From assembly GCF_002968335.2 (NCBI RefSeq), contig NZ_CP134398.1:496001-560000 (forward strand): 64,000 nucleotides of DNA. The letters run 5' to 3'. Position numbers and translations under genes: made by a program. How positions within the stretch are numbered: the stretch's first letter is position 1; each line of letters starts with the position of its first letter. Shown piece after piece: positions 1-64,000 of the stretch. The notes beneath the pieces were generated by a model. It was not told the DNA's origin. It made no database searches and saw only the letters and a list, made by a program, of their open reading frames with translations. This stretch comes from Mycobacterium sp. ITM-2016-00316. GTDB lineage: Bacteria; Actinomycetota; Actinomycetes; Mycobacteriales; Mycobacteriaceae.

Positions 1-1
1 G

Positions 2-271
2 CAACGACATTCCGACCACCACGCCAACCCTCGTCGTCGCTATCAAACCTTGCGCCCGTCCGACGAGGCACCGCAGTTGCCGGCGGGCTACGGCACCATG
101 GTTGTCCTGGCTTTGGTTCCGCCGTTGTGGCGTCGCGTGATGGATCCCCGGGTACTCGCACACTATGGCGGAGATGTCCGGCTGGCAGCGCTGGGCCCGC
201 GCGACGCCCGGCTGGGGGAGAGCGCGCATTCCGGAATCGTCGGCCCGGCAAGGCTGTCCGGACCCGCGTGA
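2..271 (+). CDS. alkB: Alkane 1-monooxygenase, C-terminal fragment cut by the window edge
   Basis: The frame is open from base 2 with no start inside the window, so this is the 3' end of a longer gene. The visible ~89 residues begin QRHSDHHANP, which is the last histidine box of membrane di-iron alkane hydroxylases (RHSDHHA). They continue with RRYQTLRPSDEAPQLPAGYG and PPLWRRVMDPRVLAHYGGDV, the conserved cytoplasmic tail of AlkB. The family hydroxylates terminal carbons of n-alkanes at the membrane with rubredoxin as electron donor. No rubredoxin gene follows here; in many actinobacteria it does. The stop TGA overlaps the next start as GTGA. The identification rests on this tail only, but the motif string is distinctive. 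Confidence 0.85.
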   Translation, partial: QRHSDHHANPRRRYQTLRPSDEAPQLPAGYGTMVVLALVPPLWRRVMDPRVLAHYGGDVRLAALGPRDARLGESAHSGIVGPARLSGPA

Positions 272-1536
272 CATTCGTCGGGCGTTCGAGCGCTCAGTGC
301 GTGGATGACATCGGAATCGGTGCGAGCGATGAAATTGTGGCTGCGGTGCGCGGAGTTGGCTTGGCACCGGTTCTCCAACCGATCGTTGTGCTGCCCACCG
401 GAGACGTCATCGGGTTCGAGGCGCTGGCCCGCTGGCCGTCACTGAACATCCCGTGTCCTACCGATGTATTCACCTTCGCCTCCGAGGTTGGACAGTTGGA
501 CGACTTGGACCGGCTGTGCGTGGATGCCGCGATCGATACGGCACTGGCTCGGCGGCTGCCACGCGGCACCTTGCTGGCGGTCAACTGCGAGCCGGCAAGC
601 CCCTATTGCGGACCTGCCGGCAACGATCTGCTGGCCCGCGGACGCGATGAGCTGACATTGATGTTCGAACTCACGGAACGCAGCCTGCTCCACCACCCGC
701 ACGCGCTGCTGGCGAAGGTGGCTGCGTTGCGCCGAGACGGATTCATGATTGCGCTCGATGATGTTGGTGCGCATCCCGATTCGTTGAGCATGCTCGATAT
801 TTTGATGCCCGACGTGATCAAGTTGGACCTGCGCCTGGTGCAGTCCCAACCCCGGCGCGATCAAATACGAACAATCGCCGCCGTCCTGGCGCATCACGAA
901 CGAACAGGCGCAACCATCCTCGCCGAAGGGATCGAAAACGACGATCACCTGGAGCAGGCCCTGGCCCTGGGCGCCACCCTGGGCCAGGGATACAAGTACT
1001 GGACTACCGGATCCGGTGACGTTGTTCACCGATGGTCACCACCTGAAAAGGCTCCGCCGCCCCAGCTGTTGCCGAAGTCGCCTTTCGACCTGCTCGCCAG
1101 CGACGCACCGCTGCGTACTGCTCGCAAAGAAATTCTGACGGCCCTGTCGCGGCACATCGAGGACCAGGCAATCCACACTGCGGACCCGCCGATAGTGCTG
1201 AGCACCCTGCAAGACGCTCGATACCTGACCGCGGGGACCACGCGACGCTACCTGCGGCTGGCGCAAAGATCGCCGCTGGTGGCAATTTTCGGTCAAGAGC
1301 TTCCAACGGACCTGGGCTCCGGGATCCGCGGCGTTGCCCTCAGCGAGTCAGATCCGCTGTGCAGTGAATGGACCGTGGTGGCACTGGGAGCCCAAACCGC
1401 CGTCGCGCTCATTGCCCGCGAGGGGCCGGATCTCCAAGGCGGGCCCGACCGGGACCGGCGTTTCGAGTTCACCATCACCTACAACCGCTCCCTGGTCACC
1501 GCCGTCGCACGCACGCTGCTGGACCGGATGCTCTAG
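268..1536 (+). CDS. EAL-domain c-di-GMP phosphodiesterase with C-terminal DICT sensory domain
   Basis: Residues ~30-250 form an EAL domain: GFEALARW (EAL signature), AVNCEP, ELTERS, ALDDVG, VIKLD, AEGIEN and GQGY carry the metal- and base-binding residues, so it looks catalytically intact although the usual DDFG reads DDVG. Residues ~275-420 (IVLSTLQDARYLT, TRRYLRLAQRSPLVAIFG, RRFEFTITYNRSLV) match the DICT sensory domain that accompanies EAL or GGDEF modules in actinobacteria. The expected role is hydrolysis of cyclic di-GMP under control of the DICT sensor in the cytosol. I chose GTG at 268 because it overlaps the alkB stop (GTGA), implying translational coupling. GTG at 301 is an alternative, and the frame also opens further upstream from 127 inside alkB. 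Confidence 0.8.
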   Translation: MTFVGRSSAQCVDDIGIGASDEIVAAVRGVGLAPVLQPIVVLPTGDVIGFEALARWPSLNIPCPTDVFTFASEVGQLDDLDRLCVDAAIDTALARRLPRGTLLAVNCEPASPYCGPAGNDLLARGRDELTLMFELTERSLLHHPHALLAKVAALRRDGFMIALDDVGAHPDSLSMLDILMPDVIKLDLRLVQSQPRRDQIRTIAAVLAHHERTGATILAEGIENDDHLEQALALGATLGQGYKYWTTGSGDVVHRWSPPEKAPPPQLLPKSPFDLLASDAPLRTARKEILTALSRHIEDQAIHTADPPIVLSTLQDARYLTAGTTRRYLRLAQRSPLVAIFGQELPTDLGSGIRGVALSESDPLCSEWTVVALGAQTAVALIAREGPDLQGGPDRDRRFEFTITYNRSLVTAVARTLLDRML

Positions 1537-1663
1537 GTGCCTCGCCGGACGGTCGATGCGCTGCCCCGGCGCAGCGTCAGTTGCTGAAAACGGCCCTGCC
1601 GTGGCGCGCGGTCGCTTAGCCTCCACATGACATCGCGTGTTGTCAGGGCGTAGGGGGTCGGCG

Positions 1664-3303
1664 TTGCAGGCTGCAGAGCGCAAGAACGTCAGATCGTTGC
1701 GGTACGTCGTGGCGGCGGTGCTGATGAGCGCGGGACTTGTCGTCGCACCCGTGCATGGGGTGGCGTGGGCCGATGACACCGGGTCGACGTCCTCGACCTC
1801 CGCCGGCCCGGATGCTGCCGGGAAACCGGATCCGTCCGACGAGCCCAAGGATCGCTCCGAGCCGGACACGCCGGATACCGACACACCCGAAACCGGAGCC
1901 GACAAGCCGGGCATATCGCTCACCGAACCGAGGACAGCGCCCAAGCGCGCGGGCTCCGGGGCCAAGCTGGACCGTGACCGGCCGCTCACCACCCGCCGGG
2001 TCGAACGGTCGGTCCGCACCCCGCGGGCCGTGAGCAGCGGCGCGACCACTGCCGTGCTGACCATCGAAGCCCCGGCGCTGCAGCCCGCGCTGACCGCACA
2101 GACCGCGGCACCGACGGTGGTCGGTGCTCTCGCCTCCGCTGTCGAGGTGACCACACCCACGCCGCCGAAGCCGCTGTCCCCGATCGCCAGGGCGCTGAGC
2201 TGCCCGGTCGCGTCATCAACGCCGTGCTGCAGTTCCTCGACTTCACCGCGAGCGCGAGCGGCCCCCGTAGCCCGTTCAACATCGCGCCGATCAACGATCT
2301 GTTGTTCGCTGCGTTCCGCGAAGTGGAGCGACTGGTCGGGTTGCACCGCACGCCGGCCGTGCAGCCAGTGCTGCCCACCATGACCTACACCGGACCGACC
2401 GACCGACCGACCCCGACGGTGGCGCAGTTCCTCAACGCATCGACGGCCGCGTACGGCTGGGGGACCGCGCCCGGCGGGCTGGTGCCGTTGACCGCCAACG
2501 GATTCCAGATGCAGTCGACCAACATGTTCTCCGGCATGTCGGGCAAGGCCTGGGTGACCCCGGAGGGGCAGGTCATCATCGCCTACCAGGGCACCAGTGG
2601 CGGGACGAACCTGTTGGTCAACCCGCTGATCACGTTGGCCCAAGTGGCCGCCGATATGCAGGTCATCCTCACCGGCACAACCCCCTTGGCCTTCTACGAC
2701 GCGCTTCGCTTCGCGCGGCGGGTGCAGGAGGAGGCGGCTCTGCAGGGCTACGCGGCCGACGATGTGTTCGTCACCGGTCACTCGCTGGGCGGCTGGGAGG
2801 CGCAGTTCGTCGCGCAGCGAACCGGCCTGGCCGGGATCGGCTTCGAATCACCCGGACTGAACACCAAGGTCGCGGGCAACGGTGCCGACTCCAATTTCGT
2901 CAACGTCGCCCAGTACGGCAGCCCGGCGGCGTTCATGGCCACGGATCTGCCTGGGCTGCAACCGTTCTTCCCCGCGTATGTGCCCGGCGGCGGTGCCAAA
3001 CCGCACTACGGTCCGATCGTGTTGATCGGCGACCGTGAGGCGATGAATCCGATGGTCAACGCCGCGGCGATGTGGGGTAAGAGCCTGATCGGCAGCCTGG
3101 TCTTCGCGGTCGACTTCCTCGGCAACTTCTTCCAGTACCACCTGATGGGGGTGCAGGCGTATCACCTCGACGTCGATCCCGACCCGGGCGTGGTGCCGTG
3201 GCTGGGGACGCGGCGGGGCACGGTGCACATCGGGTACGGCGAGTTGACCATCCAGCAGTTGCTGAAAGCCGCATCGGACGACGGAATTCTGATCAACCCC
3301 TGA
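1664..3303 (+). pseudogene. Secreted lipase-like alpha/beta hydrolase interrupted by a frameshift near 2194
   Basis: The 5' part (1664-~2195) encodes a signal peptide (LRYVVAAVLMSAGLVVAPVHGVAWA) and an acidic Pro/Thr-rich linker. The 3' part (~2190-3303, +1 frame relative to the first) encodes a hydrolase with the nucleophile elbow VTGHSLGGWEAQF, as in class-3/Mbeg1-like lipases. At ~2194 the linker reads PIARAL then nonsense, while the other frame gives ELPGRVINAVLQFLDF; one missing base at this point would rejoin both halves into a ~547-residue secreted protein. Start TTG 1664 is chosen for AGGGGG six bases upstream; GTG 1637 is the alternative. It is either a recent pseudogene or a sequencing error; a GTG at 2224 could still express the catalytic part without export. 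Confidence 0.7.
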
Positions 3304-3333
3304 CCCGCCGATTTGGCGACGTGGGCGTTAATT

Positions 3334-3350
3334 ACAGGAATGTTTCCTGT
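3334..3350. promoter_or_regulatory. Perfect inverted repeat before the peptide-transporter operon
   Basis: ACAGGAA-TGT-TTCCTGT: two perfect 7-base arms around 3 bases, in the AT-richer intergenic stretch between the lipase-like gene and the substrate-binding-protein gene. Its size and position (about 140 bases before the start) fit a dimeric repressor site. No T-run follows, so it does not look like a terminator. No local regulator is evident. Confidence 0.4.
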
Positions 3351-3487
3351 CAATTGTCTGAGAGACCAGAAAATTTACGGAGTTTGGGCTGCGTTCTCCC
3401 AAGTTTCCGTCCAAGATGGCTACCCGAATCGCTTTTGAAGCGTCGACGCGGACGGGACTCGCCCGAGCCGCGAACCTAGGGAGCCAG

Positions 3488-5143
3488 ATGAGCAAGCTGC
3501 GCACAGCCCTGCGCAAGACGATTGTCATGTCCGGTATCTGCGCCGTCGCCGTGTTCGGCGTCGCCGCATGTGGCGGCGACGAAGCATCCGACGCATCGGG
3601 CGGGGGCGAAATCAACATCACGATGACGTCGTTCCCCGACTACATCGACCCGCAGCTGTCCTACACTCTCGAAGGGTGGGAGGCGCTCTACAACACCTAC
3701 ACGCCGCTGCTGACCTACAAGCATGCGAAGGGCGAAGAGGGCACCGCGGTGGTGCCGGGGCTGGCCGAGGGGATGCCCGAGATCTCGCCCGACGGGAAAA
3801 CCTACAAGCTCAAGCTGCGGCAGGGGATGAAGTACTCCGACGGCAGCCCCATCAAGGCGTCGGACTTCACCTACGCCATCCAGCGACTGTTCAAGGCCGA
3901 CTCCGGTGGCTCGGTGTTCTACAGCGGCATCGTCGGGGCGCCCGAATACGCAGAGGGGACAGCCGACAGCATCTCCGGCATCGTCACCGACGACGCCACC
4001 GGTGACATCACCATCACGCTGGACGGCCCGAACGGCACCTTCGAGAACGTCTTGGGACTGCCGTTCGCGGCGCCCGTACCACCGAGCACCCCGTTGTCCG
4101 ATGACGCGACCAACAATCCGCCCGCATCCAGCGGCCCGTTCATGATCACGAGTGTCGAAGCGCCGCAGACCCTGACGATGGAGCGCAACCCGAACTTCCA
4201 GACCGTCCTGGATGCCGGCGCCACCGAGGTCGCCGACGCGAACGTCGACAAGATCATCGTGACTCAGAACAAGAGCAACACCGCCCAGGTCACCGGTGTC
4301 GAACAGAACACCATCGACTTCATGGTCGACCCACCGGATGCGGACCGCCTGCAGGAGGTGAAAACCCGCTTCGGCGACCGTTTCCGGATGGAGGAGTCGA
4401 TCAACACCTACTACTTCTGGATGAACAACCAGACCGCACCGTTCAACGATGTGCGGGTACGTCAGGCGGTCAACTACGCCATCGACCCGGAGGCGCTCAA
4501 CCGGGTGTTCGGCGGGCGCATGCATCCGACGCAGCAGATCCTGCCGCCGGGCATGCCGGGCTACGAGGAGTACAAACTCTATCCGGGACCCGATATGGAC
4601 AAGGCAAAAGCACTTCTGGCCGAGGCCAATCCGGCCGATCGGGATATCACGGTGTGGACCAACGACGAGCCCGACCGCAAACGTATCGGCGAGTACTACC
4701 ACGATGTGCTCAACCAGTTGGGCTTCAACGCGACGCTGAAGGTGATCGCCGGTGACGTCTACTTCACCACGATCGGCAACCAGTCCACACCGGATCTGGA
4801 CACCGGTTTCGGAAACTGGTTCCAGGACTTCCCGCACCCCGACGACTTCTTCCGACCGCTGCTCAACAGCGACGCGATCCTGCCCACCAACGGCAACAAC
4901 TTCTCCCGGGCGTCCTACCCGGAGCTGGACGTCAAGATGGATGAGCTGTTGACCAGGCAGCTCACCGAGGGCGACACCGAGGCGCAGTACGCGGCGCTGG
5001 ACAAGGCCTATATGGAGCAGGCGGCCTGGGCGCCCTACGGGAACGAGCAGTTCACCACGTTCGTCTCCGACCGGATCGACTTCGACAAGGCCTACCACCA
5101 TCTCCTGTTCAACCAGGACTGGTCGGCGCTGGCCCTGAAGTAG
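3488..5143 (+). CDS. Peptide/oligopeptide-type ABC transporter substrate-binding lipoprotein
   Basis: A 551-residue family-5 extracytoplasmic solute-binding protein (DppA/OppA type). The N-terminus has a basic start, a hydrophobic stretch and the lipobox GVAAC with Cys28, so it should be lipid-anchored on the outer face of the membrane. Family features follow: TLEGWEALYNTYTPLLTYK, the KLRQGMKYSDGSPIKASDFTYAIQR block and FNDVRVRQAVNYAIDPEALN. ATG 3488 is chosen for AGGGAG just upstream and because the signal peptide begins there. It is the first gene of a five-gene importer followed by two permeases and two ATPases. Members bind peptides, nickel complexes or glycosides; the ligand cannot be read from sequence. 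Confidence 0.9.
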   Translation: MSKLRTALRKTIVMSGICAVAVFGVAACGGDEASDASGGGEINITMTSFPDYIDPQLSYTLEGWEALYNTYTPLLTYKHAKGEEGTAVVPGLAEGMPEISPDGKTYKLKLRQGMKYSDGSPIKASDFTYAIQRLFKADSGGSVFYSGIVGAPEYAEGTADSISGIVTDDATGDITITLDGPNGTFENVLGLPFAAPVPPSTPLSDDATNNPPASSGPFMITSVEAPQTLTMERNPNFQTVLDAGATEVADANVDKIIVTQNKSNTAQVTGVEQNTIDFMVDPPDADRLQEVKTRFGDRFRMEESINTYYFWMNNQTAPFNDVRVRQAVNYAIDPEALNRVFGGRMHPTQQILPPGMPGYEEYKLYPGPDMDKAKALLAEANPADRDITVWTNDEPDRKRIGEYYHDVLNQLGFNATLKVIAGDVYFTTIGNQSTPDLDTGFGNWFQDFPHPDDFFRPLLNSDAILPTNGNNFSRASYPELDVKMDELLTRQLTEGDTEAQYAALDKAYMEQAAWAPYGNEQFTTFVSDRIDFDKAYHHLLFNQDWSALALK

Positions 5144-5145
5144 GG

Positions 5146-6183
5146 ATGGCCACCCCTACCGACGCCGTCGAAGCGCCCGGGGACCCCGTACTTCCGGCAG
5201 GGGCCCCCGCGGCGCAGATCCGGGGCCGAAGCCCCTGGTATCTGGCGTGGCTTCGGCTGCGGCGCAACAAAGTCAGCCTCGCCTTCGGCGGCCTGTTCAT
5301 CCTGATCGTGCTGTTCTGCCTGGCGGCCCCGCTGTGGGCCGACCAGGTGGCGCACACCGGGCCCAACGAGAACCACATCACCGACACGATGATGATCGAC
5401 GGACAGCAGGTCGACATCGTCTCACCCGACGGCACCCCGATCGGGCCGGGCCTGCACGGACGGTATCTGCTGGGTGCGGACCAGAACGGCCGAGATGTGA
5501 TGGTGCGCCTCATGTACGGCGGGCGGACGTCCATCTACATCGGCGTGGCGGCCGCGGCCATCACCACGGTGCTGGCCGTTGTGGTCGGGCTGCTGTGCGG
5601 CTTCTACCGCGGGTGGATCGACGCCACGCTGTCGCGGGTGATGGACGTGGTGTGGGCATTTCCGGTACTGCTGCTCGGCATCGCGCTGGGCACTGCGCTT
5701 GCCCTGGGCGGGTTGAAGATCGGCGCGCTGGAGGTGGCCGGCGACTCGCTGTGGATTCCGATCATGATCATCGGGCTGGTCTACGTGCCCTATATGGCCC
5801 GTCCCATCCGTGGCGAGATCCTGGCGCTGCGGGAGAAGGAATTCGTGGAGGCGGCGGTGGCGCAGGGCAAGGGCCCGGTGCGGATCGTGGTCAGCGAGCT
5901 GCTACCCAACGTGATGTCGACCATCATCGTGTTCTTCACCCTCAACATCGCCAACAACATGCTGCTGGAATCGGCGCTGTCGTTCCTGGGTGCGGGCGTA
6001 CGGGCCCCGAACGCCTCGTGGGGCACCATGATCGCCGACGGCTACCAGACCATCTACACCGCCCCCCACCTGACCATCGTGCCCGGACTGATGATCGTGC
6101 TGACGGTGTTGTCGCTCAACGTATTCGGGGACGGCCTGCGAGATGCGCTGGATCCGCGCGCCAAGATCCGGTTGGAGCACTGA
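5146..6183 (+). CDS. ABC transporter permease, DppC/OppC type
   Basis: A 345-residue inner-membrane permease. It has the N-terminal cytoplasmic segment and first helix typical of OppC (SLAFGGLFILIVLFCLAAPLWA), the periplasmic DQNGRDVMVRLMYGGRTS motif and the cytoplasmic coupling loop EKEFVEAAVAQGKGPVRIVVSELLPN (EAA motif), followed by ESALSFLGAGVRAPNASWG. The start lies 2 bases after the binding-protein stop, so translation is probably coupled. It pairs with the following DppB-type permease; the order C then B is the reverse of the common dppBC order. Confidence 0.9.
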   Translation: MATPTDAVEAPGDPVLPAGAPAAQIRGRSPWYLAWLRLRRNKVSLAFGGLFILIVLFCLAAPLWADQVAHTGPNENHITDTMMIDGQQVDIVSPDGTPIGPGLHGRYLLGADQNGRDVMVRLMYGGRTSIYIGVAAAAITTVLAVVVGLLCGFYRGWIDATLSRVMDVVWAFPVLLLGIALGTALALGGLKIGALEVAGDSLWIPIMIIGLVYVPYMARPIRGEILALREKEFVEAAVAQGKGPVRIVVSELLPNVMSTIIVFFTLNIANNMLLESALSFLGAGVRAPNASWGTMIADGYQTIYTAPHLTIVPGLMIVLTVLSLNVFGDGLRDALDPRAKIRLEH

Positions 6184-6184
6184 C

Positions 6185-7147
6185 ATGCTGCGTTTCGTGA
6201 TCCGACGCCTCGCCGGAATGGTCGGTGTGCTGTTCGCCATTTCGGTGCTGGTGTTCCTGATCTTCAACGTGATTCCCAACTCCGACCCGGCGGCGCGCAT
6301 CGCGGGTAAGAATGCCGACCCGGAGCTGATCGCCAGGGTCAGTGCCGATCTGGGGCTCGATCAGCCGCTGTATGTGCAGTACCTGACGATGATGAAGCAG
6401 ATCTTCACCGGTCAACTGACGTCCTATGCCAGCTCACAGAACGTCGTCGAGCAGATCTGGAAGGGCCTGCCCGCCACCCTGTCGCTCTGCATCGGCGCCG
6501 CCGTGCTGTGGATGGCGCTGGCCATCTGGTTCGGATATCTCAGCGCCGTGCATGCCGGCAAGTTCACCGACCGTGCGCTGACCATCCTGTCCTTGGTGGG
6601 AATTTCGATGCCGGTGTTCTGGTTGGCCGCAATCCTGTTGTACTACTTGAGTTTCAAGGCCGAGCTGTTTCCCACCAGTAGTTACGTGCCGCTCACCAAG
6701 GATCCGCTGGACTGGGCGTATCACCTGATCCTGCCGTGGCTGACGTTGGCGGTGCTCTACGTCGGTTTCTACAGTCGGGTACTGCGGTCCAACATGCTCG
6801 ACGTGATGAACGACGACCACGTGCGGACCGCACGGGCCAAGGGCATCAGTGAACGGCAGGTGCGCATCAAACATGTGCTGCGCAACTCGATGATCCCGAT
6901 CGTCACCCTGTTCGGACTCGACTTCGGGGCCGTCGTCGGCGGCGGGGCGATCCTGACCGAGACGGTGTTCAACCTCAACGGTGTGGGTCTGTATGCGGGA
7001 CAGGCGATCGGTTCGCTGGACCTGCCGCCGTTGATCGGGGTGACGATGTTCGGCGCGTTCTTCATCGTGCTGTTCAACACCCTGGTCGACGTGGCGTACG
7101 CATTCCTGGATCCACGGATCCGGCTCGGAGAGGCAGCACCGGTATGA
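6185..7147 (+). CDS. ABC transporter permease, DppB/OppB type
   Basis: A 320-residue permease starting MLRFVIRRLAGMVGVLFAISVLVFLIFNVIP, the classic DppB first helix, with the EAA-type loop RTARAKGISERQVRIKHVLRNSMIP and a C-terminal helix ending VDVAYAFLDPRIRL. ATG 6185 comes immediately after the upstream TGA; a longer in-frame reading from 6143 would overlap the previous gene and lacks family similarity. It forms the transmembrane channel together with the preceding gene. The stop overlaps the next ATG (ATGA). Confidence 0.9.
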   Translation: MLRFVIRRLAGMVGVLFAISVLVFLIFNVIPNSDPAARIAGKNADPELIARVSADLGLDQPLYVQYLTMMKQIFTGQLTSYASSQNVVEQIWKGLPATLSLCIGAAVLWMALAIWFGYLSAVHAGKFTDRALTILSLVGISMPVFWLAAILLYYLSFKAELFPTSSYVPLTKDPLDWAYHLILPWLTLAVLYVGFYSRVLRSNMLDVMNDDHVRTARAKGISERQVRIKHVLRNSMIPIVTLFGLDFGAVVGGGAILTETVFNLNGVGLYAGQAIGSLDLPPLIGVTMFGAFFIVLFNTLVDVAYAFLDPRIRLGEAAPV

Positions 7148-8172
7148 GCCCCATTCTCGAAGTCGACAATCTGCGCGTCAGTTTCACCACCCAGGACGGG
7201 GTGGTGGGCGCCGTCGACGGCGTGTCGTTCGACCTGGCCGCCGGGGAGGTGCTGGCCATCGTCGGCGAGTCGGGGTCCGGCAAGAGTGTGACCGCGCAGA
7301 CCGTGATCGGTCTGACCCGCGCCCCGAATGCGACCATCGGCGGCGCGGTGCGGTTCGGCGGCAAGGATCTGACCCAGCTCAATGACCGCGAATTACAAAG
7401 TATCCGAGGCGAACACATCGCCATGGTGTTCCAGGATCCGATGACGTCGCTGAATCCGGTGTACCGGGTGGGCGATCAGATCACCGAGATGATCCGCGCC
7501 CATCGGGATGTCTCCCGCGCCGAGGCCCGCGACCGCGCCGTCGAACTGCTGCGCACCGTGGGCATTCCCAATCCCGAACGCCGGGTGCGCGACTATCCGC
7601 ACGAGTTCTCCGGCGGTATGCGGCAGCGGGTGATGATCGCCATTGCACTGTCCCTGGAACCCGAGGTGCTGATCGCCGACGAGCCCACCACCGCTCTCGA
7701 CGTGACGATCCAGGCGCAGATCCTGCGACTGTTGGCCGATCTCAACGAGCAACGCGGTCTCGCGGTGGTGCTGATCACCCACGACCTCGGCGTGGTCGCC
7801 GAGGTCGCCGACCGGGTGCTGGTCATGTACGCCGGGCAGGTGGTCGAAGACGCCGGCGTCGACGACATTTTCTACGATCCACAACACCCCTACACCTGGG
7901 GTCTTTTCGGGTCGCTGACACCGCTGGACGCGCCGCAGCACTCGCGGTTGCCGCAGATCGGTGGCGCTCCGCCGTCACTGCTGGCCCTGCCACCGGGGTG
8001 CCGTTTCGCGCCGCGTTGTCCACATGCGTTCGAGAACTGCACGCAGATGCCACCTTTGGAGACCAAGGCTGCGGTCGGTCATCTGGACCGGTGTTGGCTG
8101 GACCCGGTGCAGAAGTCGACGCTGCGTGACGTGGACGGCCGGATCGGCCTGCGTAAGCCGGTGAGCTCATGA
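7144..8172 (+). CDS. ABC transporter ATPase, DppD/OppD type
   Basis: A 342-residue ATPase with Walker [10 protein letters not shown]-loop [12 protein letters not shown], signature [12 protein letters not shown], Walker [13 protein letters not shown] and switch His in LITHDLG. The C-terminal oligopeptide/dipeptide extension contains the Cys cluster [15 protein letters not shown], which in some family members binds an iron-sulfur cluster. ATGA overlaps on both sides show a tightly coupled operon. It should form a heterodimeric motor with the next gene. Confidence 0.93.
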
Positions 8173-9188
8173 GCGCCGGCGAGCCGCTGCTGGAGGTTAC
8201 CGACCTGGTCAAGCATTTCCCGATCAAGGCGGGCGCGGTCATCGAGCGCGAGGTGGCCCGGGTGCGCGCGGTGGACGGGGTGAGCCTGACGCTGCACGAA
8301 GGCGAGACGCTGGGCCTGGTCGGTGAGTCCGGCTGCGGCAAGTCGACGCTGTGCCGGCTGATCCTGCAGTTGATGACGCCCACGTCCGGATCGGTGCGCT
8401 TTCAGGGCCAGGAGTTGGTGGGCCGATCCCGCCGGGACCTGCGCCCGATCCGCCGCGACATCCAGATGGTGTTCCAGGATCCCTACGCGTCGCTCAACCC
8501 GCGCAAGCGGATCGGGCAGATCGTCGGTGACCCGATCGAGCTGCACGGGCTGGCCAGTGGCGGTGAGGTGAAGCGCCAGGTGCAGGACCTGCTGGACCGG
8601 GTGGGCCTGCAGGCCGAGCACTACAACCGCTTCCCGCACGAGTTCTCCGGCGGACAGCGGCAACGGATCGGGATCGCCCGGGCGCTGGCGCTGCGGCCCA
8701 AGCTGATCATCGCCGACGAGCCGGTATCGGCGCTGGACGTCTCGGTGCAGGCCCAGATCATCAACCTGTTCGAAGATCTGCAGCAGGAGTTCGGGCTGTC
8801 GTACCTGTTCGTCGCCCACGACCTCGGTGTGGTCCGGCATGTGTCGGACCGGGTGGCGGTCATGTACCTGGGCAAGATCGTCGAGACGGCCGCGGCGAAC
8901 GAGCTGTACGACAAGCCGTTCCATCCGTATTCGAATGCGCTGCTGTCGGCGGTCCCGATCCCCGATCCGCGGCGCAACGCCGCCCGCGAGCGGGTCATTC
9001 TGGAAGGTGACGTGCCCAGCCCGATCGACCCACCGTCGGGGTGCCGTTTCCACACCCGTTGCCGCTGGGCCACCGACGTCTGTTCGGACGAGGAACCGGA
9101 CATGGTGGAGCGGGAGCGGGCGCACCTGGCGGCCTGTCATCACCCGCGCAACGTGGAGGCGGCCACTCACGGGGCCGGAATCGCCTGA
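8169..9188 (+). CDS. ABC transporter ATPase, DppF/OppF type
   Basis: A 339-residue ATPase: Walker [11 protein letters not shown]-loop [12 protein letters not shown], signature [12 protein letters not shown], Walker [13 protein letters not shown], switch FVAHDLG and the C-terminal [15 protein letters not shown] cluster. The N-terminal insert [21 protein letters not shown] is typical of DppF-class subunits. It is the last gene of the importer. No terminator is obvious in the 18 bases before the next start, so ppk2 may be co-transcribed. Confidence 0.93.
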
Positions 9189-9206
9189 TCGCACTACCCT
9201 TCGAAG

Positions 9207-10064
9207 ATGAACGAATCGGCACAAGGTAAACCGGCGAAGGCGCTGAAGAAGCGCCGCCCGCCCAAGATCGCCAACGACGTCTATGAGGCCGAGTTGTTTC
9301 GCCTCCAGACCGAATTCGTGAAGCTGCAGGAGTGGGTGAAGCACACCGGCGCGCGCGTCGTCGTGGTCTTCGAAGGCCGCGACGCGGCCGGCAAGGGCGG
9401 CACGATCAAGCGGATCACCGAATATCTGAGCCCGCGCATCGCCCGGATCGAGGCACTGCCCGCGCCCAGCGATCGTGAGCGCGGCCAGTGGTACTACCAG
9501 CGCTACATCTCGCAGTTGCCCGCCAAGGGTGAGATCGTGCTGTTCGACAGGTCCTGGTACAACCGCGCGGGAGTCGAGTTCGTGATGGGTTTCTGCACTC
9601 CCGCCGAGCACGAGCTGTTTCTGCGTCATACACCGGTTTTCGAGCAGATGTTGATCGAGGACGGGATCCTGTTGCGCAAGTATTGGTTCTCGGTGTCCGA
9701 TGACGAGCAGCTCCGCCGGTTCAAATCGCGACTGAAAGACCCTGTGCGGCAATGGAAGTTGTCGCCGATGGACATGGAATCGGTGTACCGCTGGGAGGAC
9801 TACTCGCGCGCCAAGGACCAGATGATGGTGCACACCGACACCCCGCTGAGCCCGTGGTACGTGGTGGAGTCCGATATCAAGAAGCATGCGCGACTGAACA
9901 TGATGAACCATCTGCTGTCGACCATCGACTACCACGCCGTGAAGAAGCCGAAGGTCACTCTGCCCAAGCGCGCGGCGCCCAGCGAGAGCTACCAGCGGCC
10001 GCCGCGGGAGCTGTCGACCTATGTCGACGATTACGTGGCGACATTGATGGGTGATCCTGAGTAG
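9207..10064 (+). CDS. ppk2: Polyphosphate kinase 2 family protein
   Basis: A 285-residue PPK2-type P-loop kinase that transfers phosphate between polyphosphate and nucleotides. It shows Walker A GRDAAGKGG (residues 57-65), the lid-region YYQRYISQLPAKGEIVLFDRSWYNRAGVE with Walker B FDRSWYNR, and the tail ending STIDYHAV. The basic N-terminal KALKKRRPPK precedes the domain, as in class I actinobacterial PPK2. Direction (NDP versus NMP phosphorylation) cannot be decided from sequence. The start is ATG 9207, 18 bases after the transporter operon. Confidence 0.9.
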   Translation: MNESAQGKPAKALKKRRPPKIANDVYEAELFRLQTEFVKLQEWVKHTGARVVVVFEGRDAAGKGGTIKRITEYLSPRIARIEALPAPSDRERGQWYYQRYISQLPAKGEIVLFDRSWYNRAGVEFVMGFCTPAEHELFLRHTPVFEQMLIEDGILLRKYWFSVSDDEQLRRFKSRLKDPVRQWKLSPMDMESVYRWEDYSRAKDQMMVHTDTPLSPWYVVESDIKKHARLNMMNHLLSTIDYHAVKKPKVTLPKRAAPSESYQRPPRELSTYVDDYVATLMGDPE

Positions 10065-10108
10065 GGCCACGCCTGGTTCATCGCTGCGCCAGCGGGTAAC
10101 CGTGGGCC

Positions 10109-11062
10109 ATGACGAGCATCGGATACTTCCTGTCGGCCGAGCAGTACAACCCCAAAGAGTTGGTCGATCAGGCGCGACGCGCCGAGGCCGCCGGCTTCGA
10201 CCGGCTGTGGATATCCGATCACTTCCACCCGTGGAACGACGAGCAGGGCGAGAGCGCGTTCGTCTGGGGTGTCATCGGTGCGCTGTCCGAGGTGACATCG
10301 CTGCCGGTGTCCACCGCCGTGACCTGCCCGACCATCCGGATCCACCCGGCGATCCTCGCGCAGGCGGCCGCCACCGCGGCGGTTCAACTCGACGGGCGGT
10401 TCGTCTTCGGTGTCGGCAGCGGGGAGGCGCTGAACGAGCACATTCTCGGTGACCCGTGGCCGTCTCCGGGCGTGCGACTGGAGATGCTCGAGGAGGCGGT
10501 GGAGCTCATCCGTCTCCTGCATACCGGGAAGGTGATCAGCCACCATGGTCTGCATTACGAGGTCCAGGAGGCCCGGATCTACACCCTGCCCGAGCAGCCC
10601 GTGCCGATCTACGTGTCCGGATTCGGCCCCCAGTCCGCAGAACTCGCCGGACGCATCGGCGACGGCTACTGCCTGACGATGGCCGATGCCGACCTGGTGA
10701 AGACCTTCCGCGCCGCGGGCGGCGGCGACAAGCCGGTGCAGGGCGGCATGAAGGTGAGTTGGGATCGTGACACCGACGCCGGCATCGACGCCGCGCACCG
10801 CCTGTGGGCCAACGACATGTTGCCCGGCCAACTCGCGCAGACCTTGCCGCGACCACAGGATTTCGAGGACGCGATGTCGCTGGTCCCACGGGAATCCATG
10901 ACCGAGAGCATCACCTGCGGGCCGGATGTGGACAAACATGTCGCGCAGGCGCGTTCGTACCTGGACGCCGACATCGACGAGGTCTACGTCCAGCAGATCG
11001 GACCCGACAAAGAGGGCTTCTTCGCCGCCTGGGAGAAGGACGTGCTTCCCCAGCTCAGATGA
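10109..11062 (+). CDS. F420-dependent LLM-class oxidoreductase (Fgd-like, TIGR03557 type)
   Basis: A 317-residue luciferase-like TIM-barrel protein starting MTSIGYFLSAEQYNPKELVDQARRAEAAGFDRLWISDHFHPW, with GRFVFGVGSGEALNEHI and ending QQIGPDKEGFFAAWEKDVLPQL. This matches the F420 family close to glucose-6-phosphate dehydrogenase (Fgd), but I cannot assign the substrate; true Fgd should be checked for its phosphate-binding residues. It probably uses coenzyme F420 for hydride transfer in the cytosol. It is the last gene before the less GC-rich island. Confidence 0.85.
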   Translation: MTSIGYFLSAEQYNPKELVDQARRAEAAGFDRLWISDHFHPWNDEQGESAFVWGVIGALSEVTSLPVSTAVTCPTIRIHPAILAQAAATAAVQLDGRFVFGVGSGEALNEHILGDPWPSPGVRLEMLEEAVELIRLLHTGKVISHHGLHYEVQEARIYTLPEQPVPIYVSGFGPQSAELAGRIGDGYCLTMADADLVKTFRAAGGGDKPVQGGMKVSWDRDTDAGIDAAHRLWANDMLPGQLAQTLPRPQDFEDAMSLVPRESMTESITCGPDVDKHVAQARSYLDADIDEVYVQQIGPDKEGFFAAWEKDVLPQLR

Positions 11063-11354
11063 TCGGCTCCTCGTGCGGGTCCTCTACCTCGATCCCATCC
11101 CGGGGCGGGTGTGGCGAAAACCGGCACGCCACCACTGCAATTCAGCTGGCGCACAGCGGAATCAAGGACCTTCGGTGGGGCGCGTATCACGCTCCGCGCC
11201 GGATCGCGCGGCCCGACACCTAGTACGCCGGTCTTGGCATCGCAGAACCGCTGCCCGCCCAACTCACCGATATCCCCCAAACGAGTACTGAGCCAGCGTC
11301 CCAGGGTAACTATGGTTCGTTGTCCAGTTCGAGCAGGCGGCAAGTCCGAGACCG
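11063..11354. other. Non-coding left flank of the island; nothing recognised
   Basis: This 292-base stretch between the F420 enzyme and the end of the MBL-fold gene contains short open frames on both strands, but none has a recognisable motif or a clear ribosome-binding site. I see no terminator hairpin and no direct repeat of the tRNA-Gly 3' end that would mark an attachment site. Confidence 0.5.
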
Positions 11355-12449
11355 CTATAGCTTCATACCCGGCGAAAATGGCGTCACGTCCCAATTGGAG
11401 GCGCCGTGCGCCGGTCTACGGGCCCTAATCTGGCCGCTCAGACCTTCCGTCCGGACGTTCTGTGCAATACCGCTTAACATCGACTGAGTGCGACGCACGG
11501 CCCTAGCCGGCGCGGGACGCTTCGGGTTTGCCGAGGAATACACTGCCGACGCGCGATCCTTCAGCCGCCGAACGTCTTCGGGCTGAGGGCGCGGCGTGAC
11601 TCCAGCTCTGAACGGCGCCAACACCGCGACGACGTCATCGGTTAAAAGCTGCGTCCACACGTCTTCATGGTGAGCGTTGGGTGCCCCATGATGAGGAACT
11701 TTGAACAGACTGGCAAGGGGTTCCGGCCGAAACGCAGCCAGAACTCCATTCCATCCACACCCAGACGGACCCCGAAGTAGGTCTGCTCCCAGTATGACGT
11801 TGGTGCTTCCTACCGTAATGAGGAGTGCTACCGCGAGGTCGTTCGGATCAGTGGAGCGTAGACGTTTTCGTTGATCAGCGGTACTCAGGCCAGCGGCGAT
11901 TTCAGCCCTCGCTCGCTCAAAGGCTTCGCTTGACGGCGACATCGCTGTCACAGCCGCAGCAGGAGTATCTTGAGTGCCTTGGCGGGAGAACAAGGGTAGC
12001 TCCTGTTGCGCGTGCTTTAGTCTGCGCCCGACAGGCCGTGTTTTTACCGTCTCGAAGATCTGGCGGTACTCGCTGCGAATGGTTTTGCGAAGTTGCGCCT
12101 CGATATCCGCATCTGCGTTAACGTCGTGCAAGAACTCCTCGGTGGTTAGTGCCGCCGAGCAAATAAATGAGGCCGATTCGCAAGCATCGTACACGCGGGA
12201 AAGTCCTGCGATGTGATCGTCATGTGCGTGGGTACCAACGACGAGCTTTACAGCTTTTGAAGCGGTCACGCCGATGCGATGTAAATACTGGAGAACTGGA
12301 ATTTCGCCAGATTTTTTATCAACACATGAATCCACTATTATCCACTCACCGCCACCTATGTGGACGGCAATTGACTCGCCTTTGCCGGGGCCGAAGATGG
12401 ATACCTCGATCTCGTCATGACGTGGCGGGTCACCGTGCAAACTAGTCAA
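11355..12449 (-). CDS. ComEC-like metallo-beta-lactamase-fold hydrolase, third gene of the island operon
   Basis: A 364-residue protein. Metal ligands are complete for an MBL fold: VDSC (Asp40), THAHDDHIAG (His74, His76, Asp78, His79), LGADLL and VPHHGA, the last two in the style of the ComEC/Rec2 nuclease-like domain. Residues ~100-190 form a charged insert. There are no membrane helices, unlike ComEC, so it would be a free cytosolic hydrolase, possibly acting on nucleic acid or a nucleotide phosphodiester; that is inference. The likely start is TTG 12449, with a second in-frame TTG at 12440; both lie in or beside a perfect palindrome spanning the junction with the upstream gene. It is read together with the two preceding genes. 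The base composition is visibly less GC-rich than the flanks. Confidence 0.75.
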   Translation of the reverse strand: MTSLHGDPPRHDEIEVSIFGPGKGESIAVHIGGGEWIIVDSCVDKKSGEIPVLQYLHRIGVTASKAVKLVVGTHAHDDHIAGLSRVYDACESASFICSAALTTEEFLHDVNADADIEAQLRKTIRSEYRQIFETVKTRPVGRRLKHAQQELPLFSRQGTQDTPAAAVTAMSPSSEAFERARAEIAAGLSTADQRKRLRSTDPNDLAVALLITVGSTNVILGADLLRGPSGCGWNGVLAAFRPEPLASLFKVPHHGAPNAHHEDVWTQLLTDDVVAVLAPFRAGVTPRPQPEDVRRLKDRASAVYSSANPKRPAPARAVRRTQSMLSGIAQNVRTEGLSGQIRARRPAHGASNWDVTPFSPGMKL

Positions 12450-12463
12450 TGTAATTGACTAGT
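12441..12463. promoter_or_regulatory. Perfect 10-bp palindrome across the gene-2/gene-3 junction of the island operon
   Basis: ACTAGTCAAT-GTA-ATTGACTAGT: perfect 10-base arms with a 3-base spacer, containing the stop codon of the middle gene and the TTG start of the MBL gene. In RNA it would fold into a hairpin hiding the start of the MBL gene until a ribosome finishes the upstream gene. Alternatively it is an operator. Confidence 0.55.
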
Positions 12464-13050
12464 TCAGCCAGTTGGTCGCGCGCCCTTCGCTTTTGATCGG
12501 CGACCTCGTCTTCGGTCCATCTGCCCAGTCGACGAAGGCGAATCGCTGAGGTCGTCGTGGGTCCTCCTGGCGCTCGCACCGTTCGCACCGTGACATACAC
12601 AACATCGCCGGGTTGCACTTCGTCGCCCTCAGCGAGTTTGTCCCTTGCGAAGTCGGCGATCACCTCAGGCCCCTCACCGAAGTGCGTCAATTCCACCGAG
12701 AACAGATCATCATCGACCTCGAGGACTCGGCCCTCCCACTTTTCCATCCCGGTAACTTTGACCGAAGGGGTAGTCCATTGCTCACTGGCTTGGTCGTCGA
12801 CTCGGTCGAATGCCGCCTTTACCGCTGCCAACTGCTTTTTGCGCAGTTCGCGAAACGCTTGCTCTCGCACTACATCCGCATCCACAGCGGGTTGCTTCAA
12901 CGCGCCGATACTAGTTTCAGCTGACACCGTGGCAGGCGCTGAGCCGTACTGTTCGCGGAGCCATTCGCGCCGGTATTTGCTCCAGCCGCGGATGGTCTCA
13001 GACGATACATAGCTACGAGCGGAGTTCGCCATTTCCGGGGCAAGTGTCAC
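12442..13050 (-). CDS. Uncharacterised protein with a C-terminal beta-barrel-like domain, second gene of the island operon
   Basis: I do not recognise an assigned family for this 202-residue protein. The N-terminus (SSETIRGWSKYRREWLREQYG) and the middle (EQAFRELRKKQLAAVKAAFDRV) are charged and helical. The C-terminal half (EKWEGRVLEVDDDLFSVELTHFGEGPE ... VQPGDVVYVTVRTVR ... AIRLRRLGRWTEDE) alternates short beta strands like a small OB/S1-like barrel, followed by a helix. My recollection is that proteins of this look occur widely, unannotated, next to a homologue of the upstream gene. GTG 13050 overlaps the upstream stop as GTGA; ATG 13032 is an alternative. No signal peptide or membrane segment is present, so it is cytosolic. 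Confidence 0.65.
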   Translation of the reverse strand: MTLAPEMANSARSYVSSETIRGWSKYRREWLREQYGSAPATVSAETSIGALKQPAVDADVVREQAFRELRKKQLAAVKAAFDRVDDQASEQWTTPSVKVTGMEKWEGRVLEVDDDLFSVELTHFGEGPEVIADFARDKLAEGDEVQPGDVVYVTVRTVRAPGGPTTTSAIRLRRLGRWTEDEVADQKRRARDQLAELVNYID

Positions 13051-13766
13051 TGAATCCTCACTAGAGCCTCTACTACGTCATCTGACCGCTTTATACATGA
13101 CGCCCAAACCGTCGAGAGTATTTCGCTGGCGATCGGTATGTTGGCCGCGGACGGTTCACTTGGTGCGTTCGTGGACTCCATCGACCACGCTTCGTCCCGC
13201 GAGGTCGCCCGGTGTTCGACAGTTCGCAGGTTGAAGTGCTCGTTGTGCGATACGAAGATGTGCCCAGCGAACCGGAATGACGGTTCAACTTGTATTTGAA
13301 TTCGTCCGCCGTGGGAATCGGGCCGTGAACCCCAGATAGTTACATCTCGTGTTCCCGGGAACTCGACGAGAGGCTCCCAGAAGTCCTTTGGAGCTAAACG
13401 ATCGCCGATAGCATGGTATTGGTCAGGAGTCCGTGCTTGGAAGTGCAATGCACGGTTAATGCCGACCGCAGCAATGGGCGTATGAGGCAATGTATTCAGT
13501 ATCCCCATAGCAACATCTCGTACACGCTCAAAATCTGCGGGATCTGCGGTGGCAAGTTGAAGTGTATCCGGAACTATTTGGCAATCGAGCCATCCAGTAC
13601 TGAATGAAGCAAATTCACTCGTAATCACCTCGATCTTCGCATCTGCGAAGTCCGAAGGGCCGATGAGATTTTGTTGGAGCAGCCACAGTGGCGAAAAAAT
13701 CGCGGCATTGAAATGCCCTCGAACGACAACGGTGATGCCGTCGAGAGCGACTACAGTGTTGGCCAA
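13047..13766 (-). CDS. Uncharacterised protein, first gene of the island operon
   Basis: A 239-residue cytosolic protein without a family I can name. Conserved-looking blocks are VVVRGHFNAAIFSPLWLLQQNLI, FASFSTGWLDCQIVPDTLQL, LPHTPIAAVGINRALHF, RLAPKDFWEPLVEFPGTRDVTIWG and GGRIQIQVEPSFRFAGHIFVSHNEHF. They suggest an alpha/beta fold with many beta strands rather than a known enzyme motif. The start TTG 13766 is supported by GGGGA just upstream and an in-frame stop directly before it. It leads the three-gene unit by GTGA overlap. Function unknown; the island setting makes a role in mobile-element conflict plausible, but nothing in the protein proves it. Confidence 0.65.
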   Translation of the reverse strand: MANTVVALDGITVVVRGHFNAAIFSPLWLLQQNLIGPSDFADAKIEVITSEFASFSTGWLDCQIVPDTLQLATADPADFERVRDVAMGILNTLPHTPIAAVGINRALHFQARTPDQYHAIGDRLAPKDFWEPLVEFPGTRDVTIWGSRPDSHGGRIQIQVEPSFRFAGHIFVSHNEHFNLRTVEHRATSRDEAWSMESTNAPSEPSAANIPIASEILSTVWASCIKRSDDVVEALVRIQ

Positions 13767-14171
13767 TTACGTCCCCAGTCCGCTGCAACGCCTGCCAATC
13801 GTCGGCGTCCGTCTCGCCGACTCTACAAGAGCGCCCGTCGACATGGGCCCACTCGGCCTACTGGAGATATGCGACCCCCAACCGAGTTCCGGTCCGGGAT
13901 CGCGACCTCGATCAAGTCTCCAAACTGGCTACTGGCGGTAGGGGTCCGCGGCCACTCGGTTGCACCTTGACGGGTACCGGTGGTGTCTTCGCTGCATGAA
14001 GTCGGCACTCAGATCGGATCCCTGACACTGCGGATCTGTGCTCATTCGCACGACGACGTCTCGATGCTCGCCGAATGACTTGCTGGATCGTCGGAACAAA
14101 AGCTCCATCGGAGATGTGACCCCTGAGGGGTTCATTCGAACAGATTCCAACAGTATTACTGCTGGTCAACG
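13767..14171. other. Gap between island operon and tRNA-Gly; probable promoter region
   Basis: 405 bases with no supportable gene. The promoter of the island operon must lie here on the minus strand. Directly downstream of the tRNA 3' end is a stem CCAGCAGTA/TACTGTTGG (14150-14168) and further on a short palindrome ACCCC-TGA-GGGGT (14119-14131); either may end tRNA transcription. Short open frames on both strands have no motifs. Confidence 0.5.
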
Positions 14172-14245
14172 TGGAGCCGATGACGGGAATCGAACCCGCG
14201 TATTCAGCTTGGGAAGCTGATGTTCTGCCATTGAACTACATCGGC
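14172..14245 (-). tRNA. tRNA-Gly (anticodon CCC)
   Basis: On the minus strand the acceptor stem is GCCGATG/CATCGGC, with a D-arm of GTTC/GAAC. The anticodon stem is TCAGC/GCTGA around loop TTCCCAA (anticodon CCC after the invariant T33), and the T-arm GCGGG-TTCGATT-CCCGT follows. The discriminator and CCA are encoded (14172-14175). It reads GGG glycine codons. Its 3' end faces the less GC-rich island, the usual geometry for integration into a tRNA gene. Confidence 0.95.
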
Positions 14246-14302
14246 ATGCTCGATCAGGAAGGCTAGCATCCAGGCCTTACCAGTTCATGAGATGGGGGAT
14301 TG

Positions 14303-14734
14303 ATGAAACGTCTCGCCGCCGTCCTGGCGACCTTGGCCGTCATCTCGGCACCCACCGCCGCTGCCACACCCGCCGAGGGCGACGTCGAACGCACCGACCT
14401 CGCCGAAGGCACCAGCTCCGAGCCCGTGCAGATCGACACCTCGGGCCCGACCACGTTCTACGTCCAGGAACTGCTGCTGCACCCGCCGTCGAGCAGCGGC
14501 TGGCACACCCACCCCGGCCCGGAACACACCGTCATCACCGGTGGCACGGTGTCCATCCAGACCGCGCAGCAGTGCGCGTCGACGCCGTATCTGGCCGGGC
14601 AGGCCATCTTCATTCCGGCCGGGGTGCCGCACATCGTGCGCAACGACAGCCCGCACGACGCCAACGCGGTGGTCACCTACACGTTGCCCGCCGATGCACC
14701 GGTGCGCGCCGACGCGCCACCGGCATGTCCATGA
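14303..14734 (+). CDS. Secreted cupin-domain protein
   Basis: A 143-residue protein with a Sec signal peptide (MKRLAAVLATLAVISAPTAAA). The single cupin domain has motif 1 WHTHPGPEHTVITGG (metal-binding His residues) and motif 2 AGQAIFIPAGVPHIVRN. It lies outside the cytosol and probably binds one metal ion; substrate and activity are unknown. ATG 14303 follows GGGGG. It stands alone between tRNA-Gly and dcd. Confidence 0.75.
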   Translation: MKRLAAVLATLAVISAPTAAATPAEGDVERTDLAEGTSSEPVQIDTSGPTTFYVQELLLHPPSSSGWHTHPGPEHTVITGGTVSIQTAQQCASTPYLAGQAIFIPAGVPHIVRNDSPHDANAVVTYTLPADAPVRADAPPACP

Positions 14735-14757
14735 CCTGAGCCGGTTACGCTCGTCGC

Positions 14758-15327
14758 GTGCTGCTCTCCGATCGCGATATCCGCGCCGAGATCGCCGCGG
14801 GCCGGCTGGCGCTGGACCCGCACGATGACTCCCTCGTTCAACCGTCGAGCATCGACGTGCGCCTGGACAGCCTGTTCCGGGTCTTCAACAACACCCGCTA
14901 CACCCACATCGACCCGGCGCTGCGCCAGGACGACCTGACCACGCTGGTCGAGCCCAAGGAGGGTGAGCCGTTCGTGCTGCACCCCGGCGAGTTCGTGCTC
15001 GGCTCCACGCTGGAGCGCTGTGCGCTGCCCGACGATCTGGCCGGCCGGCTGGAGGGCAAGTCGTCGCTGGGACGGCTCGGGCTGCTGACGCACTCGACGG
15101 CCGGATTCATCGATCCGGGCTTCACCGGGCACATCACCCTGGAGCTGTCCAACGTCGCCAACCTGCCGATCACGCTGTGGCCGGGGATGAAGATCGGGCA
15201 GCTGTGTCTGCTGCGGCTGACCAGCCCGGCCGAGCATCCGTACGGCTCCTCGGCGGCCGGTTCCAAGTACCAGGGGCAGCGTGGGCCCACCCCGTCGAAG
15301 TCGTATCTGAACTTCGTCAAACCCTGA
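14758..15327 (+). CDS. dcd: dCTP deaminase (probably bifunctional deaminase/dUTPase)
   Basis: A 189-residue trimeric dUTPase-fold enzyme of pyrimidine deoxynucleotide synthesis. Conserved parts are [37 protein letters not shown] with the catalytic-site Ser/Arg, [20 protein letters not shown] (catalytic Glu) and the C-terminal [15 protein letters not shown]. The M. tuberculosis homologue is known to convert dCTP to dUMP in one protein; the close match suggests the same here. GTG 14758 is the start. Confidence 0.95.
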
Positions 15328-15476
15328 ACCCGCGTAGGGTTTATTTCGTGCTCTAGCTAACGCCGCCGACTGTAACGACGGCGCTGCTCACGGCGATGAA
15401 CTATCTAGTTGCCGGTTTCTGTCGCCTGCACGGCGTCGACGAAACGAGTCACGTAGCAAACACTTTGGAGGGGCAA

Positions 15477-17111
15477 GTGGACATCGTATTAGGTGTATCG
15501 ATGACACCTACCACGGTGCGCATGGTGCTGGTGGAGGGCGAGAAGGGCGACGGCGCAACCGTCGACCACGATGTCTTCGAGGTCTCGGCATCGGGTGACT
15601 CAGCAACGCTCAGTGCGGCAGATCAGGTCGTGCAGGCGGTGCTCGGAACCCAGGAGAGTGCGCAGGCCGGCGGGCACCATCTGAAATCGATCGGGGTCAC
15701 CTGGACCGATCACGCCGACGCCTCCGCGCTGCGCGACGCGCTCGATGCTCACGGCATCAACGACGTCATGTTGGTATCCGAACTGCACGCCGCCGGCGCG
15801 CTGGCCCAGGCGGCCGGTAGGGCCGTCGGCTACGGCTCCACGGCCTTGTTGTTCCTCAACCGCGACACCGCCACCCTGTCGGTGGTGCGCGGTGACGACG
15901 GCTCGGTGGTCAAGGTGCTCAGCCGCAGCCTGCACAGCACCGACGCGATGGCCGTCCTGGCCGATATGGCCGCCGCGGTCGCCGGGCAGGACACCGCGCC
16001 GGAGGGCATGTTCGTCGTCGGCTCCGGTGTCGACGTGGCGTCGGTGAAAGAGCATCTGAGCGATCTCGTCGACATCCCGGTCAGCGCTCCGGAGGAATCC
16101 GGGCTTGCGCTGGCGCGCGGCGCGGCCCTGGCCTCGGCGAGCGCCCCCATGTTCGAGGCCTCCACCGTCGGCCTGGCCTACTCACTGGACCCCGACGGTC
16201 CCACTGCGGGATCCGTACTGGCCGCCGCCGCCGACACCCAGCTGGCGCCCTCGTCGGTCCCGAACTACGTCGACGTCCCCGACGATCCCGCCGACCTGGA
16301 CGCCGAACCCGTGCCGGAGGGCCACAAGCCCTTCCTGCTGGTCGGCAGCATGGCGTCGATCTTCGTGATCGGCGTCGTCGCGCTCGCGATCTCGCTGGCC
16401 GTCAGCATCCGTCCGACCGCCGATGAGCGCCCCGCGCCGGCGCGCGCCGCGGTCGCGCCGAGCGTGCAGGCCCCCGCTCCGAAGCCGGTACCCGAAGCGC
16501 TGCCGGTGCAACCGGCCCCGGCTCCGCCCCCGGCGCCCGCCGAGACCATCAAGGCGCCCATCCCTGTTGTGCAGCAGGCTCCGCAACAGGCGCCCCGGCA
16601 GGTGTACGTCGAGCAGGCCCCCGTACCGCAGGCGCCGGCCCCGGCCCCCGCCCCGGTGGCCCCGCCGCCGGCTCCCGCTCCGGTCGCGCCGCCCGTGGTG
16701 CCGCCGGTATGGACACCGCCCGTGGTGCTGCCACCTCCGGTGATCGTGCTGCCGCGCCCGCAGTGGCCGGTCTGGCGTCCGCCGTGGGAGCAGAAGCCGC
16801 GCCAGACGCAGCAGCCCGACTATCCGGACTATGACGACGACGACTACCCGAGTTACCCGCAGCAGCCGCAGCCTCAACAGCCGCAGCCGCAGCAGCCCAC
16901 GTCGCAACAACCGCAGCAGCCGCAGTGGCCCTGGCCGACCGGCGGCAACGGTGGAAACGGTTCGGGTGGAGGCAATTCCGAGGGTTCCCGGGGTGACTCC
17001 GGTTCGCGTGGCGACTACGGCCGTGGCGAGTCCGGTGGCCGCGGCGGCGACCAGGGTGGTCAGGGCGGCGGTGGCCAGGGTGGCAATTGCTTCCTGATCT
17101 TCTGCAACTGA
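15477..17111 (+). CDS. Mycobacterial actin/Hsp70-fold membrane protein with Pro- and Gly-rich tail (DUF7159-like)
   Basis: A 544-residue protein. Residues 1-~240 resemble an ASKHA (actin/Hsp70) fold: MDIVLGVSMTPTTVRMVLVEG at the start and later GYGSTALLFLNRDTATLSVVRG and GLALARGAALASA. One transmembrane helix (~286-308, LLVGSMASIFVIGVVALAISLAV) follows, then a long Pro/Ala-rich stretch, a Gln/Pro stretch and a Gly/Arg/Ser-rich C-terminus ending GGNCFLIFCN. The topology is probably N-terminal inside, low-complexity tail outside. GTG 15477 is chosen for GGAGGGG eight bases ahead. The function is unknown; its layout parallels the Hsp70-like protein at 36365-38155. Confidence 0.75.
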   Translation: MDIVLGVSMTPTTVRMVLVEGEKGDGATVDHDVFEVSASGDSATLSAADQVVQAVLGTQESAQAGGHHLKSIGVTWTDHADASALRDALDAHGINDVMLVSELHAAGALAQAAGRAVGYGSTALLFLNRDTATLSVVRGDDGSVVKVLSRSLHSTDAMAVLADMAAAVAGQDTAPEGMFVVGSGVDVASVKEHLSDLVDIPVSAPEESGLALARGAALASASAPMFEASTVGLAYSLDPDGPTAGSVLAAAADTQLAPSSVPNYVDVPDDPADLDAEPVPEGHKPFLLVGSMASIFVIGVVALAISLAVSIRPTADERPAPARAAVAPSVQAPAPKPVPEALPVQPAPAPPPAPAETIKAPIPVVQQAPQQAPRQVYVEQAPVPQAPAPAPAPVAPPPAPAPVAPPVVPPVWTPPVVLPPPVIVLPRPQWPVWRPPWEQKPRQTQQPDYPDYDDDDYPSYPQQPQPQQPQPQQPTSQQPQQPQWPWPTGGNGGNGSGGGNSEGSRGDSGSRGDYGRGESGGRGGDQGGQGGGGQGGNCFLIFCN

Positions 17112-17123
17112 CCTTTCCTCACC

Positions 17124-17159
17124 GATCGGGCCGCGTTTTCGGGCGCGGCCCGATCTTTG
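17124..17159 (+). terminator. Rho-independent terminator
   Basis: Perfect 12-bp stem GATCGGGCCGCG / CGCGGCCCGATC around an 8-base loop, followed by TTTGA, 12 bases after the stop of the upstream gene. Confidence 0.85.
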
Positions 17160-17168
17160 ACATCCCCC

Positions 17169-17210
17169 GCTTTACGATCGGCAAGTAGTCTGCTTTACGA
17201 TCGGCAAGTA
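17169..17210. repeat. Tandem 19-bp direct repeat upstream of tetR (probable operator pair)
   Basis: GCTTTACGATCGGCAAGTA occurs twice (17169-17187 and 17192-17210), exactly repeated with a 23-base period. Each copy has the palindromic core CGATCG. It lies just before the TetR-SDR pair, so it is most likely the regulator's own binding region or a duplicated promoter element. Confidence 0.6.
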
Positions 17211-17232
17211 CGCCGGGAGTGGGGAGAGTGCC

Positions 17233-17820
17233 ATGGACGCAGCGGGCACCCGCACGCGGCTCATCGATGCCGCGATCGAACTCTTCGGCCGGCACAGCTT
17301 CGCAGGCACCTCGCTGCAGATGATCGCCGACGAACTCGGGTTCACCAAAGCGGCCATCTACTACCACTTCCGGACACGCGAACAGCTGCTCACCGCCGTC
17401 GTCGAGCCGATCTTCCGGCAGCTGGAGACCGTCGTCGACGCCGCGGAGACCTTACGCGGCGTGTCGGCCCGGGCGGACGCCATGCTGTGCGGCTACGCCG
17501 AGATCGCGGTGCGTCACCGTGCCCTCGTCTCCGTCCTCGGCGGCGACCCCAGTGTCATCCGCCAGCTCAGCACCCAACCCGGCTGGGCCGAGCTCATCGA
17601 ACGGCAGATGACCCTGCTCGCCGACGTCGAACCCGGACCCGGCGGGCTGGTGAAGGCGGCCGTCGTGGTCGGCGGTATCGCCGGCGCCGTCGGGCCCGCC
17701 TGGATCACCATCGATGACGACGACCTGCTCGGCCATCTGGTCGAGACCGGGCGACGGACGCTGGGGCTGCGTGCTCCACGGCGTTCGCCTACAACCGATT
17801 TCACGAAGGGAACCAAATGA
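17233..17820 (+). CDS. TetR-family transcriptional regulator
   Basis: 195 residues with an N-terminal TetR helix-turn-helix: TRLIDAAIELFGRHSFAGTSLQMIADELGFTKAAIYYHFRTREQLL. The C-terminal ligand domain is not assignable. ATG 17233 is preceded by GGGGAGAG. The stop overlaps the SDR start (ATGA), so the two are co-translated and the regulator probably controls its own operon through the direct repeats just upstream. Confidence 0.88.
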   Translation: MDAAGTRTRLIDAAIELFGRHSFAGTSLQMIADELGFTKAAIYYHFRTREQLLTAVVEPIFRQLETVVDAAETLRGVSARADAMLCGYAEIAVRHRALVSVLGGDPSVIRQLSTQPGWAELIERQMTLLADVEPGPGGLVKAAVVVGGIAGAVGPAWITIDDDDLLGHLVETGRRTLGLRAPRRSPTTDFTKGTK

Positions 17821-18518
17821 GGACTGCAGTGGTCACCGGCGGCGGATCCGGCATCGGGCGGGCCATCGCGCAACGGCTCGGGGCGGACGGCTACCGCGTG
17901 GCCACCCTCGATCTGACTGCCTCCGCCGACGACTTCTCTTTCGCCGCCGACGTGACCGACCGCGCACAGGTCGACGCCGCTTTGGATCAGATCCGCGAAC
18001 AGCTGGGCCCCATAGCTATTCTGGTGAACTCGGCCGGCCTCGACGGCTTCAAGCAGTTCACCGACATCACCTTCGAGGAGTGGCAGCGGGTGATCAACGT
18101 GAACCTGCACGGTGTCTTCCACACCGTGCAAGCCGTGCTGCCCGACATGATCGAGGCGGGCTGGGGCCGGATCGTGAACATCTCCTCCTCCAGCACGCAT
18201 TCGGGTGTGCCGTTCATGAGCCACTACGTCTCGGCCAAGTCCGCGGTGAACGGCCTGACGAAATCGTTGGCGCTGGAGTACGGCCAGTTCGGCATCACCG
18301 TCAACGCGGTGCCGCCGGGCTTCATCGACACCCCGATGCTGCGCGGCGCCGAAACTCGTGGACTGCTGGGCGATATCAACGACACCATCGCCGCGACACC
18401 GGTGCGGCGGATGGGAAAACCCGAGGACATCGCCGCGGCGTGCTCGTTCCTGATCTCCGAGGAGGCCGGTTACATCACCGGCCAGCTGCTCGGCGTCAAC
18501 GGCGGCCGCAACACCTAA
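17817..18518 (+). CDS. Short-chain dehydrogenase/reductase
   Basis: A 233-residue classical SDR: cofactor motif TGGGSGIG (7-14), structural NSAG, catalytic Ser in NISSSSTH and YVSAK (Tyr/Lys), then PPGFIDTPM and the C-terminal VNGGRNT. The family uses NAD(P)H on hydroxy/keto substrates; the substrate is unknown. Its lack of any other metabolic neighbour leaves only the coupled TetR as context. It converges with, and overlaps by 4 bases, the next TetR gene. Confidence 0.88.
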   Translation: MRTAVVTGGGSGIGRAIAQRLGADGYRVATLDLTASADDFSFAADVTDRAQVDAALDQIREQLGPIAILVNSAGLDGFKQFTDITFEEWQRVINVNLHGVFHTVQAVLPDMIEAGWGRIVNISSSSTHSGVPFMSHYVSAKSAVNGLTKSLALEYGQFGITVNAVPPGFIDTPMLRGAETRGLLGDINDTIAATPVRRMGKPEDIAAACSFLISEEAGYITGQLLGVNGGRNT

Positions 18519-19132
18519 CGCGATGCCTGTTTGAGCAGCCCGTCGAAGCCCTGCCACAGCAGCATCGTCACCAGTTCCACGACCCGTTCCCGGGGCGCCT
18601 CACGGTTCTCGTACCACCAGGTGGCCACCCCGTGGCAGGCCGACTGGGTGGCGCGCGCCAGGATCCACGCCGAATCGTCGAGGCTGATACCCCGCACCGA
18701 GGTGGTGTCACCGGCGCCGAAGCGGATCAGATCGGCGATCGCCGCGGTGCCGCGGTCGGCGATCTCCTGAACCACCGCCGCGGTCTGCGGGTCGGCCGGC
18801 GGATCGCGGTGCAGGAACCTCCACATGAACGGATCGGCCTCGACGAACTCGAAGTAGTTGGAGATGCTCGCACGCACCAGTTCCTCGGCGGTGGCGCCCT
18901 CGACCCGGCGCAGCGAACGTTCCCGCAGCTGCTCGGCGTGCAGCTCCAGGACGGCGATGTGCAGCTCGCGTTTGGAACCGAAATGGTCGTAGAGCACCGA
19001 GGGCACCACCCCGGCGAGCTTGGCGATGTCCTGCATCTTTGCCTCGGCGAACCCGTGTTCGGCGAAGGCTTCGACGGCCGCATCGAGGATGCGGGCACGC
19101 CGCTGTGCCGCCGGGATCCGGATCCTTGCCAT
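18515..19132 (-). CDS. TetR-family regulator, divergent from the P450
   Basis: 205 residues. N-terminal HTH: RRARILDAAVEAFAEHGFAEAKMQDIAKLAGVVPSVLYDHFGSKRELH. The C-terminal domain is unassigned. It is transcribed away from the cytochrome P450 gene, and its start codon sits inside the first of two ACCGAA-N6-TTCGGT palindromes, so autoregulation and control of the P450 are likely. Confidence 0.88.
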   Translation of the reverse strand: MARIRIPAAQRRARILDAAVEAFAEHGFAEAKMQDIAKLAGVVPSVLYDHFGSKRELHIAVLELHAEQLRERSLRRVEGATAEELVRASISNYFEFVEADPFMWRFLHRDPPADPQTAAVVQEIADRGTAAIADLIRFGAGDTTSVRGISLDDSAWILARATQSACHGVATWWYENREAPRERVVELVTMLLWQGFDGLLKQASR

Positions 19133-19184
19133 ACCGAATTGTAATTCGGTAGGCTGCCATCACAGTACCGAACCACGATTCGGT
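19132..19184. promoter_or_regulatory. Two TetR-type operators in the tetR/P450 divergent region
   Basis: Site 1 (19132-19151) is TACCGAATTGTAATTCGGTA, perfect 9-bp arms. Site 2 (19167-19184) is ACCGAA-CCACGA-TTCGGT. Both share ACCGAA-N6-TTCGGT, 34 bases apart. Site 1 covers the tetR start codon. Confidence 0.75.
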
Positions 19185-19233
19185 TCCGGCGGGTGGGACG
19201 TATCGACCCGGGGAATCGACACAGGGGAGTGTC

Positions 19234-20562
19234 ATGACGCAGGGCCCGATCAAACAACGCCTCCACTGGCTGGCCATGCACGGCGTCATCCGTGGCGTCT
19301 CCAAGCGGTTCGCCCGCCGCGGCGATCCCCAGGGCCGGCTGATCGCCGATCTCTCGGTGCGGGAGGACCCGGTCCCGTTCACCGAAGAACTGCGCGCCCA
19401 AGGCCCCCTCGTCAAGGCCCGCGTCGTCTACATGAGCGTCGACCACAAGATCTGCAGTGACGTGCTGCGCTCCGAGGACTTCCGCGTCCTGGAACTCGGA
19501 TCGAACCTGCCCAAACCGCTGCAGTGGGTCATCGACCGCACCAAACCCGATGTGCTGCACCCCCTGCAGCCGCCGTCCATGCTGTCGGTGGAGGCCCCGG
19601 CGCACACCCGCTACCGCAAGCTGGTGTCCTCGGTGTTCACCACCCGGGCCGTCGCCGCGTTGCGGGACAGGGTGCAGGACACCGCCAACCGGCTGCTCGA
19701 CGATCTCGCCGACGAGACCGGCACCGTCGATATCGTCCAGCGCTACTGCGGGCAGCTGCCCGTCACCGTCATCGGCGACATCCTCGGAGTGCCTGAAGAG
19801 GCCCGCCCGCACATCCTCGAGTTCGGCGAGCACGGCGCGGCGAGCCTGGACATCGGGCTGACCTGGCCGCAGTACAAGGTGGTCAGCGGCGCCGTGCAAG
19901 GCTTCAACGACTGGCTCTCGGCGCACCTGGAGGAGCTGCGATGCAACCCGGGCGACGATCTGATGAGCCAGATCATCCGCGCCTCGGAAGCGTCGGAGGA
20001 GGGGCCGCTGACGCAGCGCGAACTGGTGGCCACCGCCGGACTGGTGCTTGCCGCCGGCTTCGAGACCACCGTCAACCTGCTGGGCAGCGGGATCCGGCTG
20101 CTGCTGGAACACCCCGAGCACCTGCAGACCCTTGCCGAACGTCCCGAGCTGTGGCCGACCGCCGTCGAGGAGATCCTGCGGCTGGAATCGCCGGTGCAGC
20201 TCAGCGCCCGCATCGCGGTCAAGGACGTCGAACTCGGTGGTAAGCACGTGCCCGCCGGCTCCGGGATCCTGGTCTACATCTCCGGCGCCAACCGCGACCC
20301 GAACGTCTTCACCGATCCGCACCGCTTCGACATCGAACGCGACAACGCCGGCCGGCACCTGTCGTTCTCCGGCGGGCGGCACTTCTGCCTGGGCGCGGCA
20401 CTGGCCCGTGCCGAGGGCGAGGTGGGGCTGCGGACGTTCTTCGAGCGCTACCCGAACGCTCAGCTGGCCGGTGCCGGGACCCGCCGCGAGACCCGGGTGC
20501 TACGCGGGTGGTCCAGCCTGCCAATCGCCCTCGGCGACTCCCGTACCGCGCTACGGTCGTAG
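19234..20562 (+). CDS. Cytochrome P450, CYP140-like
   Basis: 442 residues. I-helix AGFETTVN (~275), ExxR in EEILRLES (~312) and the haem loop FSGGRHFCLGAALARAEGEVGL with the Cys thiolate ligand at ~385. The N-terminus LHWLAMHGVIRGVSKRFARRGDPQGRLIADLSV and the tail TRVLRGWSSLPI match, from memory, CYP140A1 (Rv1880c) of M. tuberculosis, whose substrate is not established. It needs ferredoxin partners not encoded here. It is controlled by the divergent TetR. A maleylpyruvate-isomerase-type gene starts 3 bases downstream and is probably in the same operon. Confidence 0.88.
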   Translation: MTQGPIKQRLHWLAMHGVIRGVSKRFARRGDPQGRLIADLSVREDPVPFTEELRAQGPLVKARVVYMSVDHKICSDVLRSEDFRVLELGSNLPKPLQWVIDRTKPDVLHPLQPPSMLSVEAPAHTRYRKLVSSVFTTRAVAALRDRVQDTANRLLDDLADETGTVDIVQRYCGQLPVTVIGDILGVPEEARPHILEFGEHGAASLDIGLTWPQYKVVSGAVQGFNDWLSAHLEELRCNPGDDLMSQIIRASEASEEGPLTQRELVATAGLVLAAGFETTVNLLGSGIRLLLEHPEHLQTLAERPELWPTAVEEILRLESPVQLSARIAVKDVELGGKHVPAGSGILVYISGANRDPNVFTDPHRFDIERDNAGRHLSFSGGRHFCLGAALARAEGEVGLRTFFERYPNAQLAGAGTRRETRVLRGWSSLPIALGDSRTALRS

Positions 20563-20564
20563 TT

Positions 20565-21302
20565 GTGGATTTCCGAGCCGCCCTGCTCGAGCAGACCAAG
20601 AGTTTCGGTGAACTGATTCGCGACGCCGACCCGTCGACGCCGGTGCCGACCTGTGGCGAGTGGACATTGAAACAGCTGTTCCGCCACGTTGGGCGCGGGA
20701 ACCGTTGGTGCACACAGATAATCGCCGATCGTCGCACCGAACCACTGGACCCGCGCGAGGTGCGCGACGGTAAACCGCCCGAGGACATCGATGAGGCGAT
20801 CGACTGGCTCAACGACGGCGCGCAGGCGCTCATCGACACCGTGGAGCGCATCGGCCCGCACGTCAAGGTGTGGACCTTCGTCGGCCCGCACATCCCGGGC
20901 TGGTGGATCCGGCGCCGCGTGCACGAGCAGGCCGTACACCGCGCGGACGCCGCGCTGGCGTTGGGCAAGGAGTTCAGCCTGCCCGCCGATCTGGCCGCCG
21001 ACGGGGTCAGTGAATCGATCGACCTGGCGACCGCACGGTATATGCCCATCGAGCGCGGCCAGACGCTGCATCTGCACGCCACCGACGCGGGCCTGGGCCC
21101 GACCGGCGAGTGGATGATCGTGCACGACGAGGACGGGCTGTCCTGGTCGCACGCGCACGGTAAGGGAGACGCGGCGGTCCGCGGTTCGGCCGTCGACCTG
21201 CTGCTCGCCATCACCCGCAGGCGCACCGCCGCCGAAGCGAGCCTGGACATCCTGGGCGACGCCTCGGTATGGGACGGCTGGCTGGCCAACTCGCCGTTTT
21301 GA
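20565..21302 (+). CDS. Maleylpyruvate isomerase / DinB-like mycothiol-dependent family protein
   Basis: 245 residues; start GTG 20565 just after the P450 stop. The N-terminal helical bundle has the family pattern PTCGEWTLKQLFRHVGRGNRW (metal His), RRRVHEQAVHRADA (HExxxHxxDA metal ligands) and a C-terminal domain ending RRTAAEASLDILGDASVWDGWL. The family catalyses or chaperones mycothiol-dependent reactions in actinobacteria. Tight linkage to the P450 suggests action on the same compound, possibly conjugating or isomerising its product; that is inference. Confidence 0.8.
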   Translation: MDFRAALLEQTKSFGELIRDADPSTPVPTCGEWTLKQLFRHVGRGNRWCTQIIADRRTEPLDPREVRDGKPPEDIDEAIDWLNDGAQALIDTVERIGPHVKVWTFVGPHIPGWWIRRRVHEQAVHRADAALALGKEFSLPADLAADGVSESIDLATARYMPIERGQTLHLHATDAGLGPTGEWMIVHDEDGLSWSHAHGKGDAAVRGSAVDLLLAITRRRTAAEASLDILGDASVWDGWLANSPF

Positions 21303-21350
21303 TCCCCCGGGTCGCTTCGCTCCTGCCCGCCGAACCCTAAGGTTGGACCC

Positions 21351-21716
21351 ATGAGCACCTCGGAGATTGCCACCGTCCTTGCCTGGCACGACGCGCTGAA
21401 CGCCGGCGACAACGACACCCTGTTGGCCCTGTGCAGCGAAGATGTCGAGGTCGGCGACTCGAACGGCGCGTTCCAGGGGCACCAGGCCCTGCTCGACTGG
21501 GTGCAGAACTCCGGCCGCGGCGTCGTCGAGGTTGGGAAGCTGTACGTGCACGACGGCGTCGTCGTCGCCGAACAGACCGCCACCGGCGCCGACGGAGTGG
21601 CCGACGCCTCGGCGTTCCGGGTCGTGCACGACCACGTCACCTCGGTGTTCCGGCACGAGACGCTGGAGGCAGCGCTGGCCGCGACCGGCCTCACCGAACG
21701 GGACCTCGACACCTAG
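21351..21716 (+). CDS. SnoaL/NTF2-like protein
   Basis: 121 residues of the small NTF2-like cone fold: EIATVLAWHDALNAGDNDTLLALCSEDVEVG, then GHQALLDWVQN and TSVFRHETLEAALAATGL. Such proteins are small-molecule isomerases, hydratases or binding proteins; no catalytic assignment is possible. Its stop directly abuts the rmlA start (TAG then ATG), so the two are co-translated although functionally unlinked as far as can be seen. Confidence 0.75.
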   Translation: MSTSEIATVLAWHDALNAGDNDTLLALCSEDVEVGDSNGAFQGHQALLDWVQNSGRGVVEVGKLYVHDGVVVAEQTATGADGVADASAFRVVHDHVTSVFRHETLEAALAATGLTERDLDT

Positions 21717-22580
21717 ATGCGCGGCATCATCCTGGCCGGGGGATCGGGCACCCGGCTGCACCCGATCACCCGGGGGATCAGCAAGCAGCTGCTGCCGGTC
21801 TATGACAAGCCGCTGATCTACTACCCGCTGAGCACGCTGATGATGGCGGGCATCCGCGATATCCAGATCATCACCACCGGCCATGACGCCGCGGCGTTCC
21901 ACCGCCTGCTCGGCGACGGTGCCGATCTCGGCATCAACCTCACCTACGCGGTGCAGGACGAACCCGACGGACTGGCGCAGGCCTTCGTGATCGGCGCCGA
22001 CCACATCGGCAACGAGCCGGTGGCACTGGTGTTGGGCGACAACATCTTCTACGGACCCGGCCTGGGCACCGGTCTGCGGCGCTTCCAGAATGTCAGCGGC
22101 GGAGCCATTTTCGCGTACTGGGTGGCCAACCCGTCGGCCTACGGTGTCGTCGAGTTCGACGCCGAGGGCAAGGCGCTGTCGCTGGAGGAGAAGCCCGCCA
22201 CCCCGAAATCGCATTACGCGGTGCCCGGGCTGTACTTCTACGACAACGACGTGGTGGAGATCGCCCGGTCGCTGCAGAAGTCCGCCCGCGGTGAGTACGA
22301 GATCACCGAGATCAATCAGATCTATTTGGCCCAGGGCCGGCTGTCGGTGGAGACCCTGGCCCGCGGCACCGCCTGGCTGGACACCGGGACCTTCGATTCC
22401 CTGCTGGATGCAAGCGATTTCGTGCGGACCATCGAGCAGCGCCAGGGCCTGAAGATCAGCGCCCCCGAGGAGGTGGCGTGGCGGCTGGGCTTCATCGACG
22501 ACGAACAGCTCGCCGCGCGCGCCCAGGGTCTGCTCAAGTCCGGTTACGGGGCGTATCTGTTGGAGTTGCTGCAGCGGTAG
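21717..22580 (+). CDS. rmlA: Glucose-1-phosphate thymidylyltransferase
   Basis: 287 residues. The nucleotidyltransferase signature [42 protein letters not shown] is complete, followed by [27 protein letters not shown] and [17 protein letters not shown]. It makes dTDP-glucose from dTTP and glucose-1-phosphate, the first step to dTDP-L-rhamnose, which links peptidoglycan to arabinogalactan in mycobacteria. It starts immediately after the SnoaL-like gene. Its last 47 bases overlap the 3' end of the convergent F420-type gene. Confidence 0.95.
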
Positions 22581-23427
22581 GGCGGTGTTCGGCCAACTCG
22601 CGGAAGGCCTGCACCGGCGAGGCCGTGGGGTCCTCGGCGAAGACTTGGATGCCGATGTGGTTGGCGCCAGCCGTGAGATGATCGTTGATCTGGGCGTAGA
22701 TCGTCTCCGGGGAACCGTGAGCGACCAGGGCGTCGATGAGTGCGTCGCTGCCTGATCCGTCGACATCCGCTTCGGTGAACCCGTGCCGCATCAAGTTGTT
22801 GGTGTAGTTGCGCAAGCCGAGGTAGGGATTCTGGACGGCGGGACGGCCGATCGTCCGGGCCTGGTCATCGTCCTGGGTCAGTACCACCTTGTGCTCCGGA
22901 GCCAGGAAGGCGTTGCTGCCCAGGGTTTCTCGGGCATATCGCGTGTGCGCGGGCACGGTGAGATAGGGGTGCGCCCCCAGTGTCTTCTCGCCGGCCAGTG
23001 TGAGCGTGTTCGTTCCCAGGGCGCCGATCACGATCGCTTCGGCCGGCACTCCGCCATCCCGGAGTGCGTCGACGTAGTGGACCATCCGCTCGTAGGGCTT
23101 TTCGTAGGCGTCTCGTTTTTCAGGATGGCCGAGACCGATACCCAGAATCAGCCGAGGGCCGTGGCGGTCGACGATCCGGTGGTAGTGGTGGGCGATGCTG
23201 CGGGCGTCGTCCTGCCACATGTTGATGATGGCGCTCGCGATGATCGCATGTCGCGTCGCGGCAATCATCTGCTCAAGCAGGTGCATGTCACCCACGGGTT
23301 CTGCGCCGATTCCCACCCAGATCGTCTGGTAATCCAGCTCTTCGAGTTGAGGCGCGTATCGGATACGGGCGGCGTCGCCCAGTGCGGGATTGAGCCATGC
23401 TCCGTAAGTGCCGAACTGCTCGTACAC
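22534..23427 (-). CDS. F420-dependent LLM-class oxidoreductase (TIGR03620-like)
   Basis: 297 residues from GTG 23427, supported by AAGGAG upstream (a longer frame to 23538 is rich in Pro/Arg and unlike the family). LLM pattern: [59 protein letters not shown] and the C-terminal [13 protein letters not shown]. It probably binds F420 and reduces or oxidises an unknown small molecule. The C-terminus ([16 protein letters not shown]) lies antisense to the end of rmlA. It stands alone, with the MerR gene upstream on the same strand. Confidence 0.8.
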
Positions 23428-23571
23428 GTCAGGTGTCTCCTTGGGAGGGCGCGCCAAGGCGCGCCGAGGTAAACGTGGCGGGTCCGGCGCCACCGTTCGG
23501 GTTCGGTGTAGGTCGATCGGATGGTCTGGGTTACACACTGTTTCGCAGAATGAGCTGGCGGCGGGTTGCCT

Positions 23572-24399
23572 TCATTCGGGCGGTCGGGTGGTGCTGAAGA
23601 TCGGCCAGCAGATCTCTGTGGCGGTGAAGTTGTACGGTTCCGAGGGCGTGGAGCCGATGTAGTGTTCGCGGATCGGTCCCTGGTCGCTGATCAGATGCTC
23701 GTTTACGTGTATTCCTAGAGCCCCGTAACTGCGGTCGATGCCGTCGTGACCGCCGGAGTGGGTGAGCACCGCGAACTCGGCCTGAGGCAAGACCTCTGCG
23801 CGGATGCCCTCCGGGGGGTGCACCGAATGTGGAGCGGGTACGAAGAGTGTCGCCTCTCCCCGAGATTCGAGAAACAGCGCTCGGTCGTACAGGCCACCCG
23901 GCACAAACCCGAGAGGTGCGCTTCCTGCCGCCGCGACTGCCTCCCGCAGCGTCCCCAGCGCCATCCCGAACCAGCTGTCGATCTCGGAGACGTCGATGGT
24001 GGCGCCCACGGCCCACACCGCGAACGCCGGCTTGAGATGCAGCTCCACGTGGGCGGGTGTGTGCACGGGGGAAAGCAACTCGCGCAGCGCGCCGACGGCG
24101 TCACGAGTCTGCTGAAGCTGCTCCTCCATCTGTTCGAGATGGGTGGTGATGATCTCGGTGCGGGCCGCGGCGTCTTCTGTGCTCAGGAGCGCCTTGATGT
24201 CGGGAATGGACATACCCAAAGATCGGAACCGGCGGATGATGTGTGCAGAATCGACCTGGCCGGTGTCGTAGAAGCGGTAGCCGGTGTGAGAGTCGATGTG
24301 GGCCGGTTCGAGAATGCCGATGTCGTGGTAGTGCCGTAGCGCCTTCCTGCTCAGGCTGGTCATCACGGCGAAGTCACCGATCGAGACCTGTGCGCCCAT
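23572..24399 (-). CDS. MerR-family regulator with GyrI-like effector domain
   Basis: 275 residues. N-terminal MerR HTH: SIGDFAVMTSLSRKALRHYHDIGILEPAHIDSHTGYRFYD, then a dimerisation helix (EIITTHLEQMEEQLQQTRDAV). The C-terminal ~150 residues form a BmrR/GyrI-like ligand domain (VELHLKPAFAVWAVGATIDVSEI ... NEHLISDQGPIREHYIG). Such regulators bind hydrophobic compounds and distort promoters with long spacers. AGGAGG precedes ATG 24399. It faces a SnoaL-SDR-GMC cluster, with a MerR-type operator for each direction in between. Confidence 0.88.
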   Translation of the reverse strand: MGAQVSIGDFAVMTSLSRKALRHYHDIGILEPAHIDSHTGYRFYDTGQVDSAHIIRRFRSLGMSIPDIKALLSTEDAAARTEIITTHLEQMEEQLQQTRDAVGALRELLSPVHTPAHVELHLKPAFAVWAVGATIDVSEIDSWFGMALGTLREAVAAAGSAPLGFVPGGLYDRALFLESRGEATLFVPAPHSVHPPEGIRAEVLPQAEFAVLTHSGGHDGIDRSYGALGIHVNEHLISDQGPIREHYIGSTPSEPYNFTATEICWPIFSTTRPPE

Positions 24400-24454
24400 G
24401 GCGTCCTCCTATGCGATCTGTCGCCCTGCCTTATCGGGTGAGGCCATCGTGCAG

Positions 24455-24537
24455 CTTCCCCCTGGGGGAAGGTCAACTTTGCGGGCGCGGGTCCGACATT
24501 TCTTCCGGCCGGGGGTTGACCTTCCCCTTAGGGGAAG
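24455..24537. promoter_or_regulatory. Divergent pair of MerR operator-promoters
   Basis: CTTCCCC-CTG-GGGGAAG (24455-24471) and CTTCCCC-TTA-GGGGAAG (24521-24537). Each is directly preceded, in its own transcription direction, by TTGACC (minus strand for the merR side; 24516-24521 on the plus strand). A TTGAC(C) -35 box running into the dyad is the hallmark of MerR-controlled promoters. Confidence 0.8.
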
Positions 24538-24552
24538 ATCCAACGTGGGGTC

Positions 24553-24891
24553 ATGACCACAGAATGGGATGCACTCCCGGAAACCATAAAGACGTTCATG
24601 ACCGCGCTCGATGCCCGTGAGGGGGACCAAGCGCTGGCCACACTCACCACCGATGCCGTGGTGACCGACGAAGGCCACGACTACAAGGGACATGACGAGA
24701 TCGGGGCGTGGGTGGCCACCGCGGCCTCCGAGTACACCTACACCACCGCATTCACCGGAGCGACCACCAACGAAGCAGGCGTCGACGTCGGGCAGCACCT
24801 GGAGGGCAACTTCCCGGGCGGGGTCGCCGACCTGCACTACCGCTTCACCCTCGACGGCACTCTGATCAGCCGGGTGGTGATCGAGCCATGA
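24553..24891 (+). CDS. SnoaL-like protein of the MerR-controlled cluster
   Basis: 112 residues with an NTF2-like pattern: ETIKTFMTALDAREGDQALATLTTDAVVTDEGHDYKGHDEIGAWV, ending YRFTLDGTLISRVVIEP. Likely a small-molecule binding or isomerase fold; activity unknown. It is the first gene behind the plus-strand MerR operator (start 16 bases after the dyad), and its stop overlaps the SDR start (ATGA). Confidence 0.8.
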   Translation: MTTEWDALPETIKTFMTALDAREGDQALATLTTDAVVTDEGHDYKGHDEIGAWVATAASEYTYTTAFTGATTNEAGVDVGQHLEGNFPGGVADLHYRFTLDGTLISRVVIEP

Positions 24892-25727
24892 GCAGGCGTT
24901 GGTTCATCACCGGAGGCACCCCCGGCAACTTCGGGATGGCGTTCGCCGAGACCGCACTCGAGAACGGCGACCGTGTGGTGCTCACCTCCCGGCGCCCGCA
25001 GGAGCTGGACACGTGGGCGCAGCAGTACGGCGACCGCGTTCTCGTGGTGCCGCTGGAACTCACCGACCCCGCGCAGGTGCAGCGTGCGGTGAAGGCCGCC
25101 GAGGAGCACTTCGGCGGCATCGACGTGCTGGTCAACAACGCCGGCCGCGGTTGGTACGGATCGATCGAAGGGATGGACGAGTCCTCGTTGCGGGCGATGT
25201 TCGAACTGAACTTCTTCGCCGTGCTGTCGGTGACCCGTGCGGTGCTGCCGGGGATGCGTGCCCGCGGGAACGGGTGGATCGTCAACGTGTCGTCGGTGGC
25301 CGGGCTTGTATCAGCACCCGGATTTGGTTACTACAGCGCGACGAAGTACGCCATCGAAGCGATCACCGATACTCTGCGCGACGAGGTGGCTGCTCAGGGC
25401 ATCTCCGTCCTGACGGTAGAACCAGGTGCGTTCCGCACCAATGCCTACGCCGGCTTCGCCAACGAACCTGTCACGGAGACGATCCCGGAGTATCACGACC
25501 TGCTGGAGCAGGTCCGCGCCACCTTCGTCGAGATGGACGGGACGCAACCCGGCGATCCGCACCGCGGTGCCCGTGCGGTGATCGCAGCGATGGCTCAAGA
25601 TCCGCCTCCACGCCGGCTGGTTCTGGGCAATAGCGGCTACGACGCCGTCGTCGATGCGCTGGGGCAGACCCTAGCCGACATCCGGGCCAACGAAAACCTC
25701 TCTCGCAGCGCGGATTTCCCCGCCTGA
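24888..25727 (+). CDS. Short-chain dehydrogenase/reductase of the MerR-controlled cluster
   Basis: 279 residues. The cofactor loop is the less common TGGTPGNFG instead of TGxxxGIG; then NNAGRGW, NVSSVAG and YYSATK (catalytic Tyr/Lys) and VEPGAFRTN. This is the extended, ketoreductase-like subgroup common in actinobacteria. Its ATG overlaps the SnoaL stop. With the SnoaL protein and the downstream GMC enzyme it may handle the compound sensed by the MerR protein. Confidence 0.85.
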   Translation: MSRRWFITGGTPGNFGMAFAETALENGDRVVLTSRRPQELDTWAQQYGDRVLVVPLELTDPAQVQRAVKAAEEHFGGIDVLVNNAGRGWYGSIEGMDESSLRAMFELNFFAVLSVTRAVLPGMRARGNGWIVNVSSVAGLVSAPGFGYYSATKYAIEAITDTLRDEVAAQGISVLTVEPGAFRTNAYAGFANEPVTETIPEYHDLLEQVRATFVEMDGTQPGDPHRGARAVIAAMAQDPPPRRLVLGNSGYDAVVDALGQTLADIRANENLSRSADFPA

Positions 25728-25773
25728 ATGTGCTGACCGAGGCGAGCTCCAGACATCGAGAACCTAGGAAGAA

Positions 25774-27339
25774 ATGCGAGATACAACGACCACGGCTCAA
25801 AGTCGAGGAAAGAGATTCGAGGGTGCATCCAGCCGCTACGACTACGTCATAGTGGGTGCCGGTTCGGCTGGCTGCGTGCTCGCAGCACGGCTGTCTGAGG
25901 ATCCGACTGCTCGTGTGCTGTTGCTTGAGTCGGGCTCGGCCGACACCACGCCTGGGATCGCTACGCCGCCGGCCTGGCCAACGCTGTGGGGTTCGAGAGT
26001 CGACTACGCCTACAGCACTATTCCTCAAGCGAATACCGATGGTCTCAGTCACAATTGGCCGCGCGGCCACGCGCTGGGCGGGAGCGGCAGCATCAATGCC
26101 ATGGTGTTCCTGCGCGGGCACCACAACGACTTCGATGCCTGGGCCGAGGCCGGTTGCACGGGTTGGGATTATGAGTCCGTGCTGCCCTACTTTCGGCGCA
26201 TCGAGACGGTCAGCGGTCGGGATCCGCGATACCGCGGCACCGACGGCCCGATGTCTCCCGCGCCTGCCTCCGCCGAGTCTGCCAACCCGCTATCCCACGT
26301 CTTCCTGGAGGGCGCAGTTGCAGCCGGATTCCCACTGACCGACGACTTCAACGGCGTGTGCGCCGAGGGCGCGGGCTGGCACGACTTGTCGATCGCGGAG
26401 GGCGCCCGCCAGAGCACTGCTGCCGCTTACCTGCACCCGGTAAGCCATAGAACGAACCTGACGATCTCCACCGAGTCCCGGGTGCAAAGACTCCGCCTCG
26501 AAGGGAGCCGTTGCGTCGGAGTCGATTTCGTCTACGAGGGCAATCTGGTGACCGCGTATGCCGACGCTGAAGTGGTGCTCACTGCGGGTGCTGTGGACTC
26601 GCCCCGATTGCTGCTCCTGTCCGGAATAGGGCCGTCCGCGGAACTCGAAACCGCCGGCGTCACCGCGAAACACGACTTGCCCGGGGTGGGCCGGAATCTG
26701 CACGACCATCCGCTCTGCGGCGTCGTCTATGAGGCGTCGCGGCCGATCCCCGCCGGCCGTAACAACCTCGCCGAGACGTCGATGTCGTGGCGCAGCGACG
26801 AGTCGCTCGCCGGCCCGGACATGCAGCTGATGTTCATCCACGTCCCGTTCCATTTGCCGCACTGGGTAACTCCTGCGAACAGCTTCACCTTGGCGATCAC
26901 CACAGTGCCCGATGCCCGTGGCTCAATCAGCCTCGCAGGGCCAGACCCGACGACGCCGCCGCTCATCGACCCGAACTACCTCGGTGCCGAGTCTGACGTG
27001 AAGCGAATGATCCACGGATTGAATGTGGCCCGCTCCATCGCGGCCAGCGAGCCTTTCGCGCCGTGGCGCCGAAGCGAGGTGCTTCCCGGCCCGGACGTCA
27101 CTGACGAGGCGGCATTGCGCGTTTTTCTCGCGCGCAACACCGGCACGTACTTCCACCCGGTCGGAAGTTGCGCGATGGGCACCGGGCCTGATGCGGTCGT
27201 CGATCCCGAGCTGCGAGTGCACGGGCTCACCGGGCTGCGCGTAGCCGATGCATCCGTCATGCCCAGAATCCCACCCGTCAACACCAACGCCGCGACCATC
27301 ATGATCGGAGAAAAGGCCGCCGACCTCATCCGTTCGTGA
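25774..27339 (+). CDS. GMC-family FAD oxidoreductase (choline dehydrogenase-like)
   Basis: 521 residues. FAD Rossmann motif DYVIVGAGSAGCVLAARLSED at the N-terminus, GMC signature HALGGSGSINAMVFLRG, second signature GAVDSPRLLLLSGIGP, and the C-terminal catalytic His/Asn region THxVG-like YFHPVGSCAMG with PPVNTNAATIMIGEKAAD. It oxidises an alcohol to an aldehyde with FAD. It is 46 bases after the SDR; probably the third gene of the MerR-controlled operon. Its codon usage and slightly lower GC in the first third hint at a separate origin. Confidence 0.9.
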   Translation: MRDTTTTAQSRGKRFEGASSRYDYVIVGAGSAGCVLAARLSEDPTARVLLLESGSADTTPGIATPPAWPTLWGSRVDYAYSTIPQANTDGLSHNWPRGHALGGSGSINAMVFLRGHHNDFDAWAEAGCTGWDYESVLPYFRRIETVSGRDPRYRGTDGPMSPAPASAESANPLSHVFLEGAVAAGFPLTDDFNGVCAEGAGWHDLSIAEGARQSTAAAYLHPVSHRTNLTISTESRVQRLRLEGSRCVGVDFVYEGNLVTAYADAEVVLTAGAVDSPRLLLLSGIGPSAELETAGVTAKHDLPGVGRNLHDHPLCGVVYEASRPIPAGRNNLAETSMSWRSDESLAGPDMQLMFIHVPFHLPHWVTPANSFTLAITTVPDARGSISLAGPDPTTPPLIDPNYLGAESDVKRMIHGLNVARSIAASEPFAPWRRSEVLPGPDVTDEAALRVFLARNTGTYFHPVGSCAMGTGPDAVVDPELRVHGLTGLRVADASVMPRIPPVNTNAATIMIGEKAADLIRS

Positions 27340-27441
27340 CCGTGATCGCGGCGATGGCCCCACGAGGGCCTTGAGATCACCATCGCGGAAGCTGCTGACT
27401 CCCTTGGAGCTGGACTTCGCAGCAGCGAGCTGACCGCGCCC

Positions 27442-28674
27442 TCAACTGCGCGACGTCGTGGCGGCGGCAGGGGTCGACAACACCGCGGCGATCGCCGTCG
27501 TCAACGGCACCGAGAGCGCCAGCGCGATTCCGCCGACCGCGGAACGGGCGATCTCGATGGCCACGCTCTCGCTGACCAACACATCGCCCAGCGACCGGTT
27601 GGCCACGCTGAACAGCAGCAGCAGCGGCAGCGCGCTGCCGGCGTAGGCGAGCACCAGGGTGTAGACGGTGCTGGCGATATGGTCGCGACCCACCCGCATG
27701 GCGCCGAAGAAGACCGCACGCCGGGAATCGCTGTGCTCGGCCAGCTCGAAGGCCGTCGAGGCCTGCGTGACGGTGACATCGTTGAGCACACCGAGCGAGC
27801 CGATGATGAACCCGGCCAGCAGCAGACCGGTGATCGACACCCCGCCGAGGTAGGTGGCGACGGCGTTGTTCTCCTCTTCGGACAAGCCGGTCAGTTGGGT
27901 CAGTTTGATTGCCCCCCAGGACAACACGGTCGCAAGCACCAGCGAGGTCAGGGTGCCGAGCAGGGCGGCGCTGGTGCGCAGGCTCACGCCGTGCGCCAGA
28001 TAGAGCACGGCGTAGAGGATCAGCGACGACGCGACCAGCGCCACCGGAATGGCACCGGCGCCGTCGCGCAGCGCGGGCAGCATGAACACCACCAGCACTC
28101 CGAAGGCGACGACGATGCCGATCAGCGCCCGCAGCCCGCGCCAGCCGGCGATCGCCACCACCACCACCGCGAAGGCGGCGGCCAGCGCGGCCAGCGGCCA
28201 GGCCCGCTCATAGTCGTAGAACGAATAGGCCGTGGTGCCGGTGGGATCGACCGCGCGGGTGATCCGGATGTCATCACCGACGACCAGCTGGGGCTGACCG
28301 GGACCGCCGCTGAACTCGAGCAGGGTGTAGGCCCCGGCGTTGGGCCCGGAGTCGATCGCGATGAACGCCTGGGTGCAGTGCGCGTCCGCACCGGCCGTCG
28401 CCGGCGGTGCGGCGGTGATCACCACCCCGACCGATGGCCCGCCGCATGGTGCGGCGCTCAGGGACTGCACATGCCCGGCTTCGGTGCTGACGCTGCCGCC
28501 GGCGGAGTTCTGGAACGGCAGCGGGATGTCGACCTTCTGCTGGCTCGGCCACAACCAGGCCGCGCCGGCCAGCGTCGCCACGCCGAGAGCGATGAGCAGG
28601 CCGACCACGACCCGGGCCGCCAGCGGGCCCAGCGGTGCCGGACCGCTCAGTGAGTGGGAATGCGAGTGTGCCAC
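27442..28674 (-). CDS. YibE/F-like membrane protein
   Basis: 410 residues. A short His-rich start (MAHSHSHS), one N-terminal helix (VVVGLLIALGVATLAGAAWLW), an extracytoplasmic region with CxxP-like elements, then at least six more helices in the pattern LAALAAAFAVVVVAIAGWRGLRALIGI ... GFIIGSLGVLNDVTVTQASTAFEL, which is the YibE/F signature. The family is a presumed transporter with no settled substrate. It lies 26 bases from the aminotransferase on the same strand. Confidence 0.85.
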   Translation of the reverse strand: MAHSHSHSLSGPAPLGPLAARVVVGLLIALGVATLAGAAWLWPSQQKVDIPLPFQNSAGGSVSTEAGHVQSLSAAPCGGPSVGVVITAAPPATAGADAHCTQAFIAIDSGPNAGAYTLLEFSGGPGQPQLVVGDDIRITRAVDPTGTTAYSFYDYERAWPLAALAAAFAVVVVAIAGWRGLRALIGIVVAFGVLVVFMLPALRDGAGAIPVALVASSLILYAVLYLAHGVSLRTSAALLGTLTSLVLATVLSWGAIKLTQLTGLSEEENNAVATYLGGVSITGLLLAGFIIGSLGVLNDVTVTQASTAFELAEHSDSRRAVFFGAMRVGRDHIASTVYTLVLAYAGSALPLLLLFSVANRSLGDVLVSESVAIEIARSAVGGIALALSVPLTTAIAAVLSTPAAATTSRS

Positions 28675-28699
28675 CGCAACAGCGTAGGCGGCGCCACGA

Positions 28700-29971
28700 C
28701 TACTGCCGGTAGCTCACCAGGAAGTTGCCGAGGCGATCGATGGCATTGGCCAGATCGCGCGACCACGGCAGCGTCACGATGCGCAGGTGATCGGGTGTGG
28801 GCCAATTGAATCCGGTGCCCTGGGTGACCAGGATCTTCTCCTGCAGCAGCAGGTCGAGCACCAGTTGCTCGTCATCGTGGATGTCGTAGACCTCGGGGTC
28901 CAGCCGGGGGAAGGCGTACAGCGCGCCCTCGGGCTTGACGCAGGACACGCCGGGGATCTCATTGAGTTTTGTCCAGGCGGTGTCGCGCTGCTCGAGCAGC
29001 CGGCCGCCCGGCAGCACCAGATCGTCGATGCTCTGATGTCCGCCGAGGGCGACCTGAATCGCATGCTGGGCGGGCACATTCGGGCACAGCCGCATGTTGG
29101 CGAGCAGGTTGATGCCCTCCAGGAAGCTGCTCGCATGTTCCTTGGGGCCGGTGATGACCAGCCAGCCCGAGCGGTATCCGGCCACCCGGTAGGCCTTGGA
29201 CAGGCCGTTGAACGTCAGGCACAGCATGTCGGGTGCCAGCGTCGCCAGGCTGATGTGCTTGGCGTCGTCGTAGAGGATCTTGTCGTAGATCTCGTCGGCC
29301 AGCAGCAGCAGTTGATGCTTGCGCGCGAGTTCGACCATCTGCTCCAGGATTTCGCGGCTGTACACCGCGCCGGTCGGGTTGTTCGGGTTGATCACGACCA
29401 GCGCCTTGGTGCGGTCGGTGATCTTGGACTCCAGGTCGGCGATATCGGGATTCCAGCCCTGGGTTTCGTCGCACATGTAGTGCACCGGGGTGCCGCCGGC
29501 CAGCGCCGTCGACGCCGTCCACAGCGGATAGTCCGGCGCCGGGATCAGCACCTGGTCACCGTTGTCGAGCAGGGCCTGCAGGGTCATGGTGATGAGCTCG
29601 GAGACGCCGTTGCCGAGGAAGACGTCGTCGACGTCGAACTTCGGGAAGCCCTCGACGAGCTCGTATCGGGTGAAGACCGCGCGGCGGGCCGGGATGATGC
29701 CCTTGGAGTCGGAGTAGCCCTGTGCGTGCGGCAGCGCACCGATGATGTCGCGCATGATCACATCGGGGGCCTCGAAGCCGAACGGCGCCGGGTTGCCGAT
29801 GTTGAGCTTGAGGATGCGGTGCCCTTCGGCCTCCAGCCGTGAGGCGTGCTCGTGTACCGGGCCGCGGATCTCATAGAGGACGTCCTGCAGCTTGGTGGAC
29901 TGTGCGAACGTCCGCGGCCGAGGCTGGTGGCTGGAATGCCACGTCTTGTCGGGCAGCTGGTGGGTACTCAC
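28700..29971 (-). CDS. PLP-dependent aminotransferase (alanine/aspartate type, AlaA/AspC-like)
   Basis: 423 residues from GTG 29971 (VSTHQLPDKTWH). Fold-type I class I aminotransferase with ILKLNIGNPAPFGFEAPD, NNPTGAVYS, the Lys-bearing FNGLSKAYRVAGYRSGW (Schiff-base Lys) and the C-terminal LRIVTLPW. The sequence is of the glutamate-pyruvate (AlaA) type; the syntenic M. tuberculosis gene (Rv0337c) is annotated aspC. It precedes nothing on its strand except the YibE/F gene. A reading from 30031 would add 20 residues without similarity. Confidence 0.9.
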   Translation of the reverse strand: MSTHQLPDKTWHSSHQPRPRTFAQSTKLQDVLYEIRGPVHEHASRLEAEGHRILKLNIGNPAPFGFEAPDVIMRDIIGALPHAQGYSDSKGIIPARRAVFTRYELVEGFPKFDVDDVFLGNGVSELITMTLQALLDNGDQVLIPAPDYPLWTASTALAGGTPVHYMCDETQGWNPDIADLESKITDRTKALVVINPNNPTGAVYSREILEQMVELARKHQLLLLADEIYDKILYDDAKHISLATLAPDMLCLTFNGLSKAYRVAGYRSGWLVITGPKEHASSFLEGINLLANMRLCPNVPAQHAIQVALGGHQSIDDLVLPGGRLLEQRDTAWTKLNEIPGVSCVKPEGALYAFPRLDPEVYDIHDDEQLVLDLLLQEKILVTQGTGFNWPTPDHLRIVTLPWSRDLANAIDRLGNFLVSYRQ

Positions 29972-30108
29972 GGGGTCAAGTCTCCCACGGGCTCGCAAAC
30001 CGATTTTCTGCCCGAAGTAACAATTCGGCACCCGCCATATAAATTGACGGGCATATCCGGTGCGTATCTGCTGTTTTTGGGTGGCGCGGTGCTATTTTCC
30101 GGATCATT

Positions 30109-30525
30109 ATGACGTCGATAACACGTTCGCTGGGCGCGGCATTCGGGATCACCGTGGTGGTGGGGATGGCATGCGCTGTTCCCGCGCAGGCGGAGCCCCC
30201 GCTGCTCAATGGCAGCTTTTCCGGCGCGGAGGGTGACCCCGAGAACGTCTGGAACATCGCCAGTACCTGCGGGCTGGCCGGCTGCGCGGGAACCGTCGCG
30301 AGCAATCAAGGCTGGACGAGCCCGATGACCCTGACCAATGGCATCTGGTATTTCTCGGTCACCAAGCCCGACGGATTCATTTGTGCGGACGGCAGCTATC
30401 AGCCGGCGATCATTTCGATGGAGCTCGATCCGGCGTCACTGCGCGGCATTTTGTCCGCCGACTCCAATGGCGCGTGCCCGGGCGGTATCACCAGCGCGAC
30501 GCCATTCCAGCTGAAACAGGTCTAG
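30109..30525 (+). CDS. Small secreted protein of unknown function
   Basis: 138 residues with a Sec signal peptide (MTSITRSLGAAFGITVVVGMACAVPAQA). The mature part is ~110 residues with four Cys (STCGLAGCAGT, FICADG, GACPGG), suggesting two disulfides, and repeated short hydrophobic/Gly stretches (LLNGSFSGAEG, LTNGIWYFSV). No family recognised; it looks like mycobacterial exported small proteins. Confidence 0.7.
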   Translation: MTSITRSLGAAFGITVVVGMACAVPAQAEPPLLNGSFSGAEGDPENVWNIASTCGLAGCAGTVASNQGWTSPMTLTNGIWYFSVTKPDGFICADGSYQPAIISMELDPASLRGILSADSNGACPGGITSATPFQLKQV

Positions 30526-30537
30526 AACGAGGCCGAA

Positions 30538-30586
30538 TGGCCAGTTATGACACGTATATGGGCTGAAACCGTGTCATAACTGGCCA
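30538..30586. repeat. Long perfect hairpin between convergent genes
   Basis: TGGCCAGTTATGACACG and its exact reverse complement (arms of 17, loop of 15 bases) lie between the stops of the secreted-protein gene and the EtfD-like gene. The position suits a bidirectional terminator; however, the absence of a T-run and the length and perfection of the arms also fit a dispersed palindromic element. Confidence 0.7.
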
Positions 30587-30602
30587 CTGAGCAGAGCTGG
30601 GG

Positions 30603-31380
30603 TCAGCGCTTACCCGGCCGGCGGGCGCCCTTGGCGATACCGAGACCCTTGACCGGTGCCTCGTCGCCGACCACGCGGTCACCGCCGGAGCCGTTGGACG
30701 ACGGCGCGGCGGCCGGTGCCTCGGGTGCTTCGGGGGTTTCGTCGACGGCCTCGGCTTCAGCGGCAGGCTCGGGCACAGCGTCCGCGGGTGCGGCCGGAGC
30801 AGCAGCCTTGGGGGCAGCCTTCTTCGCTCCCGGACGACGCGCGCCGGCGGCGATTCCCAGACCCACCACCGGCGGCTCGGGGGTGGCCGGTTCGGCAGGC
30901 TCGGCCGCGGGGGCCTCGGCGACCGGGGCCTCCTCGGCCTTCGGGGCAGCAGGCGCCGCCGCAGCGGGAGCGGCCTTCTTCGCGCCCGGACGGCGCGCAC
31001 CCGTGGCGATCCCGAGTCCCTTGACCTCGGGCTCGGGGGTGGCGGGCGCGGACTCGGCAGCAGTGTCGGCGGCAGGCGCCGGTGCGGCAGCCGCCGAAGC
31101 GGCCTTCTTGGCGCCGGGACGCTTTGCGCCGCCGGCCAACCCGAGTCCCTTGACCGGTGCCGCGGGTGCGGCTGCTTCGGTCGCGGGGGCGGCTTCGGCG
31201 GCCGGGGCGGCGGCCTTCTTGGCACCGGGACGCTTGGCGCCACCGGCCAACCCGAGCCCCTTCACCGGGGCGGCGGCCTCGGCAGCGGGGGCGGCCTCGG
31301 CGGCCGGGGCGGCGGCCTTCTTGGCGCCCGGACGCTTGGCCCCACCGGCCATGCCCAGTCCGGTGACCGGAGCCGCCGCA
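30603..31380 (-). repeat. Six-copy GLGxAxGA(K/R)RPG peptide repeat in the EtfD tail
   Basis: The tail contains VTGLGMAGGAKRPGAKKA, VKGLGLAGGAKRPGAKKA (twice), VKGLGIATGARRPGAKKA, VVGLGIAAGARRPGAKKA and a terminal VKGLGIAKGARRPGKR, separated by Ala/Pro/Glu linkers of about 15-60 residues. The nucleotide sequence repeats correspondingly. Confidence 0.9.
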
Positions 31381-33770
31381 GCCGGAGCAGCGGGCTTGTC
31401 GGCCTGCTCCTCTTCCTCGACGGCGGGAGCGGCCGCTGCGGCGGCGGCTTCCTGCTCAGCTTCCAGGGTGGCGCGCGCCTCGGCACGCTCCGCGGATGCC
31501 GCTGCGGCGGTGCCCTTTTCGGGCAGCGTGTACAGGCTGGTGTCCAGCGAGCTCAGCAGCAGCTGCGCGACATCGAGCACCTCGACCTTCTCGATGTCGC
31601 GGGTGGCGGAGACGTCGTCGACGCCGTCGGTGATCATCACGCGGCAGAACGGGCAACCCGTCGCGATCGCGGAGGCCCCGGTGTCGATGGCCTCCTCGGT
31701 GCGCTCGGTGTTGACGCGCTTGCCGATGTGCTCTTCCATCCACATCCGGGCACCACCGGCGCCACAGCACAGGCCGCGGTCGGCGTGGCGGGGCATCTCG
31801 GTGAGCTTGGCTCCGGCCGCGCCGACCAGCTCACGCGGGGCCTCGTACTCCTTGTTGTGCCGGCCCAGGAAGCACGGATCGTGGTAGGTGACTTCCTGGT
31901 CGACCGAGGTCACCGGGATGAGCCGCTTGTCGCGCACCAGCCGGTTCAGCAGCTGGGTGTGGTGCACCACGGTGTAGTTGCTGCCGAGCTGCGGGTATTC
32001 GCGGTTGATGGTGTTGTAGCAGTGCGGGCAGGTGACGACGACCTTGCGGTCGACGGCCTCGACGCCCTCGAACAGCTCGTTGATGGTCTCGACGTTCTGC
32101 GCCGCGAGCTGCTGGAACAGGAATTCGTTGCCGGCACGCCGGGCGGAGTCGCCGGTGCAGGTCTCCCCGGTGCCGAGCACCAGGTACTTCACGCCCGCGG
32201 TGGCGAGCAGTTCGGCGACCGCCTTGGTGGTCTTCTTGGCACGGTCCTCGTAGGCACCCGCGCACCCGACCCAGAACAGGTACTCGAAACCGTCGAACGA
32301 GTCCACGTCTTCGCCGTAGACCGGGACGTCGAAGTCGACCTCGTCGATCCAGTTGGTGCGGTCCTTGGCGTTCTGGCCCCAGGGGTTGCCCTTGTTCTCC
32401 AGGTTCTTGAACAGCACGCCGAGTTCGCCGGGGAATTCGGATTCGACCATGACCTGGTAGCGGCGCATGTCCACGATGTGGTCGATGTGCTCGATGTCGA
32501 CCGGGCACTGCTCGACGCACGCACCGCAGTTGGTGCAGGACCACAGCACGTCGGGATCGATGACGCCGCCCTGCTCAAGGGTGCCGACCAGGGGCCGGGT
32601 CGCCTGCAGCGGGGAATCGGCGGGGATGCGTTCGAAGCCGGACTCCGGGACGTGGTCGTGTGAGTGCTTCTCGTCGTGCTTCTCGCCCATCACCTCTGCG
32701 CCGACGCCACCCTCGGGGGTGTTCTCCAGCGGCGTCTCTTTGCCGTCGAGGAAGTAGGGCGCCTTCGCGAACATGTGGTCGCGCAGGTTCATGATCACGA
32801 GCTTGGGGGACAGCGGCTTGCCGGTGTTCCAGGCCGGGCACTGGGACTGGCAGCGGCCGCACTCGGTGCAGGTGGCGAAGTCGAGGTAGCCCTTCCAGCT
32901 GAAGTCCTCGATCTTGCCGCGACCGAACACGGCGTCCTCGGCGGGATCGTCGAAGTCGATCGGCTCGCCCTTGTGCTCCATGGGCAGGAGCGGGCCCAAG
33001 CCGTCGGGCAGCCGCTTGAAGGTGACGTTGATGGGGGCCAGGCCGATGTGCAGGTGCTTGGAGTGCAGCACGATCAGCAGGAACACCAGCATGACGCCGA
33101 TGTGTCCCATCAGGGCGAGGGTCTCGATCCACATGTTCGCGGTCGCGCCGAGGGGGGCCAGCAGCCACGCCATGCCATCGGAGAGGAACGCACCGGACTG
33201 GTAGGGGAACTCTTCGCCGAGCACGTTGACCGCCGCGCCGCGGAACAGCACGTAGGTGGCGATGACCAGGAAGATCATGAAGAGGATCTCCCACGCGCCG
33301 CCGGTGTGTGAGCCGTAGAAGCGGGATTCGCGGCCGAGCTTCTTGGGCTCGCGGGTCAGCCGGATGATCGCGAACGTCAGGATGCCGAGCAGCACCATCA
33401 GGGCGAAGAAATCCTGCAGGAAGCCCAGCACGGCCCAGCGTCCGACGAACGGGATGTGGAACTCGGGGTCGAACAGCACACCGAACGCCTCGACGTACAC
33501 CGTCGCGAGCACGAAGAAGCCCCACATGGTGAAGAAGTGCGCGATACCCGGGATCGACCATTTCAGAAGCTTCGACTGGGCGAACACTTCCTTGTTCTGG
33601 TTCAGGAAACGCTTGACCAGATCGTTCTTGCGGCCGCGCTCGTCGCCCACCTTCTGGCCCGAGCTGATCAGCTTCGTCAGCCACAGCACGCGCTTGGCGG
33701 CGAACACCAAGACGACGGCGGTCATCAGCATTGCGAGGACCAACCTGCTCACTTCGAGCGTGTGCTGCAC
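30603..33770 (-). CDS. etfD: EtfD-type membrane iron-sulfur reductase (heterodisulfide-reductase-like) with repeated C-terminal tail
   Basis: 1055 residues. N-terminal ~270: NarI-like helices (ISRLVLAMLMTAVVLVFAAKRV-type first helix, several more). Then 4Fe-4S motifs CTECGRCQSQCP and CTNCGACVEQCP, and two CCG domains (CPHCYNTINREYPQ, CCGAGGARMW). The M. tuberculosis homologue Rv0338c is EtfD, which takes electrons from electron-transfer flavoprotein EtfBA and passes them to menaquinone in fatty-acid oxidation. The C-terminal ~250 residues are Ala/Pro/Glu-rich with six copies of a GLG(M/L/I)AxGA(K/R)RPGAKK-like motif, longer than the ~880-residue homologue I remember. GTG 33770 is preceded by GGGGAGG. 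Twin palindromes lie directly upstream. Confidence 0.88.
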   Translation of the reverse strand: MQHTLEVSRLVLAMLMTAVVLVFAAKRVLWLTKLISSGQKVGDERGRKNDLVKRFLNQNKEVFAQSKLLKWSIPGIAHFFTMWGFFVLATVYVEAFGVLFDPEFHIPFVGRWAVLGFLQDFFALMVLLGILTFAIIRLTREPKKLGRESRFYGSHTGGAWEILFMIFLVIATYVLFRGAAVNVLGEEFPYQSGAFLSDGMAWLLAPLGATANMWIETLALMGHIGVMLVFLLIVLHSKHLHIGLAPINVTFKRLPDGLGPLLPMEHKGEPIDFDDPAEDAVFGRGKIEDFSWKGYLDFATCTECGRCQSQCPAWNTGKPLSPKLVIMNLRDHMFAKAPYFLDGKETPLENTPEGGVGAEVMGEKHDEKHSHDHVPESGFERIPADSPLQATRPLVGTLEQGGVIDPDVLWSCTNCGACVEQCPVDIEHIDHIVDMRRYQVMVESEFPGELGVLFKNLENKGNPWGQNAKDRTNWIDEVDFDVPVYGEDVDSFDGFEYLFWVGCAGAYEDRAKKTTKAVAELLATAGVKYLVLGTGETCTGDSARRAGNEFLFQQLAAQNVETINELFEGVEAVDRKVVVTCPHCYNTINREYPQLGSNYTVVHHTQLLNRLVRDKRLIPVTSVDQEVTYHDPCFLGRHNKEYEAPRELVGAAGAKLTEMPRHADRGLCCGAGGARMWMEEHIGKRVNTERTEEAIDTGASAIATGCPFCRVMITDGVDDVSATRDIEKVEVLDVAQLLLSSLDTSLYTLPEKGTAAAASAERAEARATLEAEQEAAAAAAAPAVEEEEQADKPAAPAAAAPVTGLGMAGGAKRPGAKKAAAPAAEAAPAAEAAAPVKGLGLAGGAKRPGAKKAAAPAAEAAPATEAAAPAAPVKGLGLAGGAKRPGAKKAASAAAAPAPAADTAAESAPATPEPEVKGLGIATGARRPGAKKAAPAAAAPAAPKAEEAPVAEAPAAEPAEPATPEPPVVGLGIAAGARRPGAKKAAPKAAAPAAPADAVPEPAAEAEAVDETPEAPEAPAAAPSSNGSGGDRVVGDEAPVKGLGIAKGARRPGKR

Positions 33771-33790
33771 CGCGTGCCTCCCCGAGGTTT

Positions 33791-33834
33791 AAGTTACTAG
33801 CTGGTAACTTGAGTATAGTTACTGATCGGTAACT
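33791..33834. promoter_or_regulatory. Twin palindromic operators upstream of the EtfD-like gene
   Basis: AAGTTAC-TAGCTG-GTAACTT (33791-33810) and AGTTAC-TGATCG-GTAACT (33817-33834), centres 25 bases apart; a further half-site AGTTAC is at 33855-33860. The first ends 21 bases before the start codon. The geometry fits a TetR- or FadR-type repressor. The responsible regulator is not evident in the window. Confidence 0.75.
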
Positions 33835-33935
33835 TAGGCTATTTGCCTGCTCATAGTTACATCACCGTTTGCCGCACCGCTAGCAAGGCTGACCTAACTC
33901 ACTAGTTGGTCGCCCCCGCGCACGGGTGCCGGCGA

Positions 33936-36359
33936 TCAGGCGGGCGTGCCCAGCAGGGCCCGCAACATGGACAGCATCTCCGAGCGGGACTCCGCTCCGA
34001 GGCGGCGCCGGATGCGTGCGACGTGATGCTCGACGGTCTTGGCCGAGATGAAAAGTTGGCTGCCGATATCCCGGTAGGGCATACCGAGCAACAGCAACTC
34101 GGCAACCTCGCGCTCGCGGTCCGACAGCCGCGATGACGGCGCCGCCGCCGGGCGTGCGGGGGCGCCGGGCGACGGGACCGCGTCGTCGGGGCCCGCCGGT
34201 CCGTCCGGGGCATCGGCGGTGGTGGACTTCAGGTCCCGTGCCAGTTGCAGCATCACCCCGGACACCCGCGGATCGGGTGTCTGCAATGCGGCCTGACTGG
34301 CCAGCCGGGTGGCATCCCACGTCAGCCCGAACTGCGCGAGCGCGCGCGCCGCCAGCGTCACGTCATCGACGTCGACCTGATGGGCGAGCACCCGCAACCA
34401 CGACCGCCCGGCCGTCGCCAGCGCCCGCGCATAGCTGCTGTCGGCGGCCGCCGCGGTGAGCGCCTGACCGTGCGGAGCGACGGCCTCCGGTGAATTGGCC
34501 AGTATCCCGGCGTGCACCCCGGCCCAGTGCAGCGGCACCGACCACAGCGGGGGGCGGCCCAAGGAGTCGAGCAGCCCGAGCGCGTCGTCGAGCTGTTGTT
34601 GCAGCCGGTCCACCTGACGCAGCCGGGCCGCCGCGACCCACAGCTCGCCCAGCGGCAGCAGTGTGAAGAGGTCCGTCGAATACTCCGCGAGCACTTCCAT
34701 GGCGGCGTACCAGTGCTGCTGCATCGCGCCGGTATCACCGGCGCGGCGCGCGATCGCGGTGCGCAGTGCCGCCGACCAGAGGGCGTCGCGGCGGTGCAAG
34801 GTTGTCGGGTCGACGGCGGCGGCGTCGGTGGCGGCCCGGTTGAGCTGACCGTCCAGCATCCGGGTCCAGCCCAGCAGTAGCCGGTGGCGGTGGGCGGTGA
34901 AGACCTCGCCGTGTCCGGGGGCGGCGCCCGCGGCGCGTCCGATGACGCTGCGGGCGCGCACCGGGTCCCCGCCGTGCAGCGCGGCCAGGGTGACCAGGGC
35001 GGCAGGGCTGTCCGGTGCGACCCGGGTGGACGACCACTCCGCGGTGATCGCCTGGCTCAGCCGGCCGATCGCGGCGGGGAACGGACGATCCAGGGTGTAG
35101 AGCAGACCCTCGGCCAGGCTTCGGGCACCGCGCGCCGTCGAGGTCGGGGGCCCGGTATCCGGTACGTCGAGTGCGGCCCGGGCGGTGGCGACGTCACCGG
35201 TGGCGATCGACACCACGGCCGCTGCCGAACCGATGAACGCATCCGGGTACGGGCCGAGCCAGCGGAACAGGTCGGCCGCAGCCGCGGCGCTGCCGTCATG
35301 CATGGACACACTCGCCGCGATCCGCACCGCCGCGGCCCGCTGCGCGGGGTCGGTGGAGCCGAGCAGCTCGTCGGCCAGGCGCGCGGCCGTCGCGCAGTCA
35401 CCGGTCAGCGCCAGCGCGTCGCCGAGTTCGGTGCTCAGCTGGGTCGAGCCGGCATCGGACGCCGCGCGGTACAGCCGGGCCGCGTACGTGGGATCGTCGC
35501 GGTGTCGCGCCGCCAGGGCGGTCAGCGCGTCGGCGAGCCGGCCGTCCCGCAAACCGTGTTCGGCCATGCCGAGCGCCAGATCGGCTGACAGCGTGCTCAT
35601 GTCGAGCTGTGAATGCAGCAGTGCGATCTCGCTGTCATGGTGGCGCGCCGTGCCGATGATCTCGGCCACCGCCTGATGCAGGGTGCGCCGGAACGCCGGG
35701 TGCTGACCGGGTTCCAGCAGCCCACTGGCCCGGGCGCGATCCACAAGTGCTTGGGCCGCAACGGCGTCCACTCGCAGCGCGGCGGCGATGTCGTCGGGTC
35801 CGAGGCGCGGATCCAGTGAGCACAGCAACAAGGTGTCGAGCACCGGTTGATCGAGGCGGCGCAACCGTTCCACGAGCGCGAACCCGGCCGCGTCGGCCGG
35901 TGCCGCGGCGCCCTCGGCGGCCGCGAGCAGGAACGGTATCCCCGCTGTCGCGGCGAGCAACTCGTCCACCCGCTCGCTACCCGTGAGGTCGGCGGCCACC
36001 CGGGCGCCCAGGGTCACCGCGGGATTCTCCCGGGTCAGCGCCAGCGTCAGCGCACGTAGAGCGCCGTGGTGGGCCAGTGGCTCGGCAGCGACGACGACGG
36101 TGCGGCCCGGCTCGGCGGCCCGCTCGCAGAGCAACTCGAGTTCGTCATCGGCGAGCAGATGGGCGTCATCGACGATCAAGGCCCCGGGGCTGTCGTCGGC
36201 GGGCCGGCCCAGCACCGGCACACCCGCGTCGCGCAGCGCGGTGCGCACCGCGCTGAGCAGCGTCGTCTTGCCTGCCCCGATACCACCGGAGACCAGCACC
36301 TTGACCGGCTCGGAGGGAGCCGCGAGCAACGCCGCGATCGCGCCGGAGTCCGAGCCCAC
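33936..36359 (-). CDS. iniR: LuxR-family ATPase regulator (IniR-like)
   Basis: 807 residues. N-terminal P-loop: VSGGIGAGKTT (Walker A, ~24-33) and ALIVDDAHLL (Walker B). A large helical TPR-like middle has many Ala/Arg repeats. The C-terminal LuxR HTH is LSDREREVAELLLLGMPYRDIGSQLFISAKTVEHHVARIRRRLG. This MalT-like layout (STAND regulator) next to iniBAC matches Rv0339c, which I recall being named IniR, a controller of iniBAC. Start GTG 36359; the Hsp70-like gene stops 6 bases away, so the two are co-transcribed. The direct target may be the motif repeated upstream of the IniB-type genes. Confidence 0.8.
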   Translation of the reverse strand: MGSDSGAIAALLAAPSEPVKVLVSGGIGAGKTTLLSAVRTALRDAGVPVLGRPADDSPGALIVDDAHLLADDELELLCERAAEPGRTVVVAAEPLAHHGALRALTLALTRENPAVTLGARVAADLTGSERVDELLAATAGIPFLLAAAEGAAAPADAAGFALVERLRRLDQPVLDTLLLCSLDPRLGPDDIAAALRVDAVAAQALVDRARASGLLEPGQHPAFRRTLHQAVAEIIGTARHHDSEIALLHSQLDMSTLSADLALGMAEHGLRDGRLADALTALAARHRDDPTYAARLYRAASDAGSTQLSTELGDALALTGDCATAARLADELLGSTDPAQRAAAVRIAASVSMHDGSAAAAADLFRWLGPYPDAFIGSAAAVVSIATGDVATARAALDVPDTGPPTSTARGARSLAEGLLYTLDRPFPAAIGRLSQAITAEWSSTRVAPDSPAALVTLAALHGGDPVRARSVIGRAAGAAPGHGEVFTAHRHRLLLGWTRMLDGQLNRAATDAAAVDPTTLHRRDALWSAALRTAIARRAGDTGAMQQHWYAAMEVLAEYSTDLFTLLPLGELWVAAARLRQVDRLQQQLDDALGLLDSLGRPPLWSVPLHWAGVHAGILANSPEAVAPHGQALTAAAADSSYARALATAGRSWLRVLAHQVDVDDVTLAARALAQFGLTWDATRLASQAALQTPDPRVSGVMLQLARDLKSTTADAPDGPAGPDDAVPSPGAPARPAAAPSSRLSDREREVAELLLLGMPYRDIGSQLFISAKTVEHHVARIRRRLGAESRSEMLSMLRALLGTPA

Positions 36360-36364
36360 GACGA

Positions 36365-38155
36365 CTATCCGCCTTCGATGACGGGCTCCACGGGATCGGG
36401 TTCCGGTATCGGCTCGGGCTCGGGTTCGGGCGGCGGGGCCACCGTGGTGGTCGTGACCGGCGGCTGGGTCGTGGTGGTGACCGGCTTCGTGGTGGTCGTC
36501 GTCGGCGGAGTCGTCGTGGTCGTCGTCGTGGTGGTCGTCGTGGTGGTCGTGGTCGTGGTGGTCGACGACGTCGTCGACGGCGTGGTGGTGGTCGTGGTGG
36601 TCGTCGACGGCGGGGGCGGGGGAACCTCCGAAGTCGTCACGACACCGTCGTCACCAGTGACGGTCACCGTCTGGGGCTCGGTCACCACCGGTTCGCCGGG
36701 CTGCCCGGGTTCGGTGGAGAAGCTCGTGGCCGTCTCGGTGACCGGACCGCTGGGGCTGCTGGTCCCGGTGAGGGTGACGGCGAGACCGCCGACGGCCAGC
36801 AGCGCGGCCGCCGCGGCGGCACCGAAGAGCAGCGGCGGACGTTTGTACCAGGGCAGCGGTTCGGGCTCGGCGGGGTAGTCATCCTCGCCGGGGGCGAAGG
36901 CTATCGGCGGGCGGGCATCGGTAGGGCTTGCGGCATAACCGGTTTCGTAATCGGGGCCCTGGTAGGGGACTGGCTCCCCGGTCGGTGCGTCGTCATCCTG
37001 AGACCACGCCAGCCCGCCGGGGGCCTCCGCGCCGGCGGCTGCGGCACCGGCTGCGGCGCCGGCCCAGCCCATCGTCGGCGCCATCCCGGTGGGTGCGGAA
37101 TCCGGGCTCGCGGCCGGGGCCAGGCCCGTCGCCGCGCCGGCCTCGGAGGCGAGGTCGGCGACCAGGGAGGCGCCGGCGGCCGCGAGGGTGACGGACTGCG
37201 GGGCGGTGACCACCGGAACCTGGAGGCGCTCGGAAAGTCGTTGTGTGACAAGCGGAATGGCGGCACCGCCGCCGACCGTCGCGACCGCGCTCAACCGGCC
37301 GGGCGCAATGCCGCTGCGCTGCAACAGTTCTTCGATGGCGGCCAACAGCCCGCCCAGCGGTGGGTCGATGAGCTGGTCGAGCTCGGCGCGGGTGACCCGC
37401 ACATCGGCGCTGTAGCCGGGAAGTTCGGCGGGTATCACGGTGGCGGTGTCGGCGGACAGCCGTTCCTTGGCCCGGCGGCACTCATCGCGCAGCCGTCCCA
37501 GTGACCCGACGGCGGCGGTGCCGGCCGGGTCGGCGTCGCCGGCGTCGGCGATACCGGCGATGACATGGTTGAGCAGCGCCTGATCGATCTGTTCTCCGGA
37601 GAAATCGGCGTACCGCAGGGTCGCACCGATCGGCGCGAGCTGCGCGCCGGCGTCGGCCAGCGTGACGCTGGTGCCGGTGCCGCCGAGATCGACGAGGGCG
37701 ACGACGCCCTGGGCAGGCAGGCTGGCGCGCAGACCGGCCAGTGCGGCCACCGAATCCGGCACCACCGCCGCGGCGGCCAGTCCGGGCTTGTTACGCAGCG
37801 CGGTCTGCAGGGCGGCCACCACCGCGGGCGCCCAGTGCGCGGGCAACGCAATGGTGATGGGGTTGCCGCCACCGACGGTGTGCGCCATGGCATCGAGCGC
37901 CTCGGCGAGGACCTGATCGCCGCGGTGCGAGGAGCCGTCGGAGGCCACCAGCGGCACCGGGTCTCCGACGCGGTCCACGAAACCGCCGAGCACCAGGCCG
38001 GGCTGGCCCAGGTTGGGGTTCTCGCTGGGGACGCCGACCTCGGGCGCGCGATCACTGAACAGGGTCAGCACCGAGCGGCGCGTGACCGGTGGCCGCCCGT
38101 CGCGGGCCGCCACCAGATTGGTCATCCCGACGGACAACCCGAGCGAGTCGCTCAT
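36365..38155 (-). CDS. Hsp70-like ATPase-fold membrane protein with poly-threonine C-terminus
   Basis: 596 residues from ATG 38155 (GAGGAGG ahead). Residues 1-~350 form an Hsp70/actin-type nucleotide fold: LGLSVGMTNLVAARDG, VVALVDLGGTGTSVTLADAG (phosphate-2 loop) and VATVGGGAAIPLVTQRL. A Gly/Ala-rich linker, one helix (~443-466, LLFGAAAAAALLAVGGLAVTL) and an outside tail follow: Pro/Ser, then ~40 near-continuous Thr (~515-558), then Pro/Glu repeats. No substrate-binding domain of DnaK is seen. The Thr tract is a good O-mannosylation target in mycobacteria. The gene heads an operon with the IniR-like regulator, divergent from the IniB-like genes. Confidence 0.8.
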   Translation of the reverse strand: MSDSLGLSVGMTNLVAARDGRPPVTRRSVLTLFSDRAPEVGVPSENPNLGQPGLVLGGFVDRVGDPVPLVASDGSSHRGDQVLAEALDAMAHTVGGGNPITIALPAHWAPAVVAALQTALRNKPGLAAAAVVPDSVAALAGLRASLPAQGVVALVDLGGTGTSVTLADAGAQLAPIGATLRYADFSGEQIDQALLNHVIAGIADAGDADPAGTAAVGSLGRLRDECRRAKERLSADTATVIPAELPGYSADVRVTRAELDQLIDPPLGGLLAAIEELLQRSGIAPGRLSAVATVGGGAAIPLVTQRLSERLQVPVVTAPQSVTLAAAGASLVADLASEAGAATGLAPAASPDSAPTGMAPTMGWAGAAAGAAAAGAEAPGGLAWSQDDDAPTGEPVPYQGPDYETGYAASPTDARPPIAFAPGEDDYPAEPEPLPWYKRPPLLFGAAAAAALLAVGGLAVTLTGTSSPSGPVTETATSFSTEPGQPGEPVVTEPQTVTVTGDDGVVTTSEVPPPPPSTTTTTTTTPSTTSSTTTTTTTTTTTTTTTTTTPPTTTTTKPVTTTTQPPVTTTTVAPPPEPEPEPIPEPDPVEPVIEGG

Positions 38156-38279
38156 GCGGCCTCCTCGCAGGCTCGGACGCCGCATGTGTGCCCGATGATT
38201 CGCTCGCAAGCGTCGCTCATGCAATCTCCTTAGACAAACACTCACCTTAACGGCTGGGATACCCGGCCAGCGGGATTCC

Positions 38280-38322
38280 CCCTAACGTGTCGGAACCCCT
38301 AATGGGCAATCCCCTAATGGGT
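38280..38322. promoter_or_regulatory. Three CCCCTAAyG(GG) motifs upstream of the first IniB-type gene
   Basis: CCCCTAACG (38280-38288), CCCCTAATGGG (38297-38307) and CCCCTAATGGG (38312-38322), spaced 17 and 15 bases. The same motif recurs at 39062-39080 before iniB. The sites sit between the divergent Hsp70-like and Rv0340-like genes. Confidence 0.65.
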
Positions 38323-38430
38323 GCCCGCGGCGGCTGGGTTCAACACCGATCTCACCGGCGCCCCCCGTCGATAACATCGGTGCACAGGCTTCAGATGTAA
38401 CTCCAGGAAAGATGGGGCGGGGACCAACTC

Positions 38431-38940
38431 ATGGCCAACTCACTGCTCGACTTCGTGATGTCGCTGGTGCGGGACTCCGACGCTGCGGCACGCTACGCCG
38501 CTGATCCCGCGGCGGCCATCGCCGGAGCCGGCCTGCCCGATGTCACCACTGCCGATGTGGACCAGTTGATCCCGGTCGTCGCCGAATCGCTCTCGTCGGC
38601 GGCGCCCGGCCTGGACGCCACCAGTTGGGCCGGCACCTTGCCCGCGGTCGATGCCAACGTCTGGACCAGTGGGGCCGCCACCGCGGCCTTCGATGCGTTC
38701 GGTATCGACGATTCGGTGCCGGTGATCGGCCTGGACGATGTGGCCGGCCTGGATGACCTGCCCGTCCACGACGTGTCGACGATCACGGACGACGGCCTCG
38801 GCGTGATCCAGGGCCTCGACGATGAGTACGCCGACATCCCGGTCAACACGGTGGTCGAGGACATCCCGGTGCACGACGGCATCCTCGACCACGAATGGAG
38901 CGCCGCCCCGGACGCGTCCGGTTTCGACGTCTTCGACTGA
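38431..38940 (+). CDS. IniB-type N-terminal-domain protein (Rv0340-like)
   Basis: 169 residues. N-terminus MANSLLDFVMSLVRDSDAAARYAADPAAAIAGAGLPDVTTADVDQLIPVVAESL shares its helical segment with IniB (xLLDxxxxLxRxxxxAxxxxADPxxAxxxAGLP). The rest is acidic, Asp/Val-rich (DDVAGLDDLPVHDVSTITDDGLG), with no Cys and no signal peptide. The matching M. tuberculosis gene beside iniB is Rv0340. Function unknown; the location suggests cell-wall stress. A terminator follows, and iniB has its own upstream region. Confidence 0.8.
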   Translation: MANSLLDFVMSLVRDSDAAARYAADPAAAIAGAGLPDVTTADVDQLIPVVAESLSSAAPGLDATSWAGTLPAVDANVWTSGAATAAFDAFGIDDSVPVIGLDDVAGLDDLPVHDVSTITDDGLGVIQGLDDEYADIPVNTVVEDIPVHDGILDHEWSAAPDASGFDVFD

Positions 38941-38955
38941 CCACGCTCGACCCGG

Positions 38956-38998
38956 AGCCCGCTCAGCTGCGTATTTCTCGCGGCGGGGCGGGCTTTTT
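38956..38998 (+). terminator. Probable rho-independent terminator after the Rv0340-like gene
   Basis: AGCCCGC (38956-38962) pairs with GCGGGCT (38988-38994), followed by TTTTT. The 25-base loop is long but contains a partial inner stem. Confidence 0.6.
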
Positions 38999-39061
38999 GG
39001 TGTGTCGGCGACCCCACCCCGGCACCACTTCCCGGGTCGCTGCGCTCCTGCCCTCCGCGAC

Positions 39062-39080
39062 CCCCTAATCCCCTAATGGG
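39062..39080. promoter_or_regulatory. CCCCTAAT motif pair upstream of iniB
   Basis: CCCCTAATC (39062-39070) and CCCCTAATGGG (39070-39080), about 160-175 bases before the iniB start. It is the same word as the triplet before the Rv0340-like gene and is not seen elsewhere in the window except at these two promoters. Confidence 0.65.
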
Positions 39081-39237
39081 GGCACCCCCCAAGCCCCGGT
39101 ATGGGGGTGGTGGAGGAGGGGATTCCGCCCCGTTTCCGCGGCGTCGCCGCGCTCATAACGTTGTCCTCAGTTCGCCGGACCACCCAGCGACAGGAACGCA
39201 CGAACATCCTGACCCCAGAATCGAGAAAGGCACTTCA

Positions 39238-40209
39238 ATGACCACCATCATCGACTACATCCTCGACCTCTTCCGTAGCCCCGACCTGGCCGGTGCCTTC
39301 GTTGCCGACCCGGAGCAGGCCCTGCGCGATGCCGGTCTGCCCAACGTCACCGCCGCCCAGCTGTCCGCCGTCGCGGCCACCGCCGCCCCGGCCGGGGTTG
39401 CCCTCGGCGGCGGGGACCCGGTCCTCGGCCTGCAGCGCGCGGTCGCCGATCACCACAGCCTGGCCAACTCCTTCGCGCCGATGTACGCCCCGCAGCGGAC
39501 CTTCGCCCCGGAAACCGACATCGCCAGCCACAACCGGACCAACGCCGAGTTCCTGAGCCCGGATCAGAGCTCAGGAGCCAACTCGCAGGTCGGCGGATTC
39601 AACCTCGGCTTCGGTGACATCACCTTCGGCAACAAGACCTCCAACACCGCCACCGACGGCGGGGTCGTGGTCGACGGAGACAACGCCGGAACCGTCACCA
39701 CCGGCAACGGCAACGTGGTCGGCGACGAGAACATCACCGGCGAGGACATCGTGGTCGGCGACGAGAACGTCACCGGTGACAGCAATGTGGTCGGCGACGA
39801 CAACGTCACGGACAACACCAAGGTCGACGTCGAAACCGGCAACCACTCACCGGTGATCATCGGCGACGAGAACGAGGTGGAGGACAACTCCCAGATCGCC
39901 GGCGACGACATCATCTCCGACAACGACGGCCCCGTGCTCAACGACGTCGACACCAGCGGTGGCAACGGCGGGGGCTCGGTGGCCGGTGGCGGCCTCATCG
40001 GCGGTGGGCACTCCAGCGGCGGCGACGCCGGTAACGGCGGAGGTATCACCATCATCGACAACTCCGGCTCCCTGGACGCCAGCGATGACGACAGCGTGGT
40101 CACCACCGTCGTGGACACCGATATCGACAACTCGGTGGACAACTCCGTCAACAACACCCTCGACGTGGACAACACCATCGAGACCAACGTCGACGCCGGA
40201 CTCTTCTAG
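39238..40209 (+). CDS. iniB: IniB-like repetitive acidic protein
   Basis: 323 residues. N-terminus MTTIIDYILDLFRSPDLAGAFVADPEQALRDAGLPN is the IniB helical domain. The rest is a repetitive Asp/Asn/Gly/Val/Thr region with units such as VVGDENVTGDSNVVGDDNVTD and IDNSVDNSVNNTLDVDNTIE, resembling a beta-solenoid or surface-repeat protein. ATG 39238 follows GAGAAAGG. There is no classical signal peptide. It is the first gene of iniB-iniA-iniC, induced in mycobacteria by cell-wall inhibitors such as isoniazid and ethambutol. Its C-terminal repeats are acidic, unlike the Gly/Ala-rich M. tuberculosis IniB I recall. Confidence 0.85.
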   Translation: MTTIIDYILDLFRSPDLAGAFVADPEQALRDAGLPNVTAAQLSAVAATAAPAGVALGGGDPVLGLQRAVADHHSLANSFAPMYAPQRTFAPETDIASHNRTNAEFLSPDQSSGANSQVGGFNLGFGDITFGNKTSNTATDGGVVVDGDNAGTVTTGNGNVVGDENITGEDIVVGDENVTGDSNVVGDDNVTDNTKVDVETGNHSPVIIGDENEVEDNSQIAGDDIISDNDGPVLNDVDTSGGNGGGSVAGGGLIGGGHSSGGDAGNGGGITIIDNSGSLDASDDDSVVTTVVDTDIDNSVDNSVNNTLDVDNTIETNVDAGLF

Positions 40210-40287
40210 CAAGACCCGCCTGGCGGGGACCGCTTCCCGGTCCCCGCCAGTCGGCGCGCCTACGGTGGACAGCCAGGAGAGGACGAG

Positions 40288-42129
40288 ATGACGCAACCGA
40301 AGTCCGGACCTGATGCGCCGGCACGACCTGTCAAGGTGATCGTCGAACTCATCGACCACACCACCAAGATCGCCGGTCTGTACGACCGCGCCGACCTGGC
40401 GGAACGGCTGCGCATCGCCAAGGAGCGGATCACCGATCCGCAGATCCGGGTGGTCATCGCCGGTCAGCTCAAGCAGGGCAAGAGCCAACTGCTCAACTCG
40501 CTGCTGAACATCCCGGTGGCCCGGGTCGGTGACGACGAGAGCACCGTGCTGGCCACCGTGGTCTACTACGCCGAGACACCGACCGCACGCCTGGTGGTGG
40601 TGACTCCCGACGGTGCCGATGCCGAGTTCGTCGACATCGACATGGCGGAGTTGAAGAACGATCTGCGCCGGGCACCGGCCGCGCAGGGGCGCGAGGTGCT
40701 CCGGGTCGAGGTCGGCGTGCCCAGCCAGATGCTGAAGAACGGCCTGGCGTTCGTGGACACCCCCGGCGTCGGCGGGCACGGCCAGCCCCATCTGTCGGCG
40801 ACGCTGGGTCTGTTGCCGGACGCCGATGCTGTGCTGATGATCAGCGACACCAGCCAGGAATTCACCGAACCGGAGCTGACGTTCATCCGGCAGGCCGTCG
40901 AAATCTGCCCGACCGCAACGATTGTGGCCACCAAGACCGATCTGTACCCGCACTGGCGCGATATCGTCGCCGCCAATCAGGCGCACCTGCGCCGCGCCGC
41001 GATCAGCACCCCGGTGATCCCGGCGAGTTCGGTGCTGCGCAGCCACGCCGTGAGCCTGAACGACAAAGAGCTCAACGAGGAGTCCAACTTCCCGGCCATC
41101 ATCAAGTTCCTGTCCGAGAAGGTGATGTCACGGGAGAACGACCGGATCCGTGACCACGTTCTCGGCGAGATCCGTTCCGCCGCAGAGCATCTGACGCTCA
41201 CCGTGCACAGCGAGCTGTCGGTGCTCAACGATCCGGCCGCCCGTGAGCGGCTCACCGCGGATCTGGAACGGCGCAAGGAGGAAGCCCAGGACGCGTTGCA
41301 GCAGACCGCGCTGTGGCAGCAGACCCTCAATGACGGCATCGCCGACCTGACCGCCGATGTCGATCACGATCTGCGCAACCGGTTCCGGCTCATCACCGCC
41401 CACACCGAGAAGGTGATCGACGGCTGCGACCCCACCCAGCACTGGGCCGAGATCGGCACCGAACTGGAGACCTCCGTCGCCACCGCCGTCGGCGACAACT
41501 TCGTCTGGGCCTACCAGCGGGCCGAGGCCCTGGCGGCCGAGGTCGCCCGGCTGTTCACCGAAGCGGGCCTGGACGTCGTCGAACTGCCCGAGGTCAGCGC
41601 CCGCGACATGGGCGCCGGTTTCGGCGAGTTCAAATCGGTGTCCAGGCTGGAGGCCAAACCGATCAAGGCCGGCCACAAGGTGGTCACCGGCATGCGCGGT
41701 TCCTACGGCGGCATCCTGATGTTCGGCATGCTCACCTCGTTCGCCGGGCTGGGCATGTTCAACCCGTTGTCGCTGGGGGCGGGATTCCTGTTGGGCCGCA
41801 AGGCCTACAAGGAGGACATGGAAAACCGGATGCTGCGCGTGCGCAACGAGGCGAAGACCAACGCGCGCCGGTTCGTCGACGACATCGCCTTCATCGTGAA
41901 CAAGGAGTCCCGGGACCGGTTGCGCGCGGTGCAGCGGCAGCTGCGCGACCACTACCGCGGTATCGCCAACCAGACCAGCCGCTCGCTCAACGAGTCGCTG
42001 CAAGCCACCCTCGCGTCGGCGAAAATGGAAGAGGACCAGCGCAACACCCGGATCAAGGAGCTCGAACGCCAGCTCAACATCCTCAAGCAGGTCGTCGACA
42101 ACGTCGACAAACTCGTTGCCCCCGGTTGA
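40288..42129 (+). CDS. iniA: Dynamin-like GTPase IniA
   Basis: 613 residues. G1 GQLKQGKS (59-66), G3 DTPGVGGHG (~157), G4 TKTD (~214). A long helical stalk follows, with a membrane-binding hydrophobic paddle (~471-503, GSYGGILMFGMLTSFAGLGMFNP) and a C-terminal heptad-rich tail (EDQRNTRIKELERQLNILKQVVDNVDKL). IniA of M. smegmatis is a bacterial dynamin-like protein that acts on membranes, and ini induction gives some tolerance to cell-wall drugs. Start ATG 40288, 78 bases after iniB, pairs with iniC downstream. Confidence 0.93.
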   Translation: MTQPKSGPDAPARPVKVIVELIDHTTKIAGLYDRADLAERLRIAKERITDPQIRVVIAGQLKQGKSQLLNSLLNIPVARVGDDESTVLATVVYYAETPTARLVVVTPDGADAEFVDIDMAELKNDLRRAPAAQGREVLRVEVGVPSQMLKNGLAFVDTPGVGGHGQPHLSATLGLLPDADAVLMISDTSQEFTEPELTFIRQAVEICPTATIVATKTDLYPHWRDIVAANQAHLRRAAISTPVIPASSVLRSHAVSLNDKELNEESNFPAIIKFLSEKVMSRENDRIRDHVLGEIRSAAEHLTLTVHSELSVLNDPAARERLTADLERRKEEAQDALQQTALWQQTLNDGIADLTADVDHDLRNRFRLITAHTEKVIDGCDPTQHWAEIGTELETSVATAVGDNFVWAYQRAEALAAEVARLFTEAGLDVVELPEVSARDMGAGFGEFKSVSRLEAKPIKAGHKVVTGMRGSYGGILMFGMLTSFAGLGMFNPLSLGAGFLLGRKAYKEDMENRMLRVRNEAKTNARRFVDDIAFIVNKESRDRLRAVQRQLRDHYRGIANQTSRSLNESLQATLASAKMEEDQRNTRIKELERQLNILKQVVDNVDKLVAPG

Positions 42130-42169
42130 TTCCCCTTCGCTTCGCTCGCCCCTTTAAGCTGGGCCGGTC

Positions 42170-43669
42170 ATGAGCACCAGCGAACACGTCCGCGCAATTC
42201 TCGGCGGCACGATTGCCGCCTACCGGGCCGATCCGATGTATCGGCAGCGCCCCGATGTGCACGCCGAGCTCGAACGGATCGAACGCCGGCTGAACGAGCC
42301 GATGCGGATCGCGCTGGCCGGGACCCTGAAGGCCGGTAAGTCCACGCTGGTCAATGCGCTCGTCGGCGAGGACATCGCCCCGACCGATGCCACCGAGGCC
42401 ACCCGCATCGTCACCCGGTTCCGGCATGGGCCGTCCCCGAAGGTGACGGCCAATCACCGCGACGGCGGACGGTCGAACGTCCCGATCGCCCGCGCCGCCG
42501 GCGACCAGCAACGCAGCCTGACGTTCAGCTTCACCGGGCTGGACCCCGAGGACGTCGAGGATCTCGACGTGGAATGGCCCGCCGCCGAACTGATCGACAC
42601 CACGATCATCGACACACCGGGCACCTCCTCGCTCTCGCGCGATGTGTCGCAGCGGACACTGCGGTTGCTGATTCCCCAGGACGGGGTGCCCCGGGTGGAC
42701 GCCGTGGTGTTCCTGCTGCGCACCCTCAATGCCGCCGACATCGCGCTGCTCAAACAGATCGGTGAACTCGTCGGCGGGTCCTCGGGAGCGCTCGGCGTGA
42801 TCGGGGTGGCGTCTCGCGCCGACGAGATCGGCGCCGGCCGCATCGACGCCATGCTCTCGGCCCGCGATGTCGCCACCCGCTTCACCGCCGAGATGGACAA
42901 GACCGGGATCTGCCAGGCGGTGGTGCCGGTGTCCGGGTTGCTCGCGCTGACCGCGCGCACGCTGCGCCAGAGCGAGTTCGTCGCGCTGGAGAAGCTGGCC
43001 GGGGTGCCCCCCGCGGAACTGGCCAAGGCGATGTTGAGCGTGGACAGGTTCGTGCGGGAGGACGCCGCGCTGCCGGTGGACGCCGCGACCCGCGCCGCCC
43101 TGCTCGAGCGGTTCGGGATGTTCGGCATCCGGATCTCCATCGCCGTGCTCAGCGCTGGGATCGCCGATTCGGGGGCGCTGGCCGACGAACTGCTGGAGCG
43201 CAGCGGCCTGATCGCGCTGCGTGACGTCATCGACCAGCAGTTCGCGCAGCGCTCCGATCTGCTCAAGGCGCATACGGCGCTACTGTCGCTGCGGCGCTTC
43301 GTCCAGGTCAACCCGATCTACGCCGGCCGGCAGATCCTCGCCGACATCGACCCGCTGCTCGCCGATGCGCATGCCTTCGAGGAGCTGCGTCTGCTGAGCC
43401 AATTACGTTCCCGGCCAACCACCTTGACCGAAGATGAGATGTCCTCTCTGCGGCGCCTGATAGGCGGCTCGGGTACCGACGCGGCCAGCAGGCTCGGCCT
43501 GGGCCCCGACGCACCGAACGACGGCCCGCGCGCCGCGTTCGCTGCCACCCAGCGGTGGCGCCGCCGGGCCGACCATCCGCTCAACGATCCGTTCACCACC
43601 AGGGCCTGCCGGGCGGCCGTGCGCAGCGCCGAGGGGCTGGTCGCCGAGTTCCACGCCCGGGGCAGGTAG
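42170..43669 (+). CDS. iniC: Dynamin-like GTPase IniC
   Basis: 499 residues. G1 GTLKAGKS (51-58), switch region DATEATRIVTRF, G3 DTPGTSS (~147). A helical C-terminal region follows without the obvious hydrophobic paddle of IniA, so IniC may be the peripheral partner in a hetero-complex. It is the last gene of the ini operon, 40 bases after iniA. The short gap contains a CTTCGCTTCGCTCGCCCC stretch similar to a dispersed GC repeat. Confidence 0.92.
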   Translation: MSTSEHVRAILGGTIAAYRADPMYRQRPDVHAELERIERRLNEPMRIALAGTLKAGKSTLVNALVGEDIAPTDATEATRIVTRFRHGPSPKVTANHRDGGRSNVPIARAAGDQQRSLTFSFTGLDPEDVEDLDVEWPAAELIDTTIIDTPGTSSLSRDVSQRTLRLLIPQDGVPRVDAVVFLLRTLNAADIALLKQIGELVGGSSGALGVIGVASRADEIGAGRIDAMLSARDVATRFTAEMDKTGICQAVVPVSGLLALTARTLRQSEFVALEKLAGVPPAELAKAMLSVDRFVREDAALPVDAATRAALLERFGMFGIRISIAVLSAGIADSGALADELLERSGLIALRDVIDQQFAQRSDLLKAHTALLSLRRFVQVNPIYAGRQILADIDPLLADAHAFEELRLLSQLRSRPTTLTEDEMSSLRRLIGGSGTDAASRLGLGPDAPNDGPRAAFAATQRWRRRADHPLNDPFTTRACRAAVRSAEGLVAEFHARGR

Positions 43670-43672
43670 TCG

Positions 43673-44092
43673 TCAGGGCTGCGGGTACAGCGTCCTGGTC
43701 TCGTTCTGACGCGCCCGGCGCCGGGTGGTGGTGGTCTCTTCGTCATCGTCATCGTCGTCGTTGTTCGCCCGCGAGCGTGGGGTGCGGGTCGGACGCTCCG
43801 ACGAGGACGTCTCCGAGGAGGACGACGGGCCGATCACATCGATGATGTCGCTCGTCTCCGGCGGACTGGTGCTGGTGATCGTCGATGTCGTGGTCGATGA
43901 GGCGCCGGTGGCCGATGACGAATCCGAGAACGGCGTCACGTACTCCAGCGGTGCCGGCTCGGTGCCGCCGGCCTGCCGGACCACGAACATCGTCAACCAC
44001 ACCACCAGTCCGATGGCCGCGAGCGCGGCCACACTGGCGGCCAACAGGGTGGGCGTTCGCTCATGCCACTTGGGGTCGCCCGTCACGGCCAC
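43673..44092 (-). CDS. Small membrane-anchored protein with Ser/Thr- and Asp-rich tail
   Basis: 139 residues. One N-terminal helix (LLAASVAALAAIGLVVWLTMFVV), then ~100 low-complexity residues outside: SSSATGASSTTTSTITSTS, an Asp run DDDDDDEE followed by TTTTRRRAR. The helix orientation places the tail outside. No enzyme motif or family name is available to me. It converges on iniC with 3 bases between stops. The start may be GTG 44092 or GTG 44086. Confidence 0.65.
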   Translation of the reverse strand: MAVTGDPKWHERTPTLLAASVAALAAIGLVVWLTMFVVRQAGGTEPAPLEYVTPFSDSSSATGASSTTTSTITSTSPPETSDIIDVIGPSSSSETSSSERPTRTPRSRANNDDDDDDEETTTTRRRARQNETRTLYPQP

Positions 44093-44108
44093 CGATAGTA
44101 GCCCCGGA

Positions 44109-45050
44109 TCAATCCAGCTGCCGGATGACCTCCGAGGCGAAGAATGCCAGGTGGTCGAGATCGGACATATCCAGAACCTGCAGGTAGACCCGCTGGACTC
44201 CGGCCCGGCTGAAGGCGCCCAGCTTGTCGACGATCTCCCCGGCGGAACCCGCGAGCGGTGAGTTGCCGCGCATCTCGTCGAGTTCGCGCCCGATCGCCGC
44301 TGCCCGCCTGGTGAGCTCGGCCTCGTCGCTGCCCGTGCACAGGACGAAGCAGGCCGAGTACACCAGCGAATCCGGGGCGCGGCCGGCGTCGGCGACCGCG
44401 GTCGCCACCCGGTCGTATTGCGCCGTCAGGTCTTCCAGCGAGGCGAACGGGATGTTGAACTCGTCGGCGAACTGCGCGGTGAGCGCGGGTGTCCGCTTGG
44501 GGCCCGCACCGCCGATGATGATCGGCGGACGCGGGGTCTGGGCGGGCTTGGGCAGCGCCGGCGAATCCTTGACGGTGTAATGCGTTCCGGCGTAATCGAA
44601 GGTGTCACCGACCGGGGTGTCCCACAGCCCGGTCAGGATGTGCAACTGCTCGGTGAGACGGTCGAAACGTTCGCCCAGCGGCGGGAACGGGATGGCGTAG
44701 GCCAGGTGCTCGGACTCGAACCAGCCGGCGCCGATACCGAGTTCGACTCGGCCGCCGCTCATTTCGTCCACCTGCGCGACGGCGATGGCCAACGGTCCGG
44801 GGTGCCGGAAGGTGGCCGATGTGACCATGGTGCCCAACCGGATGGTGTTGGTTTCCCGCGCGATGCCGGCCAGTGTCACCCAGGAATCGGTGGGGCCGGG
44901 CAGGCCGTCACCGGCCATGGCCAGGTAGTGATCGGACCGGAAGAAGGCGGAGTATCCGAGTTGTTCGGCGGCTTGTGCAACGGCGAGCTGGTCGGCGTAC
45001 GTGGCGCCCTGCTGGGGTTCGACGAAGACACGGAAGTCGAGGGAAGGCAT
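44109..45050 (-). CDS. F420-dependent LLM-class oxidoreductase (TIGR03560-like)
   Basis: 313 residues. MPSLDFRVFVEPQQGATYADQLAVAQAAEQLGYSAFFRSDHYL, RLGTMVTSATFRHPGPLAIAVAQVDEMSGGRVELGIGAGWFESEH (LLM/F420 signature) and a C-terminal QVLDMSDLDHLAFF. A TIM-barrel hydride-transfer enzyme; the substrate is unknown. Upstream lies a DUF6461-type gene on the same strand, separated by 19 bases. Confidence 0.88.
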   Translation of the reverse strand: MPSLDFRVFVEPQQGATYADQLAVAQAAEQLGYSAFFRSDHYLAMAGDGLPGPTDSWVTLAGIARETNTIRLGTMVTSATFRHPGPLAIAVAQVDEMSGGRVELGIGAGWFESEHLAYAIPFPPLGERFDRLTEQLHILTGLWDTPVGDTFDYAGTHYTVKDSPALPKPAQTPRPPIIIGGAGPKRTPALTAQFADEFNIPFASLEDLTAQYDRVATAVADAGRAPDSLVYSACFVLCTGSDEAELTRRAAAIGRELDEMRGNSPLAGSAGEIVDKLGAFSRAGVQRVYLQVLDMSDLDHLAFFASEVIRQLD

Positions 45051-45069
45051 GCCGACAACGATAGTTGGT

Positions 45070-45618
45070 TCACCCGGGCAGGGCGGCGACCGCGACGGTG
45101 AACGCGGCCCGCTCGAAGAATTCGGGGGAACAGCTCACCCCGGTGATGCGCTCGGCCAACGCGAACCCCGCTGCGGTCAGGTCGCCACCGAGATCCAGCA
45201 GGTCACCGAGCGCATCGGGTTCGGCGCCGAGCCGCTCGTCCGGGAACAGCAGATCGACGTCGAGCAGCAGCCGGCCGTCACGCCACCAGTGGAAGCGGCT
45301 CACCGAGTTGATATTGCGGAAGTGCGAGACGATGGTCCGGCCCTCCGACAGCGGGCCGGTGGCCGCCTCCGTCACACCGAGGTAGCCGTTCAGCTCGGCG
45401 ATCACCGCCCAGCCGGGAGCGGCGTCGGTGACCGCGATGATCGCCTCGTCGGGCCGGTAGCCGGCATCCCAGCGCTCGACGGTCCGCGACACCACGGCAT
45501 CGATGCCTTGGACGTGCGCGAGGGTGCTCGCCCCGAGCGCGGTGGTGAGCGCTGCGGGGGTGATACCGCTGATCAGCGTGACGCAGTGGCCCTCGGCGGT
45601 CCAGGCCCAGTCGGCCAT
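45070..45618 (-). CDS. DUF6461-like protein
   Basis: 182 residues: MADWAWTAEGHCVTLISGITPAALTTALGA, EAIIAVTDAAPGWAVIAELNGYLG, ISHFRNINSVSRFHWWRDG-like and GFALAERITGVSC. The pattern matches an actinobacterial family of unknown function. Its ATG overlaps the upstream gene stop (TGATG), so it is co-translated with the TIGR03085-like protein. No catalytic motif seen. Confidence 0.75.
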   Translation of the reverse strand: MADWAWTAEGHCVTLISGITPAALTTALGASTLAHVQGIDAVVSRTVERWDAGYRPDEAIIAVTDAAPGWAVIAELNGYLGVTEAATGPLSEGRTIVSHFRNINSVSRFHWWRDGRLLLDVDLLFPDERLGAEPDALGDLLDLGGDLTAAGFALAERITGVSCSPEFFERAAFTVAVAALPG

Positions 45619-46241
45619 CACAGACCGCGGTGGCTGCCCTGCACCGCGGCGATGGCGTCGGCGTCCCCGTCGAAGCTGACCCGGGCGGGTTCGCGGCCCG
45701 CGGCGAACAACAACAGTTCGCCGGGATCGCCGCTGACGGTCACCGGCGATCCCTTGCCTGCGGTGGTCAGCACCTTGCCCTCTCGGGTGGCCAGCGATAC
45801 CCGGGCCGGTGCCCTGGACAGCGTCATGCGTCCGAACATGCCGACCCGGCCGGCCAGCGCAGCTGTGGTCTCCTGATCGAGAACCCTTGGTTCCCAATCT
45901 GTTCCGGCGCGACGGACATCTTCGTGATGGATGAACATCTCGGTGACGTTCGCGAACCGGTCGATCAGGATGAACGGGGAGTACAGCGGCGGGCCGGCGG
46001 CCACCTGGGCGAGCAGGTCGGACCAGTCGGTGGAAGCCGTCACCTGATCCTGCACGCGGGCGGTGTAACCGGCCAGCTGGGGCACCAGGATTCCGGGGGC
46101 GGCGTCGAGGCGGCGTTCCCGGACCACCAGATGCGCGGCCAGATCACGGGTGTTCCAGCCCTCGCACAGCGTGGGTGCGTCGGGGCCGGTGGCCCGCAGG
46201 GTCTCCACCAGCGCCGCACGTTCCTTGCGGGCAATGCTCAT
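45618..46241 (-). CDS. TIGR03085-like DinB-fold metal-binding protein
   Basis: 207 residues. MSIARKERAALVETLRATGPDAPTLCEGWNTRDLAAHLVVRERRLDAAPG has the first metal His, and MFIHHEDVRRAG the HxxDxRRA-type second set; SPVTVSGDPGELLLFAAGR closes the family pattern. These are mycothiol-transferase-related DinB proteins. No upstream hairpin; the start ATG 46241 leaves 17 bases to lpqJ. Confidence 0.82.
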   Translation of the reverse strand: MSIARKERAALVETLRATGPDAPTLCEGWNTRDLAAHLVVRERRLDAAPGILVPQLAGYTARVQDQVTASTDWSDLLAQVAAGPPLYSPFILIDRFANVTEMFIHHEDVRRAGTDWEPRVLDQETTAALAGRVGMFGRMTLSRAPARVSLATREGKVLTTAGKGSPVTVSGDPGELLLFAAGREPARVSFDGDADAIAAVQGSHRGL

Positions 46242-46257
46242 ATCGCGACACGGTCCA

Positions 46258-46812
46258 TCAGTACGTCTCCACACCTTCGATTCGGACGACCATGCCATGC
46301 CCGGTGCCGTCGTTGGTGAAACGCGTGCCGGCCTCCGATGCCTCGATGGTCCAGCCCAGTGCGGTGTAGGTCCGGTAGTCCAATGGCACGGTCGGGATGT
46401 CGCCGAGGTTGCCGGATACCCAGGTGACGGCGCCGTCGGCGTTGAGGTTGACGCCGTTGGCCGGGAATCCGTCGATGCTCGGCGACTTCTCGAACTCGGC
46501 CTCGCAGCTCACCGCCTCGACGTTGAGCTGGCAGCGGGTCAACCCCGATTTCGTCTCGAGGTAGACGTAGCCGTTCTGCGGTGCGAGAGCCTCGGCGCCC
46601 GGGGGCCGGGGGGTGGCCGATGACGGCGGAGGTGCCGGGGTCGCCGAGGTGGTGCGACTGGGTCGCGTCGTCGGGAAGTCCGGTTCGGTGCCCGAGGGAG
46701 CCGAACCGACGGGGTTTCCGTCGGTGCTGTCACTGCATCCGGCGAGCACCACGGTGAGCGCGATCGCACCGGCCCCGATGCACGCTGCTGCCCGTTTCGC
46801 CCTGCCTGCCAC
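46258..46812 (-). CDS. lpqJ: Lipoprotein LpqJ-like
   Basis: 184 residues with signal peptide and lipobox VLAGC (Cys26). A Pro/Thr/Ser-rich linker (SGTEPDFPTTRPSRTTSATPAPPPSSATPRPP) precedes a ~100-residue domain with paired Cys (LTRCQLNVEAVSCEAEF). The position after iniC-type genes and the length fit lpqJ (Rv0344c). An exported lipoprotein of unknown function. Confidence 0.75.
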   Translation of the reverse strand: MAGRAKRAAACIGAGAIALTVVLAGCSDSTDGNPVGSAPSGTEPDFPTTRPSRTTSATPAPPPSSATPRPPGAEALAPQNGYVYLETKSGLTRCQLNVEAVSCEAEFEKSPSIDGFPANGVNLNADGAVTWVSGNLGDIPTVPLDYRTYTALGWTIEASEAGTRFTNDGTGHGMVVRIEGVETY

Positions 46813-46887
46813 GAGTTCGAGGCTACCGGGCAGAACCCCGAATACCGGTCGATGACGTCGGCGACGGCACGTCGGCGTCGAGCGCAG

Positions 46888-47889
46888 CTAGGTCAATGCG
46901 CCGCCGCGGCGTCGCATCAGCTGGTGCATTGCCTGGTACGGGCTGCACGGTGGCAGCAGCGATTTGTGGATCTTGGTCACCGCGCTGTAGTTGACGTCCA
47001 CCACGTTCGCCAATGGCGACAGACAGAGCTGGGCACACAACTGGTAGGCGTCCATGGTTGCCAGCCCGTACAACTCACTGAGCCAACGCACCATCTCGAC
47101 CTGGCTGCAGCGCCACGCGTCCTCGAGCGGACGTGCCGATCCCACAGTCAGGATGGCGTCGTCGTGTTCCATGCGAGGCCAGGCGGGGGCGTGGCCCTTG
47201 ATGAGATCGACGATCAGCGTGACATTCATGGCTCCTTCGAGAGCGGTGCCGCAGGTCTCGCCCTCGCCCTGCCGGTAGTGGCCGTCGCCCACCGAGAAGG
47301 CCGCGCCGTCGACGTTGACCCCCAGATAGACGGTGGTGCCGGCCCGTAGCTCCGGGGTGTCCATATTGCCCCCGAAGTAGTCGGGCACCAGCGTGGTGCG
47401 CACCTCCCGAAGGGCCGGTGCCACGCCGAGCGTGCCCAACATCGGGGCCAGCGGTAGCTCCCAGGAGAAGTCGCCTTCGTGGGCGACGAACGTCGCCGAC
47501 GATGCCGCTCGGTCGACCGCGTAGATCCAGGTCAGCTCCGGCAGCGGGGCCTGCAGACCGGCGGTGCGATCGGTGCCGGTGAGGGCGCCGAACAGCGGAA
47601 TCGTCGTCGACGCCGCCCAGTCACGCGCGGGTTCCAGCGACACGATGTGCACCGCAAGAGTGTCACCGGGCTCGGCTCCGGTGACATGAAATGGCCCGGT
47701 CTGGGGGTTGAGTTCCTTCGGGTTGAGCACCTCGCTGGGCTTGTCGCCGGCGGAGGTGACCCGGCCGGCGAAGGCATCCTCAGTCCACAGCCGCAGCGCG
47801 GTTCCGGGCTCGACTTCCATCACCGGTTCGGCGCCGCCGAATGTCCAGACGTACTGGTCGGGGGTCGGCGTGAACTCAACGATGCGCAT
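46888..47889 (-). CDS. Acetamidase/formamidase family amidase
   Basis: 333 residues from ATG 47889 (MRIVEFTPTPDQYVWTFGGAEP). FmdA/AmdA features: GPFHVTGAEPGDTLAVHIV, GGNMDTPEL, VGDGHYRQGEGETCGTALEG and LSPLANVVDVNYSAVTKIHKSLL. The family cleaves formamide, acetamide and similar amides into acid and ammonia, probably with a metal. It follows cbtA with a 14-base overlap, so it is the third gene of the cobalt-transport operon facing the nitrile hydratase; this supports the chain nitrile -> amide -> acid + ammonia. Confidence 0.85.
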   Translation of the reverse strand: MRIVEFTPTPDQYVWTFGGAEPVMEVEPGTALRLWTEDAFAGRVTSAGDKPSEVLNPKELNPQTGPFHVTGAEPGDTLAVHIVSLEPARDWAASTTIPLFGALTGTDRTAGLQAPLPELTWIYAVDRAASSATFVAHEGDFSWELPLAPMLGTLGVAPALREVRTTLVPDYFGGNMDTPELRAGTTVYLGVNVDGAAFSVGDGHYRQGEGETCGTALEGAMNVTLIVDLIKGHAPAWPRMEHDDAILTVGSARPLEDAWRCSQVEMVRWLSELYGLATMDAYQLCAQLCLSPLANVVDVNYSAVTKIHKSLLPPCSPYQAMHQLMRRRGGALT

Positions 47890-48688
47890 GCACGTCACCT
47901 CCGACGGTCGCGGCCCGGCCTGCGGACACGGCACGGGGAAGCAGCACGGCATAGCTGCCCGCGATGACGAACCACAACAACGCCTGGCAGATCAGCGCAT
48001 CGGTGCGAAAGTCGGCCAGCAGGTCGGCGGGGAACCCGGGAAAGAGCAGAGTGCCGTCTGAATCGGTGATGGCCGAGGGCGTTTCACGGAAGGAGGGCAG
48101 CGCGATGATCACTGCTGATATCGCTGCCAGGTATCCGACGCACCCCGTGACCGCTGCCGCCCAGCCGCCCAGCCGCGGTGCCAGCCGTAGTGCCGCGGTA
48201 CCCGCGACCGCGGCCAGTGCCACCGACGCGATGATCACCGCGAGGTAGGCGGTGGTGCGGTCACCGGCTGACTCCGCTTGTCCCACACCGGGAAGATTGG
48301 CCGGATAGGCGACCCAGGGCACCACCGCCACGGTGACGAACCCCGCCGCCGCTACCAGGACCGCCACCAGTCGTGGGTCTGCGGTGATCCGGTGCCGCTG
48401 CAGGGTCGCCAGCGCGATGCTCACCGCCACGGCGAACAGGGCACCGGTGATGATCGCGAACATGATCGTGCCGACGCCCGCCCCGATGTTCTCCTGGACA
48501 GCACGGGAGAACACCTCGTGCTCGTGGGCGTGCTCGCCACCGGCACCGGCCGCGGCGTGCGACCGTGCCTCCTCGTAGGAGATGGCCTCGGCGATCAGCG
48601 GAGCAATCTGCGCGCGGGCGTAGAGAAATGAGGCACTGCCGGCCAACGCGCCGGCGAGCAGCCCGAGCCCGATGATTCTCTTTTCCAT
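47876..48688 (-). CDS. cbtA: Cobalt transporter subunit CbtA
   Basis: 270 residues from ATG 48688. The CbtA motif is MEKRIIGLGLLAGALAGSASFLYARAQIAPLI, then the acidic/His stretch EHAHEHEVFSRAVQENIGAGVG and five helices (e.g. IMFAIITGALFAVAVSIAL, LWFVIAGSYAVLLPRAV). It is predicted to import cobalt together with CbtB. Its place directly beside a cobalt-type nitrile hydratase supports cobalt as substrate. No B12-riboswitch pattern is visible upstream. Confidence 0.88.
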   Translation of the reverse strand: MEKRIIGLGLLAGALAGSASFLYARAQIAPLIAEAISYEEARSHAAAGAGGEHAHEHEVFSRAVQENIGAGVGTIMFAIITGALFAVAVSIALATLQRHRITADPRLVAVLVAAAGFVTVAVVPWVAYPANLPGVGQAESAGDRTTAYLAVIIASVALAAVAGTAALRLAPRLGGWAAAVTGCVGYLAAISAVIIALPSFRETPSAITDSDGTLLFPGFPADLLADFRTDALICQALLWFVIAGSYAVLLPRAVSAGRAATVGGDVHAHR

Positions 48689-48702
48689 GATGAGGATTCC
48701 GA

Positions 48703-48924
48703 TCAGTGGCAGGGGAAGCCGAGCAGGTGGCGGGCATCGTGGAGGAACTCGTGCACGTGGGTGTCGGATCCGAACACCGAGACTGCCCCCTGGTCGTAGC
48801 CCAGGAAGTAGTAGGCGATGAGCGCCAGCACGGTGGTGCTCGTGAGCCACAGTGCGGTGCTGGTCGTGGCACTGTCCGGCAGCGCCACTCCGATGGACTT
48901 GGTTCCGGTATCTGCAGTCGACAT
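48703..48924 (-). CDS. cbtB: Cobalt transporter subunit CbtB
   Basis: 73 residues from ATG 48924 (GAGGAAG ahead). A single helix (ALWLTSTTVLALIAYYFLGYDQ) and the hallmark His-rich tail TDTHVHEFLHDARHLLGFPCH. CbtB is the small partner of CbtA and the tail probably binds Co(II). It is the first gene of cbtB-cbtA-amidase, divergent from the nitrile hydratase genes across 262 bases. Confidence 0.9.
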   Translation of the reverse strand: MSTADTGTKSIGVALPDSATTSTALWLTSTTVLALIAYYFLGYDQGAVSVFGSDTHVHEFLHDARHLLGFPCH

Positions 48925-48960
48925 CTGCGATCTTCCTCTCGTGGGTGCCAATACTTCCAA

Positions 48961-49175
48961 TTGACAACTATTTCGTGACGCCCACAGTGTGGGAAGCGAT
49001 TGATGGCCGCGTCAACTCGTATGGGGCCTTGAGCTGGGTTGGAAACCCATATTTAACCTGCCGGGACGCGAAGGTTAAGTGCTTGTAACGGCTGCGCCGA
49101 CGGATTGCGCAGCGGCCGTTGGGTGTTCATAGTTCCAGGTGGAACTATTACAGATCCCAAGTAAAGAAACGGAGG
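48961..49175. promoter_or_regulatory. Divergent control region between cobalt transporter and nitrile hydratase
   Basis: 262 bases separate the two start codons. It holds TTGACA at 48961-48966, a palindrome CCCACA-G-TGTGGG (48980-48992), the pair GCTGCGC/GCGCAGC (~49091-49112), the perfect palindrome at 49129-49148 and the ribosome-binding GGAGG at 49171-49175. No cobalamin-riboswitch core is recognisable. Confidence 0.45.
49129..49148. promoter_or_regulatory. Perfect operator-like palindrome before the nitrile hydratase genes
   Basis: ATAGTTCCA-GG-TGGAACTAT: perfect 9-bp arms, 2-base spacer, 38 bases before the beta-subunit start, between a likely promoter and the ribosome-binding site. The size fits a MarR-family dimer, and a MarR gene is encoded 2.3 kb downstream. 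Confidence 0.65.
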
Positions 49176-49186
49176 TGCGATCGGCA

Positions 49187-49984
49187 ATGCATGGTCCACA
49201 CGATGTCGGTGGCCGGGACGGGCTCGGCCCCGTCGCCACCGAGTTCCTGGAACCGGGTATCCCGGACTGGCGCTACCCGTTCGAGGGACGGATGCACGCG
49301 GTCACGGCAATGGCGCTGCAGCAGGGTGTTTTCAACCTCGACGAACAACGGCACGGAATCGAGTTGATGAAGTGGAGTGACTACACCGACTCCACCTACT
49401 ACTCACACTGGCTGTTCTCGGTGGAGAAACTGCTCAACGACAAGGGGATCATCTCGCACGAAGAGGTTGATCAGCGGATGAAGGAGCTGGGCGCACCGGC
49501 GATGACGCCGCACCCGGCCAAACCCGAGACGCTCTCGCCGCTCGCCGCGAACATGATGGATTTCATCTGGAACGGCACCCCGCATGACCTCCCCGCGACC
49601 ACCCCACCGGTGTACGAGATCGGCGCAGCCGTTCGGGTGCTCAACCTCCACGAGTCCACCCACAACCGCCTACCCGGCTATCTCAATCGCGCCACCGGAG
49701 TGGTGGTCAAGCAGTACGGGGCCTATCGCGATCCGGCCGCCAGCGCGCACCGGCAGGTCGAGGAGCCGCACCAGCTCTACATGGTGCGCTTCAGTGCCAC
49801 CGAGCTGTGGGGCGACACCGTGACCGAAGAGTTCGATCTCTACGCAGACCTGTTCGAGGGATACCTGAGCCGGCCGGCGCCTGACTACGAAGGAGTATTT
49901 CGAGATGGATTGGATTTCCATGGCCGACGTCGAGGCGCGGGTCAACGCGCTGGAGTCGCTGATGGTCGAAAAGGGTCTGGCTGA
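49187..49984 (+). CDS. nthB: Nitrile hydratase beta subunit
   Basis: 265 residues from ATG 49187 (MHGPHDVGGRDGLGPV, the conserved beta start). Further family parts: HAVTAMALQQGVFNLDEQRHGIELM, YYSHWLFSVEKLL, STHNRLPGYLNRATGVV and EFDLYADLFEGYL. Usual beta subunits stop near DLFEGYL-P; here a 26-residue tail (DYEGVFRDGLDFHGRRRGAG...) continues into the alpha gene in another frame, overlapping it by 80 bases. Order beta before alpha is typical of cobalt-type enzymes. Confidence 0.92.
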   Translation: MHGPHDVGGRDGLGPVATEFLEPGIPDWRYPFEGRMHAVTAMALQQGVFNLDEQRHGIELMKWSDYTDSTYYSHWLFSVEKLLNDKGIISHEEVDQRMKELGAPAMTPHPAKPETLSPLAANMMDFIWNGTPHDLPATTPPVYEIGAAVRVLNLHESTHNRLPGYLNRATGVVVKQYGAYRDPAASAHRQVEEPHQLYMVRFSATELWGDTVTEEFDLYADLFEGYLSRPAPDYEGVFRDGLDFHGRRRGAGQRAGVADGRKGSG

Positions 49985-50504
49985 GCACGAGGCGGTCGAT
50001 GCCGTGGTGGCCTCGTTCGAGAACGACATGGGCCCGGTCAACGGGGCCAAGGTGGTTGCTCGGGCCTGGACCGACCCGCAGTACCGCGAGTGGTTGCTGT
50101 CCGATGCCACCGCGGCGATCGCCGATATGGGCTTCACCGGACTGCAGACCGAACACATGGTGGCCGTCGAGAACACCGCGGAGCGGCACAACGTCGTGGT
50201 GTGCACCCTGTGCTCGTGTTACCCGTGGACGCTGCTGGGCATTCCGCCGGCCTGGTTCAAGTACCCGCAATACCGTGCGCGCGTGGTGAAGGAGCCGCGC
50301 AGTGTGCTCTCCGAGTTCGGGGTGACGCTGGCCGACGACGTCAAGATCGACGTGTGGGACAGCAGCGCGGAGATCCGCTATCTGGTGATCCCGCAGCGGC
50401 CGGCGGGCACCGAGGACCTCACCGCCGACGAGCTGGTTCCGCTGATCAGTCGGGACTCCATGGTGGGCACCGCGCTGGTCACCTCGTCTGCGGGGTCGCG
50501 ATGA
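49905..50504 (+). CDS. nthA: Cobalt-type nitrile hydratase alpha subunit
   Basis: 199 residues. The metal site VCTLCSCYPW (Cys100, Cys103, Cys105) has Thr101 and Tyr106, the cobalt form (iron enzymes have VCSLCSCT). YPQYRARVVKEPRSVLSEFG, VWDSSAEIRYLVIPQRPAGTE and the C-terminal LISRDSMVGTA are conserved. It hydrates nitriles to amides. GAAGGAG precedes ATG 49905 inside beta. The N-terminus is ~15 residues shorter than in Rhodococcus low-mass enzymes I remember. Confidence 0.95.
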   Translation: MDWISMADVEARVNALESLMVEKGLAEHEAVDAVVASFENDMGPVNGAKVVARAWTDPQYREWLLSDATAAIADMGFTGLQTEHMVAVENTAERHNVVVCTLCSCYPWTLLGIPPAWFKYPQYRARVVKEPRSVLSEFGVTLADDVKIDVWDSSAEIRYLVIPQRPAGTEDLTADELVPLISRDSMVGTALVTSSAGSR

Positions 50505-50881
50505 CGGCGTCCACGCTGGACTTCGCCGGGCTCGACGAGCTCGGCGGTCCGGTCGCGCTGCCCAGATCCAACGGTGAGCTGATCTTCGACGCACCTTGGC
50601 AGGGACGGCTTTTCGGACTCGTGGTGCACATGTGCGAGTCCGGCCGCTTCGAATGGAACGACTTCAAGAAGCACCTGATCGAGGTCATCGACGCCTCCGC
50701 GGTCGACGATGTCTGCGATCCGTCGATCTACTACCGCCAGTTCGGGCAGGCATTCAGCCGGCTGGTCGCCGAGAAGGGCTACGTCAGTGCCGATCTCATC
50801 GAGCAGCGCAGTCGGATCGAGTCCGAACGTCTGTCGCACAACGACCACGACCACGACCATGACCATGACCACCACCACTGA
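50501..50881 (+). CDS. Nitrile hydratase accessory/activator protein with His/Asp metal-binding tail
   Basis: 126 residues; ATGA overlap with the alpha gene. The body (DGPVALPRSNGELIFDAPWQGRLFGLVVHMC-like and DPSIYYRQFGQAFSRLVAEKGYVSADLI) resembles the beta-subunit N-terminal domain, as in NhlE/P14K-type activators that swap subunits to load cobalt. The C-terminus HNDHDHDHDHDHHH is a strong metal-binding tail, which I do not recall as standard. Likely role: deliver Co(III/II) to the alpha subunit. Confidence 0.88.
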   Translation: MTASTLDFAGLDELGGPVALPRSNGELIFDAPWQGRLFGLVVHMCESGRFEWNDFKKHLIEVIDASAVDDVCDPSIYYRQFGQAFSRLVAEKGYVSADLIEQRSRIESERLSHNDHDHDHDHDHHH

Positions 50882-50896
50882 GGGAAGGGATCGTTG

Positions 50897-51415
50897 ATGT
50901 CCAAGCTCACCGCTCTGTCGCTGAGCGTCGGGGTGTTCGGCATGCTCTCGACGTTGATGACGGCGACCCTCTGGCCGCTGCCGGTCTGGGTGTTGTTCCT
51001 GGCATGGGCGTCCTTCTTCTTCGTCGGATCCGGGTTGACGGGTTTCGCAAAGTCCGTCGCCTGCAACTGGACCGGAATCGTGATCGCCACGGCCACCCTG
51101 CTCTCGGTACAGGCCACCGGCAGCGCACTGTGGCTGTCGGTCGCGGTCGGAGTCGGCAGTCTGGCCATGGTGCAGGCCTCACGCCTGCCGTGGATCTCGG
51201 CGACGCCGGCGATTGTGTTCGGATTCGCGATGACGGTCGGCACCATCGCCGCGACCGGAAACGGCATCACCACGGCAGGGATCGGTCATCCTGCGCTTGT
51301 CGCGGCCGTCACCGCGTTCGTCGGCGCGGGCTTCGGCGTGGCCTCCGAATGGGGTGGGTCGTTGATCGCCAGGGTATTCGGTTCAAGCGCGGCACCGGTC
51401 GCGCAGCCCGCGTGA
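50897..51415 (+). CDS. DUF1097-like membrane protein of the nitrile hydratase operon
   Basis: 172 residues, about six helices in short order (LSVGVFGMLSTLMTATLWPLPVWVLFLAWASFFFVG, GIVIATATLLSVQ, IVFGFAMTVGTIAATG, LVAAVTAFVGAGFGVASEWGG). The layout matches DUF1097 (YcdZ-like) proteins; it recalls but is not the AmiS/UreI amide-channel family. ATG 50897 is preceded by AAGGGA, 15 bases after the accessory gene, so it is co-transcribed and may admit nitrile, amide or acid. Substrate not established. Confidence 0.75.
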   Translation: MSKLTALSLSVGVFGMLSTLMTATLWPLPVWVLFLAWASFFFVGSGLTGFAKSVACNWTGIVIATATLLSVQATGSALWLSVAVGVGSLAMVQASRLPWISATPAIVFGFAMTVGTIAATGNGITTAGIGHPALVAAVTAFVGAGFGVASEWGGSLIARVFGSSAAPVAQPA

Positions 51416-51484
51416 CCGGCGACACCCCGATAAGCTGCACATCAACAACAGTTCGCGATGGAAGCGATCACGTCAGGAGCGGTA

Positions 51485-51925
51485 GTGCCGATCTCGACCA
51501 GCGTCGAAAGTGTCTCCGAAGTGTTCTTCCGGATCGGTCGCTGGTGGACCGAATCGCTGTCGCAGGGTCTGCTCGACAGCGAGGTCAGCACCATCGAGGG
51601 ATGGCGGGTCCTCGGCGCACTGCGCGGCGGTGAGGGCTTCACCATGAGTGAAATGTCAACGGCCATGGCCATTCCGCCACCCACGCTGACACGCATCGTG
51701 GACAAGCTGGTCGACGGCGGCTTCGTGCTCCGGCGCGTCGACGCCACTGACCGCAGACGTGTGCTCATCTATCTGTCGGCCAGGGGCAAGTCGAAAGTGC
51801 GTCGGCTGGCCCGGCAAGAGGCGGCGATGAAAGCCACCCTCGCCGAGGAGTTCGGCGAGGAGAACGCGGTTCAACTGATCAGGACGCTCGCTCGCGCCAG
51901 TGAGCTGCCGGTCCCGGGCCGCTGA
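51485..51925 (+). CDS. MarR-family regulator (NhlD-like)
   Basis: 146 residues from GTG 51485, supported by AGGAG (51475-51479). Winged helix: GEGFTMSEMSTAMAIPPPTLTRIVDKLVDGGFVLRRVDATDRRRVLIYLSARGKSKVRRLARQEAAM. In Rhodococcus rhodochrous J1, a MarR-like NhlD and an AmiC-like NhlC control the low-mass nitrile hydratase; the same pair occurs here. It lies 69 bases after the DUF1097 gene. The palindrome at 49129-49148 may be its operator. Confidence 0.85.
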   Translation: MPISTSVESVSEVFFRIGRWWTESLSQGLLDSEVSTIEGWRVLGALRGGEGFTMSEMSTAMAIPPPTLTRIVDKLVDGGFVLRRVDATDRRRVLIYLSARGKSKVRRLARQEAAMKATLAEEFGEENAVQLIRTLARASELPVPGR

Positions 51926-52048
51926 TCCCGCGGGTTGCTGCCAGATCGCAACTTTTTCACCTCCTGAACAACCACGCAATGTCGCGTTAACGGGACCCCG
52001 TGAAGATGACGCCAAAGGCTCGGCACGACCGGGTGAATGGAGGCAACG

Positions 52049-53143
52049 ATGGATGTGACATCGATGCCCGCGGGTGCGGCCCGGCCCCGATCCACCGTCG
52101 ACATCGCACTCGTGGTGCCCAGAAGTGGGTCGGCCGGCATCTATGGCCCGTCCTGTGAGGCCTGCGCCGAACTGGCCATCGCCGATGTGAACGCGACCTC
52201 CGGGCTCATGGGCAAGCAGGTTCGCCTCCGGTTGGTGGACGGTAGCCGCGCGCCGTCGGTCGTCGCGGCGGAGATCCAGCGGCTGCTCCAGCGCGGGGCG
52301 ATCGACGCGGTCACCGGATGGCACATCTCGCCGGTCCGGCAGGCCATCGCCCGGGTCACCGCCAACCGGGTGCCCTACGTGTACGGACCGCTCTACGAGG
52401 GCGGCGAACGGACGCCGGGGCTGTTCCTCACCGGCGAGACGCCCTCGCGCCAGCTGCTGCCGGCGATGGACTGGATGAACGCCGAATACGGCATCGACCA
52501 GTGGGTGCTGATCGGCAACGACTACATATGGCCCCGCCAGACCGGTGTGGCCGCACGATTGCATGCCCGCTCGCAGGGCCGGCCGCTGTTGGACGAGATC
52601 TACGTTCCGCTCGGAACACAGGACTTCGGCGCGGCGATACGCCAGGTCGAGGAGACCGGAGCGGCGGGCGTGCTGCTGCTGCTGGTCGGCGGCGACGGGG
52701 TGGCGTTCAATCGCCAGTTCGCCGCTGCCGGCCTGTGCCCGGCTGTTCCCCGGCTGAGCCCGCATGTCGAAGAGAACATGCTGCTGGCCAGCGGCAGTGA
52801 CAGCAATGACGGGTTGTTCGCGGCCGCAGGATATTTCGAAGCACTCAACACCACGGCCAGCATGGACTTCGCATCGCGCTACTACGGTCACTTCGGCTTG
52901 TCGGCGCCGGCCCTCAACAGCATCGGCGAATCCTGCTACGAAGCCCTCACCCTGTTGATCGCGCTGGTGTCGCGGGCCGGATCGCTGGGCATCGATGCCC
53001 TCACCGGTGCGGCGGATGGCCTGACCTACATCAGCCCCCGTGGTGAGGTCACGATGCGCGGCAATCAGATGGCGCAGGACATCTATGTGGCCGAGGCCAA
53101 GGGCCTGGACTTCGAGGTGCGGTCCCGCATCTCGGCCGCCTGA
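52049..53143 (+). CDS. AmiC/NhlC-like amide-sensing binding protein
   Basis: 364 residues from ATG 52049 (GGAGG five bases ahead; ATG 52037 is possible). Periplasmic-binding fold type I: VDIALVVPRSGSAGIYGPSCEACAELAIADVN, GAIDAVTGWHISPVRQAIARV, VPYVYGPLYEGGE and LFAAAGYFEALNT. There is no signal peptide or lipobox, so it stays in the cytosol as AmiC does, where it senses amides rather than importing them. Partner candidate: the MarR protein just upstream. No ANTAR-type AmiR is encoded nearby. Confidence 0.85.
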   Translation: MDVTSMPAGAARPRSTVDIALVVPRSGSAGIYGPSCEACAELAIADVNATSGLMGKQVRLRLVDGSRAPSVVAAEIQRLLQRGAIDAVTGWHISPVRQAIARVTANRVPYVYGPLYEGGERTPGLFLTGETPSRQLLPAMDWMNAEYGIDQWVLIGNDYIWPRQTGVAARLHARSQGRPLLDEIYVPLGTQDFGAAIRQVEETGAAGVLLLLVGGDGVAFNRQFAAAGLCPAVPRLSPHVEENMLLASGSDSNDGLFAAAGYFEALNTTASMDFASRYYGHFGLSAPALNSIGESCYEALTLLIALVSRAGSLGIDALTGAADGLTYISPRGEVTMRGNQMAQDIYVAEAKGLDFEVRSRISAA

Positions 53144-53144
53144 G

Positions 53145-54464
53145 CTACTGGTGCAGCACGATCCGGACGAGTTCCGGAATTGCATTGACGGCCGGGGGTT
53201 CGTTGCCGAAGTTCTCGATCAGCACCACCTGAAGCTCGCCGACGACACCGCCGAGGATGGCGCCCACGGCGATCATGGTCGGCTCGTCGTCCTTGAACAC
53301 CGGCCGCAGGATCGACTCGTACTCCTCGTTGGTGAGCTGGCCCATCTTGTCGATGATGGTGTTCTCCAGATCGAGCACGTTCATCGCATAGTCCTGGGCC
53401 TCCAGCAGCGTGGTCGGCAGCTGCGCCAGCACCATCTGGACCAGGTTGTCCTTCAGCCCGTTGTAACGCTGGGTGCCGACGGCCATCTTGACCAGGGGCT
53501 TGGCGATGCCGGTCTGGGCATCGATGGCCGCGCTGACCTCCTTGCCGACCAGGGCGAACAGTTTGTCCGCGCCCGGGCCGCGCAGCACCCCGTCGAACAG
53601 GATCTCGGGGGAGAACAGGTCCTCGGCCAGGATCCTGGCGTAATCGCGGGTGACCTTGTCCCGCTGCGCGTGTAGCAGGCCCTGGAAGGGGATGAAGCCG
53701 AGATACTTCTTGGGTTCGATGGGGCGGAACAGCATGTTCAACGCGATGTAGTCGCTGATGAAGCCGACGCCGAAACCGAAGGCCGGCATGATCCAGGGAT
53801 TCTGGAACAGCGCCCAGGCGAACATCTGGACGACGCCGATGACGAGTCCGAAATAGATGCCGCTGCGCCGGACGAACGCCATCGCGTCGTCACCCATACC
53901 GCGCATCAACTTGTTGAGCTTGTCCTTGTTGCGGACCAGGGTGGTCACGGCCAGGTACTGCACATCGACGAATCGCGACAGATCGGAGCGCATCTCGTTC
54001 ATCAGCGATTCGACGACGCGCGGTGTCTCGTCCTGGATCCGTTTCTGGATGGCGCGCCGTCCCGCTTCGGGCAGCGAGTCCCACAGGCCGGGGCGGATCT
54101 GTTCGGCGACCTCGCGGGATATCTCGTCGATGGCTTCGGTGAGCGGTTCGCGCAGCGCCTCGACCGCCTCCTTGGCATCGACGCGCTCGAGCAGTTCCTC
54201 GGGTTTCAGCAGATTCTGGGTGAGCAGCTCGATGGTCTTGGAGCCCACCTTGCCGGCCCGGCGCGGCACGATACCCTGCCAGCCGAATGGGCCGATACCC
54301 TTGAATTCCATTGGGCGGTAAAGCATTTCGACCGCGACGATCTTGGTGCTCCACCCCACGAACGCCGCGATGAACGGCATGGACAGGTAGATGAACCAGT
54401 TGACGCCGAAATCGGCCCGAATCTCAGCCCACGACTCGATGGCGAGGATCGCCTCGCCCGTCAT
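53145..54464 (-). CDS. DUF445-family membrane protein
   Basis: 439 residues. An N-terminal helix (WFIYLSMPFIAAFVGWSTKIVAVEMLYRPMEF) and a second membrane pair mid-protein (GLVIGVVQMFAWALFQNPWIMPAFGFGVGFISDYIALNMLF); repeated NTKIxAVxMLFRP-like segments are the DUF445 (YheB) signature. The last segment (AVGAILGGVVGELQVVLIEN) is amphipathic. Long helical stretches suggest a coiled structure at the membrane. Function unknown. It starts 5 bases after the Abi-alpha-like gene, on the same strand. Confidence 0.85.
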   Translation of the reverse strand: MTGEAILAIESWAEIRADFGVNWFIYLSMPFIAAFVGWSTKIVAVEMLYRPMEFKGIGPFGWQGIVPRRAGKVGSKTIELLTQNLLKPEELLERVDAKEAVEALREPLTEAIDEISREVAEQIRPGLWDSLPEAGRRAIQKRIQDETPRVVESLMNEMRSDLSRFVDVQYLAVTTLVRNKDKLNKLMRGMGDDAMAFVRRSGIYFGLVIGVVQMFAWALFQNPWIMPAFGFGVGFISDYIALNMLFRPIEPKKYLGFIPFQGLLHAQRDKVTRDYARILAEDLFSPEILFDGVLRGPGADKLFALVGKEVSAAIDAQTGIAKPLVKMAVGTQRYNGLKDNLVQMVLAQLPTTLLEAQDYAMNVLDLENTIIDKMGQLTNEEYESILRPVFKDDEPTMIAVGAILGGVVGELQVVLIENFGNEPPAVNAIPELVRIVLHQ

Positions 54465-54468
54465 CCGT

Positions 54469-55374
54469 TCACGGACCGTCCTGCTGCACCGCTGCCGCCC
54501 ACAGCCCCTTGCCCAGCTCCGAGAGGCTCAGCGACAACTTTTCGGTCCGGGCGATCAACGGCCCGCGCGATGCGCTCTTGATCGCCTTCAGCACCATCGG
54601 CTCCGCCATCAACACCTCGTAATCCGCTTTTCGTGACGGGTCCTCCGGACCGGTCTCAACCAGTCCAAGGGATAGCAGATGATCGACGTACTGCGGGACC
54701 ATATGGGGAAGTGCGACATTTGCGGTGCGTCCGATGAGGCACGCGTTCTGCAGTACGACCTGGTTGCGCGACCGGCTGTGCACATTGACCAGCGGTGAGG
54801 ATGTGCCGTCCGACAGTGCACCGACGATGCGGGCCTCATCGGCGACGAGTTGGTCGAGCAGTCGGTGGTAGAGCTCCTGCTGGCTGCCGCTGGTGCTCTG
54901 GTCCAGGGCGCGGTCCAGCAGCCGGCCCAGCTTGGTGTGCAGCGAGTCCGTGGATTCGGGTGCGGCCTCGGCGGACTGCAGCGGGCGCGGCGCGGCATCC
55001 AGGGCCTCCAGCCGGTTCTTCACCAGGGTGGCCAGCTGCTCCTCGGTCCAGGTGGCGAGCTTGAGGCCGGTTTTGGCAGCGTCGATGGCGCGGTCGGTGA
55101 GGCCCAGTGGGTCGAACCATTTCGGCACCACCGGTTGCTGCTTGGGGGTGCGGATGGCGATGGCGATATCGCCGAGGGGTGTGGCGAAACGGAATCCGCG
55201 GCGGTTGAAGCCGTTGCGCTTGACCGGTGTCCTGTCGGTGACGGTGGCCTCGACGGGCTCATCGGCGGGAGCGGGTTCGTCCGGTATCCCCTCGGTGCCG
55301 GCGGTCGGGGGGGCCTCGATGATTTCGGTGACGGACTCGTCCGCGGAACCGGGTTGAGGAATCTGCTCGGACAT
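54469..55374 (-). CDS. Abi-alpha (DUF4393-like) family protein
   Basis: 301 residues from ATG 55374 (an in-frame ATG at 55392 adds six). A charged N-terminal linker, then the DUF4393 region: LVADEARIVGALSDGTSSPLVNVHSRSRNQVVLQNACLIGRTANVALPHMVPQYVDHLLSLGLVETGPED. The name comes from an abortive-infection protein family, but this copy sits with DUF445 in a conserved chromosomal setting, so phage defence is not implied. No enzyme motif visible. Confidence 0.75.
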   Translation of the reverse strand: MSEQIPQPGSADESVTEIIEAPPTAGTEGIPDEPAPADEPVEATVTDRTPVKRNGFNRRGFRFATPLGDIAIAIRTPKQQPVVPKWFDPLGLTDRAIDAAKTGLKLATWTEEQLATLVKNRLEALDAAPRPLQSAEAAPESTDSLHTKLGRLLDRALDQSTSGSQQELYHRLLDQLVADEARIVGALSDGTSSPLVNVHSRSRNQVVLQNACLIGRTANVALPHMVPQYVDHLLSLGLVETGPEDPSRKADYEVLMAEPMVLKAIKSASRGPLIARTEKLSLSLSELGKGLWAAAVQQDGP

Positions 55375-55515
55375 CAGTTGATAGACCCCCATGCACGACG
55401 ACGGGTGAGCGGCGGCCCCGGTCGTCCTTGACCGCGGTCGCCGTCGTTCCCGGCAGGTTACCTAAGTGTTGGTGTGGCAGCGGCGGGCGGCACACGTACG
55501 ACCCGCGTCGCCGGC

Positions 55516-56478
55516 CTACAGCATGCGTCGCGGTCTGCTCATGGCCTTCGCGCGACGCAACGACACCCTCGACCAGACGAATTGCTGCAACGCCAGTGTG
55601 AGCCATCCGGCCAGCGCCATGCCCAGAAGGTTCACCAGCAACTGAACGACGCTGGGCCAGACCTCATGGCCTGCGCCGAAGGCGAGTCCCAACGCGATGT
55701 TGCCCGCTGCCGGCACCGTGGTCACCGAGATGAAAACCCCCGCCAGGCCGCCGGCCTTCGTCGAGGTGACCGACAGGACGCCGGCGGCCCCCGCGATCAA
55801 GGCCACGATGAACGACCACTTGTCCGGACTGTAGATGAAGTCGGTGGCGGGTCGGGGCCCCACGACGTTGGCAAGGGTGATCCAACCCAGGGCCCGGCCG
55901 ATCAGCGCGAACACGGTGGTGGCCGCGATGGCTGCCGTGAAACCTAGGACCAGGGTGCGGACTGCATGCCCCAGCAGCGCGAACCGGCGCCGCACCAAGG
56001 CGACACCGAGCGCGGCGATGGCGCCGAACTCCGGGCCCAACACCATCGCTCCGATGACCAGGATCTGCGAGTCCAGCACGATGGCGATGGCCGCGATCAC
56101 GGTCGCCAGCGTCATGAAACAGAGATAGGTCCAGTTGAGCTCGGACTCTTCATACGAGCGTTGCGCGACCTCGGCCCACACAACGGCATCGGTACTGCTG
56201 CCCGGAGCCCTCAATTCGGCATTGAAACCCTCGCTCGACAACCAGGTGTCGACGCGCTGGATTTCAATGGTGCCCCGACGATGCACGCCAAGGGCACGCA
56301 GCCCGGCGACGATGTCATTGACGGACTCCCTGGGGGCATCGGCGAGCAGTAGGTCCCCGCGCGGCCGGATCGCGGCGTCCCTGACCACGACGAGACCGCT
56401 CACGCACGGATCTGCCTCGAGGACGGACACGACGTCGTCGGTCATGTCACTCGGGGCCAGGATCCTCAAATGCAGCAT
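55516..56478 (-). CDS. DUF389-family membrane protein
   Basis: 320 residues from ATG 56478 ([32 protein letters not shown], the ACT-like regulatory start). At least six helices follow, including [38 protein letters not shown], the DUF389 core, and [19 protein letters not shown]. The end [13 protein letters not shown] is basic. A transporter-like protein of unknown substrate. Longer frames to 56670 lack similarity. Confidence 0.85.
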
Positions 56479-56681
56479 TCGAGAAGTGTGCCGCCGGCGC
56501 GTCCTCAATTCCGGATGGCGCGCTGGCGAGCCGATCTCGCCCGGTATACCTCCACACCCACTCCGCAAGCGGTGCGACACCGCCTCCAGGCCACGGACGG
56601 CCCTGCCACGGGCGACGAGGCACTTTCCGTGTACGCCGCGCATTGGGATCGGTAGCGTCGGAGATGCCATTGGATCGCGAT

Positions 56682-57281
56682 ATGAACATGTGGAACTTGT
56701 CGCTGCCCGTCATTGCGGCCGCGCTGCTCGCGGGTTGTACGTCGGAGCCCGTCACCCCGTCCGCCGGGTCCGAAACGGCCTCCCGCACCGCACCCGCCCC
56801 CACCACGACCGTGGTCGCGACCCCGCCGGTCACCGTGACCGTCACGGCGCCGCCCTCACCGGGGTCGCCTGCCGAACCCGCGGACCCGACCCCCAAACCG
56901 TGTGCGGACACCGATCTCGTGGTCTACAACCGGCCGCTGGAGTCGCAGGGTTCGGAGTACCGGTTGGTGCTGCTCATCGAGAACACCACGTCGAAGGCAT
57001 GCACATTGCAGGGCTACCCGGGCGCGGACATCGTCGACGAGGATCTGCCGGTGGTGCATGCTGCGCGCCGTGAGCAGAGCGCGGCGCCGCTGCTGACCCT
57101 GCAACCCGGGGACATCGCCACCGCGGACCTACAGGCGAGCGACGTGAACCGGGAGGCCGAGACCGAGAGCCCCTGCGGGAAGTGGGGCCAGGTGGTCGTC
57201 ATCGCCCCCAACACATTCCAGCAGCGGCGCCTCGACGTCGGAATGCCGATGTGCGGCGCCCTGATCAGTTCGGTGACCTGA
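56682..57281 (+). CDS. DUF4232-like lipoprotein
   Basis: 199 residues from ATG 56682 (alternatives at 56664 and 56688). Lipobox ALLAGC, then a Ser/Thr/Pro-rich linker and a C-terminal immunoglobulin-like DUF4232 domain: [60 protein letters not shown]. Exported and membrane-anchored; probably a cell-wall or binding protein. It stands alone before the hydrolase gene. Confidence 0.8.
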
Positions 57282-57296
57282 GGCAGACTGTCGAGG

Positions 57297-58196
57297 GTGG
57301 GACAGCAGAGCGGAACCGGTCACGGGCCCGAGCCCTTCGACACCCACGCCGACGTCACCGCGTGCGGCGGGCCGGTGCGGCTGTACCGCGCGGGCCGGTC
57401 CGGGCCAGCCCTGCTGCTGTTGCACGGCGCCATGCTCGACACCGGCCAGGGCGTCTGGCATGACGTGGTCCCGGAGCTGGCGCGAGACCACCGCGTGTTC
57501 GTGATCGATCTGCCCCGGCACGGCGGGAGTCGGCCCTGGGTCGGCACGCTCGATGATGTCTTCTACCGCCGGTTCGTCATGGAATTGCTCGACGAGATCG
57601 AGCTCGACCGGGTGGGCCTCATCGGGTTGTCGATGGGTGGCGGGGTGGCAACCGGGTTCGCGCTGGAACACCCGGACCGCGTGAGCGCTCTGGTGGCGAT
57701 CGGACCGGGTGGCATCGGCGCCAAGCGCCCGTACCAATTCCTCACCTGGGCGACGATGCGGATGCCTGGCCTGCTGAGGCTGTGCAGCTGGATTCTGGCG
57801 CGGCGCCCCGGCTACGTTCGGTCATCCATGGCCGCCAACCTGGCGGCCGGGGCCGACACCCCGGGATTCGAGCGCATCGTCGCGCAGGCCGTCACCGAGG
57901 CCCGGGAGAAGAACCGGCACGGGGAGAAGGCGCTCGACGATTGGCAGATCGAGGCGTACGGGCCCCGCGCCATGCGCCTCGACCTCACGCCCGCACTGCA
58001 GACGCTGAGTGTCCCCACCCTGTGGATGCGCGGCGGCCGGGATCCGCTGGTGGGTGCGGCCGAACTCGCCGACGCCCATGCCCAGACCCCGGGATCGCGA
58101 TGCGTCACCGTCGCCGACGCCGGCCACATCGTCACCTATGACCGGCCCGACGAGTTCGTCCGCGTGCTCCGCGAATTCCTGGCCGAGGTGCTCTGA
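57297..58196 (+). CDS. Alpha/beta hydrolase
   Basis: 299 residues. Oxyanion-hole HGAMLD, nucleophile elbow GLSMGGG, acid in TLWMRGGRDPLVGAAE and catalytic His in VADAGHIVTYDRPDEF. No signal peptide, so cytosolic. The substrate is not inferable. The start GTG 57297 is 15 bases after the lipoprotein gene. Confidence 0.85.
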   Translation: MGQQSGTGHGPEPFDTHADVTACGGPVRLYRAGRSGPALLLLHGAMLDTGQGVWHDVVPELARDHRVFVIDLPRHGGSRPWVGTLDDVFYRRFVMELLDEIELDRVGLIGLSMGGGVATGFALEHPDRVSALVAIGPGGIGAKRPYQFLTWATMRMPGLLRLCSWILARRPGYVRSSMAANLAAGADTPGFERIVAQAVTEAREKNRHGEKALDDWQIEAYGPRAMRLDLTPALQTLSVPTLWMRGGRDPLVGAAELADAHAQTPGSRCVTVADAGHIVTYDRPDEFVRVLREFLAEVL

Positions 58197-58218
58197 GCGC
58201 GCTCTCTGGGGAGGTGGC

Positions 58219-58245
58219 GGGAACAAATCCGGGGAACACCCCGTT
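58219..58245 (+). promoter_or_regulatory. Probable SigH/SigE-type heat-shock promoter of dnaK
   Basis: GGGAACA (58219-58225), 16 bases, then CGTT (58242-58245): the mycobacterial SigH/E consensus GGGAAYA-N16/17-CGTT. TTGACC (58244-58249) could also serve as -35 of a housekeeping promoter with GATACA at 58267-58272. Confidence 0.65.
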
Positions 58246-58259
58246 GACCAGACTGACAA

Positions 58260-58335
58260 CTTGAGTGATACAGACTCAAGTCTGGCTTGACAGGCAACCG
58301 GCTGCAGGTGCAGGCTTGAGCGAGGTTCACTCAGA
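58260..58335. promoter_or_regulatory. Two HAIR (HspR) operators upstream of dnaK
   Basis: CTTGAGT-GATACAG-ACTCAAG (58260-58280) is an exact HAIR site; CTTGAGC-GAGGTTC-ACTCAGA (58315-58335) is a degenerate second copy. HspR, encoded at the end of the operon, binds such sites together with DnaK. Confidence 0.93.
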
Positions 58336-58368
58336 TCCCAAGTAAAAGCTATTCAGGAGGAACTAACT

Positions 58369-60228
58369 ATGGCTCGTGCGGTCGGTATCGACCTCGGGAC
58401 CACCAACTCCGTCGTCGCAGTGCTGGAAGGTGGCGACCCCGTCGTCGTCGCCAACTCAGAGGGCTCCCGGACCACTCCGTCGGTTGTCGCTTTCGCGCGC
58501 AACGGCGAGGTGCTGGTCGGCCAGCCCGCCAAGAACCAGGCGGTGACCAACGTCGACCGGACCATCCGTTCGGTCAAGCGTCACATCGGCACCGACTGGA
58601 CCGTCGCGATCGACGGCAAGGACTACAACCCCCAAGAGATCAGCGCGCGCATCCTGCAGAAGCTCAAGCGCGACGCCGAGGCCTACCTGGGTGAGGACAT
58701 CGCCGACGCCGTCATCACGGTGCCCGCGTACTTCAACGACGCCCAGCGCCAGGCCACCAAGGAAGCCGGCCAGATCGCCGGCCTCAACGTCCTGCGCATC
58801 GTGAACGAGCCGACCGCGGCCGCCCTGGCCTACGGCCTGGACAAGGGTGAGAAGGAACAGACCATTCTGGTCTTCGACCTCGGTGGTGGCACCTTCGACG
58901 TGTCGCTGCTGGAGATCGGCGACGGTGTCGTCGAGGTCCGCGCCACCTCCGGTGACAACCACCTCGGTGGCGACGACTGGGATGACCGGATCGTCGAATG
59001 GCTCGTCGACAAGTTCAAGAGCACCAGCGGCATCGACCTGACCAAGGACAAGATGGCCATGCAGCGGCTGCGCGAAGCAGCCGAGAAGGCCAAGATCGAG
59101 CTGAGCTCCGGACAGAGCACCTCGATCAACCTGCCCTACATCACCGTCGACGCGGACAAGAACCCGCTGTTCCTCGATGAGCAGCTGACCCGCGCGGAGT
59201 TCCAGCGCATCACCCAGGACCTGCTCGACCGCACCCGTGCGCCGTTCCAGCAGGTGATCAAGGATGCCGGTATCTCCGTCGGTGAGATCGACCACGTGGT
59301 GCTCGTCGGCGGTTCGACGCGTATGCCCGCGGTCACCGATCTGGTCAAGGAACTGACCGGCGGCAAGGAGCCCAACAAGGGCGTCAACCCCGACGAGGTT
59401 GTCGCCGCGGGTGCCGCGCTGCAGGCCGGTGTGCTCAAGGGTGAGGTGAAAGACGTTCTGCTGCTTGACGTCACCCCGCTGTCCCTCGGTATCGAAACCA
59501 AGGGTGGCGTGATGACCAAGCTGATCGAGCGCAACACCACCATCCCGACCAAGCGCAGCGAGACCTTCACCACGGCCGATGACAATCAGCCCTCGGTGCA
59601 GATCCAGGTGTTCCAGGGTGAGCGCGAGATCGCCTCGCACAACAAGCTGCTCGGCTCCTTCGAGCTGACCGGCATCCCGCCGGCGCCCCGCGGCGTGCCG
59701 CAGATCGAGGTCACCTTCGATATCGACGCCAACGGCATCGTGCACGTCACCGCCAAGGACAAGGGCACCGGCAAGGAGAACACGATCAAGATCCAGGAGG
59801 GCTCCGGCCTCTCCAAGGAGGAGATCGACCGGATGATCAAGGACGCCGAAGCGCACGCCGACGAGGATCGTCAGCGCCGTGAAGAGGCCGACGTCCGCAA
59901 CCAGGCCGAGTCGCTGGTCTACCAGACGGAGAAGATCGTCAAGGAGCAGCGCGAGGTCGAAGGCGGATCCAAGGTCCCCGCCGAGACCTTGGACAAGGTC
60001 GACTCCGCAGTCGCCGAGGCCAAGACGGCCCTGGCCGGCACCGATATCGCGGCCATCAAGACCGCGATGGAGAAGCTGGGCGTCGAAGCCCAAGCCGTCG
60101 GTCAGGCGCTCTACGAGGCCGCCCAGGCCGAGCAGCGTGCTGATGGTGCAGACGGTTCGGCCGCCGCCGACGACAACGTCGTCGACGCCGAGGTCGTCGA
60201 GGACGAGGACAACCGGGAGAACAAGTGA
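58369..60228 (+). CDS. dnaK: Molecular chaperone DnaK
   Basis: 619 residues. [39 protein letters not shown], and GGSTRMPAV nucleotide motifs; linker [21 protein letters not shown]; then substrate-binding beta domain, helical lid and an acidic tail ending [21 protein letters not shown] 58369 is preceded by AGGAGG. ATP-driven folding of nascent and stress-denatured proteins. The stop overlaps grpE (GTGA). Confidence 0.98.
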
Positions 60229-60833
60229 GCCAGGGCGATTCGCACGAAGAGCCGGTGACCATCACCGACAAACGGCGCATCGATCCGGAAACCGGCGACG
60301 TTCGTGACCCGAGCGCCGAGCCGTCCCCCAGCGGGGCGGCATCGGCGCCGGGCGCGGACCCCGCTCCTTCCGAGGAAGGCGACAAGATCGCCGAGCTCAC
60401 CGCCGATCTGCAACGGGTGCAGGCCGATTTCGCCAACTACCGCAAGCGGGCCCTGCGCGATCAGCAGGTGACCGGCGAGCGCGCGAAGGCGGCCGTCATC
60501 ACCCAACTGCTCGGCGTGCTCGACGATCTCGATCGGGCCCGCACCCACGGAGACCTGGAATCCGGACCGCTCAAGGCGGTTTCGGAGAAGCTCGTCACCA
60601 CCCTGGAAGGGCTCGGCCTGACCAGCTTCGGCGCCGAGGGCGAGGAGTTCGACCCTTCGCTGCACGAGGCCGTCCAGCACGAGGGCGACGGATCGTCGCC
60701 GGTGGTGGGCACGGTCATGCGCCGCGGCTACAAGGTGGGCGACGTGGTGGTCCGCCACGCCATGGTTGGTGTGGTCGACACGGTCGAGAATGCCGACGTG
60801 AACAGTGATCAACCCGCAGAATCAGAAGACTGA
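60225..60833 (+). CDS. grpE: Nucleotide exchange factor GrpE
   Basis: 202 residues. A disordered acidic N-terminus, then the dimerising helix ([29 protein letters not shown]) and the beta-wing end ([28 protein letters not shown]). It releases ADP from DnaK. GTG overlaps the dnaK stop by 3 bases. Confidence 0.96.
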
Positions 60834-60852
60834 CCCGGTGAGGAGGTGACGC

Positions 60853-62031
60853 ATGGCTCAGCGTGAGTGGGTCGAGAAGGACTTCTACAAGGAGCTGGGC
60901 GTCACCTCTGATGCCGGCAAGGACGAGATCAAGCGCGCCGCGCGCAAGATCCTCGCCGAGAACCACCCGGACCGTAATCCGGGCAACTCCGTAGCAGAGG
61001 AGCGTTACAAGGCCGCCTCCGAAGCCAAGGAGGTCCTCACCGACGACGCCAAGCGCAAGGAGTACGACGAGACGCGGCGCCTGTTCGCCAACGGCGGCTT
61101 CGGTCGCCGCGGGCCCGGCGCGGGCGGCAACTTCGGTGGATTCTCCGGCGAGGGAGCCGAATTCAACCTCGGTGATCTGTTCGATCAGGCGGGTCAGGCC
61201 GGCGGCGCCAATATCGGCGACCTGTTCGGCGGTCTGTTCGGCCGTGGTGCCCAACAGCCGCGTCCGACCCGTCCGCGGCGCGGCAACGACCTGGAAACCG
61301 AAACGGAACTGTCGTTCCTGGAGGCCACCAAGGGCGTCGCGATGCCGCTGCGGCTGACCAGTCCGGCACCGTGCACGAACTGCCATGGCAGCGGTGCACG
61401 ACCGGGCACCAGTCCGAAGGTGTGCCCGGGCTGTAACGGTGCGGGTGTCATCAACCGGAACCAGGGTGCATTCGGCTTCTCCGAGCCGTGCACCGAATGT
61501 CGGGGCAGCGGCTCGATCATCGAGCACCCCTGCGATGAATGCCATGGCACCGGGGTCACGACCAGGACCCGCACCATCAACGTGCGGATCCCACCGGGCG
61601 TCGAGGACGGTCAGCGGATCAGGCTGGCCGGCCAGGGCGAGGCCGGGCTGCGGGGCGCCCCGTCAGGAGACCTGTACGTCACGGTTCATGTTCGCGCCGA
61701 CAAGGTTTTCGGTCGCGACGGTGACGATCTGACGGTCACCGTTCCGGTGAGCTTCCATGAGTTGGCCTTGGGCGCAACGCTTTCGGTGCCGACGCTGGAG
61801 GGCAAGGTCGGGGTTCGGGTGCCCAAGGGCACATCGGACGGCCGCATCCTGCGGGTGCGCGGGCGCGGCGTGCCCAAGCGTTCGGGTGGTCACGGCGACC
61901 TGCTCGTCACGGTGAAGGTGGCGGTGCCGCCGAGCCTGGAAGGCGATGCCGCCGAGGCGCTCGAGGCATACGCGAAAGCCGAACGGGCCAGCGGATTCGA
62001 CCCGCGCGCCGGCTGGGCAGGAAATTTGTGA
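60853..62031 (+). CDS. dnaJ: Co-chaperone DnaJ (DnaJ1)
   Basis: 392 residues. J domain with HPD (ENHPDRNPGN), a Gly/Phe-rich segment (NGGFGRRGPGAGGNFGGF), four CxxCxGxG zinc repeats (CTNCHGSG, CPGCNGAG, CTECRGSG, CDECHGTG) and the peptide-binding C-terminus. AGGAGGTGA precedes ATG 60853. It stimulates DnaK ATPase and delivers clients. Confidence 0.96.
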   Translation: MAQREWVEKDFYKELGVTSDAGKDEIKRAARKILAENHPDRNPGNSVAEERYKAASEAKEVLTDDAKRKEYDETRRLFANGGFGRRGPGAGGNFGGFSGEGAEFNLGDLFDQAGQAGGANIGDLFGGLFGRGAQQPRPTRPRRGNDLETETELSFLEATKGVAMPLRLTSPAPCTNCHGSGARPGTSPKVCPGCNGAGVINRNQGAFGFSEPCTECRGSGSIIEHPCDECHGTGVTTRTRTINVRIPPGVEDGQRIRLAGQGEAGLRGAPSGDLYVTVHVRADKVFGRDGDDLTVTVPVSFHELALGATLSVPTLEGKVGVRVPKGTSDGRILRVRGRGVPKRSGGHGDLLVTVKVAVPPSLEGDAAEALEAYAKAERASGFDPRAGWAGNL

Positions 62032-62062
62032 TGAGCGCTTGCGCGAAGAGCCAGGGGCCACG

Positions 62063-62416
62063 ATGAGCCGCAGCGACGACGCCCGGACGTTCCTGATCTC
62101 GGTGGCCGCCGAACTGGCCGGAATGCATGCGCAGACCCTGCGCACCTACGACCGGCTCGGTCTGGTCAGCCCGCAGCGCAGCTCCGGAGGAGGTCGGCGT
62201 TATTCACAACACGATGTCGACCTGCTCCGCGAGGTGCAGCGGCTGTCCCAGGACGAGGGCGTCAATCTTGCTGGTATCAAACGGATCATCGAGCTGACCA
62301 ACCAGGTCGAGGCACTGCAGAACCGGGTGGCCGAGCTGGCCGCCGAGGTCGAGCAGCTGCGCAAGCCCAGTACCGCGCTGGTGCTGTGGAAGCCCGGCGC
62401 ACGCCGGGCGCGTTAG
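62063..62416 (+). CDS. hspR: Heat-shock repressor HspR
   Basis: 117 residues from ATG 62063. MerR-type HTH FLISVAAELAGMHAQTLRTYDRLGLVSPQRSSGGGRRYS, then a dimerising coiled coil (LTNQVEALQNRVAELAAEVEQLRK). It binds HAIR sites ahead of dnaK together with DnaK, so this operon represses itself. The longer frame from 61946 runs antisense to nothing and overlaps dnaJ; the MerR domain starts here. Confidence 0.95.
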   Translation: MSRSDDARTFLISVAAELAGMHAQTLRTYDRLGLVSPQRSSGGGRRYSQHDVDLLREVQRLSQDEGVNLAGIKRIIELTNQVEALQNRVAELAAEVEQLRKPSTALVLWKPGARRAR

Positions 62417-63303
62417 AAGATCCGGATGCTGAACCGCGCCGTCACCGGTTCTGCGGCGGCCACCCGGTAACCGCCGCGGCGCAGTGCGTCGGTGGGCGCG
62501 GTCATCGGCTCGATCGCCACCAGTGCGTCGGCGGCGGGCGCGAACAGCTGCGCAGCCGGATATCCCTGTTCGAACCTGACCTCGATCCTGCGGTCGCCGC
62601 CCGACAGCGCGAACACCGACCCCGTGGGCACCTCGTCGAAACCGTCATCGAGTACCCGGTCGCCCAGGGGCGCCGACTCGGCGGCCCACGGGTCGTGCGC
62701 TCCGGTCGGGAGACCGCGGTCATCGACCGGTAGGTGACGCATGGTGGGCGTGCTCAGCTCCCACTCGTCGCGTGGCACATCCGGAATCGTGAAATACGGG
62801 TGATACCCGAAACACAGCGGAACCCGATCGGCAACCGGATCGACGGTGGTGGCAATGGTCAGCGTCCGCTCGGCCAGCGTGACCCGCTGCGTCAGCACAT
62901 GCGGGAACGGAAATGCTGTCAGTAGTTCGGGCGTGCGGTAATCCAGCGTGGCGACAACGGTATTGGCGGATTGCTCGGTGATCTGCCAGCCGGGGTAGGC
63001 GGCCAGCACCCCGTGCATGGGGGCACCGTGCGGATCCGTGCGTACCCGTGGCGCGCCCGCGAGGTCGACGAACGTTGCGTCGACGGTGTACTCGGTGCCG
63101 CTGAGCCGGTTGGCCCACGGATAGAGGATGGGGATGCCCATCGTCTTCCCGGCGGTGACGTAGGCGTCGAGGCCGCGTCGCTGGCCGAGGAACTCGACAC
63201 CGTCATCGGCCAGGGAGGTGCCGATCATGCCCGCGCCGGGCACGAAGGTGGCCGTCAGCGCCGATGAGGGATCCCGCAGGGTGATGCGCTGAAGTTCGGC
63301 CAT
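62413..63303 (-). CDS. Aldose 1-epimerase family protein
   Basis: 296 residues from ATG 63303. Galactose-mutarotase fold: ILYPWANRLSG (catalytic-site NRxxG), GAPMHGVLAAYPGW (His), FGYHPYFTIPD (second His) and FEQGYPAAQLFAP with IEPMTAPTDA (Glu base). It interconverts sugar anomers; the exact sugar is unknown. It converges with hspR, overlapping it by 4 bases. Confidence 0.85.
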   Translation of the reverse strand: MAELQRITLRDPSSALTATFVPGAGMIGTSLADDGVEFLGQRRGLDAYVTAGKTMGIPILYPWANRLSGTEYTVDATFVDLAGAPRVRTDPHGAPMHGVLAAYPGWQITEQSANTVVATLDYRTPELLTAFPFPHVLTQRVTLAERTLTIATTVDPVADRVPLCFGYHPYFTIPDVPRDEWELSTPTMRHLPVDDRGLPTGAHDPWAAESAPLGDRVLDDGFDEVPTGSVFALSGGDRRIEVRFEQGYPAAQLFAPAADALVAIEPMTAPTDALRRGGYRVAAAEPVTARFSIRIF

Positions 63304-63308
63304 GGCTG

Positions 63309-64000
63309 TCACGCTAGCGGGTCGTGCTGGATGCGCTCGGGCGGTGCGCCTTTCGCGATGAGCGCGGCCTTTGTCGCGGTGACCATGTCCGGGCCGCCGC
63401 AGATCAGGATCTGCCGGTCGCCCCAGCTGCCGTATCCGGTCACCACCTCGGGCAGCCTCCCGGTCTGGCGCACATGCAGGCCACGCGGCGGCTGGTGATC
63501 GGGATAGTCGGAGGCCCACGGCGGATTGGTGGAGAACTCCGACACCGGCGTCACCGACAGCCACGGGTTGGTGGAGGCGATCTCCCACAGTGTGCGCAGA
63601 TCGTAGAGATCACAGGGGTAGCGGCCGCCGAAGAAGAGATGCACCCGCGGATTCTCGGCATAGCGGCTGAGGTCGGAGATCAGCGCCCGTAGTGGGGCCA
63701 GTCCGGTGCTGCCCGCCACCAGCAGCACGTCCTCCCCGTCGCGGTCGATCTGCAGTCCGCCGTGCGGGGCGGACAGCCGCCACCGGTCGCCGGGTGCCGT
63801 TTCGCCGACGATTGCGGTGCTGACCATCCCACCGCTGACGGACCGGATGTGGAACTCGATGGCACCGCTTTCGTCGGCCGGTATCGACGGACTGAGATAG
63901 CGCCACCGGCGGGGCCACTGCGGCACCTGCACCGTCACGTACTGCCCGGAGTGATACAACAGCGGCCGGTCCAGTTGTAACCGGACGATCGAGACATCCC
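63309..64000 (-). CDS. FAD/NAD-binding oxidoreductase, C-terminal part (cut by window edge); possibly type II flavohaemoglobin
   Basis: The frame is open to base 64000 on the minus strand, so the N-terminus lies outside. Visible: VRLQLDRPLLYHSGQYVTVQVPQWPRRWRYLSPSIP (FAD-binding RxYS-like), VAGSTGLAPLRALISDLSR (NAD-binding), HLFFGGRYPCDLYDL and ICGGPDMVTATKAALIAKG. The order FAD then NAD domain is that of ferredoxin reductases; the text resembles, from memory, the Rv0385-type flavohaemoglobin reductase, which lies near the HspR-controlled clpB in M. tuberculosis. Whether a globin domain is attached cannot be seen here. Confidence 0.7.
   Translation of the reverse strand, partial: DVSIVRLQLDRPLLYHSGQYVTVQVPQWPRRWRYLSPSIPADESGAIEFHIRSVSGGMVSTAIVGETAPGDRWRLSAPHGGLQIDRDGEDVLLVAGSTGLAPLRALISDLSRYAENPRVHLFFGGRYPCDLYDLRTLWEIASTNPWLSVTPVSEFSTNPPWASDYPDHQPPRGLHVRQTGRLPEVVTGYGSWGDRQILICGGPDMVTATKAALIAKGAPPERIQHDPLA

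Follow-up and report, generated by a model that had tools for sequence, protein, structure and literature searches.

According to PMC12799240, infection releases the MBL nucleases of Hachiman, AVAST, and Canu, which act as effectors and are related to the enzyme studied here. In Hachiman (HamMAB) and AVAST type 1 (Avs1a), an MBL-fold, ComEC-like nuclease stands beside its activator, and the downstream partner frees it through a trypsin-like protease domain; Canu (CanABC) is a three-gene system whose ComEC-like MBL nuclease lies downstream of the partners that turn it on, one of which, CanA, is a caspase (PMC12799240). The gated nuclease-protease systems (HamM, Avs1a, and CanC) share two disordered insertions that cover the MBL active site.

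We analyzed a 64,000-nucleotide stretch of a Mycobacterium genome (hereafter the window), in which three genes on the minus strand resemble these systems in joining a ComEC-like MBL nuclease to partner proteins. Like Canu, the trio carries its nuclease gene downstream of two partners, but neither partner matches a protease family such as that of CanA; unlike Hachiman and AVAST type 1 as described in that source, it has no protease partner, and its MBL gene comes last. We read the trio, with a probability of about 0.58, as a mobile, self-contained three-gene anti-phage module of the abortive-infection type. Its features in the window are as follows.

13047..13766, minus strand: gene 1, ORF of 239 aa with a TTG start; a compact alpha/beta protein according to its model
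12442..13050, minus strand: gene 2, ORF of 202 aa with a GTG start; according to its model, a helix-containing N-terminal part of variable sequence followed by an OB fold
11355..12449, minus strand: gene 3, ORF of 364 aa with a TTG start; ComEC-like enzyme of the MBL fold, soluble and predicted to be a metal-dependent DNase
12523..12762, minus strand: OB-fold domain of gene 2 in the model, residues ~97-176
12213..12230, minus strand: MBL motif HAHDDH of gene 3 (H74, H76, D78, H79), from the sequence, kept in 84-85 of 86 trios
12440..12464, no strand: perfect inverted repeat spanning the gene 2 stop and the gene 3 start
11063..14169, no strand: variable segment containing the trio; both flanks align with the relative G230, and the segment does not
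14172..14245, minus strand: tRNA-Gly(CCC), whose 3' end is an integration site in relatives

An earlier note on this DNA, made from the sequence alone, had described three overlapping minus-strand genes with TTG, GTG, and TTG starts, a GTGA overlap, and a gene 3 start lying in a palindrome, and the coordinates are as it gave them: the window ORFs of genes 1 and 2 overlap by GTGA, and those of genes 2 and 3 by 8 bases within the inverted repeat, which has 11-nt arms and a 3-nt spacer. The note's impression of a unit less GC-rich than its surroundings is confirmed by a GC content of 0.566 for the trio vs. 0.667 for the whole window; values as low occur in 5 of 616 trio-length sliding stretches (step 100), all five overlapping the trio, and GC3 is also lower (0.53-0.63 in the trio genes vs. 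0.85-0.91 in three neighboring genes). As the note also had it, the trio lies on the 3' side of tRNA-Gly(CCC) (14245-14172) and the locus is variable: the tRNA gene has the orientation of the trio, with 405 bases between it and gene 1 downstream, and the nearest relative examined (G230) has unrelated DNA with other cargo at the same tRNA-Gly site. The trio here occupies a tRNA-Gly integration hotspot, and this site is a cargo hotspot within the genus. A search for prophage remnants at the site gave none: the tRNA 3' end is not repeated in the window or elsewhere nearby, and inspection by eye of the ORF list for 11063-14169 revealed no integrase-like ORF besides the trio.

A search led by gene 3 recovered complete trios in the same order under 21 phylum labels: on one Adhaeribacter plasmid and one Pantoea plasmid, on 29 viral contigs out of 31, and at 56 of the 59 genomic loci that have 1.5 kb or more of upstream DNA. 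Gene 1 is present in 57 of these 59 genomic loci, gene 2 in 58, and both in 56. Order and strand are identical in all genomic loci that have genes 1 and 2 beside a strong gene 3 (57/57), and among the 33 viral and plasmid loci gene 1 occupies position -2 in 32 and gene 2 position -1 in 31. The occurrence of the same trio in distant phyla shows that the unit is more than a chance arrangement. Pairwise, the protein distance matrices of genes 1, 2, and 3 are correlated (0.83-0.86), at values that none of 500 permutations reach for any pair and to which shared descent contributes. Nearer to the source genome, gene 1 is sporadic: of 248 genomes in the genus, 2 carry it (source genome counted), as do 1 of 201 in the family and 1 of 396 in the phylum. 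The findings that the note had named as refuting its proposal, well-characterized housekeeping homologues of genes 1 and 2 or a trio of normal composition at this locus in nearly all mycobacteria, were looked for and not observed. Overall, these observations support the trio being a mobile, sporadic unit.

Among the incomplete loci, L059 appears decayed, with gene 3 and a short gene 2 but no gene 1; L099 has genes 2 and 3, with gene 1 not recognized; L102 has genes 1 and 3, with an ORF at the place of gene 2 that the gene 2 profile does not recognize; and gene 2 is not recognized in L028. In six more strong loci, each with less than 1.5 kb of upstream DNA, either gene 1 or both partners are missing. 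The weakest viral match (L038) carries ORFs of similar size that do not cluster with genes 1 and 2, and six weak MBL matches (L109-L114) have neither gene. Residue conservation was assessed in a set of 86 trios that leaves out L028, L037, L038, loci missing any gene, identical gene 3 proteins, and members with E >1e-8 for gene 1 or E >1e-30 for gene 3. The note had further mentioned pairs of genes 1 and 2 with changing partners in other bacteria. This is unsupported because scans of viral contigs led by gene 1 (A9, 12 loci; A11, 4 loci) or gene 2 (A10, 14 loci), together with two first scans of 1 locus each, returned only contigs of the gene-3-led set, the scan patterns reaching relatives of their query rows in viral contigs.

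Gene 3 contains the HxHxDH metal motif with the downstream Asp and His, and each of its ligands (H74, H76, D78, H79, D223, H253, and H254) is kept in 84-85 of the 86 trios. A profile search of the PDB with gene 3 finds the nuclease domain of ComEC (9ic4, 1.5e-10; 30bt, 4.1e-9) in two colinear stretches each, the HxxxDH and FKxPHHGS regions of ComEC/Rec2 aligning in order, with ~46 extra residues between the MBL halves of gene 3 (profile 90-194 vs. 9ic4 chain 86-144). Only the nuclease domain aligns, and the 364-aa protein has no membrane channel; TIGR00361 reaches 15.3 bits (cut-off 190), over model positions 444-522 of 663 only. The note's description of a protein with all MBL ligands and no ComEC membrane part is accordingly upheld, and the sequence predicts a metal-dependent DNase.

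Matches to the MBL proteins of defence systems are weaker. The PADLOC models that match gene 3 best are RTasMBL of DRT (window protein, 1.7e-5; an Escherichia coli member, 1.6e-11) and LmuA of Lamassu in its MBL form (1.2e-6 and 3.3e-7, respectively); unlike the partners in those systems, neither gene 1 nor gene 2 resembles a reverse transcriptase or an SMC protein. The Avs1a model gives the window protein 16.4 bits (cut-off 420), below the criterion for AVAST type 1 (Avs1), and the 6A-MBL anti-phage system model NF058524 stays below its cut-off of 220 for both the window (15.1 bits) and the E. coli member (28.4 bits). Residues 15-312 match PHROG 28593 (function not assigned) at 1.4e-40, placing the same MBL family in phages; this is a cluster of single proteins that does not include the partners. 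The gene 3 protein of L031 weakly matches the Anti-Pycsar protein Apyc1 (E 0.0019, 18.1 bits, cut-off 50), which, together with carriage on prophages and plasmids, would suit an anti-defence enzyme that hydrolyzes a nucleotide signal or small molecule, like phage Apyc1, and shields the mobile element from host immunity. We consider this very unlikely: both domain halves resemble ComEC nuclease domains and also the effector MBLs of defence systems, the window protein has no Apyc1 match at E ≤1, and the two partners are near-constant.

As the note had said, genes 1 and 2 match no named family, with no Pfam or NCBIfam match above cut-off and no PADLOC match at E ≤1; a PDB sequence profile search also gave nothing at E ≤1 for either. 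No protease family matched the two window proteins in Pfam or NCBIfam at E ≤1, and in three further trios searched at E ≤0.1 there was only a chance-level aminopeptidase row on one gene 2 (E 0.045; 12.3 bits vs. cut-off 529). The note had taken both folds to be unfamiliar. The structure model of gene 2 (pLDDT 76.4, pTM 0.46) contains, by fold matches, a small beta-barrel of the OB type. Foldseek rows for this model include OB folds of single-strand binders; one Ser is conserved, S168 within the modeled OB fold (75/86 trios), and gene 2 of L015 matches Pfam Rep_Org_C below the cut-off (1.8e-4, 22.2 bits vs. 27). The gene 1 model is of high confidence (pLDDT 96.0, pTM 0.91), and the fold search found no confident match to a solved structure; it matches one unnamed viral protein model (A0A515MGR4; 1.3e-10, TM 0.57/0.65), and the gene 1 sequence weakly matches phrog_36401 (3.8e-4, function not assigned). 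Rows suggesting a phosphagen or protein arginine kinase, AdoMetDC, or SerRS-like fold were not accepted as fold assignments. No Cys, His, or Ser of gene 1 is conserved in 80% or more of the 86 trios. Two RefSeq records give E. coli gene 1 the product name "anti-phage protein".

The surroundings of the trio also bear on its role. In E. coli lambdoid prophages, it lies between antiterminator Q and holin on the opposite strand in all four regions read, and the flanks of viral loci include Antitermination Q-like, holin, portal, and integrase families. From 185 flanking ORFs of complete trios, 163 were of at most 700 aa, and 148 of these were drawn randomly; PADLOC at 1e-8 matched them with six models only (PsyrA with 2 members, two ShosA models with 1 each, mad2 with 1, and two viperin models with 1 each). 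Pfam assigned the same 148 proteins to 134 families; among the 25 listed are two DprA (DNA_processg_A), two DruA, and two phage integrases, the remainder being mixed and in many cases metabolic. Of the linkages that the note proposed to tabulate, that between genes 1 and 2 shows the same order in every one of the 57 loci; that to defence islands is weak. A ComEC-type nuclease beside an OB-fold DNA binder could instead act in DNA processing or mobile-element maintenance, related to competence or recombination and with no conflict role, as the ComEC similarity, the single-strand-binder rows, and the two DprA flanks would allow; we find this very unlikely for a unit that has no membrane channel, is sporadic in presence, and travels as cargo in prophages with their own replication genes (e.g., L039).

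Overlapping genes with the likely toxin last, fixed partners, and carriage on plasmids, on viral contigs, and at a tRNA hotspot are also what a toxin-antitoxin-like addiction module would look like, in which genes 1 and/or 2 hold a toxic nuclease in check. The trio would then be kept for stabilizing prophages, plasmids, and islands and not for phage sensing. We judge this explanation unlikely: two conserved partners and a large enzyme are unusual for such modules, and in prophages the trio points away from the late operon, as would be expected of cargo of use to the lysogen. Addiction and abortive infection overlap in mechanism.

In the anti-phage module that we favor, the gene 3 nuclease would be held inactive in the healthy cell. 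Gene 2, in which a flexible N-terminal part, helical in places, carries the OB fold, would recognize or deliver single-stranded nucleic acid from phage replication, and gene 1 would be the regulatory partner linking this signal to the nuclease; upon infection the nuclease would be freed and would degrade DNA, so that the phage is stopped, as probably is the cell. The observations behind this proposal are the fixed composition, order, and strand, the wide spread including mobile elements, the intact ligands, the ComEC similarity, and the modeled OB fold. From here we infer DNase activity, silencing by the partners, and a nucleic-acid trigger, as well as a role in defence, the last because of the cargo position in prophages, the effector type, and the RefSeq product name. 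More tentatively, the trio may represent a third switch-on mode for immune ComEC-type MBL nucleases, protease-free, with an OB-fold protein directly sensing phage nucleic acid; just as tentatively, this protein and the one of unclassified fold could together form the nuclease lock. The note's overall interpretation, an undescribed conflict or defence module, is partly supported.

Because the trio travels alone, mostly outside defence islands, guilt-by-association searches would miss it. If the favored reading is true, it would be a widespread cargo-type immune module absent from the family libraries used, with protease-free control of a nuclease class that Hachiman, AVAST, and Canu activate by cleavage. 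The E. coli copies, one of them in a prophage of strain ECOR29, make a direct experimental test possible in a laboratory strain. A literature search by five RefSeq accessions gave 0 matches, and no description of the trio appears in titles or abstract beginnings among the matches listed; an earlier account may exist in Brenes and Laub 2025 (Cell Host Microbe, on prophage defence). Another candidate considered was a P2 system of three genes that has no clear domains (PMC9122126). The words MBL and lactamase are absent from the main texts of PMC9519451, PMC13092281, and PMC9122126.

One further resemblance concerns gene 1, a relative of which (P0048) is labeled TIGR04255 in UniRef, a sporadically distributed family without assigned function. 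The TIGR04255 model gave 0 matches in 45 gene 1 members at E ≤1. In hhalign comparisons of gene 1 with the family, 7 family members gave weak probabilities of 13.5% and 29.7% (E 0.0021 and 0.0006), and a larger profile with 26 gave 4.4-4.5% (E 0.009); controls gave 0.6% for the reversed profile (E 0.088) and 0.3-0.4% for genes 2 and 3 (E 0.17-0.21), and a single sequence gave 0.7% at a different place. The profile similarity is weak and colinear and lies around the GIN region.

ORF calling confirmed the positions that an earlier note had given for three minus-strand genes, here called the trio, with TTG, GTG, and TTG as starts; these starts are likely correct, since alignments show the proteins of close relatives starting at roughly equivalent positions. 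The lower GC content noted earlier also holds: the trio has 0.566 and the whole window 0.667, and at third codon positions the trio genes reach 0.53 to 0.63 compared with 0.85 to 0.91 in three neighbor genes. Genes 1 and 2 overlap at GTGA, and an inverted repeat at the junction of genes 2 and 3 may act in translation coupling or regulation. The features of the locus are as follows:

14172-14245, minus strand: tRNA-Gly(CCC), upstream of the trio
13766-13047, minus strand: gene 1 (239 aa), alpha/beta protein with no Pfam or NCBIfam match above cut-off
13050-12442, minus strand: gene 2 (202 aa), OB-fold protein
12440-12464: perfect inverted repeat with 11-nt arms, spanning the gene 2 stop and the gene 3 start
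12449-11355, minus strand: gene 3 (364 aa), soluble ComEC-like MBL-fold enzyme

The same three genes recur on viral contigs, on plasmids, and in distant genomes. An IMG/VR scan with gene 3 identified 31 loci, which include near-copies (e.g., L015, L016, and L018). A conjugative Pantoea plasmid matched by gene 3 has a layout identical to that of the window trio, and plasmid tblastn with gene 1 found one Adhaeribacter plasmid (31% identity), where the gene 1 homologue is followed by a 197-aa hypothetical protein and then an MBL protein, in the order seen in the window. Searches of phage records with gene 1 and gene 3 gave no match. Neighbor assignment by all-against-all clustering at 1e-3 in 33 loci (31 viral and two plasmid) places gene 1 at −2 in 32 and gene 2 at −1 in 31, and all 32 gene 1 copies are also recovered, at 5e-9 or better, by a profile made solely from actinobacterial gene 1 proteins. 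Only L038 (both partners) and L028 (gene 2) are misses, which leaves the set complete in 29 of 31 viral loci. In L038 (5798-7831), where the viral MBL match is weakest, two upstream ORFs are sized like genes 1 and 2 and do not cluster with them; this locus is possibly a diverged version of the trio.

A one-genome-per-species scan returned at least 72 loci, and gene 3 is strong (below 1e-30) in 66 of the 72 genomic loci listed. Where strong loci have at least 1.5 kb of upstream DNA (n = 59), gene 1 is present in 57, gene 2 in 58, and both in 56; order and strand are kept in all 57 of the 66 strong loci having both partners. Neither gene 1 nor gene 2 was found at the six weak MBL matches among the 72. 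In a quick tree, 54 genome rows have a phylum assigned and bear 21 phylum labels, among them that of a Thermoplasmata archaeon MAG, one contig of which holds a trio (L047); bins can include stray contigs. Distance matrices of the three proteins correlate at 0.83 to 0.86, to which inherited relatedness contributes; for every pair, 500 permutations yielded no value that high. The changing partners suggested in the earlier note for gene 1-gene 2 pairs did not appear: scans of viral contigs led by gene 1 (12 and 4 loci) and by gene 2 (14 loci) returned only contigs from the gene 3 scan, and the partners are fixed in the clades reached.

The MBL ligands of gene 3 are retained in 84 to 85 of the 86 trios used for residue conservation. 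Two colinear stretches of its profile align with the ComEC nuclease domain, with about 46 more residues between them in gene 3. Window gene 3 matches PHROG 28593 at 1.4e-40, and MBL models of defense systems match more weakly. In such defense systems the MBL nuclease is a proenzyme that a protease opens (PMC12799240); in the trio, no partner resembles a protease. Pfam and NCBIfam gave no protease family for window genes 1 and 2, the gene 1 positions kept in at least 80% of the 86 trios include no Cys, His, or Ser, and the one conserved Ser of gene 2 lies inside the OB fold.

In the gene 2 model, the OB fold follows a variable N-terminal part. Fold searches are led by eIF5A C-domains and cold-shock domains, and the Foldseek list also has CusF, RPA, and mitochondrial SSB, all modest in score and none under 0.001. 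The gene 1 model has a pLDDT of 96.0, and its best matches among solved structures are close to the tool's noise level; conserved positions include W28, D84, G102, N104, G121, P126, W130, and N175. A gene 1 relative, P0048 (L025:4502-5305), bears the UniRef name "TIGR04255 family protein." The TIGR04255 model matches none of 45 gene 1 members, and profile comparison gives probabilities of 13.5 to 29.7% (7 family members), 4.4 to 4.5% (26), and 0.7% (single sequence). The weak colinear profile similarity is suggestive at most of gene 1 being a distant branch of this uncharacterized family.

The trio also occurs as mobile cargo. The L015 version occurs, by DNA similarity, in 17 of 5,426 Escherichia coli genomes (14 at ≥99%), always on the chromosome, and in all four regions read with wide flanks it lies between the antiterminator Q gene and the holin gene, in opposite orientation. 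We hand-picked 61 flanking ORFs at 22 of the 31 viral loci: antitermination Q-like phrog_79 is matched by 8 of them and holin phrog_126 by 4, and the 25 listed families (of 140) further include portal, endolysin, and integrase families. The E. coli gene 1 protein, WP_000143147.1, is called "anti-phage protein" in two of three RefSeq records (NZ_CP104526.1, NZ_CM149554.1, and NZ_CP027584.1) and "hypothetical protein" in the other; for the near-identical L015 gene 1, NCBIfam (June 2026) gave no matching model with E up to 0.1.

An infection-triggered nuclease module is the reading favored by the constant makeup of the trio, its intact nuclease-type enzyme, the partner with an OB fold, and its place as cargo. 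The composition and spread are observed; from them and the other features we infer activity, trigger, and defense, and we put the probability of a defense role at about 0.6. Against defense, known defense genes are scarce in the trio flanks, and the main rival is an addiction module. In the members scanned, neither gene 1 nor gene 2 reaches the cut-off of any Pfam or NCBIfam model, and PADLOC 2023 gave no model for either. Literature searches, with partial coverage of prophage-defense work, found no description of the trio. We therefore take it to join an effector of a known kind, the ComEC-type MBL enzyme, to a new and apparently protease-free partner pair.

At the tRNA-Gly site, flanks of a relative (G230) match window 10063-11062 at 94% and 14170-15977 at 88%. 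Between them lie 3.1 kb with the trio here (11063-14169) vs. 7.7 kb of other DNA in G230, where a 48-bp partial tRNA copy (its 3′ end, 94% identity) marks the boundary. That site (L165; G230:C1:11000-23000) is filled by a 236-aa ORF and two copies of a 440-aa gene that we take to be transposase-like. A search of 60 genus genomes with the tRNA plus its flank found, among the matches listed, partial copies of the tRNA 3′ end (43 to 54 bases) in at least 22, at least 15 of which have a partial copy and the whole tRNA on one contig; at this genome's own site, no second copy remains. Judging from these copies and the other cargo in G230, the tRNA-Gly(CCC) 3′ end is an integration hotspot in the genus.

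Gene 1 is rare among relatives: a single-sequence search of 201 family genomes detected it in 1, and profile searches in 1 of 396 genomes of the phylum and 2 of 248 of the genus, this genome included. The second genus genome (G366) has the trio ~2.7 kb from a tRNA cluster, and a gene farther along is, by motif, presumably integrase-like.
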